Assembly (NCBI RefSeq): GCF_017355855.1
Contig: NZ_JAFEWD010000018.1
Coordinates: 1-49,803 of the forward strand
Length of the DNA stretch: 49,803 nt
Direction of reading: 5' to 3'
From: Pedobacter sp. SYSU D00535
GTDB taxonomy: Bacteria; Bacteroidota; Bacteroidia; Sphingobacteriales; Sphingobacteriaceae
In this document: positions 1 to 49,803 of the stretch, piece after piece
How positions within the stretch are numbered: the stretch's first letter is position 1
Layout of the letters: every line of letters begins with the position of its first letter
Translations under genes and position numbers: made by a program
The notes under the pieces: generated by a model
What the model saw: only the letters and a program-made list of their open reading frames with translations
The model's database searches: none
Told to the model about the DNA's origin: nothing

Positions 1-118
1 TATTACTTCTTTCAATACCTGTCATTGTTTAGCTAAAGCAGAAATGCCCAGGCAAACAAAAAGAAATTAAGCGTTAGTAAAAGGCCGCAAGGCTTTGAGC
101 TATCAGCTTACACCTTCT
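1..118 (+). other. Probable 23S-5S spacer
   Basis: No protein or RNA gene is visible before the 5S gene. The only local structure is a small hairpin near 80-96 (AAAGGCC, GCAA loop, GGCTTT). The position suggests the 23S-5S spacer, but the 23S end itself could not be recognised. Confidence 0.45.
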
Positions 119-230
<112 letters not shown>

Positions 231-244
231 TTTATTCAGCAACA

Positions 245-274
245 AAAGCCCGGTAGTGATAACTATCGGGCTTT
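245..274 (+). terminator. Terminator of the rRNA operon
   Basis: A hairpin with arms AAAGCCCGGTAGTG and AACTATCGGGCTTT follows the 5S gene by about 15 bp and runs into a T-rich stretch. It fits a rho-independent terminator. From here to the -7 box at 514 there are about 240 bp in which nothing else was recognised. Confidence 0.7.
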
Positions 275-513
275 GCTGTTTTATGGCCTGTTGAGATTCG
301 TTTGCCTGCTGCTGTTTTGGGGCGTTCGAGTGTCGTCGTAGTAACCCGAACTCCACCGCAGGGTCCGAATTGAACAATCAGACTTAGATGGTTGTGGAGA
401 ATGAGGATGATGATAGAAGAGAATGTAATATTTTTAAACTAAACAAATTCATACTTTCAAAACCATCTTTTTGCTTAGTGGTTCTTATAACAGGCATAAC
501 TAAAAAAATATAG

Positions 514-521
514 TATCTTTG
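514..521 (+). promoter_or_regulatory. -7 promoter box of the desaturase gene
   Basis: TATCTTTG is a perfect match to the Bacteroidota -7 consensus TAnnTTTG. Transcription would start near 527, leaving a leader of about 12 nt before the ATG at 539. This argues against the TTG at 527 as the start codon. No convincing -33 TTTG was found at the usual spacing. Confidence 0.65.
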
Positions 522-538
522 CCGACTTGAATAACACC

Positions 539-1522
539 ATGAATATTAGTTACGGCGCTAGAAGAGAAGTGATGCAGCATATCGAAAAGTATATGCTAGA
601 GAATATGAACAATTATCTGAAGCCAATTGATACTAATTGGCAACCTTCCGATTTTCTGCCGGATTCTTCCCACGATGATTTCTTCGAGAAGGTACGTGAG
701 ATGCAGGACTCGGCAAGAGGCTTGTCATATGATTTAATTGCTGTTCTTATTGGTGATACCATCACTGAGGAAGCTCTACCGACTTACGAATCATGGTTGG
801 CAATGGTAGAGGGGGTTTCCAAGAATGAAGAGGGCGGTTGGATGAAGTGGTTGAGGCATTGGACGGCCGAGGAGAACAGGCATGGTGATTTATTGAATAA
901 ATATTTGTATTTATCAGGACGGGTAGATATGAGGCAAATGGAAATTTCTACTCAATATCTTATTGCCGATGGCTTCGATATCGGTACCGATCGTGACCCC
1001 TACAGGAATTTCATCTACACTAGCTTTCAGGAGCTGGCTACAAATATATCCCATCGAAGAGTAGCTTCTTTAGCTAAAAAAGACGGAGATACATTGCTTT
1101 CAAAGATGTGCGGTGTTATTGCATCCGATGAAGCACGCCATGCTAAGGCGTACAAAGACTTTATTTTCCAAATACTTCAAGTAGATCCAAGCGAAGTGAT
1201 GATTGCTTTTGAGGACATGATGAGAAAGAAGATTGTAATGCCAGCTCACTTCTTGAGGGAAATAGGTAAAAAGGCTGGTGAGACTTTTACTCATTTTGCT
1301 GACGCTGCTCAAAGGTTAGGAGTTTATACAGCTATTGACTACGTAGAAATTTTGGAGGACCTGATTAAGGATTGGCAAATCGAAAGTGTCACAGGAATGA
1401 ATGACGCGGGAGAGCGAGCGAGAGACTACATTATGAAGCTGCCGAACAGACTTATTCGAATAGCTGAGAGGATAAAGGATCCTGGCTTAGCTTATAAGTT
1501 CAGTTGGATTCACAGCATGTAA
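539..1522 (+). CDS. Acyl-[ACP] desaturase (FAB2/DesA family)
   Basis: A soluble di-iron desaturase that introduces a cis double bond into acyl-ACP. The two iron-binding motifs are visible: EENRHG (Glu111-Glu112, His115) and DEARH (Glu198, His201), about 85 residues apart as in the plant stearoyl-ACP 9-desaturase fold. No membrane segment is seen, and 327 residues is normal for the family. The ATG at 539 is chosen over a TTG at 527 because the TTG coincides with the predicted transcription start. The gene is monocistronic, ending in a terminator. Its position next to lipid-type genes is suggestive but it faces away from them. The family call is firm; double-bond position and substrate length cannot be read from the sequence. 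Confidence 0.92.
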   Translation: MNISYGARREVMQHIEKYMLENMNNYLKPIDTNWQPSDFLPDSSHDDFFEKVREMQDSARGLSYDLIAVLIGDTITEEALPTYESWLAMVEGVSKNEEGGWMKWLRHWTAEENRHGDLLNKYLYLSGRVDMRQMEISTQYLIADGFDIGTDRDPYRNFIYTSFQELATNISHRRVASLAKKDGDTLLSKMCGVIASDEARHAKAYKDFIFQILQVDPSEVMIAFEDMMRKKIVMPAHFLREIGKKAGETFTHFADAAQRLGVYTAIDYVEILEDLIKDWQIESVTGMNDAGERARDYIMKLPNRLIRIAERIKDPGLAYKFSWIHSM

Positions 1523-1523
1523 T

Positions 1524-1556
1524 AAAAAAGGGGAGACTGAGAAGTTTCCCCTTTTT
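1524..1556. terminator. Bidirectional terminator
   Basis: AAAAAGGGGA and TTTCCCCTTTTT form a stem with A-rich and T-rich flanks, so it can end transcription of the desaturase from the left and of the small minus-strand genes from the right. Confidence 0.8.
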
Positions 1557-1559
1557 AGT

Positions 1560-1781
1560 TCAGTCGTTAGGCTCGTCCTCATCAAGGATATTTTGTTCGC
1601 CGCCCATACTGCTTTCGCCCCATGATCCAGCTGGAAAGCCTTCTTTCTCTTTTTCCTGTTGGAGATTCTCTTCATCCGAGGTACCACCATACGATACTTT
1701 TCCTTCAGTAGATTCGGGGTTTCCCTGTATCTGCTCAGCCTTATCCTGGTTTTCCTGATTGTTTTCTTGATTTTCTAACAT
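1560..1781 (-). CDS. Small acidic hypothetical protein
   Basis: 73 residues, rich in Glu, Gln, Asn and Gly, with no hydrophobic segment and an acidic C-terminal tail (ILDEDEPND). It looks intrinsically disordered. It lies 20 bp behind another protein of the same character, has an ATG start and ends exactly at the bidirectional terminator, which supports a real gene. The function is not recognised. Related small charged proteins of Bacteroidota are usually left as hypothetical. A low-complexity by-product cannot be wholly excluded. Confidence 0.55.
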   Translation of the reverse strand: MLENQENNQENQDKAEQIQGNPESTEGKVSYGGTSDEENLQQEKEKEGFPAGSWGESSMGGEQNILDEDEPND

Positions 1782-1801
1782 ATTGGTAGATTTTAGATTA
1801 A

Positions 1802-1987
1802 TTACTCGTCGGTAGCATCCGCCTTGTACTGCACGTTCTGGGCAGTACCCTCGTCCCAGTCTGCCTTATTCCCACTTTCGATGGGATTGGGGTTGATGCC
1901 ATTGCCGTTCGCGTTACTTAAAATAAACTCTTCGGCTTGGGCGGCTTCGCTTTGATTCTTTTCTTTTTCCTGCTCTTTGTCTGTCAT
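1802..1987 (-). CDS. Small acidic hypothetical protein
   Basis: 61 residues beginning MTDKEQEKEKNQSEAAQAEE, very hydrophilic and acidic, predicted disordered. It sits between the MMPL transporter gene (50 bp upstream) and the second small acidic gene (20 bp downstream) on the same strand, so the three may share a transcript. Its Trp-Asp-Glu-Gly segment (ADWDEG) resembles the single-Trp Gly/Ser segment of its neighbour, so the two may be distant relatives. No function is recognised. Confidence 0.55.
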   Translation of the reverse strand: MTDKEQEKEKNQSEAAQAEEFILSNANGNGINPNPIESGNKADWDEGTAQNVQYKADATDE

Positions 1988-2037
1988 GATTCAGTAGTTG
2001 GTATAGATGGATAACAAGAACCGTACCTCTTGTTGTT

Positions 2038-4257
2038 TTAGTCTGTGTCAAATCTATGCAGCAGGAGTGGAAAGATGAGGAGTTCTGAAAATAAGCCAGC
2101 AATGAGTGCAATACTAGTTAGAAGTCCAAATAGCTGAACCGTTTTTAAAGATGCAAACAACATGAAGGAGTATCCAGAAGTAAGGAGAATCGCAGTAAGT
2201 ATTACCGCCGGAAGCACGTGACCTGCCGTAAGTCGGCGAGCTTCAGCTGCTGTACGACCGCCTTTTTTTAACGTGTTATAATGGTAGATATAGTGGATAG
2301 TATCATCGATAGCGATTCCAAGTATAATTGCAGCGATGCTTGCTGTGGCTGTATCAATATATATCCCAAACCATCCCATTATCCCAAACATGATCAAAAT
2401 TGGAATAATGTTTGGAATAAGCGCGATAATGGCTAGCCGGATATTTTTGAGATAAATCATAATCAAGGCGGCCACTACGAGTAGTGAAAGCACGAAAGAG
2501 TTTATTTGGGATGTTGTGACGTATTTTACAATTGATGTATACATCGGTTGGTATCCTGCCGGCTCAACTCGTGCATACTTCTCCAAAGTGTTAGCTGCAA
2601 TTGTCCCAATGGTATCCAACTTTTTACTTAAACTCATCGCCGACGTCATATGGCCCGAAATAGTTATCCTCCCGGTTTTCCCACTAATAAACTGTGGATA
2701 TAAATCTGGATAGAACCTTTGGAAGGTTCGGTCGGCAAGCTTCACAGCTCCCTTGCTTTGTATCGCGATGTCTGTTTTCTCCCCGTGTTCGCTTTGAAGG
2801 ATCCCTTCGTAAAATGAGTGAAAACCTAACACCCGCTCCACGCCTTTTAGTTTTTTGACCTCGGTCTCAAAATCCTTAGCCGCCATTACCAGTTGAGGAT
2901 CTTTCAGGGAGAAACCAGCTTTAGGTTCTATAGTGAACTCCAAAGGCATGTACGCTCCCCAAGTGTCTTCAATACGGTGATTATCTGTAACGACTTTGTT
3001 TTTGGGAGGGAAGTAACCTAAGGTGTACGTGTCGGATTTCAGCTTAAAGATACCTAGGCAGCAGAATACAACAAGTGCTATTGAGATGAGGCTGAAAAGT
3101 TTCTGCTTTCGGACTACCAATTCAGCTAAAGTAGTTGAAAGTCTGGCTGCAACCTTGGTACTGTAGTTTTTTGATCTGATGGATGGAAGGAGAATTACGC
3201 CAAGGAGGTAGGTAAAGACAAAGCAGAAGCCTACACCAATGGCGGCAAAAACCCCAAAGGTTTTAAGAATCGGCATTGGGCTGCTGAGAGCTGCTAGAAA
3301 GCCTGCCATAGTGGTTAAAGAGGTGAGCAGGCAAGGTTTAAACACGGCACTTAGTGCCTTCAATGCCCTTTCTCTGTCAGTCCCGGAAGCTTTTGTTACC
3401 AGTGCGTACTCGTTTAGTACGTGCATAATATCCATTACACCTAACAGAATAAATATCATGGGAAGCAAGATTGTCATTAGATTTAAACGAAATCCGCAAG
3501 CCCCATAGACGCCGAAAGTGAGCCAGGTGGATAATGCCACGGTCGCGATAGCATATAAAACTGCCAGGGGACTGCGGTGCAATAGAGAGAGGACAAGGAA
3601 CATTAATGCATATCCCGAAAAAAGAAAGAAGCCAAAATCCTTTTCTGATAGCTTGTTTAGCTCCGTGTAAATGATGCCTACACCTCCATAAAATGTTTGG
3701 TCATTATTTAGATGCCTGCTTACTGTATTTTTAATTGCTTGAAGTATCTCTCCACGTCGATTTTCAAAATCTGTTATATTGCCGGGAGTAATGATAAAAC
3801 GAGCGGTTTTGTAATCGGGAGAATAGAGCTGATTCTTTAGCAGTGGAATAGCCGCCAGCCTTTTTTTAATTTCACTGGAAGCAGATCCCGGCGAAAGTAG
3901 CGGCTGAGAGAAAAAGCCAAGTTCATCTTTTTCGATCACTTTTGCATTCCCTGGCCCTAATACGCGATGAACTTCCGGTCGAGCCTCAAGAGCTGCCGTA
4001 AGGGCTGGAAAGAGGCGATTGTATTTGTGCGAAATCAGTCCAGCTTCATCCCTAACAATCATTACGATCACTTCATCATTTCCGAAGAGACTTTTGTATT
4101 GCTTATAATTCAGGAGAGCGGGATCCTCTTGAAGGAACCAGATATCAAGACTATTGTCTACAACCAATGCCTTTTTTACTTGCGGAAAAAGCAGTACGCA
4201 GGCTGTAATGACAAGTGTAAGGAGCAGGTATCTTGCTTGAGACAGTAGCCGAATCAT
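2038..4257 (-). CDS. RND/MMPL-family exporter (HAE3-like)
   Basis: 739 residues with the two-fold RND layout: an N-terminal helix, a periplasmic domain beginning with the HAE3-type phrase DNSLDIWFLQEDP, a five-helix block, a second TM1-like helix, a second periplasmic domain and a second five-helix block. The TM4-type motifs GVMDIMHVLNEY and GIAIDDTIHYIYHY are present. This family moves hydrophobic compounds, often lipids or sterol-like molecules, driven by the proton gradient. The gene diverges from the UbiA-like gene across a 48-bp gap and is followed by two tiny acidic genes. No membrane-fusion or TolC-type gene is nearby. A role in exporting the product of the adjacent lipid-type cluster is an inference from location. 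Confidence 0.85.
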   Translation of the reverse strand: MIRLLSQARYLLLTLVITACVLLFPQVKKALVVDNSLDIWFLQEDPALLNYKQYKSLFGNDEVIVMIVRDEAGLISHKYNRLFPALTAALEARPEVHRVLGPGNAKVIEKDELGFFSQPLLSPGSASSEIKKRLAAIPLLKNQLYSPDYKTARFIITPGNITDFENRRGEILQAIKNTVSRHLNNDQTFYGGVGIIYTELNKLSEKDFGFFLFSGYALMFLVLSLLHRSPLAVLYAIATVALSTWLTFGVYGACGFRLNLMTILLPMIFILLGVMDIMHVLNEYALVTKASGTDRERALKALSAVFKPCLLTSLTTMAGFLAALSSPMPILKTFGVFAAIGVGFCFVFTYLLGVILLPSIRSKNYSTKVAARLSTTLAELVVRKQKLFSLISIALVVFCCLGIFKLKSDTYTLGYFPPKNKVVTDNHRIEDTWGAYMPLEFTIEPKAGFSLKDPQLVMAAKDFETEVKKLKGVERVLGFHSFYEGILQSEHGEKTDIAIQSKGAVKLADRTFQRFYPDLYPQFISGKTGRITISGHMTSAMSLSKKLDTIGTIAANTLEKYARVEPAGYQPMYTSIVKYVTTSQINSFVLSLLVVAALIMIYLKNIRLAIIALIPNIIPILIMFGIMGWFGIYIDTATASIAAIILGIAIDDTIHYIYHYNTLKKGGRTAAEARRLTAGHVLPAVILTAILLTSGYSFMLFASLKTVQLFGLLTSIALIAGLFSELLIFPLLLHRFDTD

Positions 4258-4289
4258 TTGTGTGAAGTCGCTATTAATTTTTATCTTTC
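4257..4289 (+). promoter_or_regulatory. Promoter of the UbiA-like operon
   Basis: TTTG at 4257-4260, a 21-bp spacer and TATCTTTC at 4282-4289 match the Bacteroidota -33 (TTTG) and -7 (TAnnTTTG) elements with one mismatch. The TTG that could start an extended reading frame at 4258 is part of the -33 box, which fixes the real start at the ATG at 4306. Confidence 0.65.
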
Positions 4290-4305
4290 ACAATACTCAC
4301 AAGAT

Positions 4306-5190
4306 ATGAATTTTAAAAACCTTTACGCTTATTTCAATGAAAGATTCCCTATCGTTAACATGGCGCTTTTCGCTATTCTCTTCCTCACGGTTTACTCGGT
4401 AGCTTTGCATTTTGAGACGAAAAACGAGGCCTCTTTCAGCTGGGTGGATGGTTTAGGAATGGTAGCTACGATCTTTTTCTTTTTTCGCCTGAGGTTTTTT
4501 GACGAAATAAAGGACTTTAAGATCGACCTGATTAACCATCCGCATCGAATTCTTCAGTCGGGGAAGGTGAGTCTGACACATCTAAGAGTAGTCACAACTT
4601 TAGGCACTGCTATAGAGTTGCTCTGGAGTGCTTTGATGGGTATCCCTACCTTATTAGCCTGGCTTGGCGCCTTCGCCTTTAGTCTGTTGATGCGATATGA
4701 GTTTTTCTTGTCACGGGTTTTAAATAAAAATCTGTTGCTGTATGCTATAAGCCACATGATGGTGATGCCTTTAGTAATCTTTTGGATCTGGACTGCCTAT
4801 ACAACCATAGCAGGGACCGCCTACATTTTATTGGGTCTGCTGAGTCTTTTCGGTGGCTTTTCTTTTGAACTTGCCAGGAAAATTCACGCACCATTAGCAG
4901 AGAGGGAAACTGTTGATTCCTATTCAAAGTCACTAGGTTATGTCCCGTCTATTCTGCTCGTGCTTCTTGTTGTGGGAGGTGGAATTGTCGTGCTTTTCAT
5001 CCTACTCATTTCAATGAACTCAGAGCTCTGGCCCTTTTTTCTTATTGCCGGCCTGTTTCTACTAACCGCGGCTCTTTATTTGTACTTGTTATTCCGACCT
5101 GAAGAAAAAAAGCTTCGAATTGCAGAAGTGCTCGTATCACTGTTTATGCTCTTTAGCTACCTTTCAGTTATTGTTGAGGCTAATTTCTGA
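4306..5190 (+). CDS. UbiA-type prenyltransferase
   Basis: A polytopic membrane protein with about eight or nine helices. The first Asp-rich motif of the UbiA superfamily is clear at residues 61-74 (RLRFFDEIKDFKID; Asp66, Asp70, Asp74), followed by HPHRILQSG. A second conserved region, FELARKIHAPLAE then YSKSLG, corresponds to the second Asp-rich loop, here with few aspartates. UbiA enzymes transfer a polyprenyl or similar diphosphate-activated group to an aromatic or lipid acceptor inside the membrane. It is the first gene of an operon with the dikinase (2 bp gap) and the GNAT-like gene. It is not an evident UbiA, MenA or heme O synthase ortholog, so the substrate is unknown. Confidence 0.75.
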   Translation: MNFKNLYAYFNERFPIVNMALFAILFLTVYSVALHFETKNEASFSWVDGLGMVATIFFFFRLRFFDEIKDFKIDLINHPHRILQSGKVSLTHLRVVTTLGTAIELLWSALMGIPTLLAWLGAFAFSLLMRYEFFLSRVLNKNLLLYAISHMMVMPLVIFWIWTAYTTIAGTAYILLGLLSLFGGFSFELARKIHAPLAERETVDSYSKSLGYVPSILLVLLVVGGGIVVLFILLISMNSELWPFFLIAGLFLLTAALYLYLLFRPEEKKLRIAEVLVSLFMLFSYLSVIVEANF

Positions 5191-5192
5191 AC

Positions 5193-7742
5193 ATGGTATT
5201 ATCTGATTTTAAAAAGAGAGGGAGGGGCACAATCGGTGGAAAGGCGGAAGGCTTGCTACACCTAAAAGAGTTGAAGCTGGATGTGCCCGATTTTTGCGTT
5301 ATACCCGCCGAAACTTTTGATGAACTTTTTTCTGTTGAGAATGGAGCAACGCTGAGGCGAGAGAGATTATTAGCTTTTCAATTTGCAGATGAGGATATAA
5401 TAATGCTACATTCCCTTGTTTCCGCATGGGGATTTCCTGAGATCCCCTTAGTTGTGAGATCATCTGTGGCTGATGAAGATGGAACCTCCGATGCCTTTGC
5501 CGGGCTTATGGATACATTCATGAACTTGAAAGCCTTCGATAGCGTACTTAGGGCCATTAATTCTTGTGCAGCTAGCGCCTACTCTGAACGAGCCCTGAGT
5601 TACCGCAAACAAAAAGGCCTTTCGCTAAGTCCTCGACCAGCAGTTGTGATTCAAAGACAGGTGCATGCTGATGCGAGCGGTGTGATTTTTAGTACGTTTC
5701 CAGATTATCCTCAGGAACTTGCCATACATGCTGTCATCGGTTTTGGTGAAGGTTTGGTAGGAGGGAAACTGGAGCCGGACGAGTTTTATATCGACAAAAG
5801 AACAGGTATATTATCCAGGGAAAAGATTGTGAGGAAAACTCATTCATTCAGGGCTTCCTGCAAGGAAGGGTTAGAGGAGACAGAGTTGTCTCAGGAAGTT
5901 GGAGATGCGCCCTCACTACGAGCAGGGCAGGTTGAGCAACTGTTCCAAATTGCTAGCCTCCTCGAAAGAGAGTTAGGTCGCCCGCAAGACGTCGAGTTCG
6001 TGATGTCCAATGGGACACCTTTCATCGTGCAGACTCGTTCAATTACTGCACCTATTCCTCCGGTAGTTGTTTATGATAATTCAAATATCCAGGAAAGCTA
6101 CTGCGGTGTAACAACTCCACTTACTTTCAGCTTCGCGAAAAGGGCTTATGCTACTGTTTATCGCCAAACTATGAATGTACTTGGGCTGCCTGAAGGGGTG
6201 ATTAGAGACAATGAAGAGGTAGTTGCAAATCTGCTCGGTCTGGTGAAAGGCCGCATATATTACAATATCAATAACTGGTATCGGGGACTGCAGTTGCTGC
6301 CATCGTTTAAGCAAAACAAGGAGGATATGGAGCGAATGATGGGCTTGGAAGAACCGGTAGATTTCATAGAGGATAAAGAGAAAAGCTTCCTGGAGAAACT
6401 TCGGCTGTTACCACAATTGCTAAATCTGATTCGGCTGGTCGCCGCGTTTCGCAAGCTAGATAAATCGGTGATCAAGTTTAGGAATAATTTTGCGGCCTGG
6501 TATTCCCACTTCTACGACCAGAAATTTGAAGAATTAGATTATAAAGAATTGATAGCCCAACGGAAGGCGCTTGATAAGAATGTGCTGGAGAAATGGTCCA
6601 CACCCATTATTAATGACTTTTATGTAATGATGATGAATGGGAGAGTCAGGCGGAGCCTGCTGGGGTTAGGCATCAATGATCCGGAACAATTCTTAAGCCG
6701 CTTGTATTCCGGGAGCCAGCAGGTAGAAAGTATACAACCTATTCTGGAAATGCAGCGACTTGCTAGAATGGTGATAGCCGACTCCGAGCTAAGGAAACTA
6801 GTAGAAGAAAGTCCGGAAGCGAGTTTTGAAACCATTCCGAGGTGCTTTCCTGAATTTTATAAGGAAGTGCTTACCTTTCTTGATAAGTACGGGGATCGGA
6901 CTGCAGGTGAACTAAAACTAGAAACAAGAACGATGAGGACCGATCCGCTGCTCTTCTACCGGCTTCTGAAAAATCAGATAGAAAGTGAGGGGTTGGGTTT
7001 TGGATCAGAGTTTCGAGACGGAGCAGTTGCAGAGCTGGAACAAAAACTAGCGGGCCGCTCACCTTTTTTCCGGTCGAAGGTGTTAAGCAACCTGGAAAAG
7101 TTGAAACGTTCAATTCAGTTTCGTGAATCAATGCGTCTGGAAAGAACAAGGTTATTTGGCATGTACCGGCATCTCTATCTGCTATTAGGCGAAATGTTGG
7201 CTGAAGAGGGTGTGATTTCAAACAAAAGGGATATCTTTTATTTGACGGAGGAGGAGATTTGCGAGGGAACAAGTTCGGACAACAGGCTTCGGATGCCGGG
7301 ACTAATTGAAAACCGGAAACAGGAATTTGAAGGATATCAGTCTGAAGATATACCCTCCCGGGTGATAGTTCCCTCGGCGCCGGTTACAAATACGGTAAAA
7401 CAAGGTCATGATATAAATCTCCTCCAAGGTACTGGTTGTACTCCGGGACAGCTGATTGGAGAAGTAATCGTTGTTAAAAATACCGACCTTGATTTTGATC
7501 CGCGGGGCAAAATCGTTTGTGCTTTAAGGACTGATCCTGGCTGGGCCGTTATATTTCCTTCCTGTGCCGGGGTGTTGATTGAGAAAGGTTCGTCTTTGTC
7601 GCACTCCGTTATTTTACTCAGGGAGCTTCAGATTCCCGCTATTATCAATATCCCCGGTTTAACCACCATCCTTAAAACCGGAATGACCGTTCGAATGAAT
7701 TCCTCCACTGGTCTCATTGAAATATTAGAAAATGGGGATTGA
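5193..7742 (+). CDS. PEP-synthase/rifampin-phosphotransferase-like dikinase
   Basis: 849 residues in three parts: an N-terminal PEP/pyruvate-binding ATP-grasp domain (about 1-310; GGKAEGLLHLKELKLDVPDF near the start, VVRSSVADEDG), a long middle domain (about 320-735) and a C-terminal swivelling phosphohistidine domain (about 745-849) with GSSLSHSVILLRELQIPAI, whose His804 is the expected phosphocarrier. This order and length match rifampin phosphotransferase more closely than PEP synthase or PPDK, which end in a PEP-binding barrel that is absent here. Such enzymes convert ATP to AMP and Pi while phosphorylating an acceptor. The middle domain would bind the acceptor, which is unknown. Operon partners are a membrane prenyltransferase and a GNAT-like protein, so a metabolic acceptor seems more likely than an antibiotic. 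Confidence 0.8.
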   Translation: MVLSDFKKRGRGTIGGKAEGLLHLKELKLDVPDFCVIPAETFDELFSVENGATLRRERLLAFQFADEDIIMLHSLVSAWGFPEIPLVVRSSVADEDGTSDAFAGLMDTFMNLKAFDSVLRAINSCAASAYSERALSYRKQKGLSLSPRPAVVIQRQVHADASGVIFSTFPDYPQELAIHAVIGFGEGLVGGKLEPDEFYIDKRTGILSREKIVRKTHSFRASCKEGLEETELSQEVGDAPSLRAGQVEQLFQIASLLERELGRPQDVEFVMSNGTPFIVQTRSITAPIPPVVVYDNSNIQESYCGVTTPLTFSFAKRAYATVYRQTMNVLGLPEGVIRDNEEVVANLLGLVKGRIYYNINNWYRGLQLLPSFKQNKEDMERMMGLEEPVDFIEDKEKSFLEKLRLLPQLLNLIRLVAAFRKLDKSVIKFRNNFAAWYSHFYDQKFEELDYKELIAQRKALDKNVLEKWSTPIINDFYVMMMNGRVRRSLLGLGINDPEQFLSRLYSGSQQVESIQPILEMQRLARMVIADSELRKLVEESPEASFETIPRCFPEFYKEVLTFLDKYGDRTAGELKLETRTMRTDPLLFYRLLKNQIESEGLGFGSEFRDGAVAELEQKLAGRSPFFRSKVLSNLEKLKRSIQFRESMRLERTRLFGMYRHLYLLLGEMLAEEGVISNKRDIFYLTEEEICEGTSSDNRLRMPGLIENRKQEFEGYQSEDIPSRVIVPSAPVTNTVKQGHDINLLQGTGCTPGQLIGEVIVVKNTDLDFDPRGKIVCALRTDPGWAVIFPSCAGVLIEKGSSLSHSVILLRELQIPAIINIPGLTTILKTGMTVRMNSSTGLIEILENGD

Positions 7743-8796
7743 ACGATTAACATACCGAGGTGTCTTACCTCCTTATTTTTTTCGAATTGGCCAAGTTCCT
7801 TATCAAGATCTCCCTTTTTGCCCCTTCGAGGAGCCGGAGCTGACCGCTGCAATATTTCAATTCGAGACTCGACGGAATGAGACCCTTCTATATTCAGATG
7901 GAGAGCAGCTTAGATTAGTTGGAATTTTTCCTGAAAACTCCCCGGAGGCTTACTTTGGATTTTGGGAAACAGTAAATAATTTCAAGCTGAATCAAACAGC
8001 GTTTTCATATCTTGAGGATGACGCTATTAAACGCGGAAGAAGTGTTATTAAGGGACCAATTAATTTCAATACCTTTCACAATTACCGTCTTCGGATCGGG
8101 ATTGATCCATCCTGGATTTCTTTTGATCGAGAGCCCGTAAACCCTGATTATTATCCCATCTTTCTGCAGCAACTTGGTTACAAGGCTGCAACGCTGTTTG
8201 AAAGTCGGTTTGTAAAAAAAAAAGATGTAGAACAGTTTTATACTGATAAAAGGAAATTTTTGAAGGAGGTAAAAGATCTTCCTTTTGAAATGATTCCTAT
8301 AACGCCGGATTCCTGGACAGAATACCAAACAGCAATCTATGAGTTTGTAGAGGCTAGCTTCGGACAAAATCCTGCGTTTAAAAGAGTTTCGGAAGAACAA
8401 TTCAGGCTACTTTACAACCCGGGTTTCGCAAAACTACTCTGTCCCTATTCCTCGGTGATCTTCAAGGAACGGGGGGCGAAAGTCCTGGCAGCTCTGAGCT
8501 TCTGCCAACCAAATTATTCCAGCTTAAAAATACCCTATTCACAACTCGATTTCAGACTTCATTTTGAGTTGTTGAAACAAAAAACGCTTTTGATAAAAAC
8601 GGTGGGGGTGCACCCCGAATATCGGAACAGAAACCTGATGAGCTACCTGGGAGCTTACGCGATGTTATCTTTTCGCGAGCATTACGAGGATGCTATTTTT
8701 TGTCTTATGCGATCCGACAACGTTTCCCGGAATTTTAGTAGGGGGCTTCAGTATGAATCCACTCAATATGCCCTCTTTCAAAAACGATTGAAGTAG
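7732..8796 (+). CDS. GNAT-fold N-acyltransferase-like protein
   Basis: 354 residues, soluble. The C-terminal half contains a GNAT-like core with TVGVHPEYRNRNLMSYLGAY (about 289-308), corresponding to the acyl-CoA-binding motif A, although the usual Gly pattern is degenerate. The N-terminal half holds GPINFNTFHNYRLR, like the 'GP.N' block of larger uncharacterised Bacteroidota GNAT proteins. It overlaps the dikinase gene by 11 bp (translational coupling) and its 3' end overlaps the convergent kinase gene by 19 bp. The likely role is acyl transfer to an amine made or modified by neighbouring enzymes, but substrate and even activity are inferred. Confidence 0.6.
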   Translation: MGIERLTYRGVLPPYFFRIGQVPYQDLPFCPFEEPELTAAIFQFETRRNETLLYSDGEQLRLVGIFPENSPEAYFGFWETVNNFKLNQTAFSYLEDDAIKRGRSVIKGPINFNTFHNYRLRIGIDPSWISFDREPVNPDYYPIFLQQLGYKAATLFESRFVKKKDVEQFYTDKRKFLKEVKDLPFEMIPITPDSWTEYQTAIYEFVEASFGQNPAFKRVSEEQFRLLYNPGFAKLLCPYSSVIFKERGAKVLAALSFCQPNYSSLKIPYSQLDFRLHFELLKQKTLLIKTVGVHPEYRNRNLMSYLGAYAMLSFREHYEDAIFCLMRSDNVSRNFSRGLQYESTQYALFQKRLK

Positions 8797-9944
8797 CTGC
8801 AATGACTAATTAAGTCAAAATAGCTATTCACCACTCTTGGGATGAAAGGATAGGGGCTAACAGAGTGCGCCATCATATACATCCCAAGCCGGTGCAGACC
8901 GAAGTCGAAAGCGGAAAGATAAAAACCTCTGTGGAAAGTATCTTGGTCTTCAAAGATCGGAACCAGTTTATTCAATTCTTGTCGGTAGAATTCTAGATAT
9001 TCTTCTCTAAGATGATAACGATCTTCGTCCAGAACAAAGCAAAGCAATTCTACCACGTCGTACTGTGGCAGATGGAAGGTAGCCAACTCCCAGTCGTAAA
9101 CACACAGGTGCGGTTTCCCATCTATTACCTTGAAGCAAGTGTTCCTGGGATTAAAATCGTTATGAATAAATGTTTTAGGGTGTTTTTCTAGTTCCGACCA
9201 GTAGGCTGGGATCTCATCAATAATCTTATTTAAGGTCGCCACTCGGTCTGGAGTGTATAAATCAGCACTCTTTTCGGCGGCATTTTTAACGAAGCACTGC
9301 CATAGCGCTTTCAGCTCGTTCATGTAGGCGAAAGATGGCACATCCGACCAGTAGCGGGAGTTGATGGAAGGCCGCTGAACTAAGTGCCGGGCATGCCAGG
9401 CGGCGATGGACCGTAAACTTTCTTTTAGGTACTCGTCTGTCCATTCGGTAGGCTTCATGACCGAGTTAATCAGTTGAACATCCTGCAGATATTCCATCAA
9501 AACAACATAAGTGTCCGATTCCGGATCCGTGTAAAGACCGTAAATTTCCGGAGTTAGCGTTGAAGGAAGCTTGCTGTAAATCTCTTGCTCCCGGACATGA
9601 GTGTACTGAAAGCCGGTAAGGCTTTTAAACTGATCATAGACTTCAGCTAAGGGATTGCTGCAGGCTTGAGCTAAACTATTCAGCATTTCCACAATCTCAT
9701 TACCGTGGGGTTTGATCTTCATCACCATATTTCGTTCGAATACCTGGCCGTTTTTTTCATAGTTAACGGTAAAAGCGAAATGACCGATCAGCCGTTCGCT
9801 CCTTCCAGCCGTTAAAACAGATAAAATACTGGCGGAATTGTCGATATCAATAGGTTTAAGGCTTCTTACCCGCAGTGAAGCCCCGGGGCAGTGATGCTGC
9901 ATCATGTGCTCTATAAAATCAGAGCTTAATAGATTTACTTGCAT
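8778..9944 (-). CDS. APH/choline-kinase-like phosphotransferase
   Basis: 388 residues with the kinase signature of the aminoglycoside phosphotransferase superfamily: HNDFNPRN at 261-268 (catalytic Asp263, metal-binding Asn268) and YDWE at 283-286 (Asp284, the DFG-like aspartate). The N-lobe Lys is probably in MVMKIKPHG. It phosphorylates a small hydroxylated molecule; relatives act on choline, homoserine, aminoglycosides or ecdysteroids. An ATG at 9944 is preferred to a TTG at 9950. The start overlaps the btaA-like gene by 26 bp, so the two are translationally coupled. The context (homoserine-lipid-type transferase plus ligase) suggests an amino-alcohol or amino-acid lipid head group as acceptor, which is an inference. 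Confidence 0.75.
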   Translation of the reverse strand: MQVNLLSSDFIEHMMQHHCPGASLRVRSLKPIDIDNSASILSVLTAGRSERLIGHFAFTVNYEKNGQVFERNMVMKIKPHGNEIVEMLNSLAQACSNPLAEVYDQFKSLTGFQYTHVREQEIYSKLPSTLTPEIYGLYTDPESDTYVVLMEYLQDVQLINSVMKPTEWTDEYLKESLRSIAAWHARHLVQRPSINSRYWSDVPSFAYMNELKALWQCFVKNAAEKSADLYTPDRVATLNKIIDEIPAYWSELEKHPKTFIHNDFNPRNTCFKVIDGKPHLCVYDWELATFHLPQYDVVELLCFVLDEDRYHLREEYLEFYRQELNKLVPIFEDQDTFHRGFYLSAFDFGLHRLGMYMMAHSVSPYPFIPRVVNSYFDLISHCSYFNRF

Positions 9945-11064
9945 TTTCAATTGTGCTTTCGGATAAGTCTGCAGTGCTTTTTGTTTCTAAGATCCGTACA
10001 TTTTTGAAATAAAAGCAGGCCCTAGGGAGCCGGCTGTTTTTTTCTGAAAGAGAGACATTTATTCTTTCATAGCTTTCATTGTTGGCCTGTTCATTTAGCA
10101 AATTCCAAAAAAGTATCTTGCGCCGGCGGGAGGAATCCAAAGAAAGAGCTGTGTAAACATTGTCAAACTCTTTCGCGCTTGTGTATTCAAATATGTTGGA
10201 TAAGGATGCCTTTGAGATTGTTCTGCCCTGCTCTGACAGTAAGAATTCTACGGCTTCTCCATCGATAATCCTGACCTTTCTGACAGCTTGCTTCAGGAAG
10301 GTAAAGTTGGCTTCCTGATAGCAGGGAGGTAAGAGCTGTTGTGGTATGTTTTCGGGGCCAAAGAAAAAGAATCGCAGAAAGAAATTTTCCGAAGCCAGCG
10401 ACGATCTTATCTGCGCGACTAACCGGTCGTAAAAAACCTGCCCGCAACTATCAGTAGCATACTGAAAAAGTCGGGGATCTCTTCCTTTGCTCAGGTTCGT
10501 CTTGTCAAAATAGGAGATGAACTTCTCACTGAATTCGGTGCCGTGCAGATTATTGAAGAAATATTCCTCCTGCTGAGCAAGATCCTTGCAAGTAAGTAAC
10601 TTTTTTAAGATGAGTCGGAATTGCTCATTAATGCTGCCGAGGAATGCAGTAATATAACGTTCCAGTCTCCCAGCAGTGACTATGCCAGCTGGATTGGTGC
10701 GGAAGAAAGCATCCCAGTATTGCTGATGGTCGGGAGAAAGTGATGCCCTGACGGTGTTCCAGGCGGGCGCAACTGCATCGGCTCCTGCAAACCCTACCAG
10801 GGAAAGAAAGGTCTCGTGATCAAAATGCTGTATCAGGTGGATCTTAAACTGAAGGAGCTTGTTTTGCTCGGAATTAAGATCAATAGCTATTACTTCTGCA
10901 GGATTTTTTAGCAGCGTGTTTAGAACATTGCAACCAGCGGAGGTGATTACCAGTACTGTATCATCTGGCTGAATGTCCAACGACTCATACAACGTGGTTG
11001 CATCTTCCCAGACAAGTGAATATCGAATCTGGTCCAGCTCTATTTTCGAAAACTCAGACTTCAT
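9919..11064 (-). CDS. BtaA-like SAM-dependent 3-amino-3-carboxypropyl transferase (DUF3419)
   Basis: 381 residues with the BtaA hallmark at the N terminus: RYSLVWED (14-21), then VLVITSAGCNVLNTLL (37-52), a Rossmann SAM-binding loop, and AIDLN (60-64). In betaine-lipid synthesis BtaA moves the aminocarboxypropyl group of S-adenosylmethionine to diacylglycerol, giving diacylglyceryl-homoserine; BtaB then methylates it. No BtaB-type N-methyltransferase is in the window, so the final product would not be ordinary DGTS unless btaB lies elsewhere. The gene overlaps the ligase by 11 bp upstream and the APH-like kinase by 26 bp downstream. The family call is good; the acceptor is open because BtaA relatives may use other substrates. 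Confidence 0.8.
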   Translation of the reverse strand: MKSEFSKIELDQIRYSLVWEDATTLYESLDIQPDDTVLVITSAGCNVLNTLLKNPAEVIAIDLNSEQNKLLQFKIHLIQHFDHETFLSLVGFAGADAVAPAWNTVRASLSPDHQQYWDAFFRTNPAGIVTAGRLERYITAFLGSINEQFRLILKKLLTCKDLAQQEEYFFNNLHGTEFSEKFISYFDKTNLSKGRDPRLFQYATDSCGQVFYDRLVAQIRSSLASENFFLRFFFFGPENIPQQLLPPCYQEANFTFLKQAVRKVRIIDGEAVEFLLSEQGRTISKASLSNIFEYTSAKEFDNVYTALSLDSSRRRKILFWNLLNEQANNESYERINVSLSEKNSRLPRACFYFKNVRILETKSTADLSESTIENASKSIKL

Positions 11065-12478
11065 TTTTTAGCTTACTATATAAAATTTTCGAGTGATGCC
11101 TTTTATCTTTGGGGATGTAAGAGCTGGCTTTGACTCTTATAAAAATACCTTTTGGGAACTGATTTTCCAATTCCTGCTTCACTTCCTCCTCCAGGGCCGT
11201 CCCCGTAAAGATGACATCAAAACCATCACGACGAGAAAGCGCAGCAGCGTCAGTTATATTCGGAAAATGCAGGAGAAAGTGTTCGACTTGGTAGTGCTGT
11301 ATCCCCCGATGAATGCGCTCGTTTCCCTTCCGCCCCGTGAGAAATAAGCCACCGTCCTTGATATAGCCAAAATCTCCAGTAGAAAGCCAGTCGCCGCTAT
11401 TTGTAGCCACATGTGCGCCTTTTACCTCAATTTCACCTACCGGGATTTCATCTGCTCCTGATTGAACGGTGCCAATTGCTCTTACCCTCAATTGAATGCT
11501 TGCGTGTATAGTGCCCACCATGTATCCCGCCTTCACGTCGGTTTGGATCGCTGTCACCTCCCTGATAGCTATAGGTTCGGCTTCCGAAGAACCGTAAATG
11601 ATAAAAAGGCGGCCCCTCGGGATGTAACGCTTTAACGCTTCACATAGAAATTCGGGTACCGGAGATCCCCCAATTCCAATAGCTTGTACGAGAGGAAGCG
11701 TCGTGTCTGTTTTCTGCAAATGGGATAGTATCGCCTTAAAATAAAAGAAATTGCCTGTTAACGTTGTTACTTTCTGTCCGATGATCTGTTCAACCACTTG
11801 AGCCGGATCAAGATTTTCTAAGCTGAAGCCGGGGATGGCAGGCAAGACGCTTACCGTAGCCAAAGAAAGGTTATGAAGCAAAATATTGGGGAATAGCGGA
11901 AAGTCCACTTGGTTAGAGTCGGGCGGAAAACACGCTGCTAATACCTGGTGTTGTGCCGATAGGACGCCATGGGTCCTTACGATCGCCTTTGCAATTCCCG
12001 TGGATCCGGAGCTATAAGAGATCAATGCCGCTTGCGTTGCAGGTACTTCCTCCAGTTCCAGTTTCGTATGCTCCACTGTTTCGATACCTTCTGTAGGAAG
12101 GATACTAATGCCAGCCAGCTGTGTAGCTACTTTTAAATAGAAAGGAAGCGGCTTTGCCATGAGTACTTTCGATATGCCTTTTGCTCGTACCAGGGCAGCG
12201 ATGTCCCAAATTGAAGATCCGGCAGGAGGTAGTACCGGGATTGCACCAACTGTCCACAAAGCAAGCAATCCGCTAAGCAGTTCGGAATTGACAGGAAGTA
12301 ATAGCAGAACTTTTTCTCTTTTTGAAACTTTTTTCGCTTTCAGATGCCCCGCAAGGGAGCCCACCCGATTTAAAAGGGCTTTTCCTGTACTTGTCTCTCC
12401 TGGCTCTTCCCCCCAGTAAATAAGCTTTTTATCGGGAAAGCTGCGAAGTGTTTTGTGAATATGGTGGAGAAAGTTCAT
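11054..12478 (-). CDS. AMP-forming acyl/amino-acid ligase (ANL superfamily)
   Basis: Adenylates a carboxylate and passes it to a thiol or amine. The ATP-binding P-loop SYSSGSTGIAK (near residues 153-163), the IIYGSSEAEP motif and the hinge region STGDFGYIKDGGLFLTGRKG are all visible. 474 residues from the ATG at 12478. An upstream TTG at 12571 would add 31 residues that do not look like a family N terminus. First gene of a tight operon with the btaA-like and kinase genes. There is no carrier-protein gene nearby, so the acyl acceptor is probably CoA or a small molecule. Substrate unknown; fatty acids or an amino acid are both possible. Confidence 0.8.
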   Translation of the reverse strand: MNFLHHIHKTLRSFPDKKLIYWGEEPGETSTGKALLNRVGSLAGHLKAKKVSKREKVLLLLPVNSELLSGLLALWTVGAIPVLPPAGSSIWDIAALVRAKGISKVLMAKPLPFYLKVATQLAGISILPTEGIETVEHTKLELEEVPATQAALISYSSGSTGIAKAIVRTHGVLSAQHQVLAACFPPDSNQVDFPLFPNILLHNLSLATVSVLPAIPGFSLENLDPAQVVEQIIGQKVTTLTGNFFYFKAILSHLQKTDTTLPLVQAIGIGGSPVPEFLCEALKRYIPRGRLFIIYGSSEAEPIAIREVTAIQTDVKAGYMVGTIHASIQLRVRAIGTVQSGADEIPVGEIEVKGAHVATNSGDWLSTGDFGYIKDGGLFLTGRKGNERIHRGIQHYQVEHFLLHFPNITDAAALSRRDGFDVIFTGTALEEEVKQELENQFPKGIFIRVKASSYIPKDKRHHSKILYSKLKNEV

Positions 12479-12685
12479 AAAGTCAGGTTCGGATAGTATT
12501 TTTAGATCTATGGTTTGCTTGCCCAATGAGTTAGGTCCCCTGAAGGTATAACAAAGTTTTTGATAAGGCAAATGCTGCCCTATTGAGGCATTCGAATGGC
12601 GGGGGATACCGGTTTTTGGTAAAGCCTGAGGCAGACAGCGGAGTGGAGGCTGAGTGTATTGGTTCTAGACCTTAAAAATTTAAAT

Positions 12686-13885
12686 TTATCCGTGTTGACC
12701 AGTGCACTGGTCTAAAGCGTCCAAGATGATTGCACAAGCTTTCCTGATCTCTTTTTCAGCAATGATTAGAGGTGGGGAAACGCGTAGTGCTGAATCGCAA
12801 TGAAGGAACCAGTCAATGATCAATCCATTTTTTGCGCATAGGCTGCTTACAGCTTCAACTTGTTCAAACCTTTCCAGTTGTATTGCCATCATAAACCCTA
12901 TTCCGCGGACTTCCCTAATAGCCGAATGCCTCAGCAGCTGCTTAAAAAGTGCGGCCCGTTCTGAGATTCCTTCCAGCATATTTTCCTCCAGAATTGTTTC
13001 CAGCGTTGCCAGACCAGCTGCACAGCAAACCGGATGACCGCCAAATGTGGTGATGTGGCCAAGGATCGGATTCTCTTTCAGTACACTCATGACTTCCGTT
13101 CTGGCTATGAACGCACCGATCGGCATTCCCCCGCCAATGCCTTTGGCAAGGAGTAAAATGTCGGGTTCGATGTTATAATGTTCAAATGCGAACAGTTTCC
13201 CCGTACGGCCGAAGCCTGTTTGAATTTCGTCCAGGATCAGCAAAGTACCGGTTTCATCACATTTTTGTCTCAGGGCCAGCATATATTCGTGGGTAGGGAC
13301 TCTAATACCAGCCTCTCCCTGAATTGTCTCGATGATAACACAAGCCGTTTCTGAATTGATGTATTCCAGGTCACGAAAACTATTAAATTCGATAAACTCA
13401 ATATCAGGCAATAAAGGCTGGTAGCCCTGTTTGTAGTAGTCGTTTCCCATGACACTGAGGGCGCCCTGAGTACTACCATGATAGGCATTGTGACAGGAAA
13501 TGATCTTACGGCGCCCCGTATAGCGCTTCGCGAGTTTAAGAGCCCCTTCGGTTGCTTCGGCTCCCGAATTAACGAAATAGACTGAATCGAGAGGCTTTGG
13601 TAAAACCGATACTAGTTTCTGGGCAAACAGTACCTGAGGCGCTTGTACAAACTCTCCATACACGGTCACATGCATGTATCGATCTACCTGGTCTTTTATA
13701 GCCTGTACAACCCTTGGATGCCTGTGACCGACATTACTAACCGCAAAGCCCGAAACAAGGTCAATATATTCCTTTCCATCAGGCCCAAAGATGTGAACAC
13801 CCTCGGCCTTTTCTATTTCAAGCAGGCGGGGCGAACCAGAGGTCTGTGCATTATTTAAAAGGAATAACTGACGGTGACTTAACAT
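12686..13885 (-). CDS. Class-III PLP-dependent aminotransferase (ArgD/OAT-like)
   Basis: 399 residues, fold type I. Seen: NSGAEATEGALKLAKRYTGR (the PLP phosphate region), DEIQTGFGRTGKLFAFEH, and LLLAKGIGGGMPIGAF with the Schiff-base lysine. This subgroup transfers the terminal amino group of omega-amino acids such as acetylornithine, ornithine, GABA or 4-aminobutyrate-like compounds. No arginine genes are around, so ArgD is unlikely. It lies upstream of the ligase/btaA-like/kinase operon on the same strand, about 200 bp away, and could supply an amino-group precursor. The -7 box ends only 4 nt before the ATG, so the mRNA may be leaderless. Confidence 0.85.
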   Translation of the reverse strand: MLSHRQLFLLNNAQTSGSPRLLEIEKAEGVHIFGPDGKEYIDLVSGFAVSNVGHRHPRVVQAIKDQVDRYMHVTVYGEFVQAPQVLFAQKLVSVLPKPLDSVYFVNSGAEATEGALKLAKRYTGRRKIISCHNAYHGSTQGALSVMGNDYYKQGYQPLLPDIEFIEFNSFRDLEYINSETACVIIETIQGEAGIRVPTHEYMLALRQKCDETGTLLILDEIQTGFGRTGKLFAFEHYNIEPDILLLAKGIGGGMPIGAFIARTEVMSVLKENPILGHITTFGGHPVCCAAGLATLETILEENMLEGISERAALFKQLLRHSAIREVRGIGFMMAIQLERFEQVEAVSSLCAKNGLIIDWFLHCDSALRVSPPLIIAEKEIRKACAIILDALDQCTGQHG

Positions 13886-13889
13886 GGTT

Positions 13890-13897
13890 CAAAAATA
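13890..13897 (-). promoter_or_regulatory. -7 promoter box of the aminotransferase gene
   Basis: CAAAAATA on the plus strand reads TATTTTTG on the minus strand, a perfect TAnnTTTG. It lies 4 bp upstream of the ATG at 13885 and inside the T-tract of the terminator at 13899-13928. Confidence 0.6.
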
Positions 13898-13898
13898 C

Positions 13899-13928
13899 AA
13901 AAGCCGCAGAGATATACCCGCGGCTTTT
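13899..13928 (-). terminator. Terminator of the ECF sigma operon
   Basis: AAAAGCCGC and GCGGCTTTT form a perfect 9-bp stem with a 12-nt loop. On the minus strand the stem is followed by TGTATTTTTG. It lies directly after the last gene of the sigma factor operon. It is nearly symmetric and could act in both directions. Confidence 0.75.
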
Positions 13929-13952
13929 GACCTTAACTAAAAACTATAAATC

Positions 13953-14339
13953 TTAATTTCGCCGTCCTCGCAGTTCCTTGATCAGCTGTTCCCGAAAATC
14001 CCGCTCCGCTTGGAAAACGAGCGCTACTTTTGACGCCGGCAGCACTTCTGAAAATTCTTTTTTATATTTTTTTCTAATGTTCAAAATCTGGGTTTCGTAC
14101 TTCAATTCGTCTACAGTAGCGCCGCTTTTACGTTCTTTGTTACGCTGCTTTATCACCTCCCGCATTTCTCTCTCATAATTGTGGTATACCGGCCAAAAAC
14201 GCTGAGCTTCTTCAGCGCTTAAATCTAACTTGTTGGTAATATACCCCACTTTAACTGCCTCTAATTGCTTGCCCTGCTGTGCAAGAGCAGGAATACTAAA
14301 AATGAGTGCCGTTAAAATGGTAAAAAACAATCTTTTCAT
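13953..14339 (-). CDS. Secreted small helical protein (Spy/CpxP-like, sigma operon)
   Basis: 128 residues with a clear signal peptide (hydrophobic segment to Ala-Gln-Gln at about 20-22). The mature part is helical and highly charged, with LDLSAEEAQRFWPVYHNYEREMR, reminiscent of the LTxxQ pattern of Spy/CpxP periplasmic proteins; Bacteroidota relatives are often labelled 'sensor of ECF-type sigma factor'. It is the third gene after the sigma factor and anti-sigma-like gene, 12 bp behind the latter, and ends in a strong terminator. Probably a periplasmic chaperone or stress sensor, by analogy only. Confidence 0.65.
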   Translation of the reverse strand: MKRLFFTILTALIFSIPALAQQGKQLEAVKVGYITNKLDLSAEEAQRFWPVYHNYEREMREVIKQRNKERKSGATVDELKYETQILNIRKKYKKEFSEVLPASKVALVFQAERDFREQLIKELRGRRN

Positions 14340-14351
14340 CTCTCAAACTTC

Positions 14352-14996
14352 TTATAATGTTGAATTCAAATATTCTTCAATTTCTTTTTCAGGAACTTCT
14401 AATCCAACGCTCCCCTTGCCATCTCCAGCCTCTGATAAGTGTTCTACAATCATGGTTCCATCGCCCGGTGCACTATAGGCCTGCAAGTATTGCACAATCT
14501 CTTCTTCTGGAATATGAGATAGTTCTGCCTCTGCCGCCGGCGAGTTCTGCCGGTTGTTGTTCATAAACACTCCCACACCGATCACAGCTGTAATACAAGC
14601 CGCTGCAGCGTACTTTATCCAGGTAGGAAAAAGCCGCTTAACTTTTGCCTCCTGTTGCATCGGTACGGCTGTTGTTTGAGCCAGTATCCGCTGCTCCAAA
14701 TTATCAAAGTACCCCTCCGGAATATCAAACCCTTCTGCAGGGATCTGTTCTTTCATCTGCGCCAGTTTTACCGATAGATGAATACGTTCTTCCAGCGACA
14801 AAAAGTAATCCTCAGGAACAGTCAGACCACTAGCAGTATCCGATGCTGTTATATTTTCTATGTTAATTCTGGCTTGTAATTGTTCTGATAAAGTATCAAA
14901 ATAATTTTCAGGCACAGTAAATGGATTTGATCTCTCCATTGCTGCCAGCTTTGGTGCCTCAGTCCTCCAATCCTCGTTCATACTTTGCAAATCCAT
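14352..14996 (-). CDS. Single-pass membrane anti-sigma-like protein with repeats
   Basis: 214 residues. The N-terminal cytoplasmic part carries three copies of a short motif at 24-41, 57-74 and 89-106, each of the form [F/L]-x-[V/I]-P-E-x-Y-F-x-x-L-x-x-[R/Q]. One transmembrane helix follows at about 129-145. The C-terminal part, presumably periplasmic, has another motif twice: IPEEEIVQYL (162-171) and VPEKEIEEYL (201-210). It lies 31 bp after the ECF sigma gene, so an anti-sigma role is likely, but no zinc-binding ASD motif is visible. The start is the ATG at 14996; an ATG at 14981 is also possible. Confidence 0.6.
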   Translation of the reverse strand: MDLQSMNEDWRTEAPKLAAMERSNPFTVPENYFDTLSEQLQARINIENITASDTASGLTVPEDYFLSLEERIHLSVKLAQMKEQIPAEGFDIPEGYFDNLEQRILAQTTAVPMQQEAKVKRLFPTWIKYAAAACITAVIGVGVFMNNNRQNSPAAEAELSHIPEEEIVQYLQAYSAPGDGTMIVEHLSEAGDGKGSVGLEVPEKEIEEYLNSTL

Positions 14997-15027
14997 ATAA
15001 TTACTGAATGCTTCAAACTGTGATGGT

Positions 15028-15576
15028 TTAATCGTTATTTAACAAAAAACTCTCTATTTTCTTCACCGCCAAATGGAAGGAAGCTTTCAATGCTCCAACA
15101 CTGGTTCCGGTGATCTCAGAGATTTCCTCATACTTCAAATCGTCATAATATTTCATGTTGAACACCAGGCGTTGCTTCTCCGGTAAGGTTAAAAGCGCCT
15201 TTTGAAGCTTCATCTGGATCTTATCCCCGTTGAAGTAGCTGCTTTCTGTAAGATTGTCCGCCAGATTATATACATCATCGAGCGGGACGTTGTTCTTCTG
15301 TTTCTTCTTGTTTAAAAAAGTAATAGATTCATTGGTTGCAATGCGATAAAGCCAGGTGTAAAGTTGAGAGTCATTGCGGAAATTTCCCAGGTATTTCCAT
15401 ACTTTCACAAATACATCCTGCACCAGGTCATCCGCATCGTCATGATCGATTACCATTCTGCGAATGTGCCAATAAATCTTTTGTTGGTACTTCTTTAATA
15501 ATAGGCTGAAGGCTTCACTGCGGGTTTGTTCGTTCGCAAATTTTTCTAATATTTCTGAATCTTCAACCTGCTTCAT
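15028..15576 (-). CDS. ECF RNA polymerase sigma factor
   Basis: 182 residues with region 2 (DDADDLVQDVFVKVWKYLGNFRNDSQLYTWLYRIATNESITF) and region 4 (LPEKQRLVFNMKYYDDLKYEEISEITGTSVGALKASFHLAVKKI), the latter a helix-turn-helix for the -35 region. Heads an operon with a membrane anti-sigma-like protein and a secreted helical protein, the usual arrangement for an envelope-signal-responsive sigma factor. The inducing signal cannot be read from the sequence. Confidence 0.92.
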   Translation of the reverse strand: MKQVEDSEILEKFANEQTRSEAFSLLLKKYQQKIYWHIRRMVIDHDDADDLVQDVFVKVWKYLGNFRNDSQLYTWLYRIATNESITFLNKKKQKNNVPLDDVYNLADNLTESSYFNGDKIQMKLQKALLTLPEKQRLVFNMKYYDDLKYEEISEITGTSVGALKASFHLAVKKIESFLLNND

Positions 15577-15682
15577 GAATGTGTTTTAGAATAAAACCTC
15601 AACTTTTCCAAATTAGTTTGTGATGTAAAATTAAGAGGAACAATATAAATTCAGTGCTCAGACCGAGATATTTAGCGCAGGT

Positions 15683-16522
15683 TTAATTAACGGTGAACTT
15701 TTGTTCCTTAAAAAAGGCTATCGTAGCGTCGCAAACTTCCTGTAATTTTTTGGGAAGAGTAGGCTCTGGCCAGGGATGACGTGCATTGAACACATGATCT
15801 GCTCCCGCGATCTCTAAAAATTCAGCCTCTGTTTTCTGCGCTGCCAGTTGCGCTGCCTCGGCTATCGCTACGCTCTGATCATCCGTACCGTGTAGAATAA
15901 GCCAAGGCCGTTCGATCCGGCTTGCAGCCGAAGAAATATCAAGCCTTTGGACGTTTTCTTCCAGGTCACGCAACAAGCCGATATTCAGGGGCATCTCCTG
16001 ATTCGTGCGCGCATTTTTAACATGTATCACGCCATTTTTTCTCCATTCCCCTTCCTTTTCTACTGGCCACAAATTTCTGAAGTTACTGATGGAGGCCCAG
16101 GTTACTAGTCGGGTGATTCTTGGGTCTTCTGCTGTTTTGATAATACTGATGCCACCACCACGACTGTGTCCGATTAGAAAAAGATATTCAGGAGTTGCGA
16201 ATTCACTTCCGCTCATCGTAAACGAAATAACCTGATCCAGGTCGTAAAGTTCTTTGCTGAACGTGTTCTCGCCGAAGGCCTCAAGGTCATCAAATCGGTC
16301 TGTCTCCGCCCTGCTTATCCCATTGTGCGAGAAATTGAACTTAAGAAAGCCCAGACCACGTCGGGCAAAATACTTAGCAGTTACATCGTGTGTGCCCCAA
16401 TCTTTAAATCCCTTAAATCCGTGAACAAATATTACCATGCAAGAGGAAGCGGCAGAAGGGGTGAAATCAATGTCTATTGTTTTACCGGCCGCCCCTTCAA
16501 TACTAAAGGATGATTTTGTCAT
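15683..16522 (-). CDS. Alpha/beta hydrolase
   Basis: 279 residues with the nucleophile elbow GHSRGGG, an oxyanion region VHGFKGFKDW, an acid residue in ILHGTDDQSV and the catalytic His in AGADHVFNARHPW. A soluble serine hydrolase of the dienelactone-hydrolase/esterase type. Its ATG overlaps the MarR gene by 4 bp (ATGA type), so the regulator and hydrolase are co-translated; MarR-hydrolase pairs often respond to a small aromatic or lipid ligand. Substrate unknown. Confidence 0.85.
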   Translation of the reverse strand: MTKSSFSIEGAAGKTIDIDFTPSAASSCMVIFVHGFKGFKDWGTHDVTAKYFARRGLGFLKFNFSHNGISRAETDRFDDLEAFGENTFSKELYDLDQVISFTMSGSEFATPEYLFLIGHSRGGGISIIKTAEDPRITRLVTWASISNFRNLWPVEKEGEWRKNGVIHVKNARTNQEMPLNIGLLRDLEENVQRLDISSAASRIERPWLILHGTDDQSVAIAEAAQLAAQKTEAEFLEIAGADHVFNARHPWPEPTLPKKLQEVCDATIAFFKEQKFTVN

Positions 16523-16977
16523 ACAGCAGTGCAGTCGCTGAGTATATCCTGCATGTTTTTAACAAAGTCGGGACCTGCAGGTTTGAAGAAACCTTCTTCA
16601 GCAGCAGATACCGCTTTCAATGACCTTTGTAGAACCTCTTTCCCTTTTTCAGTAAGAATAACCAGCTTCGCCCGGGCATCGCCCGAAAGTTTATCCCGTT
16701 CAATAAATTGCTTTTTTTCCAGGCTTGAAAGAATTCTTGAAGTCATCATGCGGTCAATTCTGGAGAACCTGGCTACCTGGTGCTGATACACATGTTTATT
16801 TTTCAGCGTTAAGCTTTCGCTGATAAACAGTACGATGAACTGTGTGTAAGTAAGGTCGAAGGAAGAAAGCGCCTGGTTCACCGAGCGCTGCCAGCACATT
16901 TCGATCTGCCATAACAAAAATCCGGGAGCGCTTTCAACGTTATCAAACAAGGGTGTTAGGGACGAATCTCTGGTCAT
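16519..16977 (-). CDS. MarR-family transcriptional regulator
   Basis: 152 residues. The winged-helix core is visible: LTYTQFIVLFISESLTL, HQVARFSRIDRMMTSRILSSLEKKQFIERDKLSGDARAKLVILTEKG. Start at the ATG 16977, because a TTG at 16995 lies beside the -7 box. Probably controls its own operon with the hydrolase, and possibly the divergent hemA promoter in the same 230-bp gap, which is only a positional inference. Confidence 0.88.
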   Translation of the reverse strand: MTRDSSLTPLFDNVESAPGFLLWQIEMCWQRSVNQALSSFDLTYTQFIVLFISESLTLKNKHVYQHQVARFSRIDRMMTSRILSSLEKKQFIERDKLSGDARAKLVILTEKGKEVLQRSLKAVSAAEEGFFKPAGPDFVKNMQDILSDCTAV

Positions 16978-16996
16978 TTCAAAATCGCGATACAAG

Positions 16997-17004
16997 CAAA
17001 ATTA
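16997..17004 (-). promoter_or_regulatory. -7 promoter box of the MarR gene
   Basis: CAAAATTA on the plus strand reads TAATTTTG on the minus strand, a full TAnnTTTG match. Transcription would begin near 16991, about 14 nt before the ATG. Confidence 0.5.
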
Positions 17005-17169
17005 TAGTCAAATAAAACAAAATTTATTTTTTTAGGACAATTTTTAAATTACTTTTTTAAATCCTGACGATTGTTATCTAACTATGTGGTCCTGGTCATT
17101 TTTCTATTTATAAGCTTTCTAAATGGAAGCGTTTGACAAAGTAATGACAGCCTGAGGTGCTCTATTACT

Positions 17170-17177
17170 TACTTTTG
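17170..17177 (+). promoter_or_regulatory. -7 promoter box of hemA
   Basis: TACTTTTG matches TAnnTTTG. Transcription would begin near 17183, giving a leader of about 25 nt before the TTG start of hemA. A -33 element at normal spacing was not found. Confidence 0.55.
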
Positions 17178-17207
17178 TTGCGGGTTTTTTAAAAGATATA
17201 TCAAGCG

Positions 17208-18434
17208 TTGAAACACTTAAAAGTCTTAGCATTTACTCACCAGCGGATAGATTTAAAGGAGTTGGGGAAATTAGTAATCTGTAATCAGACGCTGGTTAGC
17301 AGGTTAAGTCAGGTTAGGGAGAGGTTTGATATTGCTGAGATATTTTACATCGGAACATGTAATCGTGTCGAGTTTGTATTCACTACTTGTCACGATATCA
17401 CACCAGTTTTTGTTAAAAACTTCCTTCGTGCGCTGGAGTTCTGTATCCCAGACGATAAAATAGATGCCTTTGTTAGCAAAGCTTACGTGTACGAGGATGT
17501 GGAGGCATTTAATCACCTGCTCAGGGTATCCTGTTCGCTTGAAAGTCTAGTGGTAGGAGAGAAGGAGATTCTTGCTCAGGTTAGGAAGGGGTATGAGACG
17601 TGTCGAAAGGCGGGGTTCACGGGTGATTATCTTCGCTTGGTGATGAATCAGGTAGTTAAGGCTGCTAAAGAAGTGTACACGCAGACTAAAATATCTAAAA
17701 ACCCGATCTCCGTTGTTTCCTTAGCTTACCGAAAGCTTCACGAATTAAAAATGTGCTCCAATTCCCGGATTCTTATCATTGGGGCCGGTGAAACGAATAA
17801 GAATATTTCCAAGTATCTTCAGAAGCACAAATACTCAAACTTTACAATTTTCAACCGCACCTTGTCAAAGGCGCAGGACTTGGCACGTGATTTGAACGGT
17901 GAGGCCTATGGCCTTGAGGAGCTTTCGAATTATAAGAAAGGCTTTGATGTTATTGTTACATGTACGAGCGCAGTTGAGCCAATAATAACAAATGAGATTT
18001 ATCAGTCATTGCTAAATGGCGATACGGATAAGAAGGTAATTGTAGATCTCGCTATTCCAAATGATACAAGTGCGGAGGTGTTGGATAATAACCTGGTGCA
18101 CTTTATTGAAGTAAGAAGTCTGCAGGAGATTGCAAACCGAAACATGCAGGAGCGGTATCAGGAATTGGTACACGCTGAACTAATAATAGATCGAAATATT
18201 GACGAGTTTATGCCCCTGTTGAAGCAGCGTAGAATTGAGTTGGCTATGCGGGAAGTTCCAATGAAAATCAAGGAAATCCGTAGTGTTGCTGTCAATTCTG
18301 TGTTTGCTGATGATATCCAGAAGCTAGATACTGATTCTCGTGAAGTTCTCGAGAAAATCATGAATTACATGGAGAAGAAGTACATCAGCGTGCCGATGGT
18401 AATGGCAAAAGAAATACTTGTTAATAATAGTTAG
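17208..18434 (+). CDS. hemA: Glutamyl-tRNA reductase
   Basis: First committed step of the C5 heme pathway: reduces glutamyl-tRNA(Glu) to glutamate-1-semialdehyde with NADPH. The catalytic Cys51 is in the signature IGTCNRVEF; SLVVGEKEILAQVRKGYE and the NADPH-binding IIGAGETNKNISKYL follow, then a helical dimerisation tail. 408 residues. The start is a TTG: the N terminus KHLKVLAFTH matches the family start and no ATG lies in a suitable place. First gene of the heme cluster, 60 bp before hemCD. Confidence 0.95.
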   Translation: MKHLKVLAFTHQRIDLKELGKLVICNQTLVSRLSQVRERFDIAEIFYIGTCNRVEFVFTTCHDITPVFVKNFLRALEFCIPDDKIDAFVSKAYVYEDVEAFNHLLRVSCSLESLVVGEKEILAQVRKGYETCRKAGFTGDYLRLVMNQVVKAAKEVYTQTKISKNPISVVSLAYRKLHELKMCSNSRILIIGAGETNKNISKYLQKHKYSNFTIFNRTLSKAQDLARDLNGEAYGLEELSNYKKGFDVIVTCTSAVEPIITNEIYQSLLNGDTDKKVIVDLAIPNDTSAEVLDNNLVHFIEVRSLQEIANRNMQERYQELVHAELIIDRNIDEFMPLLKQRRIELAMREVPMKIKEIRSVAVNSVFADDIQKLDTDSREVLEKIMNYMEKKYISVPMVMAKEILVNNS

Positions 18435-18466
18435 TTTCTTTCTCTTCGTTTGCAAAATCGCTTGAT

Positions 18467-18474
18467 TATTTTTG
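18467..18474 (+). promoter_or_regulatory. -7 promoter box of hemCD
   Basis: TATTTTTG is a perfect TAnnTTTG. A TTTG lies at 18449-18452, but only 14 bp away, closer than the usual 19-21. It suggests an internal promoter 20 bp before the GTG start of hemCD. Confidence 0.5.
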
Positions 18475-18493
18475 CAAGGGCTAAATTTTCATT

Positions 18494-20074
18494 GTGGATA
18501 GAAAAATTGTTATAGGTACCCGTGGGAGCGAGCTGGCTCTGTGGCAGGCTAACTTTGTTAAAGACAAACTAGCTGAAATCGGTGTAGACTCAGAACTAAA
18601 AATCATAAAAACTCAGGGCGATAGCATTCTTAACCTGAGACTCGATAAACTGGAAGGCAAGGGGTTTTTCACTAAAGAACTCGAAGAGGCTCTCTTATCC
18701 GGTGCCATTGATGTTGCCGTACACTCTCATAAAGACCTTCCAACACAAAACCCACCGGGACTAATTATTGCTGCCGTTTCTGAAAGAGAAGACCCGCATG
18801 AGCTTCTGCTGATATTAAAAGATTGCGTGGATGTAAAGCAGAAATTGTCCGTGAAATTTGGTGGGATGGTAGGCACTTCCTCCAACAGACGGAAAGCTCA
18901 ACTTTTGTCGGTACGTCCGGATCTGGAAATTGAAGATCTCCGCGGTAACGTTCCTACTCGGATTCAAAAGCTTCGGGATGAAGACTATGATGCTATCATG
19001 ATTGCCAAAGCAGGAGTGCAGCGTCTGGGTATTGACCTGAGCGAGTTCTATGTAGAGGAGCTCGAACCTATGGAGTTTATTCCAGCACCTGCGCAAGGAG
19101 TATTAGCGATACAGATTCGGGAAAATGACCGACCTTTATTCGATAAGCTGCAGGCATTGCATAATAAACAGGTAGCTGATGAGATATCTGTAGAGCGGAA
19201 AGTTTTAAACATGTTCAACGGAGGTTGTCACTTGCCTTTAGGTTGCTATTGCAGAAAGGAGAATGGCAAGTTTCAGGTGTGGACATCTAAGGCGGAGACG
19301 GAAGAAAGTTTCCCTGACCGGCACTTCATCGAGTCAGAAACGCTCGATGGTCTGGCCGAAAAAATTGTAGGTAAGTTTTCAGAAGGCCGTAAGTTTCCTG
19401 GTAGTGTTTTTATCACCAGGGAAGTATCGGAGTCCAGCTATCTACGTAAAGCACTTCAAAAACACAATATCAGGCTAGAAGGAAGGTCGCTCATCCGAAC
19501 GTTCCCTATCATCAACAGGCTTGATCCTTATATATTGCGGAATATTGACTGGATATTCTTTAGCAGTAAGAATGCTATTGAGTATTTTTTCAAACTGGAG
19601 CCGGAGATAGTAAAGAAAACCCGGTTTGGGGTGATTGGGAGGGCATCAGAAGAAGTATTAAGAAGGTTCGGCAGACGCCCTGACTTCAACGGGGAAGAAG
19701 GTGGAATTGACACAGCAGACATAGCTCAAGAATTTGCCGCTATTGCAAATGGTAGCACAGTGTTGTTCCCAGGGGCAAAAGAATCGTTAAGGACGGTTCA
19801 GAAGGCCATGTCGCCAGAAACTAAAGTCATTGACCTTCCGGTATATGAGACGGTCATGGAGGAGCACGTGGAACAATCCCTTGCGGATGTCCTCATTTTT
19901 ACTAGTCCATCTAATGTAGAGGCATATTTTGTTCATCACCTGTTGGAGCCGGGACAAAAAGTGATCTGTATAGGCCGTTCAACCGGCAAAAAGTTCGACG
20001 AGATGGGCGTGAAATACGTCCTTCCATATTCTCCTGACGAGATTGGACTGGCAGAGGCAGTTTTCGGCCTGTAA
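18494..20074 (+). CDS. hemC-hemD: Fused porphobilinogen deaminase / uroporphyrinogen-III synthase
   Basis: 526 residues with two enzymes in one chain. Residues 1 to about 300 are porphobilinogen deaminase (IGTRGSELALWQA, VHSHKDLPT; the dipyrromethane-cofactor Cys245 in FNGGCHLPLG). About 305-526 is a HemD domain (FITREVSESSYLRKAL, DWIFFSSKNAIEYF, LIFTSPSNVEAYF). Together they turn porphobilinogen into uroporphyrinogen III without releasing hydroxymethylbilane, which is chemically unstable. The fusion is common in Bacteroidota. The start is a GTG about 14 nt after a predicted transcription start. Confidence 0.95.
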   Translation: MDRKIVIGTRGSELALWQANFVKDKLAEIGVDSELKIIKTQGDSILNLRLDKLEGKGFFTKELEEALLSGAIDVAVHSHKDLPTQNPPGLIIAAVSEREDPHELLLILKDCVDVKQKLSVKFGGMVGTSSNRRKAQLLSVRPDLEIEDLRGNVPTRIQKLRDEDYDAIMIAKAGVQRLGIDLSEFYVEELEPMEFIPAPAQGVLAIQIRENDRPLFDKLQALHNKQVADEISVERKVLNMFNGGCHLPLGCYCRKENGKFQVWTSKAETEESFPDRHFIESETLDGLAEKIVGKFSEGRKFPGSVFITREVSESSYLRKALQKHNIRLEGRSLIRTFPIINRLDPYILRNIDWIFFSSKNAIEYFFKLEPEIVKKTRFGVIGRASEEVLRRFGRRPDFNGEEGGIDTADIAQEFAAIANGSTVLFPGAKESLRTVQKAMSPETKVIDLPVYETVMEEHVEQSLADVLIFTSPSNVEAYFVHHLLEPGQKVICIGRSTGKKFDEMGVKYVLPYSPDEIGLAEAVFGL

Positions 20075-20118
20075 CTTGCTAGGCCGTCATAGCATTAAAA
20101 ATAATTTAGAGATATCAG

Positions 20119-20168
20119 GATCTGCCTTGGGCAGATCTATAAATTCCTCCAGATGGAGGAGGGGGGCC
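20119..20168 (+). promoter_or_regulatory. hemB leader with two hairpins, one masking the RBS
   Basis: A perfect 8-bp hairpin (GATCTGCC, TTG, GGCAGATC; 20119-20137) is followed by CCTCC AGAT GGAGG (20146-20159), in which the left arm pairs with the first part of a long purine ribosome-binding tract (GGAGGAGGGGGG, 20155-20166). A strong SD is unusual for this group and here lies 5 bp before the ATG at 20171. The structure could tune hemB translation. Confidence 0.45.
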
Positions 20169-20170
20169 AG

Positions 20171-21139
20171 ATGTTAATTAGACCAAGAAGATTACGAAAA
20201 ACCCCTTTAGTGCGGGAAATGGTAGCAGAAACACGTCTTTCAAAAGACATGTTCGTGTACCCATACTTTGTAGTACCCGGTAAAAACGTCACTCACGGGA
20301 TCGATGCGATGCCCGGCGTAAGTCATTTCTCCGCTGATACCCTGGTAAAAGACGTGGAAAAATCGTTAAAGCTGGGCCTTAATAAGGTGTTGTTGTTCGG
20401 TGTAGGCGAGGATAAATGTGAGGATGCCAGTTCAGCGTATAGCGAAAACTCTGTTGTTGCTAACGCGGTTCGGGAATTGAAAGCTGCTTTCGGAGAAGAT
20501 CTTTACGTTATTACGGATGTATGTACCTGTGCGTATACTACTCACGGGCACTGCGGGATCATGCACAACGACTACGTACATAACGACGAGACGGTAGAAG
20601 TGCTTGCTAAAATGGCTCTTACACATGCCCAGGCCGGTGCGGATATGATTGCGCCATCTGATATGATGGACGGCCGCATTCTTGGTATCCGGCAAAAGCT
20701 GGATGCTAACAATATGGAGAATACAGCCATCATGAGTTATAGCGTCAAATTCGCTTCCGCTTATTATGGCCCATTTAGAGAGGCCGCTGATTCTGCTCCC
20801 AACAAAGGGGACCGAAAGGCATATCAGATGGATTATCGTAATCCGAACGAAACACTAAGAGAGGCTATCCTGGATGAAGATGAGGGTGCTGATGTACTGA
20901 TGGTGAAACCGGCTCTTGCCTATCTTGATATCATTCATCGCCTGAGGAATAACACTAATTTGCCGGTAGCTTGTTATAACGTTTCCGGCGAATATTCAAT
21001 GGTGAAAGCCGCTGCTCAAGCCGGCTGGATCGATGAACAGAAGGTGACGATGGAGAATATGTATGCCTTTGCTCGCGCTGGCGCTAATATTATCATCACC
21101 TATCATGCAAGGGAAATCCTTGAAAAAGGCTGGATGTAA
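20171..21139 (+). CDS. hemB: Delta-aminolevulinic acid dehydratase (porphobilinogen synthase)
   Basis: Condenses two 5-aminolevulinate molecules to porphobilinogen. The two active-site lysines are in YSVKFASAYYGPF and DVLMVKPALAYLD. The Cys-containing metal region DVCTCAYTTHGHCG is of the zinc-binding type. 322 residues from the ATG at 20171; an in-frame ATG at 20153 would add six residues but lies ahead of the purine-rich RBS, so the downstream start is preferred. Followed 60 bp later by hemL. Confidence 0.95.
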   Translation: MLIRPRRLRKTPLVREMVAETRLSKDMFVYPYFVVPGKNVTHGIDAMPGVSHFSADTLVKDVEKSLKLGLNKVLLFGVGEDKCEDASSAYSENSVVANAVRELKAAFGEDLYVITDVCTCAYTTHGHCGIMHNDYVHNDETVEVLAKMALTHAQAGADMIAPSDMMDGRILGIRQKLDANNMENTAIMSYSVKFASAYYGPFREAADSAPNKGDRKAYQMDYRNPNETLREAILDEDEGADVLMVKPALAYLDIIHRLRNNTNLPVACYNVSGEYSMVKAAAQAGWIDEQKVTMENMYAFARAGANIIITYHAREILEKGWM

Positions 21140-21199
21140 ATATCCGAAGCCCGAATTATAAACAAGCTAGCTTAAAGTCTAAACTTTAACCAAGATATA

Positions 21200-22591
21200 A
21201 TGCTCGACTCTCTCAAAAAAATATTCAATTCTGAGGACGAAAAAATGGTTTCTAATACTGGTAAACCTGATATATCCCGCGAGAAATCTGCTGAGCTTTA
21301 TGAAAAAGCGCAGACTTTTTTTCCGGGTGGGGTTAACTCTCCGGTGAGGGCCTTTCGTTCTGTTTACGGTACGCCCTTATTTATTGAAAAGGGAGATGGT
21401 TGCTTCATTTGGGACGCTGACGGTAATCAGTTTATCGACTTCTGCTGCTCCTGGGGACCACTAATCTTAGGTCATAATAATCCAAAGATAAGAGAGAAGG
21501 TTGGAGAAGTAATGCAACGGGGAATGAGCTTCGGCGCTCCTACCGCTCTCGAAAACGAGCTGGCCGAGCTAATTCTTAAAAACAACAAACTCATAGAGAA
21601 AATTCGGTTTGTAAGTTCAGGAACCGAAGCCGTGATGTCAGCAATCCGCCTGGCCAGAGGGTATACAAAGAGAGACAAAATATTAAAATTTGAGGGTTGC
21701 TACCACGGTCATGTAGACTCCTTATTGGTAAAAGCCGGTTCAGGCTTAGTGACTTTCGGCGAAACTTCATCAGCAGGGGTACCCAAATCGTTTGCTGAGG
21801 AAACCATCGTAGTTCCTTTGAATGATAGAAACGCGATAGAAGAGGCTTTTCGCCAATTCCCTGATCAAATTGCAGCAATTATCATTGAAGGGGTGCCGGC
21901 TAACAACGGCTTGCTCATCCAGGATAAAGAGTTTGTGCAGTTTTTGAGGGAGATTACGTCCAGCAATGGCGCGCTGCTGATATTTGACGAGGTGATAACA
22001 GGGTTCAGACTGGGCTTTGAAGGGGCAGCGAAACATTATGACATTAAGCCCGACATCATCACGTATGGTAAAATCTTAGGAGGCGGAATGCCTGTAGGTG
22101 CTTATGGCGCCTCGGCAAGCATTATGGGAAACATCTCTCCCGAAGGTCCTGTTTACCAGGCAGGCACGCTTTCAGGTAACCCCGTAGCAATGGCGGCAGG
22201 AATCGCCCAGATCTCAGAAGTACTGCGCTCTGGCTTTTATAAAGATCTGAACCGGAAAGCGGAAGAATTTGCAGAGTCGATTCAACGATTCGCATCGGCA
22301 AGAAATTACAAATTCAAAGTATTTAATGTAGGCTCCATATTTTGGTTTGCCTTCACTGATAAAGACATCCGTAAAGCTGAAGACATAGATCCTTCAAGCA
22401 TGGAAAAATTCAAAGTTTTGCACCGTGAGTTGCTCAACCGGGGCATTTATTTAGGTCCTTCCGGCTACGAAGTCGGTTTCGTATCTGCGGCCCATACGAA
22501 AACGGAGTTGGAAAAAGCAAAACGTGCGATTTTTGAGGCACTGGACATAGTATTCCGCAGTACAGGGAAAACGCCGTCGGAAGATAGGTAA
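21200..22591 (+). CDS. hemL: Glutamate-1-semialdehyde 2,1-aminomutase
   Basis: A PLP enzyme of the C5 pathway that isomerises glutamate-1-semialdehyde to 5-aminolevulinate. Seen: FFPGGVNSPVRAF, SSGTEAVMSAIRLARGYT, FDEVITGFR and TYGKILGGGMPVGAYG with the PLP lysine. 463 residues, about 30 longer than usual at the N terminus; the ATG at 21245 would give a more standard length, so the start is open between 21200 and 21245. Followed after 23 bp by the histidine kinase gene. Confidence 0.94.
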   Translation: MLDSLKKIFNSEDEKMVSNTGKPDISREKSAELYEKAQTFFPGGVNSPVRAFRSVYGTPLFIEKGDGCFIWDADGNQFIDFCCSWGPLILGHNNPKIREKVGEVMQRGMSFGAPTALENELAELILKNNKLIEKIRFVSSGTEAVMSAIRLARGYTKRDKILKFEGCYHGHVDSLLVKAGSGLVTFGETSSAGVPKSFAEETIVVPLNDRNAIEEAFRQFPDQIAAIIIEGVPANNGLLIQDKEFVQFLREITSSNGALLIFDEVITGFRLGFEGAAKHYDIKPDIITYGKILGGGMPVGAYGASASIMGNISPEGPVYQAGTLSGNPVAMAAGIAQISEVLRSGFYKDLNRKAEEFAESIQRFASARNYKFKVFNVGSIFWFAFTDKDIRKAEDIDPSSMEKFKVLHRELLNRGIYLGPSGYEVGFVSAAHTKTELEKAKRAIFEALDIVFRSTGKTPSEDR

Positions 22592-22614
22592 CGTTAATAT
22601 CGGGCGATTACGAA

Positions 22615-23490
22615 ATGAGAAAACCACTTGTAATATTCTATGCGCTTTCCATCTATGTACTGGTGGAGTTAATCTGGTGGGCCTATCTTCTCATTTCGGT
22701 GCAGCCAGAGCGGAAGGGGATGATCCTGGGTGAGGGCGCCGTATTTTTGCTAATCTTTATCAGCGGCGTCTATTATCTTCAGAAAACCTTGAAGAAAGAA
22801 AGGAAGCTGCACGAACAACAGAAAAACTTTTTGCTTTCGGTAACACACGAGTTGAAATCGCCCCTGGCTTCAATCAAGTTGTACCTGCAAACAATCTTGA
22901 AAAGGGAACTGGACAAAGCGCAGATCCATTCGTTCCTGAATAACTCGTTGAAGGACATTGAACGGCTGGACGATTTGGTGGAGAATATGCTAATTGCAAC
23001 GCGTATTGAAAACCGGTCCTACTCGTTCCCTAAAGAGGAGTTTAACTTCTCCGAACTGATTCAAAAAGTGGCAGGACGATTGCAAATCCATACCTGCAGT
23101 ACTCAAATTATTAAAACAAAACTGCAACCAGATGTTGCTATTACCGGTGATAAGTTTGCCCTCACGCTGGTAGTATCCAACTTAATCGAGAATGCTGTTA
23201 AATATTCTCCGCCCTGTGCGGAAGTAGAGGTAAGCCTCCTGGAAAAAAATAATACTATTTGTTTGGCTGTTGCCGATAAGGGGATAGGGATTAAAGATGA
23301 AGAAAAACTTCGCATATTTGATAAGTTTTACCGTGTAGGAAGCGAAGAGACACGCAAAACAAAGGGTACAGGTCTTGGCTTATACATTGTAAAACAGGTG
23401 CTTGAAAACCATCACGCACAAATAAAAGTTAAGAATAATCGTCCTACGGGAAGTATTTTTGAAGTAACCTTTAATTCAAATGGCGGCTAA
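22615..23490 (+). CDS. Membrane sensor histidine kinase
   Basis: 291 residues. Two transmembrane helices (about 5-28 and 40-56) are joined by a loop of only about ten residues, so there is no extracytoplasmic sensor domain; sensing would be in the membrane or through another protein. HisKA box FLLSVTHELKSPLASIKLY with His78, N-box NLIENAVKYSP, G-boxes ADKGIGI and GTGLGLYIVKQVL. Overlaps the response regulator gene by 11 bp. It lies inside the heme operon, so a role in controlling heme supply or its stress is plausible but unproven. Confidence 0.9.
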   Translation: MRKPLVIFYALSIYVLVELIWWAYLLISVQPERKGMILGEGAVFLLIFISGVYYLQKTLKKERKLHEQQKNFLLSVTHELKSPLASIKLYLQTILKRELDKAQIHSFLNNSLKDIERLDDLVENMLIATRIENRSYSFPKEEFNFSELIQKVAGRLQIHTCSTQIIKTKLQPDVAITGDKFALTLVVSNLIENAVKYSPPCAEVEVSLLEKNNTICLAVADKGIGIKDEEKLRIFDKFYRVGSEETRKTKGTGLGLYIVKQVLENHHAQIKVKNNRPTGSIFEVTFNSNGG

Positions 23491-24184
23491 ACAACGTATT
23501 TTATTAGTAGAAGATGAAGAACATCTACTCGAAGCAATAAAACTTAATCTGGAGCTTGAAGGCTACAAAGTCACTACCGCAACTGACGGTAAGAAAGCGC
23601 TCCGTATTTTCAAGGAAGAACGATTTAATCTGATAGTACTGGACGTTATGTTGCCGGAAATCGACGGCTTCCAGGTCGCAGAAACTATTCGGCTGGAGAA
23701 TTCGGAGGTTCCGATTATGTTCCTCACGGCAAAGAACACCAATGAGGACCGGGTAACGGGACTAAGAAAAGGTGCCGACGACTATTTGGTAAAACCCTTT
23801 AACCTGGAAGAGCTCATCTTACGGGTTAATAACCTGGTAAAAAGAGGGCTAAGCGGCGAAGAAAAGAAGGAGCTGAATACCTACAAAATCGGTGACAAGA
23901 CCATCTACTTCAACTCTTTCGAGTTGAGGCATGAGGATGGCTCCATTACACCTCTCACGAAAAAAGAGACAATGTTGTTAAAGCTGCTGATAGAACGCAG
24001 AAACGAGGCGGTTTCACGCGAGCAGATCTTGGAAACGGTTTGGAATTACGATGTATACCCTTCCACCCGCACCATCGACAACTTTATACTAACCTTCCGG
24101 AAGTATTTTGAGCCGGATCAAAAGAATCCTAAATATTTTCATTCTATCCGCGGAGTAGGTTATAAATTTACGGACGCTCAGTAA
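23480..24184 (+). CDS. OmpR-family response regulator
   Basis: 234 residues. Receiver domain with the acidic pair ED (11-12), phospho-acceptor Asp55 in IVLDVMLPEIDGF, Thr in MFLTAKN and Lys in DYLVKPF, then an OmpR/PhoB winged helix (LTKKETMLLKLLIERRNEAVSREQILETVW, RTIDNFILTFRKYF). Cognate partner of the kinase just upstream. Its TAA overlaps the next ATG by one base. Confidence 0.93.
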   Translation: MAAKQRILLVEDEEHLLEAIKLNLELEGYKVTTATDGKKALRIFKEERFNLIVLDVMLPEIDGFQVAETIRLENSEVPIMFLTAKNTNEDRVTGLRKGADDYLVKPFNLEELILRVNNLVKRGLSGEEKKELNTYKIGDKTIYFNSFELRHEDGSITPLTKKETMLLKLLIERRNEAVSREQILETVWNYDVYPSTRTIDNFILTFRKYFEPDQKNPKYFHSIRGVGYKFTDAQ

Positions 24185-24702
24185 TGCTGAACAAAAACGC
24201 CCGGTTTGTAGTGCTGGCACTCGCCGTAGTCCTTCTAATCTGGGTGCTTTCTCAGCGTGTTTATGAAATTGCCGCAATCGTTGGTCTCGGTATTCTTTAT
24301 CTCGTCTGGAGTCACTTTAGACAGGGTTCGGTAGCCTTAGCCTCCAAAGCGTACCACAACAGAGATTACGAACGGGCAGAGAAGCTACTGTTAGAAACCG
24401 CAGATCCGGATAAGCTAGCCAGGAGCAGGCGTGGTTATTACGAGTTTATCATGGGCAACATAGAGCTCAAAAAAGAGCGATTTGATGAAGCTGAAATGCA
24501 TTTTCAAATAGCCAGTCGCTTTCCGCTAAGAAGCGAGAATGATAAAGGAATAGTGCTGGTGCAGCTGGCTAACCTTAACCTTCGTAAGAAAGAGTTTGAG
24601 AAGGCAAAAGCGTACCTGGAGAAGACCAAAGAACTAAAAATTAGTTCCCGAGTTGAAAGTATTGTTAAGAAGATAGAACACGAAATACAAAAATCTAAGT
24701 GA
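24184..24702 (+). CDS. TPR-type membrane protein
   Basis: 172 residues: two N-terminal hydrophobic helices (about 8-25 and 28-44), then a soluble helical part with degenerate tetratricopeptide repeats (ALASKAYHNRDYERAEKLLLE, YYEFIMGNIELKKERFDEAEMHFQIA, LVQLANLNLRKKEFEKAKAYLEKT). Probably a membrane-anchored scaffold. It is translationally linked to both the response regulator and hemE (1-bp and 4-bp overlaps), so it may be an accessory of heme synthesis or of the two-component system. No enzymatic motif is seen. Confidence 0.7.
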   Translation: MLNKNARFVVLALAVVLLIWVLSQRVYEIAAIVGLGILYLVWSHFRQGSVALASKAYHNRDYERAEKLLLETADPDKLARSRRGYYEFIMGNIELKKERFDEAEMHFQIASRFPLRSENDKGIVLVQLANLNLRKKEFEKAKAYLEKTKELKISSRVESIVKKIEHEIQKSK

Positions 24703-25733
24703 TAAATAACCAGAAAGACTCGCTGTTTATCAAGGCAGCATTTTCGGAACCTACAGAACGCCCGCCGGTGTGGATGATGCGCCAGGCTGGACGCTTTATG
24801 AAAGAATATTGGGAGATTAAAAACAAGTACTCTTTCCTGGAGATGTGCAAGACGCCCGAGATAGCGGCTGATGTAACCATGCTGCCGGTAGATCTTCTTG
24901 GCATTGATGCGGCAATTTTATTTTCGGACATTTTGGTAACGGGGGAAGCAATGGGTGGAGACCTGAGTTTCAACCAGGGTGTGGGGCCGCGATTTGCCAA
25001 TCCGGTAAGAACTAAGGCGGACGTCGAAAACCTGGCTACTGGAGTGAATGACCGGCTTCAGTATGTTGCTGATGCGATTAAGGTAATTCAACAACGTTTG
25101 CAGGGAAGCATTCCCCTGATTGGTTTCGCTGGGGCACCCTTTACCGTGATGAGTTACCTGGTGGAAGGCGGGTCGTCAAAAGACTTTAAGCTAACGAAAC
25201 TGATGCTGCACAATGAGCCTGAGTTGGCGCATCAGCTTTTATCTAAGATTGCAGCCGTAACTACAGATTACCTGAATCTGCAGATCGAAGCAGGTGTTAA
25301 CGCGCTGCAGATTTTTGACAGCTGGGCCATGGCACTTTCGTGGGATGACTACAATGAATTCTCTCACCGCTATATCCAACAAATCATTGCAGGTTTGAAT
25401 CGTAAGGATATCCCCGTGATTTCTTTTTGCAAAGGTAGCTCGGTTTTCGCGCCACTGATGGCAGAGGCTAAACCAGACGTAGTTTCAATCGACTGGAACG
25501 TGGATCTGTTAGATATGAAACGTCGCTTACCAGCAGGAATAGCGGTACAGGGGAACTTGGACCCACACATCTTATATGCAGATAAGAAAGTGATAAAGGA
25601 GAGAATTTACCGGCTTTTCGACCGCATGAAAGGAGAGAATGGCTTTATCTTCAACCTTGGTCACGGAATTATGCCCGACATCCCCTTCGATAACGTGAAG
25701 TACGCCATCGAGGTAATTAAAGAGTATAAATAG
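24699..25733 (+). CDS. hemE: Uroporphyrinogen decarboxylase
   Basis: Removes four acetate carboxyls from uroporphyrinogen III to give coproporphyrinogen III. The N-terminal signature PPVWMMRQAGRFMKEY, the active-site Asp in LFSDILVTGEAMG and GFAGAPFTVMSYLVEGG are visible, and the C terminus has FNLGHGIMPDIP. 344 residues. The start is a GTG that overlaps the stop of the TPR gene (GTGA), typical of coupled translation. Confidence 0.95.
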   Translation: MINNQKDSLFIKAAFSEPTERPPVWMMRQAGRFMKEYWEIKNKYSFLEMCKTPEIAADVTMLPVDLLGIDAAILFSDILVTGEAMGGDLSFNQGVGPRFANPVRTKADVENLATGVNDRLQYVADAIKVIQQRLQGSIPLIGFAGAPFTVMSYLVEGGSSKDFKLTKLMLHNEPELAHQLLSKIAAVTTDYLNLQIEAGVNALQIFDSWAMALSWDDYNEFSHRYIQQIIAGLNRKDIPVISFCKGSSVFAPLMAEAKPDVVSIDWNVDLLDMKRRLPAGIAVQGNLDPHILYADKKVIKERIYRLFDRMKGENGFIFNLGHGIMPDIPFDNVKYAIEVIKEYK

Positions 25734-25748
25734 AACGACTAAGAATAT

Positions 25749-25777
25749 CCGGACTACCAGGAAGTCCAGTAGTCCGG
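25749..25777 (+). terminator. Hairpin between hemE and hemJ
   Basis: CCGGACTAC and GTAGTCCGG form a perfect 9-bp stem with an 11-nt loop, followed by CTTTGCCCTT. It may be a weak terminator or an mRNA-stabilising hairpin that lowers hemJ expression; the T-tract is poor. Confidence 0.5.
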
Positions 25778-25787
25778 CTTTGCCCTT

Positions 25788-26324
25788 ATGCTATATCTCT
25801 ACGCTAAATCGGTACACATAATTTTTGTAGTCAGCTGGATGGCCGGGCTCTTCTATATCGTTCGTCTGTTCATCTATCATATAGAAGCGAATGAGCGGCC
25901 TGCTGCCGAAAGAGAGATCCTCCAGCGACAGTTTGTGGTGATGCAGCGGAAACTTTGGAATATCATCACCACCCCTGCGATGATTCTTACTATTCTTGCA
26001 GGAGCTTATATGGTGTATCTAAATCCCAATTTGCTCCAAGCCGACTGGATGCTGGTGAAGCTTGCCTTTGTGGCAGGCCTTCTTGCCTATCACTTCAAAT
26101 GCCAGCAAATTATAAATCAGCTAAAAAATGGCATTTATAACTGGACTTCCACAGGACTCAGGATTTGGAATGAAGTAGCAACGATATTCTTAGTCGCGAT
26201 AGTCTTCACCGTTGTTCTGAAGAGTGCTATCGACTGGTTGTACGGACTGCTTGGACTATTGGCCTTCATTGTAATCATTATGTCGGCGGTCAAAATTTAT
26301 AAGTACTATCGCTTGAAACAATAG
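25788..26324 (+). CDS. hemJ: Protoporphyrinogen IX oxidase, HemJ family
   Basis: 178 residues with four or five membrane helices. The HemJ pattern YAKSVHIIFVVSWMAGLFYIVRLFIYH contains the conserved His10 and His31, and ADWMLVKLAFVAG the conserved Lys91. HemJ oxidises protoporphyrinogen IX to protoporphyrin IX in the inner membrane in organisms lacking HemG and HemY. Its position directly after hemE supports this; hemF/N and hemH are not in the window. Confidence 0.88.
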   Translation: MLYLYAKSVHIIFVVSWMAGLFYIVRLFIYHIEANERPAAEREILQRQFVVMQRKLWNIITTPAMILTILAGAYMVYLNPNLLQADWMLVKLAFVAGLLAYHFKCQQIINQLKNGIYNWTSTGLRIWNEVATIFLVAIVFTVVLKSAIDWLYGLLGLLAFIVIIMSAVKIYKYYRLKQ

Positions 26325-26356
26325 TTAAATACTATGAGTTGTAACCTGGTCGGCAA

Positions 26357-27487
26357 ATGAAAAAGCTCGTACTGTTTTTCTTTTCATTCGTTTATTTTCT
26401 TTCCGCAAGCGGGCAGCTTCCTAACGACTCTCTGGAATATCGGATCCGACCAGACACGCTCAAGTCGGGGGATGTTCAACTTAGTCTCTACAACTTCAAT
26501 TTTCTGCGGAATTACGAATTTTTTAACAACTTTCAGGATGGGTATACCCTTTTCGGGACGCAGTTGGAGCCGCGGTTAGTGTATTATCCCAATTCTAAAT
26601 TGGTGCTAAGTGCAGGCGTTCATGTTCGGAAAGATTTTGGCAAGCAAGGGATCAATAAAAGTTTTCCACTGTTTACTATTAAGTATCAAAATGGTAACAC
26701 TGCTCTTATAAATGGAGTGCTGGAAGGCAACATCAACCATCGATTTATCGAGCCGCTTTTTGATTTCGAAAGAAAGATTAGTAACCCCGTTGAGTATGGC
26801 ACGCAGTTGGTTGTCGATAAACGGACGCTGTTTCTGGATGCCTTTGTCAATTGGAACAAGATGATCGAGCGGAACTCTCCTGAGCAGGAGCAAATATTCG
26901 CAGGCGTCTCATCTGATATCGCTATCTACAAGCAAAAGGCTCTGAAAGTCAGCGTTCCCCTACAGGTGTTTGCTTTTCATCAGGGCGGACAAATAGATAC
27001 AGACCCTGCACCGCTGCAGACCGTGGTGAACGCAGCATTAGGAATAAAATTCCAATGGAACAGGACGGGCTTCCTCAAACACTTAAAAACAGAGAACTAC
27101 TTCGTCACCTATACCGACCTTTCTCCTCACAAGCAGCAAGTATATAGCAATGGTACCGGCTGGTACTTCAATGCAGGGCTGGGAACCTGGAAGTACGGAA
27201 GTCTGCTGCTGTCGTACTGGGAAGGGCACAAATATATATCGCCGGTCGGAATGCCAATATATCAGTCTCTTTCGCGACAAATAAATCATCCGGGCTACTC
27301 GGAAGCATTACGGCAACTAGTTTTCCTTCGCTACACCCTGCAGCGACAGCTGGTAGCCAACTTTTATCTCGACTTTAGGGTGGAACCGATTTTTGATTTG
27401 AAAAGCCCGGGTTCCAAACCCATGGAGTTTTTCCACTCGCTGTTTCTTGTGTACAAGCAAGATTTCAGGCTTTTCAAAAGAAAGTGA
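26357..27487 (+). CDS. Putative outer-membrane beta-barrel protein
   Basis: 376 residues. A signal peptide (MKKLVLFFFSFVYFLSASGQ) is followed by a protein made of alternating aromatic/polar strands (for example QLSLYNFNFLRNYEFF, LFGTQLEPRLVYYPN, LVLSAGVHVRKDFG) and ending in YKQDFRLFKRK. No family recognised. It lies 32 bp after hemJ and may be the last gene of the heme operon or separate. Confidence 0.6.
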   Translation: MKKLVLFFFSFVYFLSASGQLPNDSLEYRIRPDTLKSGDVQLSLYNFNFLRNYEFFNNFQDGYTLFGTQLEPRLVYYPNSKLVLSAGVHVRKDFGKQGINKSFPLFTIKYQNGNTALINGVLEGNINHRFIEPLFDFERKISNPVEYGTQLVVDKRTLFLDAFVNWNKMIERNSPEQEQIFAGVSSDIAIYKQKALKVSVPLQVFAFHQGGQIDTDPAPLQTVVNAALGIKFQWNRTGFLKHLKTENYFVTYTDLSPHKQQVYSNGTGWYFNAGLGTWKYGSLLLSYWEGHKYISPVGMPIYQSLSRQINHPGYSEALRQLVFLRYTLQRQLVANFYLDFRVEPIFDLKSPGSKPMEFFHSLFLVYKQDFRLFKRK

Positions 27488-27548
27488 CGTTTTTTTCAAA
27501 AGCAATGCAACTAAGATCACAATTTTTCCCTCTTATTCCTGAACGTGT

Positions 27549-28118
27549 ATGAATATAAGCCGCAAATTAGCAGTGGACGACTTGCTTGAGGGCTGCCGGC
27601 GCGGAGAGCGCAGGGCTCAAGAGCTGTTGTACAAAATGCTCGCATCCAGGATGCTGGGCGTTTGTACCCGATACGCTAAAGATAGGTATGAAGCTGAAGA
27701 TATGCTTCAAATTGGCTTTGTAAAGGTTTTTCAAAAAGTTAAAGAATTTCGAGGGGAAGGGTCTTTTGAAGGATGGATAAGGCGAATTATGGTTAACTCA
27801 GCAATTGAAGTATACCGCAAAAATCAGCGAATGCTGGATGTAGTAGATATCAATGAAGTGTACGATGTTCAGCAAGTGACCTTTGACATGAATGGGTTGG
27901 AGACAAAAGACTTGCTGCGGTTGATTCAACAGCTGCCCGCCGGCTACAAACTGGTATTTAACCTTTATGCAATTGAAGGTTATTCGCACAAGGAGATAGC
28001 AGATCAGCTTGGGATAACAGAAGGCGCTTCAAAATCGCAGTTATCTAGGGCAAGAGCGGTTCTTAAAGAAAAAATAATGAAACTAGAGGGGAGTAAATAT
28101 GTCGATCACGTCGGATAA
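27549..28118 (+). CDS. ECF RNA polymerase sigma factor
   Basis: 189 residues: region 2 (DRYEAEDMLQIGFVKVFQKVKEFRGEGSFEGWIRRIMVNSAIEVYRK) and region 4 (LPAGYKLVFNLYAIEGYSHKEIADQLGITEGASKSQLSRARAVLKEKI). Overlaps the anti-sigma-like gene by 20 bp and is followed by an outer-membrane barrel gene, a common Bacteroidota sigma/anti-sigma/OMP operon. Confidence 0.93.
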   Translation: MNISRKLAVDDLLEGCRRGERRAQELLYKMLASRMLGVCTRYAKDRYEAEDMLQIGFVKVFQKVKEFRGEGSFEGWIRRIMVNSAIEVYRKNQRMLDVVDINEVYDVQQVTFDMNGLETKDLLRLIQQLPAGYKLVFNLYAIEGYSHKEIADQLGITEGASKSQLSRARAVLKEKIMKLEGSKYVDHVG

Positions 28119-28851
28119 GGAATTTGATAAAGTGTTTAAGGATAGGTTCGATTCGTTTGAACTTGATCCACCTCCTGCAGCCTGGACAGGAATTGTACAA
28201 GAGCTGGATAGGGTAAAGTCAAAAAAGCCTTTTCCCTATGTATGGGTAGCAGCCGCGAGTTTAGCAGCGGTATTAACGGCACTTTGGTTTGCGCCTCCTA
28301 ATGAAGGAATGCGCTTGCATGGAAAGACAGAGGTTCAGCAAGTTCCGGTAGAAGCGAACCGGGAAATACCGGCGGAGGTAACCGAGCCGGAAACTACGCA
28401 GATGATGGCCGCGATAACTCCCGTTGAGGAAATAGCAGCGCCGGTACCCGCTCAGATCAAGTCAAAGATTCGCGTTTCAATAGAACCGGAAGGGGCGAAG
28501 GTAGAGCGGGAGGAAAGTAGTATTGCGTTAGTAGCAGCAGAAACTGAAGGAGAACGCGCGCCAGAGCTAACAGAAGCTACGGCCCTTCCAGAAGAACGGC
28601 CTGCTACTTTTACACAGGCTCGCCCAAGCAGAAAAGAGACGCTTACAATGCTTGCAGCGGCTGAAGAAGCTGAATTGGAGGAGTCGAGAGCCCGGCGTAA
28701 AATTAAGTCAGTAGGTGATATTGTAAATTTTGTGGTAGGCAAAGTAGACAAGCGAAAAGATAAGATTATTGAATTTGCCAACGAGGAAGAGGGGAATGTC
28801 GTTTCGGGGATCAATTTGGGCTTATTACAGTTTAAAAGCAAAGAGAAATAA
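28099..28851 (+). CDS. Single-pass membrane anti-sigma-like protein
   Basis: 250 residues. The N-terminal block SFELDPPPAAWTGIVQELD is typical of proteins that follow ECF sigma factors in Bacteroidota. One transmembrane helix at about 48-66 is followed by a long, Glu/Ala/Thr-rich, probably disordered periplasmic part. Overlap with the sigma gene supports an anti-sigma role. A 129-residue reading frame on the opposite strand here is a shadow. Confidence 0.6.
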   Translation: MSITSDKEFDKVFKDRFDSFELDPPPAAWTGIVQELDRVKSKKPFPYVWVAAASLAAVLTALWFAPPNEGMRLHGKTEVQQVPVEANREIPAEVTEPETTQMMAAITPVEEIAAPVPAQIKSKIRVSIEPEGAKVEREESSIALVAAETEGERAPELTEATALPEERPATFTQARPSRKETLTMLAAAEEAELEESRARRKIKSVGDIVNFVVGKVDKRKDKIIEFANEEEGNVVSGINLGLLQFKSKEK

Positions 28852-28863
28852 ATACACTAATAG

Positions 28864-29664
28864 ATGAAAAGCAAAGTTCTGTCAGCTCTTTTTCCTTGTT
28901 TATTAATGGGAGCGCTAGCATTTGGAAATGAAGTAGATACCACCAGGAATAAGAATGAGGTGAAAGCCGAACCGGTAGTCAAAGTAGGAGGGTTCAGGGT
29001 TCCTACTAATACATCTGATTCCACCAAAAAGGCTTCTTCAAAATTTTCATTCCAGTTAACACTGGCCCGCGTCGATCTTGGCCTGGCCACTTATATGGAA
29101 AACGGAAGTTATACCTTGTCGTCTCCTCAGGCGAAAAACCTCGAATATGAGACACTAAAGACGCATAATTTCGGATTTGAGTTTCTCCAAACGGGCTATC
29201 GCTTTAACAGCTACTTTAAAATATATCTGGGTGCTGGTTTAGACTGGAATCATATCCGCTTGAAAAACAACGTGACTATTCTTTCAGATCAGCCTGAGCT
29301 AACTTTCAAAGAGGAGGATATCGAATTCAAGAAAAATCGGTTTTCAAGTACCTATTTGCGTATTCCTTTATCCTTTCAGTTCAGAACAAAAGATGATCAA
29401 AAAGGTAATAAGGTGTACTTCGTGGCAGGACCGGAAGTGGGATTCCTGATTAACGGCAAGACGAAGCAGGTGAGTGAGGAACAAGGGAAAGTGAAGTTTA
29501 AAGATGACTTCAATTTCAATCCCTTCCGCTATGGAGCGTTTGCTCGTGTTGGCTATGGTCTTGCGGGCCTTTACGTGAAATATTATGCTAACGACGTTTT
29601 TGCCGAGAACCGGGGTCCAAGCGACTTTAAAAATGTGAACTTTGGAATAATGGTTGGCTTTTAG
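28864..29664 (+). CDS. PorT-like outer-membrane beta-barrel protein
   Basis: 266 residues with a signal peptide (about 1-21), a short linker and a barrel-like rest ending in the C-terminal aromatic FGIMVGF, as expected for an outer-membrane strand signal. Segments such as TGYRFNSYFKIYLGAGLDWNHIRL, FSSTYLRIPLSFQFRTK and VYFVAGPEVGFLI are typical PorT/OMP_b-brl strands. Third gene of the sigma operon, 12 bp after the anti-sigma-like gene; ends in a terminator. Confidence 0.72.
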   Translation: MKSKVLSALFPCLLMGALAFGNEVDTTRNKNEVKAEPVVKVGGFRVPTNTSDSTKKASSKFSFQLTLARVDLGLATYMENGSYTLSSPQAKNLEYETLKTHNFGFEFLQTGYRFNSYFKIYLGAGLDWNHIRLKNNVTILSDQPELTFKEEDIEFKKNRFSSTYLRIPLSFQFRTKDDQKGNKVYFVAGPEVGFLINGKTKQVSEEQGKVKFKDDFNFNPFRYGAFARVGYGLAGLYVKYYANDVFAENRGPSDFKNVNFGIMVGF

Positions 29665-29689
29665 AAAGCATCAATTAATATATACGTTC

Positions 29690-29720
29690 GCCCTGCAAGG
29701 AACTTCTTTGTGGGGCTTTT
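29690..29720 (+). terminator. Terminator of the second sigma operon
   Basis: GCCCTGCAAG pairs with TTTGTGGGGC (some G-U pairs) and is followed by six T. It lies 25 bp after the stop of the barrel gene. The rest of the gap up to 29855 holds no gene; a reading frame at 29654-29842 crosses this terminator and is not accepted. Confidence 0.65.
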
Positions 29721-29855
29721 TTGTGGAGATTTGTTTGGTCTTTAAGCTCACTATGAACATAAGGGTACTTTCATCCTCCGTTTGTGAGTTTCTGCTCGTG
29801 AAGGTTCTATTTTATTTAGCGATATTTGTAGGGTCTGTTTAAACACGAAAAGAAT

Positions 29856-30911
29856 TTGGCTGATATATCCTGTGAAGTTTTTGATGAAGATGATCAAATC
29901 TATCTTCCAAACATCCCCCAAAATAGAATAATAACCGTCCAAAACGTTACTAAAAAATATTCAGAAGTTCCCTTTTCTGGAGTTGATAACGCCAGTTTTG
30001 CTATCGACAAGGGGAAAATTGTAGCAATAGTAGGCGAGAGCGGTAGTGGTAAAAGTACGTTGCTGAAGCTGATCTATGGCTTGATGACTCCCGAGAAGGG
30101 GCATGTTTTTTTTCGTTCAGAACTAATAAAGGGTCCCGAGAAGAAACTTATCCCCGGGCACGAAGCAATGAAAATGGTGACCCAGGATTTTAGCCTGAAT
30201 ACTTACGCAAAGGTTTACGACAACATTGCCTCCATGCTGCCTAATACCAATCTGAAGTATAAAGTGGAGAAGACGGAATCCATGTTGCAGCTGCTGAGGA
30301 TTAGTCATCTTGCTCAAAAGCGGGTAGCCGATTTAAGTGGAGGAGAGCAGCAGCGGGTAGCCATCGCGAAAGCAATCGTTACAGAGCCTGAAGTATTATT
30401 GATGGACGAACCCTTCAGTCAGGTAGACACAATGCTTAAAAGCCAGCTTAGAGCTGATTTAAGGAGACTTTCGCATGAACTGGGGATCACTATCCTCATC
30501 GTCTCACACGATCCTGTAGATGGTCTTTCTTTAGCCGACGAGCTGGTAGTGATCAGACGGGGTGCAGTGCTCGAAACCGGTAGTCCTGCTGAGCTTTACA
30601 ATCGTCCTCGCCATTTGTATACCGCAAAGCTCCTTTCAGATTGCAATGTACTGGAAAAGGACGCGGCAGAGAAAATAGGTGTACAAGTCAAAAAAACTGT
30701 GGTGGGAATCCGGCTGGAAGATGTTCAGCTGATTGAAAATTTTAGCTCAGGTAAAATGCGGGTAGTAGACAGGTTTTTTAAGGGGTATGGCGAAGAGGTT
30801 CTACTAGAGCGATCAGGTGTTTTAATTAGAGCATTGAATCTAGAAGTGGAAAAGTTTCAGGTTGGAGACCTCTTGGATATTGGCGTGAAGAAGGTTCTTA
30901 GTTTTGACTAG
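29856..30911 (+). CDS. ABC transporter ATP-binding protein (orphan)
   Basis: 351 residues: Walker A GESGSGKST, Q-loop VTQDFSLN, signature LSGGEQQRVAIAKAI, Walker B VLLMDEPF, H-loop VSHD. After about residue 240 a TOBE-like tail of roughly 110 residues follows (VVGIRLEDVQLIENFSSGKMRVV), as in PotA/MalK-type importers of amino acids, polyamines or metals. No permease or binding protein is adjacent. The start is uncertain: a TTG at 29856 is used since no ATG lies before the Walker A motif in this frame. A weak -7-like GATATTTG lies at 29821. Confidence 0.82.
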   Translation: MADISCEVFDEDDQIYLPNIPQNRIITVQNVTKKYSEVPFSGVDNASFAIDKGKIVAIVGESGSGKSTLLKLIYGLMTPEKGHVFFRSELIKGPEKKLIPGHEAMKMVTQDFSLNTYAKVYDNIASMLPNTNLKYKVEKTESMLQLLRISHLAQKRVADLSGGEQQRVAIAKAIVTEPEVLLMDEPFSQVDTMLKSQLRADLRRLSHELGITILIVSHDPVDGLSLADELVVIRRGAVLETGSPAELYNRPRHLYTAKLLSDCNVLEKDAAEKIGVQVKKTVVGIRLEDVQLIENFSSGKMRVVDRFFKGYGEEVLLERSGVLIRALNLEVEKFQVGDLLDIGVKKVLSFD

Positions 30912-30916
30912 GTCTT

Positions 30917-30955
30917 AATAGAGCCAGCTGTTTCAATTGCTGGCTCTATTTTTTT
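30917..30955. terminator. Bidirectional terminator
   Basis: AATAGAGCCAGC and GCTGGCTCTATT form a perfect 12-bp stem, A-rich on the left and followed by five T. It separates the convergent ABC ATPase and outer-membrane protein genes and can serve both. Confidence 0.9.
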
Positions 30956-30959
30956 GATA

Positions 30960-31592
30960 TTAATAGCTAGATCCTAAAGGGATTTTGATTCCAAGATTCA
31001 AGATGGTATGAAATGGAATAGGATTGCTGCTCTCAGAAGTGTCCCCGGTTCTTGAATTTGTTGAGTTAGAACCGGCAGGTAATGCGATTCCTGCTTGAGC
31101 AAATAGCAAAGGAACGCCGACTTTGAACTGAGCGCCTAATCCTGCATTCAAAGTTAGTCCTGACAACTTACCATCAGCTTCCATTTCGAAGTCCATTCCG
31201 TTGCCACCTCCGTTACCCTCCATTTTTGTGTTACTGGTGACGAGGGCCGCGCCGACAGGCACGTACAAGCTAAAATTGTCTTCGGTGGTGCCCACTAAGT
31301 GGTAAAGTGCACTCAGAGAAAGGGTAGTGAAAGTTGTTTTTGACTCAAACGAGAATCCCTCATCTGAGAATGATTGCTTGATCGGAAAGCCGTAATTGAA
31401 TCCTAGAACAGCGGTAAGCTTTTCTTTGATGGCATATCCGGCAGTAAATTGAAGCCCAGGAGTAGCTTTGTCAACATCTCCTCCATAAGAAGTATAAGTG
31501 CCGCTTAAACCAAGGTTTAGATTAGACAATTGTGCTCGAGTGCCAATAGTGACACCTAGCAATAATGCTACAGAAAGAAAAATTTTTTTCAT
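30960..31592 (-). CDS. Outer-membrane beta-barrel protein
   Basis: 210 residues with a signal peptide (cut near TRAQ, residue 21) and amphipathic strands (LNLGLSGTYTSYGGDV, LTAVLGFNYGFPI, TLSLSALYHLVGT, FSLYVPVGAALV), with a Gly/Asn-rich insertion near the middle. A small OmpW/OMP_b-brl-type barrel of unknown function. A -7-like TAAGTTCG lies upstream at 31613-31620 on this strand. Confidence 0.7.
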   Translation of the reverse strand: MKKIFLSVALLLGVTIGTRAQLSNLNLGLSGTYTSYGGDVDKATPGLQFTAGYAIKEKLTAVLGFNYGFPIKQSFSDEGFSFESKTTFTTLSLSALYHLVGTTEDNFSLYVPVGAALVTSNTKMEGNGGGNGMDFEMEADGKLSGLTLNAGLGAQFKVGVPLLFAQAGIALPAGSNSTNSRTGDTSESSNPIPFHTILNLGIKIPLGSSY

Positions 31593-31612
31593 TGTGATTT
31601 ATTTAAGTGCCG

Positions 31613-31620
31613 CGAACTTA
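31613..31620 (-). promoter_or_regulatory. Possible -7 box of the outer-membrane protein gene
   Basis: CGAACTTA reads TAAGTTCG on the minus strand, seven of eight positions compatible with TAnnTTTG. It lies 20 bp upstream of the ATG at 31592. Confidence 0.35.
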
Positions 31621-31665
31621 AAAAAAAATTAAAACATTTTCTTCTGTATTTTGTATTCGTCACTC

Positions 31666-32958
31666 CTAAACCAGGTATTCAAAAAGCGTTTGATCTTTAT
31701 TAATTTCTTTGTAATCGAAATTATGCGCTTCCATTCGTTGAATCAACGCAGCATAATCTTCCGGCGACTTCAATTCGATCCCCACAAAGGCCGGCCCAAA
31801 TTCCCGGTTCGTCTTTTTAATGAACTCAAATCGGGTAATATCATCATCGGGACCTAAAACCCTGTTGACAAAGGTTTTTAAAGCACCGGGGCGCTGAGGA
31901 AAGTTAACTACAAAGTAATGCTTCAGTCCTTCGTACAGCAAAGAGAGTTCTTTAATCTCCTGCATACGCTCAATGTCATTATTTCCCCCGCTGACTACAC
32001 AAACTACCTTCTTACCTTTAATCCGATAGGCATAATAATCGAGGGCGGCAATAGACAATGCTCCCGCCGGCTCGGCTACAATGGCATCCTGATTATAGAG
32101 TCGCAGGATTGTGGCGCAGACTTTCCCTTCGGGAATAAGAGTAATATCGCTTAATACCTCTTTACAGATCGGGTAGGTGAGCTCTCCGGCTCTCCGCACA
32201 GAGGCTCCGTCGACAAAGCGGTTGATATGATCCAACGTTACCGGTCCATCCGCTTCAAAAGCTTTCTTCATCGAAGGAGCGCCTTCTGGTTCCACTCCAA
32301 AGATCTCGATGGCGGGATTCGCCTGCTTCATATAACTTCCCGCTCCGGCAGCCAGTCCGCCGCCGCCTAGTGGGACAATCACCACCTCCGTCTCGGGAAG
32401 ATCGGTCAATATTTCTACGCCCACTGTCCCTTGTCCCTCAATGATCTTGTAGTTGTCAAAAGGAGGGATGAAGGTCAATTCATTCGCAGTGGTATAAGCA
32501 AGTGCTTCCCGAAGACAGTCATCAAAGGTATCACCAACCAGGATAATATCGATCATCCCATCCCCGAACATCTTCGTCTGGTTGATTTTCTGCTTCGGCG
32601 TGATCTCCGGCATGAAAATAACCCCTCTGGTATTGAGTTTTCTGCAAGAAAAGGCAACACCCTGCGCATGGTTGCCAGCACTCGCACAGACCACCCCTTT
32701 CAAGAGCTGTTCAGTACTTAGCTGACTGATCATGTTGTAAGCCCCTCTAAGCTTGTAGGAACGCACCACCTGTAAATCTTCCCGCTTTAGATAGACCTCG
32801 CAGTCGTACTTCTCCGACAGCCATTGGTTATGTTGCAAAGGCGTTTTTTTGATTACCTTTTTAAGTCGCGCTAAAGCGCTTATATAATTTAATTCTGATT
32901 TGTAGTTGCTCATATAGGGAGCTGGGTTGTATTCTATCGGAGAGGTGAAAGAACTCAT
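31666..32958 (-). CDS. ilvA: Threonine ammonia-lyase (threonine deaminase)
   Basis: Makes 2-oxobutyrate from threonine for isoleucine synthesis. PLP lysine in VVRSYKLRGAYN, the phosphate loop VPLGGGGLAAG, and a single C-terminal ACT-like domain (HYFVVNFPQRPGALKTF to the end) of the short IlvA type, which can carry Ile feedback control. 430 residues from the ATG at 32958, which overlaps the hepT stop (ATGA); an ATG at 32913 would give a more usual start. The gene lies behind the MNT-HEPN pair with its own promoter region, not directly behind leuB. Confidence 0.94.
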   Translation of the reverse strand: MSSFTSPIEYNPAPYMSNYKSELNYISALARLKKVIKKTPLQHNQWLSEKYDCEVYLKREDLQVVRSYKLRGAYNMISQLSTEQLLKGVVCASAGNHAQGVAFSCRKLNTRGVIFMPEITPKQKINQTKMFGDGMIDIILVGDTFDDCLREALAYTTANELTFIPPFDNYKIIEGQGTVGVEILTDLPETEVVIVPLGGGGLAAGAGSYMKQANPAIEIFGVEPEGAPSMKKAFEADGPVTLDHINRFVDGASVRRAGELTYPICKEVLSDITLIPEGKVCATILRLYNQDAIVAEPAGALSIAALDYYAYRIKGKKVVCVVSGGNNDIERMQEIKELSLLYEGLKHYFVVNFPQRPGALKTFVNRVLGPDDDITRFEFIKKTNREFGPAFVGIELKSPEDYAALIQRMEAHNFDYKEINKDQTLFEYLV

Positions 32959-33308
32959 TCCTCCATTTGTCTCAGTATCTGCTGTATTTGTTCTTTAAGC
33001 GCTGGTAATTCCTGCCTGACAATATTCCACACAATCTCGTAATCAATGCCAAAGTACTCGTGGGTAATAATGTTCCTAGTTCCTTTTATTTGTCTCCAAG
33101 CCACTTCCTTGTTAAGGCTCTTTGTCTCGGCGCTTAAGTTTGCAGTAGCTTCTCCTATGATAACTATTTGCATTAAAGTAGCGCTCTTGACTAAAGAGTT
33201 GCTAAGGAACTCGTCCCGCGTCAAATTTGTCAAGTAAAGTTCGATGTCAAGGATGGCATCAATTATGTGCAGTAGCCGCACACGATCGCTCAGCTTATTA
33301 TTTCTCAT
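32955..33308 (-). CDS. hepT: HepT-like HEPN toxin (DUF86)
   Basis: 117 residues, all-helical. It carries the HEPN RNase motif R-x4-H-x-Y as RNIITHEY (Arg78, His83, Tyr85). In the characterised MntA/HepT system the antitoxin adenylylates this tyrosine and blocks the RNase. Start at the ATG 33308, overlapping mntA by 11 bp; a longer frame to 33377 reads back through mntA. Its stop overlaps the ilvA start by 4 bp, so the toxin is translationally coupled to ilvA. Confidence 0.85.
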   Translation of the reverse strand: MRNNKLSDRVRLLHIIDAILDIELYLTNLTRDEFLSNSLVKSATLMQIVIIGEATANLSAETKSLNKEVAWRQIKGTRNIITHEYFGIDYEIVWNIVRQELPALKEQIQQILRQMEE

Positions 33309-33591
33309 AAATAAGCTTTTTCTCCTGGTCGATAAGAGGCGAGATATACTTAGATAGCCCTCCCGTAGATACGACATCGACTTTTTTATTTAAAACTTTT
33401 TCCAGTTCCTCTTTCATGCCGTAGAAGTTCCAGCTTACGCCTTTCGAATAGTCTAGCTCCACCAAAATGTCCACATCACTACTTTCGTCGGCGTCTCCTC
33501 TCGAATAAGAACCAAATAAAAAGGCTTTCCGTACAGGTTTTGTACTGAAGAACTGTCTGATTAAATTCAAATCGTTCGCACCGAGGGTCAT
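33298..33591 (-). CDS. mntA: MntA-like minimal nucleotidyltransferase antitoxin
   Basis: 97 residues with the nucleotidyltransferase signature GSYSRGDADESSDVDILVE (Gly27, Ser28, Asp39, Asp41). It would transfer AMP to the HepT tyrosine. Start at the ATG 33591, preferred over a longer frame to 33705 that crosses the leuB terminator, because the -7 box TATTTTTG ends just 5 nt upstream. Overlaps hepT by 11 bp, the normal antitoxin-toxin order for this family. Confidence 0.85.
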   Translation of the reverse strand: MTLGANDLNLIRQFFSTKPVRKAFLFGSYSRGDADESSDVDILVELDYSKGVSWNFYGMKEELEKVLNKKVDVVSTGGLSKYISPLIDQEKKLIYEK

Positions 33592-33596
33592 AGCTG

Positions 33597-33604
33597 CAAA
33601 AATA
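33597..33604 (-). promoter_or_regulatory. -7 promoter box of mntA-hepT-ilvA
   Basis: CAAAAATA on the plus strand reads TATTTTTG, a perfect TAnnTTTG. The predicted transcription start falls on or next to the A of the mntA ATG, so the mRNA may be leaderless. It is located downstream of the leuB terminator. Confidence 0.6.
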
Positions 33605-33683
33605 AGAATATGTATTGAAAGAGTGATAGCCCGCCGGATAACAGTGAAAGTTGGGCAAGGTTCTTTGTAAGAAACAGATACCC

Positions 33684-33717
33684 GAATAAAAAACCCCATT
33701 ACCATTCGGTAACAGGG
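33684..33717 (-). terminator. Terminator after leuB
   Basis: On the minus strand CCCTGTTACC and GGTAATGGGG pair over 10 bp (two G-U pairs) around a GAAT loop and are followed by TTTTTTATT. It lies 27 bp after the leuB stop and separates leuB from the toxin-antitoxin block. Confidence 0.85.
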
Positions 33718-33743
33718 TCATATAATCGAGGCAAAAAATTGTG

Positions 33744-34805
33744 TTAAACGTTAGTAGCAAGCCAGTCGCCTACTTCGCTTGTCTTGTAAGCTTTACCTTC
33801 TTTGCCTGCAAGATCTTCAGTAACGATCCCTTCAGCTAAAGACTTGTTTACCACTGCTCTGATTGCTTCTGCTTCTTCTTTCAATCCGAATGCATCTTCA
33901 AACATCATGGCAGCAGAAAGAACAGTAGCAAGAGGGTTGGCGATGTCTTTGCCAGCTGCCTGAGGATATGAACCGTGGATCGGCTCGTATAGGGAAGTAT
34001 GAACACCCTTAGATGCGGATGGCATCAATCCCATAGAACCAGAGATCACCGAAGCTTCGTCAGTTAGAATGTCACCAAAAAGGTTTTCAGTGATAATCAC
34101 ATCGTAAGAGCTAGGCCATTGCACCAAACGCATCGCCACTGCATCCACAAATTCGTAAGAAACCTGTACTTCCGGATAATCTTTTTCCATATCCTGTACG
34201 GTTTCTCTCCATAAACGGGAGCTCTCCAAAACGTTAGCTTTATCCACACAGCAAAGTTTTTTGCTGCGGGTCATCGCCATCTCAAAGCCTAACTTTGCAA
34301 GGCGCTGAATCTCTTCACGTGTGTATGTACAAGTGTCAAAAGCAGTGTTTCCATCGTCTTTCCGGCCTCTTTCACCGAAATAGATGCCGCCAGTCAGTTC
34401 ACGTAAGATGATCAGATCAGTACCTTCAATCCGTTCTCTTTTCAGAGGGGAGTTGTCGATCAGGGAAGGGAAAGTGAAGGTAGGACGAACATTTGCGTAC
34501 AGTCCCAGTTTCTTACGCATTTTCAATAATCCCTGCTCCGGACGAACCGTTGCTTTTGGATCGTTATCAAAACGGGGGTGACCGATAGCTCCGAAAAGCA
34601 CCGCGTCAGCAGCCATACAAATTTCGTGGGTTGAATCTGGATAAGGCTCGCCAACCGCGTCAATTGCAGCCGCACCGGTTAAACCTTCTGTCCAGTTAAC
34701 TTCGTGACCGAACTTTACAGCCACAGCGTCTACAACTTTAACCGCCTGATTGATCACCTCAGGACCTATTCCATCTCCTGCTAAAAGAGCGATGTTAAGT
34801 TTCAT
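33744..34805 (-). CDS. leuB: 3-Isopropylmalate dehydrogenase
   Basis: NAD-dependent oxidative decarboxylation of 3-isopropylmalate in leucine synthesis. Seen: AGDGIGPEV at the N terminus, LLKMRKKLGLYANVRP, ELTGGIYFGERG, and the metal/substrate block ITENLFGDILTDEASVISGSMGLMPSAS. 353 residues. It is flanked on both sides by terminators (34990-35025 before, 33684-33717 after), so it probably has a separate promoter in the 184-bp gap upstream, although no TAnnTTTG box was seen there. Confidence 0.95.
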   Translation of the reverse strand: MKLNIALLAGDGIGPEVINQAVKVVDAVAVKFGHEVNWTEGLTGAAAIDAVGEPYPDSTHEICMAADAVLFGAIGHPRFDNDPKATVRPEQGLLKMRKKLGLYANVRPTFTFPSLIDNSPLKRERIEGTDLIILRELTGGIYFGERGRKDDGNTAFDTCTYTREEIQRLAKLGFEMAMTRSKKLCCVDKANVLESSRLWRETVQDMEKDYPEVQVSYEFVDAVAMRLVQWPSSYDVIITENLFGDILTDEASVISGSMGLMPSASKGVHTSLYEPIHGSYPQAAGKDIANPLATVLSAAMMFEDAFGLKEEAEAIRAVVNKSLAEGIVTEDLAGKEGKAYKTSEVGDWLATNV

Positions 34806-34900
34806 GTTGTTTTATAAGGGTTTTTATTATGATTTAATTTGTTTCTGTTTCAATTTGAAAACCAGCTTTCGCATTCCATCTCACCCTCCTGTCCCGTGTT

Positions 34901-34945
34901 CCGCTCATACGCCTGCAGGCCTTAGGCTCCGGGCCGGTATCCGCT
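34901..34945 (+). repeat. REP-like 45-bp element, copy A
   Basis: A GC-rich 45-bp block starting CCGCTCATAC and ending GGGCCGGTATCCGCT, in the gap between leuB and the second synthase. A related 45-bp block with the same ends lies at 43881-43925. The middle is variable. It stands out from the AT-rich surroundings. No other function is visible in this gap apart from the terminator at 34990-35025. Confidence 0.6.
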
Positions 34946-34989
34946 GCACCCGGGTTTATTTTACAACGGCAGCTCTCCGATCGCCGTTT

Positions 34990-35025
34990 AAAAAAACGCA
35001 GACAGCGTTCGAAACGCTGTCTGCG
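34990..35025 (-). terminator. Terminator after the second IPMS-type gene
   Basis: CGCAGACAGCGTT and AACGCTGTCTGCG form a perfect 13-bp stem with a CGA loop, and on the minus strand it is followed by seven T. It lies 7 bp after the synthase stop and should separate it from leuB. Confidence 0.92.
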
Positions 35026-35032
35026 CCATCTC

Positions 35033-36550
35033 CTAAATAATATTCAACATCTTTTGCGTCGCCTTGATCGCGCATACCGTCTGGTCTGAATCCAAGCCCC
35101 TGGTTTTAAAGGTCTTATTATCCTTTTCCCAGGTGATCACCGTTTCACAAAGCGCATCAGAGCTGCTGCCCGGTGCAATGCGAACCGTGTAGTCTACCAG
35201 CTTTGGCAGATGAAGTCCCTTTTTATAATAGACTTTCGTTAACGCCTTCATAAAAGCGTCGAACTGTCCGTCGCCTTGCGCGTGCTCCTCGTACACGCGG
35301 CTGTCAATACAAATAGCCAGCGTAGCGGAAGGGCGCAAACCCTTGGCATGGGTCAGTACATACGATTCGATCTTTACTTTTTCTTCGTACATACTGCTAT
35401 CCAGCACGTCAGAAATAATATAAGGAAGGTCCTCTTTTGTGACGATCTCCTTTTTATCACCCAGCTCAATGACGCGCTGGGTAACCTTTTTAATATCCTC
35501 ATCAGAAAGCTTTAAGCCGAGCTCCTGAAGGTTTTTCTCAATGTTTGCTTTGCCTGAGGTCTTCCCTAAAGCATACTTGCGTTTCCGCCCGAATCGCTCA
35601 GGAAGCAGATCATTGAAGTATAAATTCTTTTTATTGTCACCGTCCGCATGGATTCCTGCAGTTTGAGTGAACACATATTCGCCAACAATAGGCTTGTTTG
35701 CCGGAATCCGAACTCCCGAAAAAGTCTCCACCAGCTTGCTTACTTTGTAAATAGACTCTTCCTTGACGCTTATCTCCGCCTCAGGAAGAAAGTCGTTGAT
35801 GACGGCAATAACACTTGCCATCGGGGCGTTTCCGGCTCTTTCGCCCATTCCATTAACCGTCAGGTGCAGACCGTCAATTCCGGCTTTCACCGCCTCCAGC
35901 ACGTTGCCCGTAGCCAGGTCGTAGTCGTTGTGTGCGTGGAAATCAAAATGAATGGAAGGATATTTTTCTTTAAGGGCGGAAATAAAACCAAAGGCCTCAG
36001 AAGGAGTAAGCACCCCTAAAGTGTCCGGTAGCATGATCCGTTTCACAGCCTGCGTCGAAAGAAAATCAAGGTATTGCCATACATACTCGGGGGAGTTGCG
36101 CATACCGTTACTCCAGTCTTCCAGGTATACATTGGTTGCAATACCGTGGCTTTCTGCCAGTGCGATCGTTTTAGCAATATCCGAGAAATGTTGCTCTGGC
36201 GTTTTCTTGAGCTGGTGTGTCAGGTGGTTCAGTGATCCTTTGGTTAACAAGTTCTGCACCTTTACTCCGGCCTTCACCATCCAGTCAATAGAAACACCAT
36301 TATCCACAAAGGAGAGGATTTCGATGCGGTTGATATAGCCGTTTTCCAAAGCCCAGCTCGTGATTGCTTCTACCGCCTGAAATTCCCCCTGCGAAACTCT
36401 TGCAGAAGCCACTTCAACCCGATCTACCTTGAGCTCCTCAAGTAATAATTGTGTAATGGTAAGTTTTTCAGAAATAGAAAAAGACACCCCTGAAGTCTGC
36501 TCTCCATCACGCAGGGTGGTATCCATTATCTCGATTTTCCGTCTGTTCAT
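35033..36550 (-). CDS. Second 2-isopropylmalate/citramalate synthase-type enzyme
   Basis: 505 residues, HMG-CoA-lyase-like barrel. Seen: [16 protein letters not shown], the metal site HFDFHAHNDYDLA, HLTVNGMGERAGNAPM, and a C-terminal LeuA_dimer-type regulatory domain ending VRIAPGSSSDALCETVITW. It is clearly a paralog of leuA (38987-40498) but diverged: a segment LSFVDNGVSIDWM replaces the usual leuA region. In many organisms such paralogs are (R)-citramalate synthases that make 2-oxobutyrate from pyruvate and acetyl-CoA for isoleucine. Which of the two reactions it catalyses cannot be decided here. The upstream gap contains a pair of palindromes, and a strong terminator follows. Confidence 0.85.
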   Translation of the reverse strand: MNRRKIEIMDTTLRDGEQTSGVSFSISEKLTITQLLLEELKVDRVEVASARVSQGEFQAVEAITSWALENGYINRIEILSFVDNGVSIDWMVKAGVKVQNLLTKGSLNHLTHQLKKTPEQHFSDIAKTIALAESHGIATNVYLEDWSNGMRNSPEYVWQYLDFLSTQAVKRIMLPDTLGVLTPSEAFGFISALKEKYPSIHFDFHAHNDYDLATGNVLEAVKAGIDGLHLTVNGMGERAGNAPMASVIAVINDFLPEAEISVKEESIYKVSKLVETFSGVRIPANKPIVGEYVFTQTAGIHADGDNKKNLYFNDLLPERFGRKRKYALGKTSGKANIEKNLQELGLKLSDEDIKKVTQRVIELGDKKEIVTKEDLPYIISDVLDSSMYEEKVKIESYVLTHAKGLRPSATLAICIDSRVYEEHAQGDGQFDAFMKALTKVYYKKGLHLPKLVDYTVRIAPGSSSDALCETVITWEKDNKTFKTRGLDSDQTVCAIKATQKMLNII

Positions 36551-36601
36551 CTGGAGTGGTTACACGTTGGTTTTCCCCTTGCTGACGGGGCAAAATGAGT
36601 A

Positions 36602-36642
36602 CACCGGTGCGTGGAATTTCTCAACCCCTTGCACCGGTGCAA
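36602..36642. promoter_or_regulatory. Pair of CACCGGTG palindromes (possible operator)
   Basis: Two copies of CACCGGTG (36602-36609 and 36632-36639) have centres exactly 30 bp apart, about three helical turns, in the 107-bp gap between leuD and the second synthase. The right one is the core of a perfect 14-bp palindrome TTGCACCGGTGCAA (36629-36642). This fits a twin site for a dimeric regulator, or an mRNA structure. Confidence 0.45.
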
Positions 36643-36657
36643 ACTTATGAAATAATA

Positions 36658-37254
36658 TTAGAACGGACGCTGTGTTGCGAACTCCTGGATTTCTCCTTTG
36701 ATGTTTTGAAGATAGTCGATATCGTCAAAACCGTTCTGCATGTTGTCTTTTTTGTAAGAGTTGATGTCAAAGCTCTCTTTTTCGCCTGTAGCGAGAAGCG
36801 TAATTGTTTGCTCTGGCAAATTGATCTCCAACTCGGTATTTGGATCAGCGTAAACCGCGTCGAAGATCTTTTGCAAGAATTCAGGACTCACCTGTACCGG
36901 CAATACACCGATATTTAAACAGTTACCCTTAAAGATATCAGCGAAGAAGCTGGACACAACGGCACGGAATCCGTAGTCATAAACAGCCCATGCTGCGTGC
37001 TCACGTGATGAACCAGAACCGAAGTTTTTACCGCCCACCAGGATTTTACCTTTGTAGGTAGGGTCGTTCAATACGAAATCAGCTTTAGGGGTATTGTCGC
37101 TGTTATATCTCCAGTCGCGGAATAGGTTATCACCAAAACCTTCACGCTTCGTTGCTTTTAAGAAACGTGCAGGAATGATCTGGTCGGTATCTACGTTCTC
37201 GATAGGAAGTGGAACCGCAGTACTTGTTAGTATAGTAAATTTATCGTAAGCCAT
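36658..37254 (-). CDS. leuD: 3-Isopropylmalate dehydratase small subunit
   Basis: 198 residues. The family signature NVDTDQIIPARFLK and the swivelling-domain loop NFGSGSSREHAAWAVYDYGFRAV are present. Forms the isopropylmalate isomerase with LeuC, whose gene lies 174 bp upstream. Normal length. Confidence 0.95.
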   Translation of the reverse strand: MAYDKFTILTSTAVPLPIENVDTDQIIPARFLKATKREGFGDNLFRDWRYNSDNTPKADFVLNDPTYKGKILVGGKNFGSGSSREHAAWAVYDYGFRAVVSSFFADIFKGNCLNIGVLPVQVSPEFLQKIFDAVYADPNTELEINLPEQTITLLATGEKESFDINSYKKDNMQNGFDDIDYLQNIKGEIQEFATQRPF

Positions 37255-37275
37255 TTTTTTTAGAGGTTGAGAGCT

Positions 37276-37428
37276 GAAAGGTAAAAGGTACTTGTTTGAC
37301 GCCCTATTACAAGGCTCTTAAACGTTTACTTTAACTTTTACTTCCAGGTTTTAACAATTATAGGACCGGCGAAAGGCGAGATAAAGCGCTAACACCCTTT
37401 ACCTCTAACCTTTCCCCTTTTACCTTTC
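37276..37428. repeat. 13-bp inverted repeat spanning the leuC-leuD gap
   Basis: GAAAGGTAAAAGG (37276-37288) and CCTTTTACCTTTC (37416-37428) are perfect inverted copies near the two ends of the 174-bp gap, with further weaker complementarity around them (AGAGGTTGAGAG... against CCTCTAACC). Nothing else is seen in the gap. It may be a remnant of a small mobile element or a long-range mRNA stem. Confidence 0.45.
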
Positions 37429-38847
37429 CTATGCTAATTCTAAAGTTTCTTCTTCAATTAAAGTTCTCGGATCTGTTACAACACCTGTTACAGCAGCAGC
37501 AGCAGCCACCAAAGGGCTAGCCAGCATAGTTCTTGCACCAGGTCCCTGACGTCCTTCAAAGTTTCTGTTGGAAGTACTTACTGCATATTTACCTGCCGGA
37601 ACTTTGTCGTCATTCATCGCCAGACATGCAGAACAGCCAGGCTGACGAAGCTCAAATCCTGCTTCTGTTAAGATATCCAGGATACCTTCTTCTTTAATCT
37701 GCGCTTCAACGATATGAGATCCCGGTACCAACCATGCAACCACATTATCTGCTTTTTTACGGCCTTTTACTAGGGATGCAAAAGCTCTGAAGTCTTCGAT
37801 ACGACCATTTGTACAGCTTCCTACGAACACATAATCCACCGGTTTCCCGATCATTGCTTCACCTTCATGGAAGCCCATATAACCTAAGGATTTCTCGTAA
37901 GTCGCTTTTCCACCTTCAACCTCTTCAGCAGTTGGAATAGCCTTAGAGATGCCCATACCCATACCCGGGTTAGTTCCGTAAGTGATCATCGGCTCAATGC
38001 TGCTACCATCAAACGTGTATTCCATATCGAACACAGCATCAGCATCAGTCTTTAATGTTTTCCAGTATTCCATTGCTTTATCCCAAGCCTCGCCTTTCGG
38101 CGTGAACTCTCTGCCCGCAATGTAGTTGAAAGTAGTTTCATCAGGAGCGATCATACCACCGCGTGCACCCATTTCAATACTCAGGTTACACACCGTCATA
38201 CGACCTTCCATACTCATTTTCTCAAATACTTCACCTGCATACTCTACAAAGTAGCCAGTAGCACCAGAAGTAGTTAATTTAGAGATAATAAACAAGGCCA
38301 CGTCTTTGGGAGTAACACCTTTACCTAAAGAACCGGTAATATTGATTCTCATTTTCTTTGGCTTCGGCTGCATAATACACTGTGAAGTAAGAACCATTTC
38401 TACCTCAGAAGTACCAATACCGAATGCGATAGCACCAAAAGCACCATGAGTAGACGTGTGAGAGTCACCACAAACAATAGTAGCGCCTGGAAGGGTAATA
38501 CCGTTTTCAGGACCAACAACGTGTACGATACCGTTTTTCTGGTGACCTAATCCCCAGTGACGGATACCGAATTCGTTGGCATTCTCCTCCAGTTGTTTCA
38601 GTTGGTTAGCTGAAAGAGGATCTGCGACTGGTAAATGCTGGTTAATCGTTGGGGTGTTATGGTCGGCTGTAGCGAATGTACGCTCAGGATACAGAACACT
38701 TAATCCTCTGCTTTTCAATCCTAAAAAAGCTACCGGACTGGTAACCTCGTGGATCAAATGGCGATCAATAAAAAACACATCTGGGCCACCTTCAATTTTA
38801 CGTACCACATGCGAGTCCCACACTTTGTCAAATAAAGTCTTGCTCAT
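37429..38847 (-). CDS. leuC: 3-Isopropylmalate dehydratase large subunit
   Basis: 472 residues, aconitase family. Iron-sulfur ligands in [12 protein letters not shown] and [11 protein letters not shown]; substrate region [26 protein letters not shown]. With LeuD it isomerises 2- to 3-isopropylmalate. Located between leuA and leuD on the same strand. Confidence 0.96.
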
Positions 38848-38914
38848 TTTACTTTTAATTTACTATTGTCTTTAAACGTTCCCTTTTTACTTCGGGTACT
38901 CTAACTATGTCATT

Positions 38915-38933
38915 TTGAAGCAATTTGCTTCAA
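38915..38933. repeat. Palindrome in the leuA-leuC gap
   Basis: TTGAAGCA, ATT, TGCTTCAA is a perfect 8-bp hairpin or operator-like palindrome, 68 bp before the leuC ATG on the minus strand. Next to it, TAGTATACTA (38935-38944) is also palindromic. The same 139-bp gap holds a broken copy (about 38954-38976) of the terminator sequence found at 34990-35025. Confidence 0.4.
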
Positions 38934-38986
38934 GTAGTATACTATTTTGGCTAACGCAGACAGCGTTCTAAACGCGACGGACCAAA

Positions 38987-40498
38987 CTACACAAACTTAT
39001 TCAGCGCATCCAGGTACGCATTGGCCGAAGCCCTTACGATATCGGTACTGAACCCGTAGCCCATGTACGATTTATCTTCAAACATCACCCGCATATCCAC
39101 CTTGCTCACATCGTCGCTACCCCCGTGGATCGAATGAATATTGAATTCCTTAATTTCGATATCTTTCTTCAGAATACTGAGGATCGCATTGATAGTTGCG
39201 CTCACCGGACCGTTACCTTTTGCCTTCGCCGTATAATCTTCGCCATTGTAGTGAAGACTGATCTCTGCTTCCGGTTGCTCCTGATCTCCGGTTGTCACTT
39301 TGATAGAGTTGATGCTGATGCCGTTTTTGTAATTCGTTTCGTCAGCACCCATCAATTTCAAAAGATCGTCATCCTTTACCTCTTTTTTCTCGTCTGCCAG
39401 CTCCAGGAACTTCTGATAGGTGTGGTCGAGGTCGATCTTTTCAATGGTATATCCCAAACGCTCCAGGTGGTGCTTCAATGCGGCCCGACCGCTACGAGCT
39501 GTTAATACGATATCCGCTGAATCAATACCTACATCCTCCGGGTTGATGATCTCGTAGTTCTCCCGGTGTTTCAGGAATCCATCCTGGTGAATACCGGAGC
39601 TATGAGCAAATGCATTTTTACCTACAATCGCTTTATTTGGTTGAACAGGCATGCGCATCATCCGGCTCACCATTCCGCTCAAGTTGTAGATATGTTTGGT
39701 GTTGATGTTGATCATCTCATGATAACCCAAACCTTTGTGCGTATTCAGGATCATCACCACTTCTTCCAGCGACGTATTTCCCGCACGTTCCCCGATTCCG
39801 TTGATGGTACACTCTACCTGGCGGGCACCGTTTTGAAGACCGGCAATGCTGTTGGCAGTAGCTAAGCCTAAGTCGTTATGACAGTGAACAGAGATCACCG
39901 CCTGGTCGATATTTTTCACGTTCTCTTTCAGGAACTTGATTTTCTCCCCGTATTGCTCCGGTAGGCAGTAGCCATTTGTATCCGGGATATTTACTACCGT
40001 TGCACCTGCCGCAATCACCGCCTCGATCATTTGCGCTAAGAAAACATTGTCAGCACGACCTGCATCCTCAGCGTAGAACTCGATGTCCTCCACAAAAGAC
40101 TTCGCATACTTTACCGCTTCTACGGCACGCTCAAGAATCTTTTCGCGGGTACTGTTAAACTTGTATTGGATGTGCATGTCGGATGAACCGATTCCCGTAT
40201 GGATACGCGGGCGTTTTGCATGCTTTAGCGCTTCTGCTGCACAATCGATATCTCCTTTATTTGCACGCGTTAAGGCACAAATAATTGGCTCACGAATAGC
40301 CTTGGATAATTCAACCACACTTTGAAAATCGCCGGGACTAGAGATGGGGAATCCAGCTTCAATGATGTCTACTCCCAGTTTTTCCAGTGCCTCAGCAATG
40401 ATGATCTTTTCAGGAGTTGTTAATTGAGAACCAGGTACCTGCTCGCCGTCACGCAGCGTAGTATCAAAAATATAAATACGGTTTGGATCGTGTAACAT
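38987..40498 (-). CDS. leuA: 2-Isopropylmalate synthase
   Basis: 503 residues: [16 protein letters not shown], metal-binding [32 protein letters not shown] and a C-terminal regulatory (LeuA_dimer) domain ending in the region [14 protein letters not shown]. Condenses 2-oxoisovalerate with acetyl-CoA as the first leucine step; normally inhibited by leucine through the C-terminal domain. Matches the long, regulated LeuA type. It stands upstream of leuC in the transcription order. Confidence 0.93.
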
Positions 40499-40594
40499 CG
40501 TTTTTGGTTGTTGATTTAGTGTGGGGATGCTTATTCGTTTTTATTTCCTGTTTCTTGAATACCATCCCCGGGTATTAAAACAGCTTCTGTTTTT

Positions 40595-42061
40595 TTATGC
40601 TAAGCAGCTTTCTGCAAGAGTTTCGATGGCTACTACTTCGCCCTCGTTCAACTCAATCCGTTTCTCCAGGCAGGAGGGGAGTGCCGATGCAAAATGGCCC
40701 ACATAAATAATGGTCATGCCATTCACACTTAACTCGTCCACCAGCTGGTTAAAGTAGGCCGTTTGCTGCTGGTCCAATCCCTGACAGGGTTCATCCAGAA
40801 TTAACAGTTCCGGATTTTTGATAATCGTTCTTGCCAGTAGCACCAACCGCTGTTTTCCAAGAGGAAGGGCGCTTAACAAGTCGTTTTTATGTTCTGTCAG
40901 TTCAAAGAACTCAATCAATTCATCAACCTTGGCACTTTTTGAAAAAGGTAATTGCCTGTACAAACCCACCGAATCATAAAAGCCCGAAGCAATACTTTGC
41001 CAAACCGTTGATGTCGCATCAAAATACCAGTGAAACTCCGGGGAGATAATCCCTGTATGTTGCTTGATATCCCAGATGCTTTCGCCACTGCCTCTCTTGT
41101 TGCCGAACAAGTAAAAATTGTTGGCGTACGACTGCGGGTGGTCTCCATTTATTAAACTTAACAGGGTCGACTTTCCGGATCCGTTTGGTCCCTGTAAAAG
41201 CCATTTCTCACCTGCTCTAACTTCCCAGTTTATATTTTTTAGAACCTGTTTATCTCCGTATCGGATGCTGACGTCGATCATTCTAAGGATCTCATCAGAG
41301 GTATAACCAGGCCGTACCTGCAAAAAGTCAGGTAAGTCCTTCGATTGTCTCTGGTAAGATACCGAAATCTCGTCCTGCGAATCCAATCGTTTCAATTGCC
41401 CGTTTTCAATTTCTGCGTAGCAATTGATGCTTGCGGGTAACTCTTTGTCGTTGCAGATCAGGATCAGTTGAACTCCCGCTGCAACGGCTTCATCCAACAA
41501 GCCATTTAGCTTCCGCCGGGATAAAGCATCCAAACCCGTATAGGGCTGGTCTATGATAAGCAACTGAGGCTTCAACCATAGCGCTTTCACCAGCTGTAAT
41601 TTCTTATGCTCGCCGCTTGATAGTTCCAGCAGTTGCGAGTTTTTGAGTGCCGAAAAGTTCAAAGCTTCCATCAGCTTTTCTGCTTCTTCGAACTCTAGAT
41701 TTTTATCCTTCCCGTAATGCTGTAGTTCAGCTTTTACGGTAACTGTTTCATTTGCCTGCAGGCTGGTGTATCGTTGTTGATAATAGAAGTTGGATAAACC
41801 TTCTATATTTTTAAAGCGGTACCAGCTTTCTACAAACAGGACTTCCGCAGGTAATCTGCTCTTTTTGTTAAAGTCGATCTTAAGCTCTCCGGCAGCCGAC
41901 TGCATTTCTGCAATAATTTTCGCAAGAGAAGTTTTTCCGCTTCCGCTTGCTCCTCCAAGTAACCAGTTCTCACCGTGCTGAATAGTCCAACCCAAATTGT
42001 TCAATACCTGCTTTTGCTGGTATCTTAAATTTAAGCCTGTTATTCTCACCAATGGTTCCAT
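40595..42061 (-). CDS. Twin-ABC ATPase (ModF-like)
   Basis: 488 residues with two ABC domains in one chain and no membrane helix. Domain 1: Walker A GGASGSGKTSL, signature LELSSGEHKKLQL, Walker B LLIIDQPYTGLD. Domain 2: Walker A GPNGSGKSTLL, signature-like SALPLGKQRLVLLA, Walker B LLILDEPCQGLD. Domain 2's signature is degenerate (LPLGKQ for LSGGQ), so one composite site may not hydrolyse ATP. This resembles ModF/PhrA-type soluble proteins. It lies between ilvC and leuA on the same strand; its function in a branched-chain locus is unknown. Confidence 0.82.
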   Translation of the reverse strand: MEPLVRITGLNLRYQQKQVLNNLGWTIQHGENWLLGGASGSGKTSLAKIIAEMQSAAGELKIDFNKKSRLPAEVLFVESWYRFKNIEGLSNFYYQQRYTSLQANETVTVKAELQHYGKDKNLEFEEAEKLMEALNFSALKNSQLLELSSGEHKKLQLVKALWLKPQLLIIDQPYTGLDALSRRKLNGLLDEAVAAGVQLILICNDKELPASINCYAEIENGQLKRLDSQDEISVSYQRQSKDLPDFLQVRPGYTSDEILRMIDVSIRYGDKQVLKNINWEVRAGEKWLLQGPNGSGKSTLLSLINGDHPQSYANNFYLFGNKRGSGESIWDIKQHTGIISPEFHWYFDATSTVWQSIASGFYDSVGLYRQLPFSKSAKVDELIEFFELTEHKNDLLSALPLGKQRLVLLARTIIKNPELLILDEPCQGLDQQQTAYFNQLVDELSVNGMTIIYVGHFASALPSCLEKRIELNEGEVVAIETLAESCLA

Positions 42062-42098
42062 TTGTTGAAGGACTCTTTCTTTGTCAGTTTGACTCTTT

Positions 42099-42164
42099 TG
42101 TCATTTCGACGATAGGAGAAATCTTTGCGTAATGCTTTAGATCTCTCCTAAGGTCGGGATGACA
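42099..42164. repeat. 66-bp hairpin element (MITE/REP-like)
   Basis: Left arm 42099-42124 and right arm 42139-42164 are 26-bp near-perfect inverted copies: TGTCATTTCGAC with GTCGGGATGACA at the ends, TAGGAGAAATCT with AGATCTCTCCTA inside. Most mismatches are T-G pairs or adjacent changes. The loop is 14 nt. It fills the gap between ilvC and the twin-ABC gene. It looks like a dispersed, non-coding palindromic repeat. Confidence 0.7.
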
Positions 42165-42235
42165 AGCAGCCCAGGAACGAGCTGCTATTGTATAGTTAAT
42201 TTTATGCTGTGGTTGTTGTGTTCACCAACTACAAA

Positions 42236-43717
42236 TTATGCGGTTTTAATCGCTTTCATTGCAGTCATCGCTTTACGCAATTTAGTACCCACAATTTCAA
42301 CAGGGTGATTACGTAAAACTTCGTTGATAGCAACCAATTGCTGATTGTCTACTGAACCATCTTTACCTTCGTTGTAGTTTTTACCCACTACGTCAGTGTC
42401 AATTTTCTTCATGAAGTCAGCAAGCAAAGGCTTACAAGCCTGATCGAACAGATAACAGCCATACTCAGCAGTATCAGAAATTACGCGATTCATTTCGAAC
42501 AGCTTCTTACGAGCGATGGTGTTCGCGATAAGTGGAGTCTCGTGTAACGACTCGTAGTAAGCAGACTCAGGTTTGATACCTGCTTCAACCATCGTTTCGA
42601 AAGCCAATTCAACCCCAGCTCTTACGAAAGCAACCATCAGTAAGTAGTTATCGAAGTACTCTTGCTCACCGATCTTCACATCACCGGCAGGAGTTTTCTC
42701 GAAAGCAGTTTCACCTGTTTCAGCTCTCCATTTCAATAGGTTTGCATCACCGTTAGCCCAGTCTTCCATCATGGTACGGCTAAATTCTCCGCTCATGATA
42801 TCATCCTGATGTTTTTGGAACAACGGACGCATGATGTCTTTCAGTTCTTCAGAAAGTTCGAAAGCTTTTACTTTAGCAACATTGCTTAAGCGATCCATCA
42901 TTCCGGATACACCACCATGTTTCAACGCTTCAGTGATTACTTCCACACCATATTGAACCAGTTTAGAAGCGTAACCAGCGTCGATACCTTTTTCAACCAT
43001 TTTGTCGAAAGAAAGGATAGAACCTGTTTGCAGCAATCCACAAAGGATAGTTTGCTCGCCCATCAGGTCAGATTTTACTTCCGCAACGAAAGATGATAAA
43101 AGAACACCAGCACGGTGACCACCAGTGCCTACGCAGTAAGCTTTCGCCCACGCTAAACCTTTTCCTTCAGGATCATTTTCAGGGTGAACTGCAATCAGGG
43201 TAGGTACACCAAATCCTCTTACATACTCAGAACGAACCTCAGAACCTGGTGATTTAGGTGCCACCATGATTACTGTGATGTCCTTACGGATCTGCATGCC
43301 TTCTTCTACAATATTGAAACCATGAGAGTAAGATAAAGTAGCTCCCTGTTTCATCAATGGCATTACAGCGTTAATTACTGCAGTGTGTTGCTTGTCAGGA
43401 GTCAGGTTAATTACCAGGTCAGCCGTTGGAAGTAGTTCTTCGTAAGTACCAACATTGAAGTTGTTGCTTGTAGCGTTTTTCCACGAATCCCTTTTCTGCT
43501 CGATAGCCTCCTTACGCAATGCATAACTAACATCTAAACCACTATCTCTTAGGTTTAAACCCTGATTTAATCCTTGAGCTCCGCAACCTACGATCACAAT
43601 TTTCTTTCCTTTAAGTGCGTTCACACCATCAGAAAATTCAGAATTGTCCATGAATTCGCATACACCCAGCTGGTTTAGTTGTTCCCTAAGGGGTAGTGTA
43701 TTAAAATAATTTGCCAT
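42236..43717 (-). CDS. ilvC: Ketol-acid reductoisomerase (class II, long form)
   Basis: 493 residues, the long class like E. coli IlvC (duplicated C-terminal knotted domain). NADPH-binding [63 protein letters not shown] with the Mg-binding catalytic region; C-terminal [18 protein letters not shown]. Converts acetolactate and acetohydroxybutyrate to the dihydroxy acids. Located 266 bp after ilvN. Confidence 0.96.
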
Positions 43718-43880
43718 TTTTTATTGCTTGATTTCTATTTGATTTTTACGTTAATGTTCCTTTTCAGCAGGCTAAATAAGCCCCTCCTTTAAAGCGGCGC
43801 TAATTTAGTGCAAATATTTAAATAAGAGGTCATCAGGTCGGGCCTTTCACCTTCTGGCCGTTACCTTCGGCCCGGGCTAT

Positions 43881-43925
43881 CCGCTCATACTGCTCAGGGC
43901 CTTAGCCACAGGGCCGGTATCCGCT
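43881..43925 (+). repeat. REP-like 45-bp element, copy B
   Basis: Same 45-bp frame as copy A (34901-34945): starts CCGCTCATAC, centre GGCCTTAG, ends GGGCCGGTATCCGCT, followed by TCTATCCCTAACGGG. GC-rich flanks from about 43845 to 43970 (CGGCCCGGGC, AGGGCCG) suggest a longer element. It occupies most of the ilvN-ilvC gap, in which no gene is seen. Confidence 0.6.
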
Positions 43926-43983
43926 TCTATCCCTAACGGGCGTATCTAGGGCCGTTTCTACCCTTTCAAGGCCCTTGAACAAC

Positions 43984-44595
43984 CTACATGGTGAACACTT
44001 TGTCCCTTTTGTCCAGGTACTCATTCTCACCCGGCTCATGCCCCGGCTCCATGCTTTCAAACTCACGAAGCTTTCTGTTGAAGCCTTCGCTGTGCTTGAT
44101 GATCGCTACTCGGGCACTCCTCACAAACTCGATCAGTCCGAAGGGCTGCAGCTTTAATATCAACGCATCTGTTTCTTCCCGGTGGCCTGTGGTCTCGAAC
44201 ACGGTGTAGTCGTGTCTGATTACTACCACCCGAGCACCATTTTCACGAAGAAGACGCTCTACTAGGGCTTTTTCGGCAATCTGATCAGTAGGAACCTTGT
44301 ACAAAGCCATCTCCTGCCAGATCACGTCCTCATTGGTATTGTAGTACACTTTTAGAACTTCCACCTGCTTCTCAATCTGGCGGCACACTTTTCTTACCAC
44401 TCCTTCAGATTCGGTGATCACTATGTTGAAGCGGTGAATACTCTCGATCTCAGAAGGAGAGGTGTTCAAACTTTCAATATTGATCTTTCTTCTGCTGAAG
44501 ATAATGGCAATACGGGTAAGTAACCCGATCTGGTTTTCGGTATAAACCGTGATGTTATATTCCTGCTTCTCAGGATTTAAAATGTGATCTGTCAT
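43984..44595 (-). CDS. ilvN: Acetolactate synthase small (regulatory) subunit
   Basis: 203 residues with an N-terminal ACT domain (ITVYTENQIGLLTRIAIIFSRRKINIESLNTSPSE) and a C-terminal ALS_ss domain. Raises activity and gives valine feedback to the large subunit, whose gene is 64 bp upstream. Some 30-40 residues longer than the short enteric forms, as in other Bacteroidota. Confidence 0.93.
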   Translation of the reverse strand: MTDHILNPEKQEYNITVYTENQIGLLTRIAIIFSRRKINIESLNTSPSEIESIHRFNIVITESEGVVRKVCRQIEKQVEVLKVYYNTNEDVIWQEMALYKVPTDQIAEKALVERLLRENGARVVVIRHDYTVFETTGHREETDALILKLQPFGLIEFVRSARVAIIKHSEGFNRKLREFESMEPGHEPGENEYLDKRDKVFTM

Positions 44596-44659
44596 GATGA
44601 TTTTTTTAAGAAGCTGCCTGGTAGCTTTCGGCTTACCCTTTCAGCTATATCCTTTAACC

Positions 44660-46396
44660 TTATTTCAACCTGATTTCACTCACGCTACATCCTTGCGGAA
44701 CCATCGGGAACACGTTATTCTCTTTGGTTACCATTACCTCCAGCAGGTACGAACCCGGGTGATTCAGCATCGCTTCAAGGGCTGGTCTTAAACTTTCCCT
44801 GTTTTCTACTTTCTGGCCTGGGATATAGTAACCTTCGGCTACCTTCACATAATCAGGACTCGTGATGTTTACAAAAGAGTAGCGCTTGTCGTGGAACAGC
44901 TGTTGCCACTGACGCACCATCCCGAGGAACTGGTTGTTCAGGATCAATACCTTCACATCCACGTTAAACTGCATGATGGTTCCAAGCTCCTGGATCGTCA
45001 TCTGTACACCACCATCACCAATTACTGCAATCACCGGCTTATCCGGTGCACCGTACTTCGCACCAATGGCGGCAGGCAGACAGAAGCCCATAGTTCCTAA
45101 ACCACCGCTGGTCACGTTGCTTCTGGTATTGTTGAGCTTGGCGTAGCGGCAGGCTACCATCTGGTGCTGGCCCACGTCTGTTACGATCACCGCTTCTCCA
45201 CCCGTAATTTCGTTGATTTGCTGGATCACTTCGCCCATAGTCAGCTCCTCCGAAGTAGGGAATAACTCTCCCTGGATGACTTGCTCTTCTTCCTGACGCT
45301 GATATTCGCGAAACTTCGCCAGCCATTCGGTGTGTTGTTTAGCCTCTACCAATTCGGTCAATAAAGGAAGGGTCTCCTTACAGTCGCCCCAAACAGGAAC
45401 GGTTGTTTGGACATTTTTATCAATCTCGGCAGGGTCAATATCCAAATGGATCACCTTCGCCTGCTTTGCATATTTATCCAGACGTCCGGTTACCCGGTCA
45501 TCGAAACGCATACCAATAGCGATCAGTACATCACATTCGTTAGTGAGGACGTTCGGTCCGTAGTTACCGTGCATTCCCAGCATTCCCACGTTCAGAGAAT
45601 GGTCTGAAGGAATAGCTCCGGCACCCAAAATAGTCCAGGCAGAAGGAATCCCCGCTTTTTCGATAAATGCAGCAAACTCTTTTTCGGCCTTGCCCAGAAT
45701 CACTCCTTGTCCCCATAGAACGAAAGGTTTCTTTGCTGCATTGATCAGCTTTGCCGCTTCTTCAATGTATTCTCTTCTCACTATCGGTTTCGGACGATAG
45801 CTACGAATATGTTTGCAGCAGGTATATCCGGAATACTGAAACTTCTGGATCTGCGCATTTTTAGTAATGTCAATCAAAACAGGACCTGGTCGGCCGCTTT
45901 TCGCGATATAAAACGCTTTGGCCAACACCTCCGGGATTTCATTGGCATCAGTTACCTGATAGTTCCATTTGGTAACAGGCGTGGTGATGTTGATTACATC
46001 TGTTTCCTGGAAAGCATCTGTACCTAAAAGGTGAGCAAACACCTGCCCCGTAATACATACCAGCGGCGTACTGTCGATCTGCGCATCAGCAAGGCCGGTA
46101 ACCAGGTTCGTAGCACCGGGACCACTGGTGGCAAATACAACACCGACGTTCCCGGAAGTACGAGCATAGCCTTGCGCTGCGTGGATGCCGCCTTGTTCGT
46201 GGCGGACCAGGATATGCTCCAGCTTGTCATTGTAATCATACAGAGCATCATAGATCGGCATGATCGCTCCTCCAGGGTAACCAAAAATGGTTTTTACTCC
46301 CTCCGCTATAAGGGCCTCCAGTACGGCGGCAGAACCTGACAATTCAATGGTTGTCTTTTGTTCAGTAGCGGTTAATTCTTGTTGTGCTGTATCCAT
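44660..46396 (-). CDS. ilvB: Acetolactate synthase large (catalytic) subunit
   Basis: 578 residues from the ATG at 46396; an upstream in-frame ATG at 46453 would add 19 residues without family resemblance. ThDP-dependent: catalytic Glu in VRHEQGGIHAAQGYAR, ThDP/Mg motif GDGGVQMTIQELGTIMQFNVDVKVLILNN, FAD region FGYPGG and GMRFDDRVTG. Makes acetolactate (Val/Leu) and acetohydroxybutyrate (Ile). Confidence 0.95.
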   Translation of the reverse strand: MDTAQQELTATEQKTTIELSGSAAVLEALIAEGVKTIFGYPGGAIMPIYDALYDYNDKLEHILVRHEQGGIHAAQGYARTSGNVGVVFATSGPGATNLVTGLADAQIDSTPLVCITGQVFAHLLGTDAFQETDVINITTPVTKWNYQVTDANEIPEVLAKAFYIAKSGRPGPVLIDITKNAQIQKFQYSGYTCCKHIRSYRPKPIVRREYIEEAAKLINAAKKPFVLWGQGVILGKAEKEFAAFIEKAGIPSAWTILGAGAIPSDHSLNVGMLGMHGNYGPNVLTNECDVLIAIGMRFDDRVTGRLDKYAKQAKVIHLDIDPAEIDKNVQTTVPVWGDCKETLPLLTELVEAKQHTEWLAKFREYQRQEEEQVIQGELFPTSEELTMGEVIQQINEITGGEAVIVTDVGQHQMVACRYAKLNNTRSNVTSGGLGTMGFCLPAAIGAKYGAPDKPVIAVIGDGGVQMTIQELGTIMQFNVDVKVLILNNQFLGMVRQWQQLFHDKRYSFVNITSPDYVKVAEGYYIPGQKVENRESLRPALEAMLNHPGSYLLEVMVTKENNVFPMVPQGCSVSEIRLK

Positions 46397-46491
46397 AAAA
46401 GTAGTTTTGAGTGCTGAGTTATGTTTGGATTTCTCGCCAAACTCTACTCTCAACCGTTTATTTTATTTAACGCCTTTTTTCTTATTTATAT

Positions 46492-48198
46492 CTACAAATC
46501 CGTTACGCAACCTTCTGCTGCGGTGCTTACTTGCTTTGCATATTTATAAAGTAATCCTTTTTTCGCCTTTAGCTCCGGCTGTGTCCAGTTTGCTTTCCGA
46601 CGTGCGATCTCTTCATCAGAGACTTTCAGTGTCATTACGCGACTGACTGCGTCAATCTCGATGATGTCGTCATCTTCTACCAGTCCGATCAAACCGCCCA
46701 GGTAAGCTTCCGGAGTTACGTGGCCCACTACAAAGCCATGCGTTCCACCGCTGAAACGGCCATCGGTGATCAGGGCTACGCTTTTGCCTAAGCCCGCTCC
46801 GATAAGTGCCGAGGTAGGTTTCAACATCTCAGGCATTCCCGGAGCTCCTTTCGGACCTACGTTACGGATGACGATCACATCACCATGTTTGACGTGGCCT
46901 GAAGAAATTCCTGCAATCAGCTGCGTTTCACCGTCAAATACGCGGGCCGGTCCTTCAAAACGCTCTCCTTCTTTACCCGTGATCTTCGCCACGCTACCAC
47001 CTTCTGCCAGATTTCCGTAGATGATCTGTAAGTGTCCTGTTGCTTTGATAGGGTTTTCGGCTGGTAGAATGATCTTCTGGTTTTCAAATTCCAGTTCAGG
47101 AACTTCCGCAAGGTTTTCCGCAAGCGTTTTTCCGGTACAGGTCAGGCAATCACCATGCAGCCATCCCTGAGAAAGGGCATATTTCATGACTGCAGGTACG
47201 CCGCCGATCTTGTGCAAGTCTTCCATCATGTATTTGCCACTTGGCTTCATGTCTGCAAGAACCGGTATCCGGTTGCTGACAGCCTGAACGTCGTCCTGAC
47301 TTAGCTCCACATCCACGCTTCTGGCCATTGCCAGTAGGTGTAATACGGCGTTGGTAGAGCCACCCAGGATCATGATCGTCACAATCGCGTTTTCAAACGC
47401 TTCGCGGGTCATGATATCTTTCGGTTTGATATCGCGCTCCATCAACACGCGGATTGCTTTTCCTGCATCCAGACATTCCTGTTGTTTTTCAGGACTAAGA
47501 GCAGGGTTTGATGAAGAGTAAGGTAAACTCATTCCTAAAGCCTCGATAGCAGCCGCCATGGTATTAGCGGTGTAGATACCTCCACAGGCTCCGGCACTCG
47601 GGCAAGAGTTTTTAATGATCTCTTTAAAGTCGATCTCATCTAATTGTCCCGCTATCTTTTTGCCCAGCGCTTCAAACGCTGAAACGATGTTCAGATCTTC
47701 ACCTTTATAATGTCCCGGTGCAATGGTTCCGCCATAAACCATGATCGAAGGGCGGTTTAATCTTCCCATCGCGATCAGACATCCGGGCATGTTTTTATCA
47801 CAGCCAGGAAGAGCGATTAGCGAATCGTAGTATTGAGCTCCGCAGACGGCTTCAATAGAGTCAGCGATCACGTCGCGGCTAACCAGCGAGTAGCGCATAC
47901 CCTCAGTACCGTTGCTCATTCCATCACTCACCCCAATGGTGTTAAAGATCAGACCCACCAGGTCTTCTTTCCAGACTCCCTCTTTTACCAGTTTCGCCAG
48001 GTCGTTCAGGTGCATGTTACAGGTATTTCCATCATATCCCATACTAGCAATGCCGACCTGCGCTTTTTTCATATCTTCCTCAGTCAATCCAATTCCATAA
48101 AGCATCGCTTGTGCAGCGGGCTGGGTCGGATCCTGAGTCAGCGTTTTACTGTACTTGTTGATTTCGGTAGTTTCTGTTTTTTCAGAAGATAAGGCCAT
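46492..48198 (-). CDS. ilvD: Dihydroxy-acid dehydratase
   Basis: 568 residues. Iron-sulfur and substrate motifs: [64 protein letters not shown]. Dehydrates dihydroxy acids to the 2-oxo acids of Val and Ile. First structural gene of the ilv/leu locus, directly after the attenuator leader. Confidence 0.96.
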
Positions 48199-48228
48199 AT
48201 CTGAATCTTTTTTAATTTTATTAGTGCA

Positions 48229-48261
48229 TAAAAAAAAACGCCCTCTTTCTCAGAAGGCGTT
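48229..48261 (-). terminator. ilv attenuator terminator
   Basis: On the minus strand AACGCCTTCT and AGAGGGCGTT pair over 10 bp (one G-U) around GAGAA and are followed by seven more T. Lies 31 bp before the ilvD ATG and 14 nt after the leader-peptide stop. Its left arm (48253-48260) can instead pair with 48281-48288, so terminator and antiterminator exclude each other. Confidence 0.9.
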
Positions 48262-48288
48262 CTATACTATTTCCATTAATACGCCTTC
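48253..48288 (-). promoter_or_regulatory. ilv antiterminator
   Basis: GAAGGCGT (48288-48281, the end of the leader-peptide frame) is perfectly complementary to ACGCCTTC (48260-48253), which is the left arm of the terminator. Formation is expected when a ribosome stalls at the Val/Leu codons just upstream. Confidence 0.8.
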
Positions 48289-48383
48289 GACATACAGTTA
48301 AGCAGGAGCACGACCAGCACCCGATTACCGATGCTAATTCGTCCGTTTTGACTGCTGTTAGTTACTGTGCTGTCGTTACGCAT
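48276..48383 (-). CDS. ilv operon leader peptide (35 aa)
   Basis: A short frame from ATG 48383 to TAA 48276, 35 codons: N-terminal polar part MRNDSTVTNSSQNG, then ISI at 16-18 and VLVVLLL at 22-28, then NCMSKAY. Ten of 35 residues are Val, Leu or Ile, seven in a row. The frame ends on the 5' arm of an antiterminator stem. The role would be to sense charged tRNA(Val/Leu/Ile): stalling at the run leaves the antiterminator free to form. Supported by position (between a candidate promoter and ilvD) and by the two exclusive hairpins. Translation itself is not shown. Confidence 0.85.
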   Translation of the reverse strand: MRNDSTVTNSSQNGRISIGNRVLVVLLLNCMSKAY

Positions 48384-48405
48384 TTCTTGTTTGTTTCAGT
48401 ATGTT

Positions 48406-48435
48406 CAAGGTAGGAACTAGAGTTTTTTGAAGCAA
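48406..48435 (-). promoter_or_regulatory. Candidate promoter of the ilv operon
   Basis: On the minus strand TTG (48435-48433), a 20-bp gap and TACCTTG (48412-48406) resemble the -33/-7 elements of Bacteroidota, with one T fewer in the -7. Start of transcription would be near 48400, about 17 nt before the leader-peptide ATG. No better candidate was seen. Confidence 0.4.
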
Positions 48436-48439
48436 TAGG

Positions 48440-48783
48440 GCTAGTGATTTTTTTTGAATTAGTATTTTATTTTGTTTTTTCTAATTTTTAGAAATATGAT
48501 TCTTCTTAGCCTTAATTTGAAAGAATATAAGTACATGTCCTAATACCAAAACCACTTTTGGTATACGGTATGACGAGCGGGCGGGGAAGCAAAAATTTCC
48601 TGAATTCTTCCTGAAATGAGGTAATTCATAAAATTTCTTGAATTTCCCGATAAAAAAATAGCAGGTTCTGATTTACCTATAAACGCAGGTCTGGTTAATT
48701 TATCGCTCCGCTACTTTTTCAGCCTGCTGAAATTAGTTGAGCATCTCTTGCGCTGGCGGACTAGATAGTTCAAGGGATCTGAA
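48440..48783. other. Non-coding AT-rich stretch with small palindromes
   Basis: No credible gene. A perfect 9-bp hairpin ATACCAAAA CCAC TTTTGGTAT lies at 48543-48564. Degenerate REP-like sequence (GCTGAAATTAGTTGAGCATC) lies near 48726, and TAGATAGTTCAAGGGATC (48762-48779) matches part of the spacer between the 122-bp repeats further right. Confidence 0.5.
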
Positions 48784-48784
48784 A

Positions 48785-48886
48785 CGAAGTTCCTATCGTA
48801 GGTTCTGAGAACCGGCAGTAAAATTGCAACGTTAGCTGGATTGTAAATCCAGAGATACGGCTTCGAGATTGCAAATCTCGAAGAGC
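48785..48886 (+). repeat. 122-bp multi-hairpin repeat, copy 1 (5'-truncated)
   Basis: Corresponds to about the last 102 bp of the 122-bp unit; the first hairpin is missing and the left end is joined to a piece of the inter-repeat spacer. Contains GGTTC TGA GAACC, CTGGATT GTA AATCCAG and CTTCGAGAT...ATCTCGAAG hairpins and ends CGAAGAGC. Confidence 0.85.
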
Positions 48887-48931
48887 GGGGAGACACCGAA
48901 TTAATTTATCATTTGCTGCCCCGCCCATGAT

Positions 48932-48948
48932 CGTAGCGTCCCGCTACG
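48932..48948. repeat. Small hairpin CGTAGCG/CGCTACG
   Basis: A perfect 7-bp palindrome with a TCC loop between repeat copies 1 and 2. GC-rich and isolated in the spacer; another REP-type hairpin. Confidence 0.5.
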
Positions 48949-48983
48949 ACCTTATAGATCTCGCCTAGATCAGTATTGCGACT

Positions 48984-49105
48984 GCTCTTCGGAATTTGTG
49001 ATTCCGAAGTTCCTATCGTAGGTTCTGAGAACCGGCAGGAAGTTGCAACGCTAGCTGGATTGTAAATCCAGAGATACGGCTTCGAGATTGCAAATCTCGA
49101 AGAGC
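48984..49105 (+). repeat. 122-bp multi-hairpin repeat, copy 2
   Basis: Full unit, starting GCTCTTCG and ending CGAAGAGC, which are exact reverse complements. Four internal hairpins: TTCGGAAT/ATTCCGAA, GGTTC/GAACC, CTGGATT/AATCCAG, CTTCGAGAT/ATCTCGAAG. Non-coding; reading frames through it only reproduce the repeat. Confidence 0.9.
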
Positions 49106-49142
49106 AGGATCTCTTGAGTTTGAAAAATAGATAGTTCAAGGG

Positions 49143-49163
49143 ATCCTGAAACCAGTTCAGGAT
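49143..49163. repeat. REP-like hairpin ATCCTGAA/TTCAGGAT
   Basis: A perfect 8-bp stem with a 5-nt loop in the 138-bp spacer (49106-49243). The same hairpin recurs at 49688-49708 because the whole spacer is duplicated. A variant with G-C changed to C-G occurs at 49453-49473. Confidence 0.65.
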
Positions 49164-49243
49164 GACGATGAAAGGAGAGGTAGGCGAAGATGAGCAACTT
49201 CAGCTTACGGTCTTGGGTGAAAACAGTTGAAAAAGCACCAGGA

Positions 49244-49365
49244 GCTCTTCGGAATTTGCAATTCCGAAGTTCCTATCGTAGGTTCTGAGAACCGGCAGGA
49301 AGTTGCAACGCTAGCTGGATTGTAAATCCAGAAATACGGCTTCGAGATTGCAAATCTCGAAGAGC
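49244..49365 (+). repeat. 122-bp multi-hairpin repeat, copy 3
   Basis: Full unit with few changes from copy 2 (loop TGC instead of TGTG-type in the first hairpin, GAAATACGG for GAGATACGG). Followed by a diverged form of the spacer (GAGGTAGGCGAAGATGAG...). Confidence 0.9.
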
Positions 49366-49452
49366 GTGTAGAGGTAGGCGAAGATGAGTAATTTCAGCTT
49401 GCGGTCTTTGATGGAAACAGTTGAAAGAGCACTAGCGCTACTTCAGATCGTC

Positions 49453-49473
49453 ATGCTGAATTTAGTTCAGCAT
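49453..49473. repeat. REP-like hairpin ATGCTGAA/TTCAGCAT
   Basis: Perfect 8-bp stem, 5-nt loop, followed by CTCTTGAGG. Compared with 49143-49163 one base pair is swapped on both arms, so pairing is kept. Confidence 0.6.
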
Positions 49474-49528
49474 CTCTTGAGGAATAAAAAAACGAGATGG
49501 CAGTGCAAAGGTCAACGGAAAACCAACT

Positions 49529-49650
49529 GCTCTTCGGAATTTGTAATTCCGAAGTTCCTATCGTAGGTTCTGAGAACCGGCAGGAAGTTGCAACGCTAGC
49601 TGGATTGTAAATCCAGAGATACGGCTTCGAGATTGCAAATATCGAAGAGC
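49529..49650 (+). repeat. 122-bp multi-hairpin repeat, copy 4
   Basis: Differs from copy 2 at two positions only (one in the first loop, one that breaks a pair in the last stem). Followed by a 138-bp spacer identical to 49106-49243. Confidence 0.9.
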
Positions 49651-49788
49651 AGGATCTCTTGAGTTTGAAAAATAGATAGTTCAAGGGATCCTGAAACCAG
49701 TTCAGGATGACGATGAAAGGAGAGGTAGGCGAAGATGAGCAACTTCAGCTTACGGTCTTGGGTGAAAACAGTTGAAAAAGCACCAGGA

Positions 49789-49803
49789 GCTCTTCGGAAT
49801 TTG
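49789..49803 (+). repeat. 122-bp repeat, copy 5 (cut by window end)
   Basis: GCTCTTCGGAATTTG is the beginning of another unit, so the array continues past the window. Confidence 0.85.

What the first reader, a model, noticed from the sequence alone, without database searches (positions are those of the whole stretch)
48229..48435. Complete branched-chain leader-peptide attenuator in front of ilvD
Seen: a 35-codon frame with VLVVLLL and ISI, a perfect 8-bp antiterminator (48288-48281 with 48260-48253), and a 10-bp terminator sharing the same arm with a T run, all within 200 bp between a candidate promoter and ilvD. Known: this is how enteric ilv, leu and his operons sense charged tRNA. Inferred: one element could set expression of the whole ilv/leu locus in response to Val, Leu and Ile. 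The frame is too short for normal gene calling, so it is probably unannotated.
Basis: partly seen in the sequence, partly recalled or inferred. Interest (0 to 1): 0.75.

Follow-up and report, generated by a model that had tools for sequence, protein, structure and literature searches.

The report
Leader-peptide attenuator before ilvD operon
A short gene rich in valine and leucine codons sits before a branched-chain amino-acid operon of a Bacteroidota bacterium and very likely senses amino-acid shortage through a stalled ribosome that keeps an RNA terminator from forming; the kind of switch is well known, but few examples seem to be described in this phylum.

Summary
In detail: 35-codon leader (48383-48276, minus strand) with VLVVLLL, perfect 8-bp antiterminator (48288-48281 with 48260-48253), terminator (48263-48235) with nine Ts, and a promoter-like motif. 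Both held congeners keep a 35-codon leader, an I/L/V run, an SK(A/V) end that encodes antiterminator arm 2, and the terminator, at 42-56% nucleotide identity. A scan found 63 such units in 58 of 131 loci, each followed by ilvD or ilvE (19 further sites without a following ORF were dropped). Arm 2 starts a median 14 nt after the first base of the last I/L/V codon; 47 of 55 scored units lie in 10-17 nt, permutation mean 38%, matching a stalled ribosome's footprint. Corrections: a classical protector segment is not established; a strong terminator after the cimA-like gene makes control of leuB and ilvA doubtful; Ile codons lie outside the main run; the nearest large genus keeps the promoter motif but mostly lacks the unit (1 of 28). 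The genus also has trp and thr leader-terminator units and a His leader without terminator. New member of a known kind; no expression data.

The parts
48433..48435 (-). -33-like element TTG of the putative Bacteroidota promoter
   Evidence: motif in 41 of 45 chosen family loci before ilvD vs 105 of 900 shuffles; coordinates
48406..48412 (-). -7-like element TACCTTG; start of transcription inferred near 48401
   Evidence: start site is inference
48276..48383 (-). leader ORF, 35 codons, MRNDSTVTNSSQNGRISIGNRVLVVLLLNCMSKAY
   Evidence: leaders of the same length in both congeners
48330..48338 (-). Ile-Ser-Ile codons, possible secondary regulatory codons
48300..48320 (-). regulatory run GTG CTG GTC GTG CTC CTG CTT (VLVVLLL)
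   Evidence: last codon starts 14 nt before arm 2
48364..48384 (-). candidate segment 1 (protector): AATGCGT, CGACA, ACAGT pair with 48298-48278 in the minimum-energy fold
   Evidence: (z -2.8 here; -1.7 and -0.4 in congeners): weak
48281..48288 (-). antiterminator arm 2, GAAGGCGT, inside the last codons (SKAY) of the leader
48253..48260 (-). arm 3, ACGCCTTC, shared by antiterminator and terminator
48235..48263 (-). intrinsic terminator hairpin (arms 3 and 4)
48230..48238 (-). terminator T run (nine T)
46492..48198 (-). ilvD, first structural gene
   Evidence: NCBIfam TIGR00110
44660..46396 (-). ilvB, acetolactate synthase large subunit (start chosen at an internal ATG)
   Evidence: TIGR00118
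43984..44595 (-). ilvN, acetolactate synthase small subunit
   Evidence: TIGR00119
42236..43717 (-). ilvC
   Evidence: NF003557
40595..42061 (-). ABC ATP-binding protein (ModF-like, below the ModF cut-off)
38987..40498 (-). leuA
   Evidence: TIGR00973
37429..38847 (-). leuC
   Evidence: TIGR00170
36658..37254 (-). leuD
   Evidence: TIGR00171
35033..36550 (-). cimA-like (citramalate synthase-like; below that model's cut-off)
   Evidence: NF042433, 693 bits vs cut-off 950
34995..35027 (-). strong intrinsic terminator after the cimA-like gene: probable end of the attenuated transcript

Best explanation
The element is a ribosome-mediated transcription attenuator. RNA polymerase starts near 48401 and a ribosome translates the 35-codon leader close behind it. 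If Val-tRNA or Leu-tRNA (less directly Ile-tRNA) is short, the ribosome stalls in the VLVVLLL run. Its front edge then ends just before arm 2 (the SKA codons), so arm 2 pairs with arm 3 and the terminator cannot form; polymerase goes on into ilvD-ilvB-ilvN-ilvC-(ABC)-leuA-leuC-leuD-cimA. If charged tRNA is plentiful, the ribosome runs to the stop codon, covers arm 2, arm 3 pairs with arm 4, and transcription ends near 48230. Shown by sequence and comparison: the frame, the competing hairpins, the spacing, the conservation of the layout and the link to ilv genes. Inferred: the start site, translation, coupling of ribosome and polymerase, and the response to amino acids.
For: Anatomy at the stated places. 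Both held congeners have the same layout, leader length, 14-nt spacing and SK(A/V) arm, at 42-56% nucleotide identity in the leader. 63 units of this design in 58 of 131 loci, 16 before ilvD and 47 before ilvE-type ORFs; 19 more candidate sites were dropped because no ORF of 150 aa or more began within 260 nt. Detection within 450 nt before ilvD: 21 of 170 loci, against 3 of 850 dinucleotide shuffles and 1 of 170 reverse complements. Last I/L/V codon to arm 2: median 14 nt, 47 of 55 in 10-17 nt, permutation mean 38%, none of 5000 reaching the observed share; after dereplication 11 of 17 vs 35%, p 0.0036. This fits a ribosome that covers about 12 nt past the codon (PMC4833913, Background section read). 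Leader tail pairs better with its own terminator arm than with the mean of the others' in 59 of 63; dereplicated sets of 16-20 units: 16.8 vs 12.9, worst p 0.001. All three held genomes of the genus also have trp-type and thr-type leader-terminator units.
Against: No expression, ribosome or 3'-end data. Substitutions by codon position in six close leader pairs (12, 10, 21) and 15 synonymous vs 21 non-synonymous codon changes give only weak support for a translated frame. In the large genus g14 the promoter motif is found in 28 of 28 loci but the unit in 1 of 28. The dereplicated spacing set passes on the share within 10-17 nt but not on the interquartile range (p 0.18). Window arm 2 against shuffles of its own tail is moderate (24 of 5000). 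Only 29 of 63 units exceed the 95th percentile of shuffled tails. Several units look doubtful to me (L024, L008, L014, L126).
Confidence: 0.88

Rival explanations
1. Three-segment variant: a leader attenuator without a true protector, so that an untranslated leader gives read-through instead of super-termination. (A sub-form of the best explanation, so the two odds overlap.)
For: Arm 2 lies in the last leader codons. The best upstream partner of arm 2 is scattered over units and is no better near the start codon than in mid-leader (p 0.87, 62 units); the region before the terminator has z below -2 in only 20 of 63.
Against: Pairing near the start codon is better than with shuffled start regions (p 0.013). 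In the window the region before arm 3 folds better than chance (z -2.8) with arm 2 paired to the leader start. In a number of Chitinophagaceae leaders a CU-rich stretch just before ATG can pair with the GGAGG arm. All six E. coli control leaders show z -2.0 to -4.4 in the same test.
Confidence: 0.35
2. The frame is a real small membrane protein and the terminator belongs to its own gene.
For: I/L/V runs are hydrophobic; frames with such runs recur in relatives.
Against: The richest 10-residue windows are 540 of 630 I/L/V with only 23 A, F, G, M or W (units were chosen for I/L/V, so this is partly circular), unlike ordinary membrane helices (recalled). N-termini vary; arm 2 pairs with arm 3; each of the 63 units precedes ilvD or ilvE.
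Confidence: 0.04
3. T-box, riboswitch or protein-bound leader that senses amino acids without translation.
For: Terminator upstream of a biosynthetic operon.
Against: No Rfam family at gathering score in the window region or 12 relatives; only sub-threshold matches. A published T-box survey lists none in 7 Bacteroidetes/Chlorobi genomes (PMC2494555, passages seen). The codon run and spacing stay unexplained.
Confidence: 0.03
4. Chance frame beside an ordinary terminator of an upstream transcript.
For: Some terminators sit between any two genes.
Against: No same-strand ORF of 80 codons or more within 710 nt upstream of ilvD; shuffles 0 of 3000; same layout in relatives.
Confidence: 0.02

Closest known systems
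E. coli ilvL (ilvGMEDA), leuL and thrL attenuators
   Same: Short leader rich in the codons of the operon's products, terminator with T run before the first gene (E. coli regions fetched and folded).
   Different: I made no direct sequence comparison; the leader peptides look unalike. Here arm 2 lies in the last leader codons and the protector segment is not clear. The promoter-like motif is of the Bacteroidota kind.
ilvB-II, ilvB-OMG and ilvB motifs (uORF attenuators or candidates in Corynebacterium, other lineages and Leptospira; PMC10272879, abstract and passages seen)
   Same: BCAA-rich upstream ORF before an ilv gene.
   Different: Other lineages, before ilvB; no Rfam family matched here.
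Leader-peptide candidates of Flavobacterium psychrophilum (PMC9723704, section on 5' cis-regulatory RNAs read)
   Same: Same phylum; [quoted passage not shown]
   Different: The word 'ilv' does not occur in its main text; different family; its supplementary tables were not seen.
Bacteroid-trp motif, RF01692 (PMC2864571, table row seen)
   Same: Bacteroidetes element listed as cis-regulatory; its name suggests trp genes.
   Different: No Rfam match to the ilv or trp leaders here; its mechanism was not read.

Membership tests
Ribosome-mediated leader-peptide transcription attenuator | Short ORF rich in codons for the operon's end products | tested here: met
   VLVVLLL before an ilv/leu operon
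Ribosome-mediated leader-peptide transcription attenuator | Intrinsic terminator between leader and first gene | tested here: met
Ribosome-mediated leader-peptide transcription attenuator | Mutually exclusive antiterminator sharing an arm with the terminator | tested here: met
Ribosome-mediated leader-peptide transcription attenuator | Arm 2 free when the ribosome is at the regulatory codons, covered when at the stop | tested here: met
   14 nt in the window; 47 of 55 in 10-17 nt; geometry only
Ribosome-mediated leader-peptide transcription attenuator | Segment 1 (protector) overlapping the regulatory codons | tested here: inconclusive
Ribosome-mediated leader-peptide transcription attenuator | Conserved in relatives before the same pathway | tested here: met
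   both congeners; 58 of 131 loci, before ilvD or ilvE; but only 1 of 28 g14 loci
Ribosome-mediated leader-peptide transcription attenuator | Termination responds to charged tRNA and needs leader translation | not testable with these tools
   needs experiments
Known Rfam leader families (enteric and other) | Match at gathering score | tested here: not met
   whole window, 12 relatives; only matches far below gathering score
T-box | Rfam T-box match | tested here: not met

The most novel reading that the evidence does not exclude
Bacteroidota carry an old, phylum-wide set of branched-chain leader attenuators built as a compact three-segment ruler: the last leader codons are themselves the antiterminator arm, set one ribosome footprint past the last regulatory codon, with no obligatory protector, so an untranslated leader reads through. 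This would mean ribosomes follow RNA polymerase closely in a phylum that starts translation largely without Shine-Dalgarno pairing (recalled).
Probability: 0.35. Interest if true: 0.62.

Novelty: new member of a known kind. Interest (0 to 1): 0.45.

Why it matters
It predicts how this operon is controlled and points to a short gene that gene callers would probably miss. More widely, translation-dependent attenuators across a phylum would be evidence that transcription and translation are coupled there, which can be tested directly with these leaders as reporters. The tight spacing of run and arm offers a simple search rule for further leaders.

Tried and rejected
Orientation error: I treated genome-search loci as if the match were always on the plus strand; 13 loci were read backwards. 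Corrected from then on, and one search counts are not used. L113 was sliced inside the gene because its flank is cut by the contig end (seen, confirmed), so it counts as a miss without having been tested. In one search the cut loci L206 and L217 were mis-sliced; one search repeats the count correctly.

False positives of the scan: the 3' end of a gene that looks like atpC (recalled by its residues, not searched) plus its terminator, in loci such as L012, L017, L032 and L132. Of 82 candidate sites, 63 were kept and 19 dropped by rule (no ORF of 150 aa or more starting within 260 nt); many of the 19 look like these gene ends. L019 and L132 (probably such gene ends) and L024 (which looks like an ordinary small protein) are among the 21 of 170; L024 also stayed in the 63 units. 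The 63 units are distinct in sequence. The loci were fetched by ilvD, so the scan saw few other genes, and one search kept the best 80 of 589 relatives.

Universal protector segment: tested and not supported as a general feature. Covariation inside the Chitinophagaceae class was uninformative because the arms hardly vary; the evidence for pairing comes from comparing classes. Codon-position test: weak. Rfam at gathering score: nothing. Sigma-70 promoter scan: nothing. L202-L204 were fetched and not analysed.

Literature: ten searches; only the top 20 of 54, 12 of 381 and 12 of 169 papers were listed. Two comparative papers that may list Bacteroidetes cases (Lopatovskaya 2010, Vitreschak 2004) were seen only as reference entries, so I make no claim that nothing is in print.

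Full report
OBSERVATION. The leader ORF runs 48383-48276 on the minus strand. The run GTG CTG GTC GTG CTC CTG CTT occupies 48320-48300; the nearest Ile codons start at 48338 and 48332. Arm 2 (48288-48281) and arm 3 (48260-48253) are perfect 8-bp complements. The terminator hairpin folds at -16.7 kcal/mol (z -5.3) and the antiterminator hairpin at -10.4 (z -4.2). Of 3000 dinucleotide shuffles of the 262-nt region none held both a comparable run and a comparable terminator.

PROMOTER. TTG-N20-TACCTTG lies at 48435-48406. A pattern written after seeing these sequences is found before ilvD in 41 of 45 chosen loci of the family (three of the genus, and those of genera near it or with ilvD at the operon head), against 105 of 900 shuffled sequences. 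Of the four misses, L002 has the motif outside the distance limit (visible) and L113 was sliced wrongly. The start of transcription near 48401 is inferred, which gives a terminated leader RNA of about 170 nt.

OPERON. NCBIfam names ilvD, ilvB, ilvN, ilvC, an ABC ATP-binding protein, leuA, leuC, leuD, a cimA-like gene (below that model's cut-off) and leuB, then ilvA, all on the minus strand. Pfam puts a nucleotidyltransferase and a HepT-like pair between leuB and ilvA. No intrinsic terminator was seen in the 8 gaps from ilvD to the cimA-like gene; a strong one follows it (35027-34995) and another follows leuB. So one element probably controls ilvD to the cimA-like gene, not the whole locus.

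CONGENERS. Only two other genomes of the genus are held, and both have the unit before ilvD: MAQRFDHILSIKIINVLILVNVVIVLLGEVQSKVL and MNPRLRRRLSITVTSLVPVINVIVVLLIASHSKVS, each 35 codons, each with a strong terminator. Leader nucleotide identity between pairs is 42-56%, and 60-67% in the last 45 nt. The terminal SK(A/V) codons carry the antiterminator arm: GAAGGCGT, GTCGAAGGTGTT and GAAGGTGT pair with ACGCCTTC, AGCGCCTTCGAC and GCGCCTTC.

WIDER SURVEY. Within 450 nt before ilvD a leader-plus-terminator unit was detected in 21 of 170 loci (three of these, L019, L024 and L132, look false to me), against 3 of 850 shuffles, 1 of 170 reverse complements and 18 of 1468 other windows. Some of those other windows hold units before ilvE, others gene ends. 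In many relatives ilvE lies before ilvD. Searching further upstream gave 63 units in 58 of 131 loci, 16 followed by ilvD and 47 by the ORF family identified as ilvE; 19 of 82 candidate sites were dropped because no long ORF followed. Several classes of leader tail were seen: SK(A/V) in the window genus, GGG-type tails in Chitinophagaceae, GAMxx-type tails in Chryseolinea and other Cyclobacteriaceae-type loci, KAL in Pedobacter, and others. In most of them the tail codons match the local terminator arm.

SPACING. For the 55 of 63 units with a helix score of 14 or more (8 dropped), arm 2 begins a median of 14 nt after the first base of the last I/L/V codon, and 47 of 55 lie within 10-17 nt. Shuffling arm positions among loci gives 38% on average and 58% at most in 5000 trials. 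With one unit per leader type, 11 of 17 lie in that range against 35% (p 0.0036), though the interquartile range is then not significant (p 0.18). A ribosome is said to cover about 12 nt past the translated codon (PMC4833913, Background section), so a ribosome stalled on the last regulatory codon just leaves arm 2 free, and one at the stop codon covers it. The three units of the window genus all have exactly 14 nt.

PAIRING. Leader tails pair better with their own terminator arm than with the mean of the others in 59 of 63 units (means 17.6 vs 13.4; not corrected for kinship). In dereplicated sets of 16-20 units the means are 16.8 vs 12.9, worst p 0.001. Against shuffled tails only 29 of 63 pass the 95th percentile. 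The terminator is more stable than the antiterminator in 53 of 63.

SEGMENT 1. In the window the RNA before arm 3 folds with z -2.8, arm 2 pairing with the first codons of the leader; congeners give -1.7 and -0.4. Over 63 units the median z is -1.3, and 20 are below -2. Six E. coli leaders give -2.0 to -4.4 in the same test. The position of the best upstream partner varies; the start region is better than its shuffles (p 0.013) but not better than mid-leader (p 0.87). I leave the protector open.

NOT A MEMBRANE PEPTIDE. The richest 10-residue windows are 540 of 630 Ile, Val or Leu, with 23 other hydrophobic residues (A, F, G, M, W). The units were chosen for I/L/V, so this is partly circular, but so few other hydrophobic residues fit a codon signal better than a usual membrane helix (recalled).

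ABSENCE. In genus g14, which I take for Mucilaginibacter by inference from ilvD similarity, the promoter motif is present in 28 of 28 loci examined, but the unit was detected in 1 of 28. The attenuator was therefore probably gained or lost between a fixed promoter and ilvD.

SAME GENOME, OTHER OPERONS. All three held genomes of the genus have a WWW leader with terminator before a chorismate-binding (trpE-type) gene and a Thr/Ile-rich leader with terminator before a thrA-type gene. A His-rich leader precedes hisG in all three without an intrinsic terminator at the threshold used.

KNOWN OR NEW. Leader-peptide attenuation is textbook. For Bacteroidota I saw one transcriptome paper that reports strong clues for it before amino-acid operons in Flavobacterium psychrophilum (PMC9723704, one section read), one that mentions leader-like short ORFs in Bacteroides thetaiotaomicron (PMC7366714, passages), and a 2010 survey that knew leader peptides only in Proteobacteria and Actinobacteria before adding Firmicutes (PMC2965389, passages). 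No paper on a Bacteroidota ilv leader appeared in the listings of ten searches of the held library (three of them cut). The window element is a new member of a known kind.

Noticed in passing
L178-L180 (own genus) and L205-L232, before hisG: His-rich leaders before hisG: in family f1, 22 of 23 loci have one and 0 of 22 have an intrinsic terminator scoring 20 or more; 12 of 22 carry a conserved ATGTTTCTACG(C/T)G stretch that can form a GTTTC-TACGT-GAAAC hairpin (some others, such as GTTTTG-TACTT-CAAAAC, keep a pairing there by eye). Outside the family, 7 of 8 loci have a His leader and 7 of 7 a terminator (correcting). How the f1 form works is unexplained.
   Followed up: partly
L184-L186 before a trpE-type gene; L199-L201 before a thrA-type gene: trp leaders (WWWQ...CAG) and thr leaders (Thr/Ile-rich, GGAGGAAG-type arm by eye) with strong terminators in all three held genomes of the genus.
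   Followed up: partly
L070, L072, L073, L074 (Chryseobacterium), about 1.1-1.2 kb before ilvD: Two leader-plus-terminator units in tandem before ilvE, with different leader sequences.
   Followed up: no
L116: Two units in one operon, one before ilvE and one before ilvD.
   Followed up: no
L199:682-766 (minus strand): Flavo-1 RNA (RF01705) match upstream of the thrA-type leader.
   Followed up: no
window 32955-33705: HepT-like and nucleotidyltransferase genes (toxin-antitoxin type pair, by Pfam) lodged between leuB and ilvA.
   Followed up: no
window 48711-49803: Repeated intergenic sequence: the same 26-codon frame is read at 49013, 49273 and 49558 on the minus strand.
   Followed up: no
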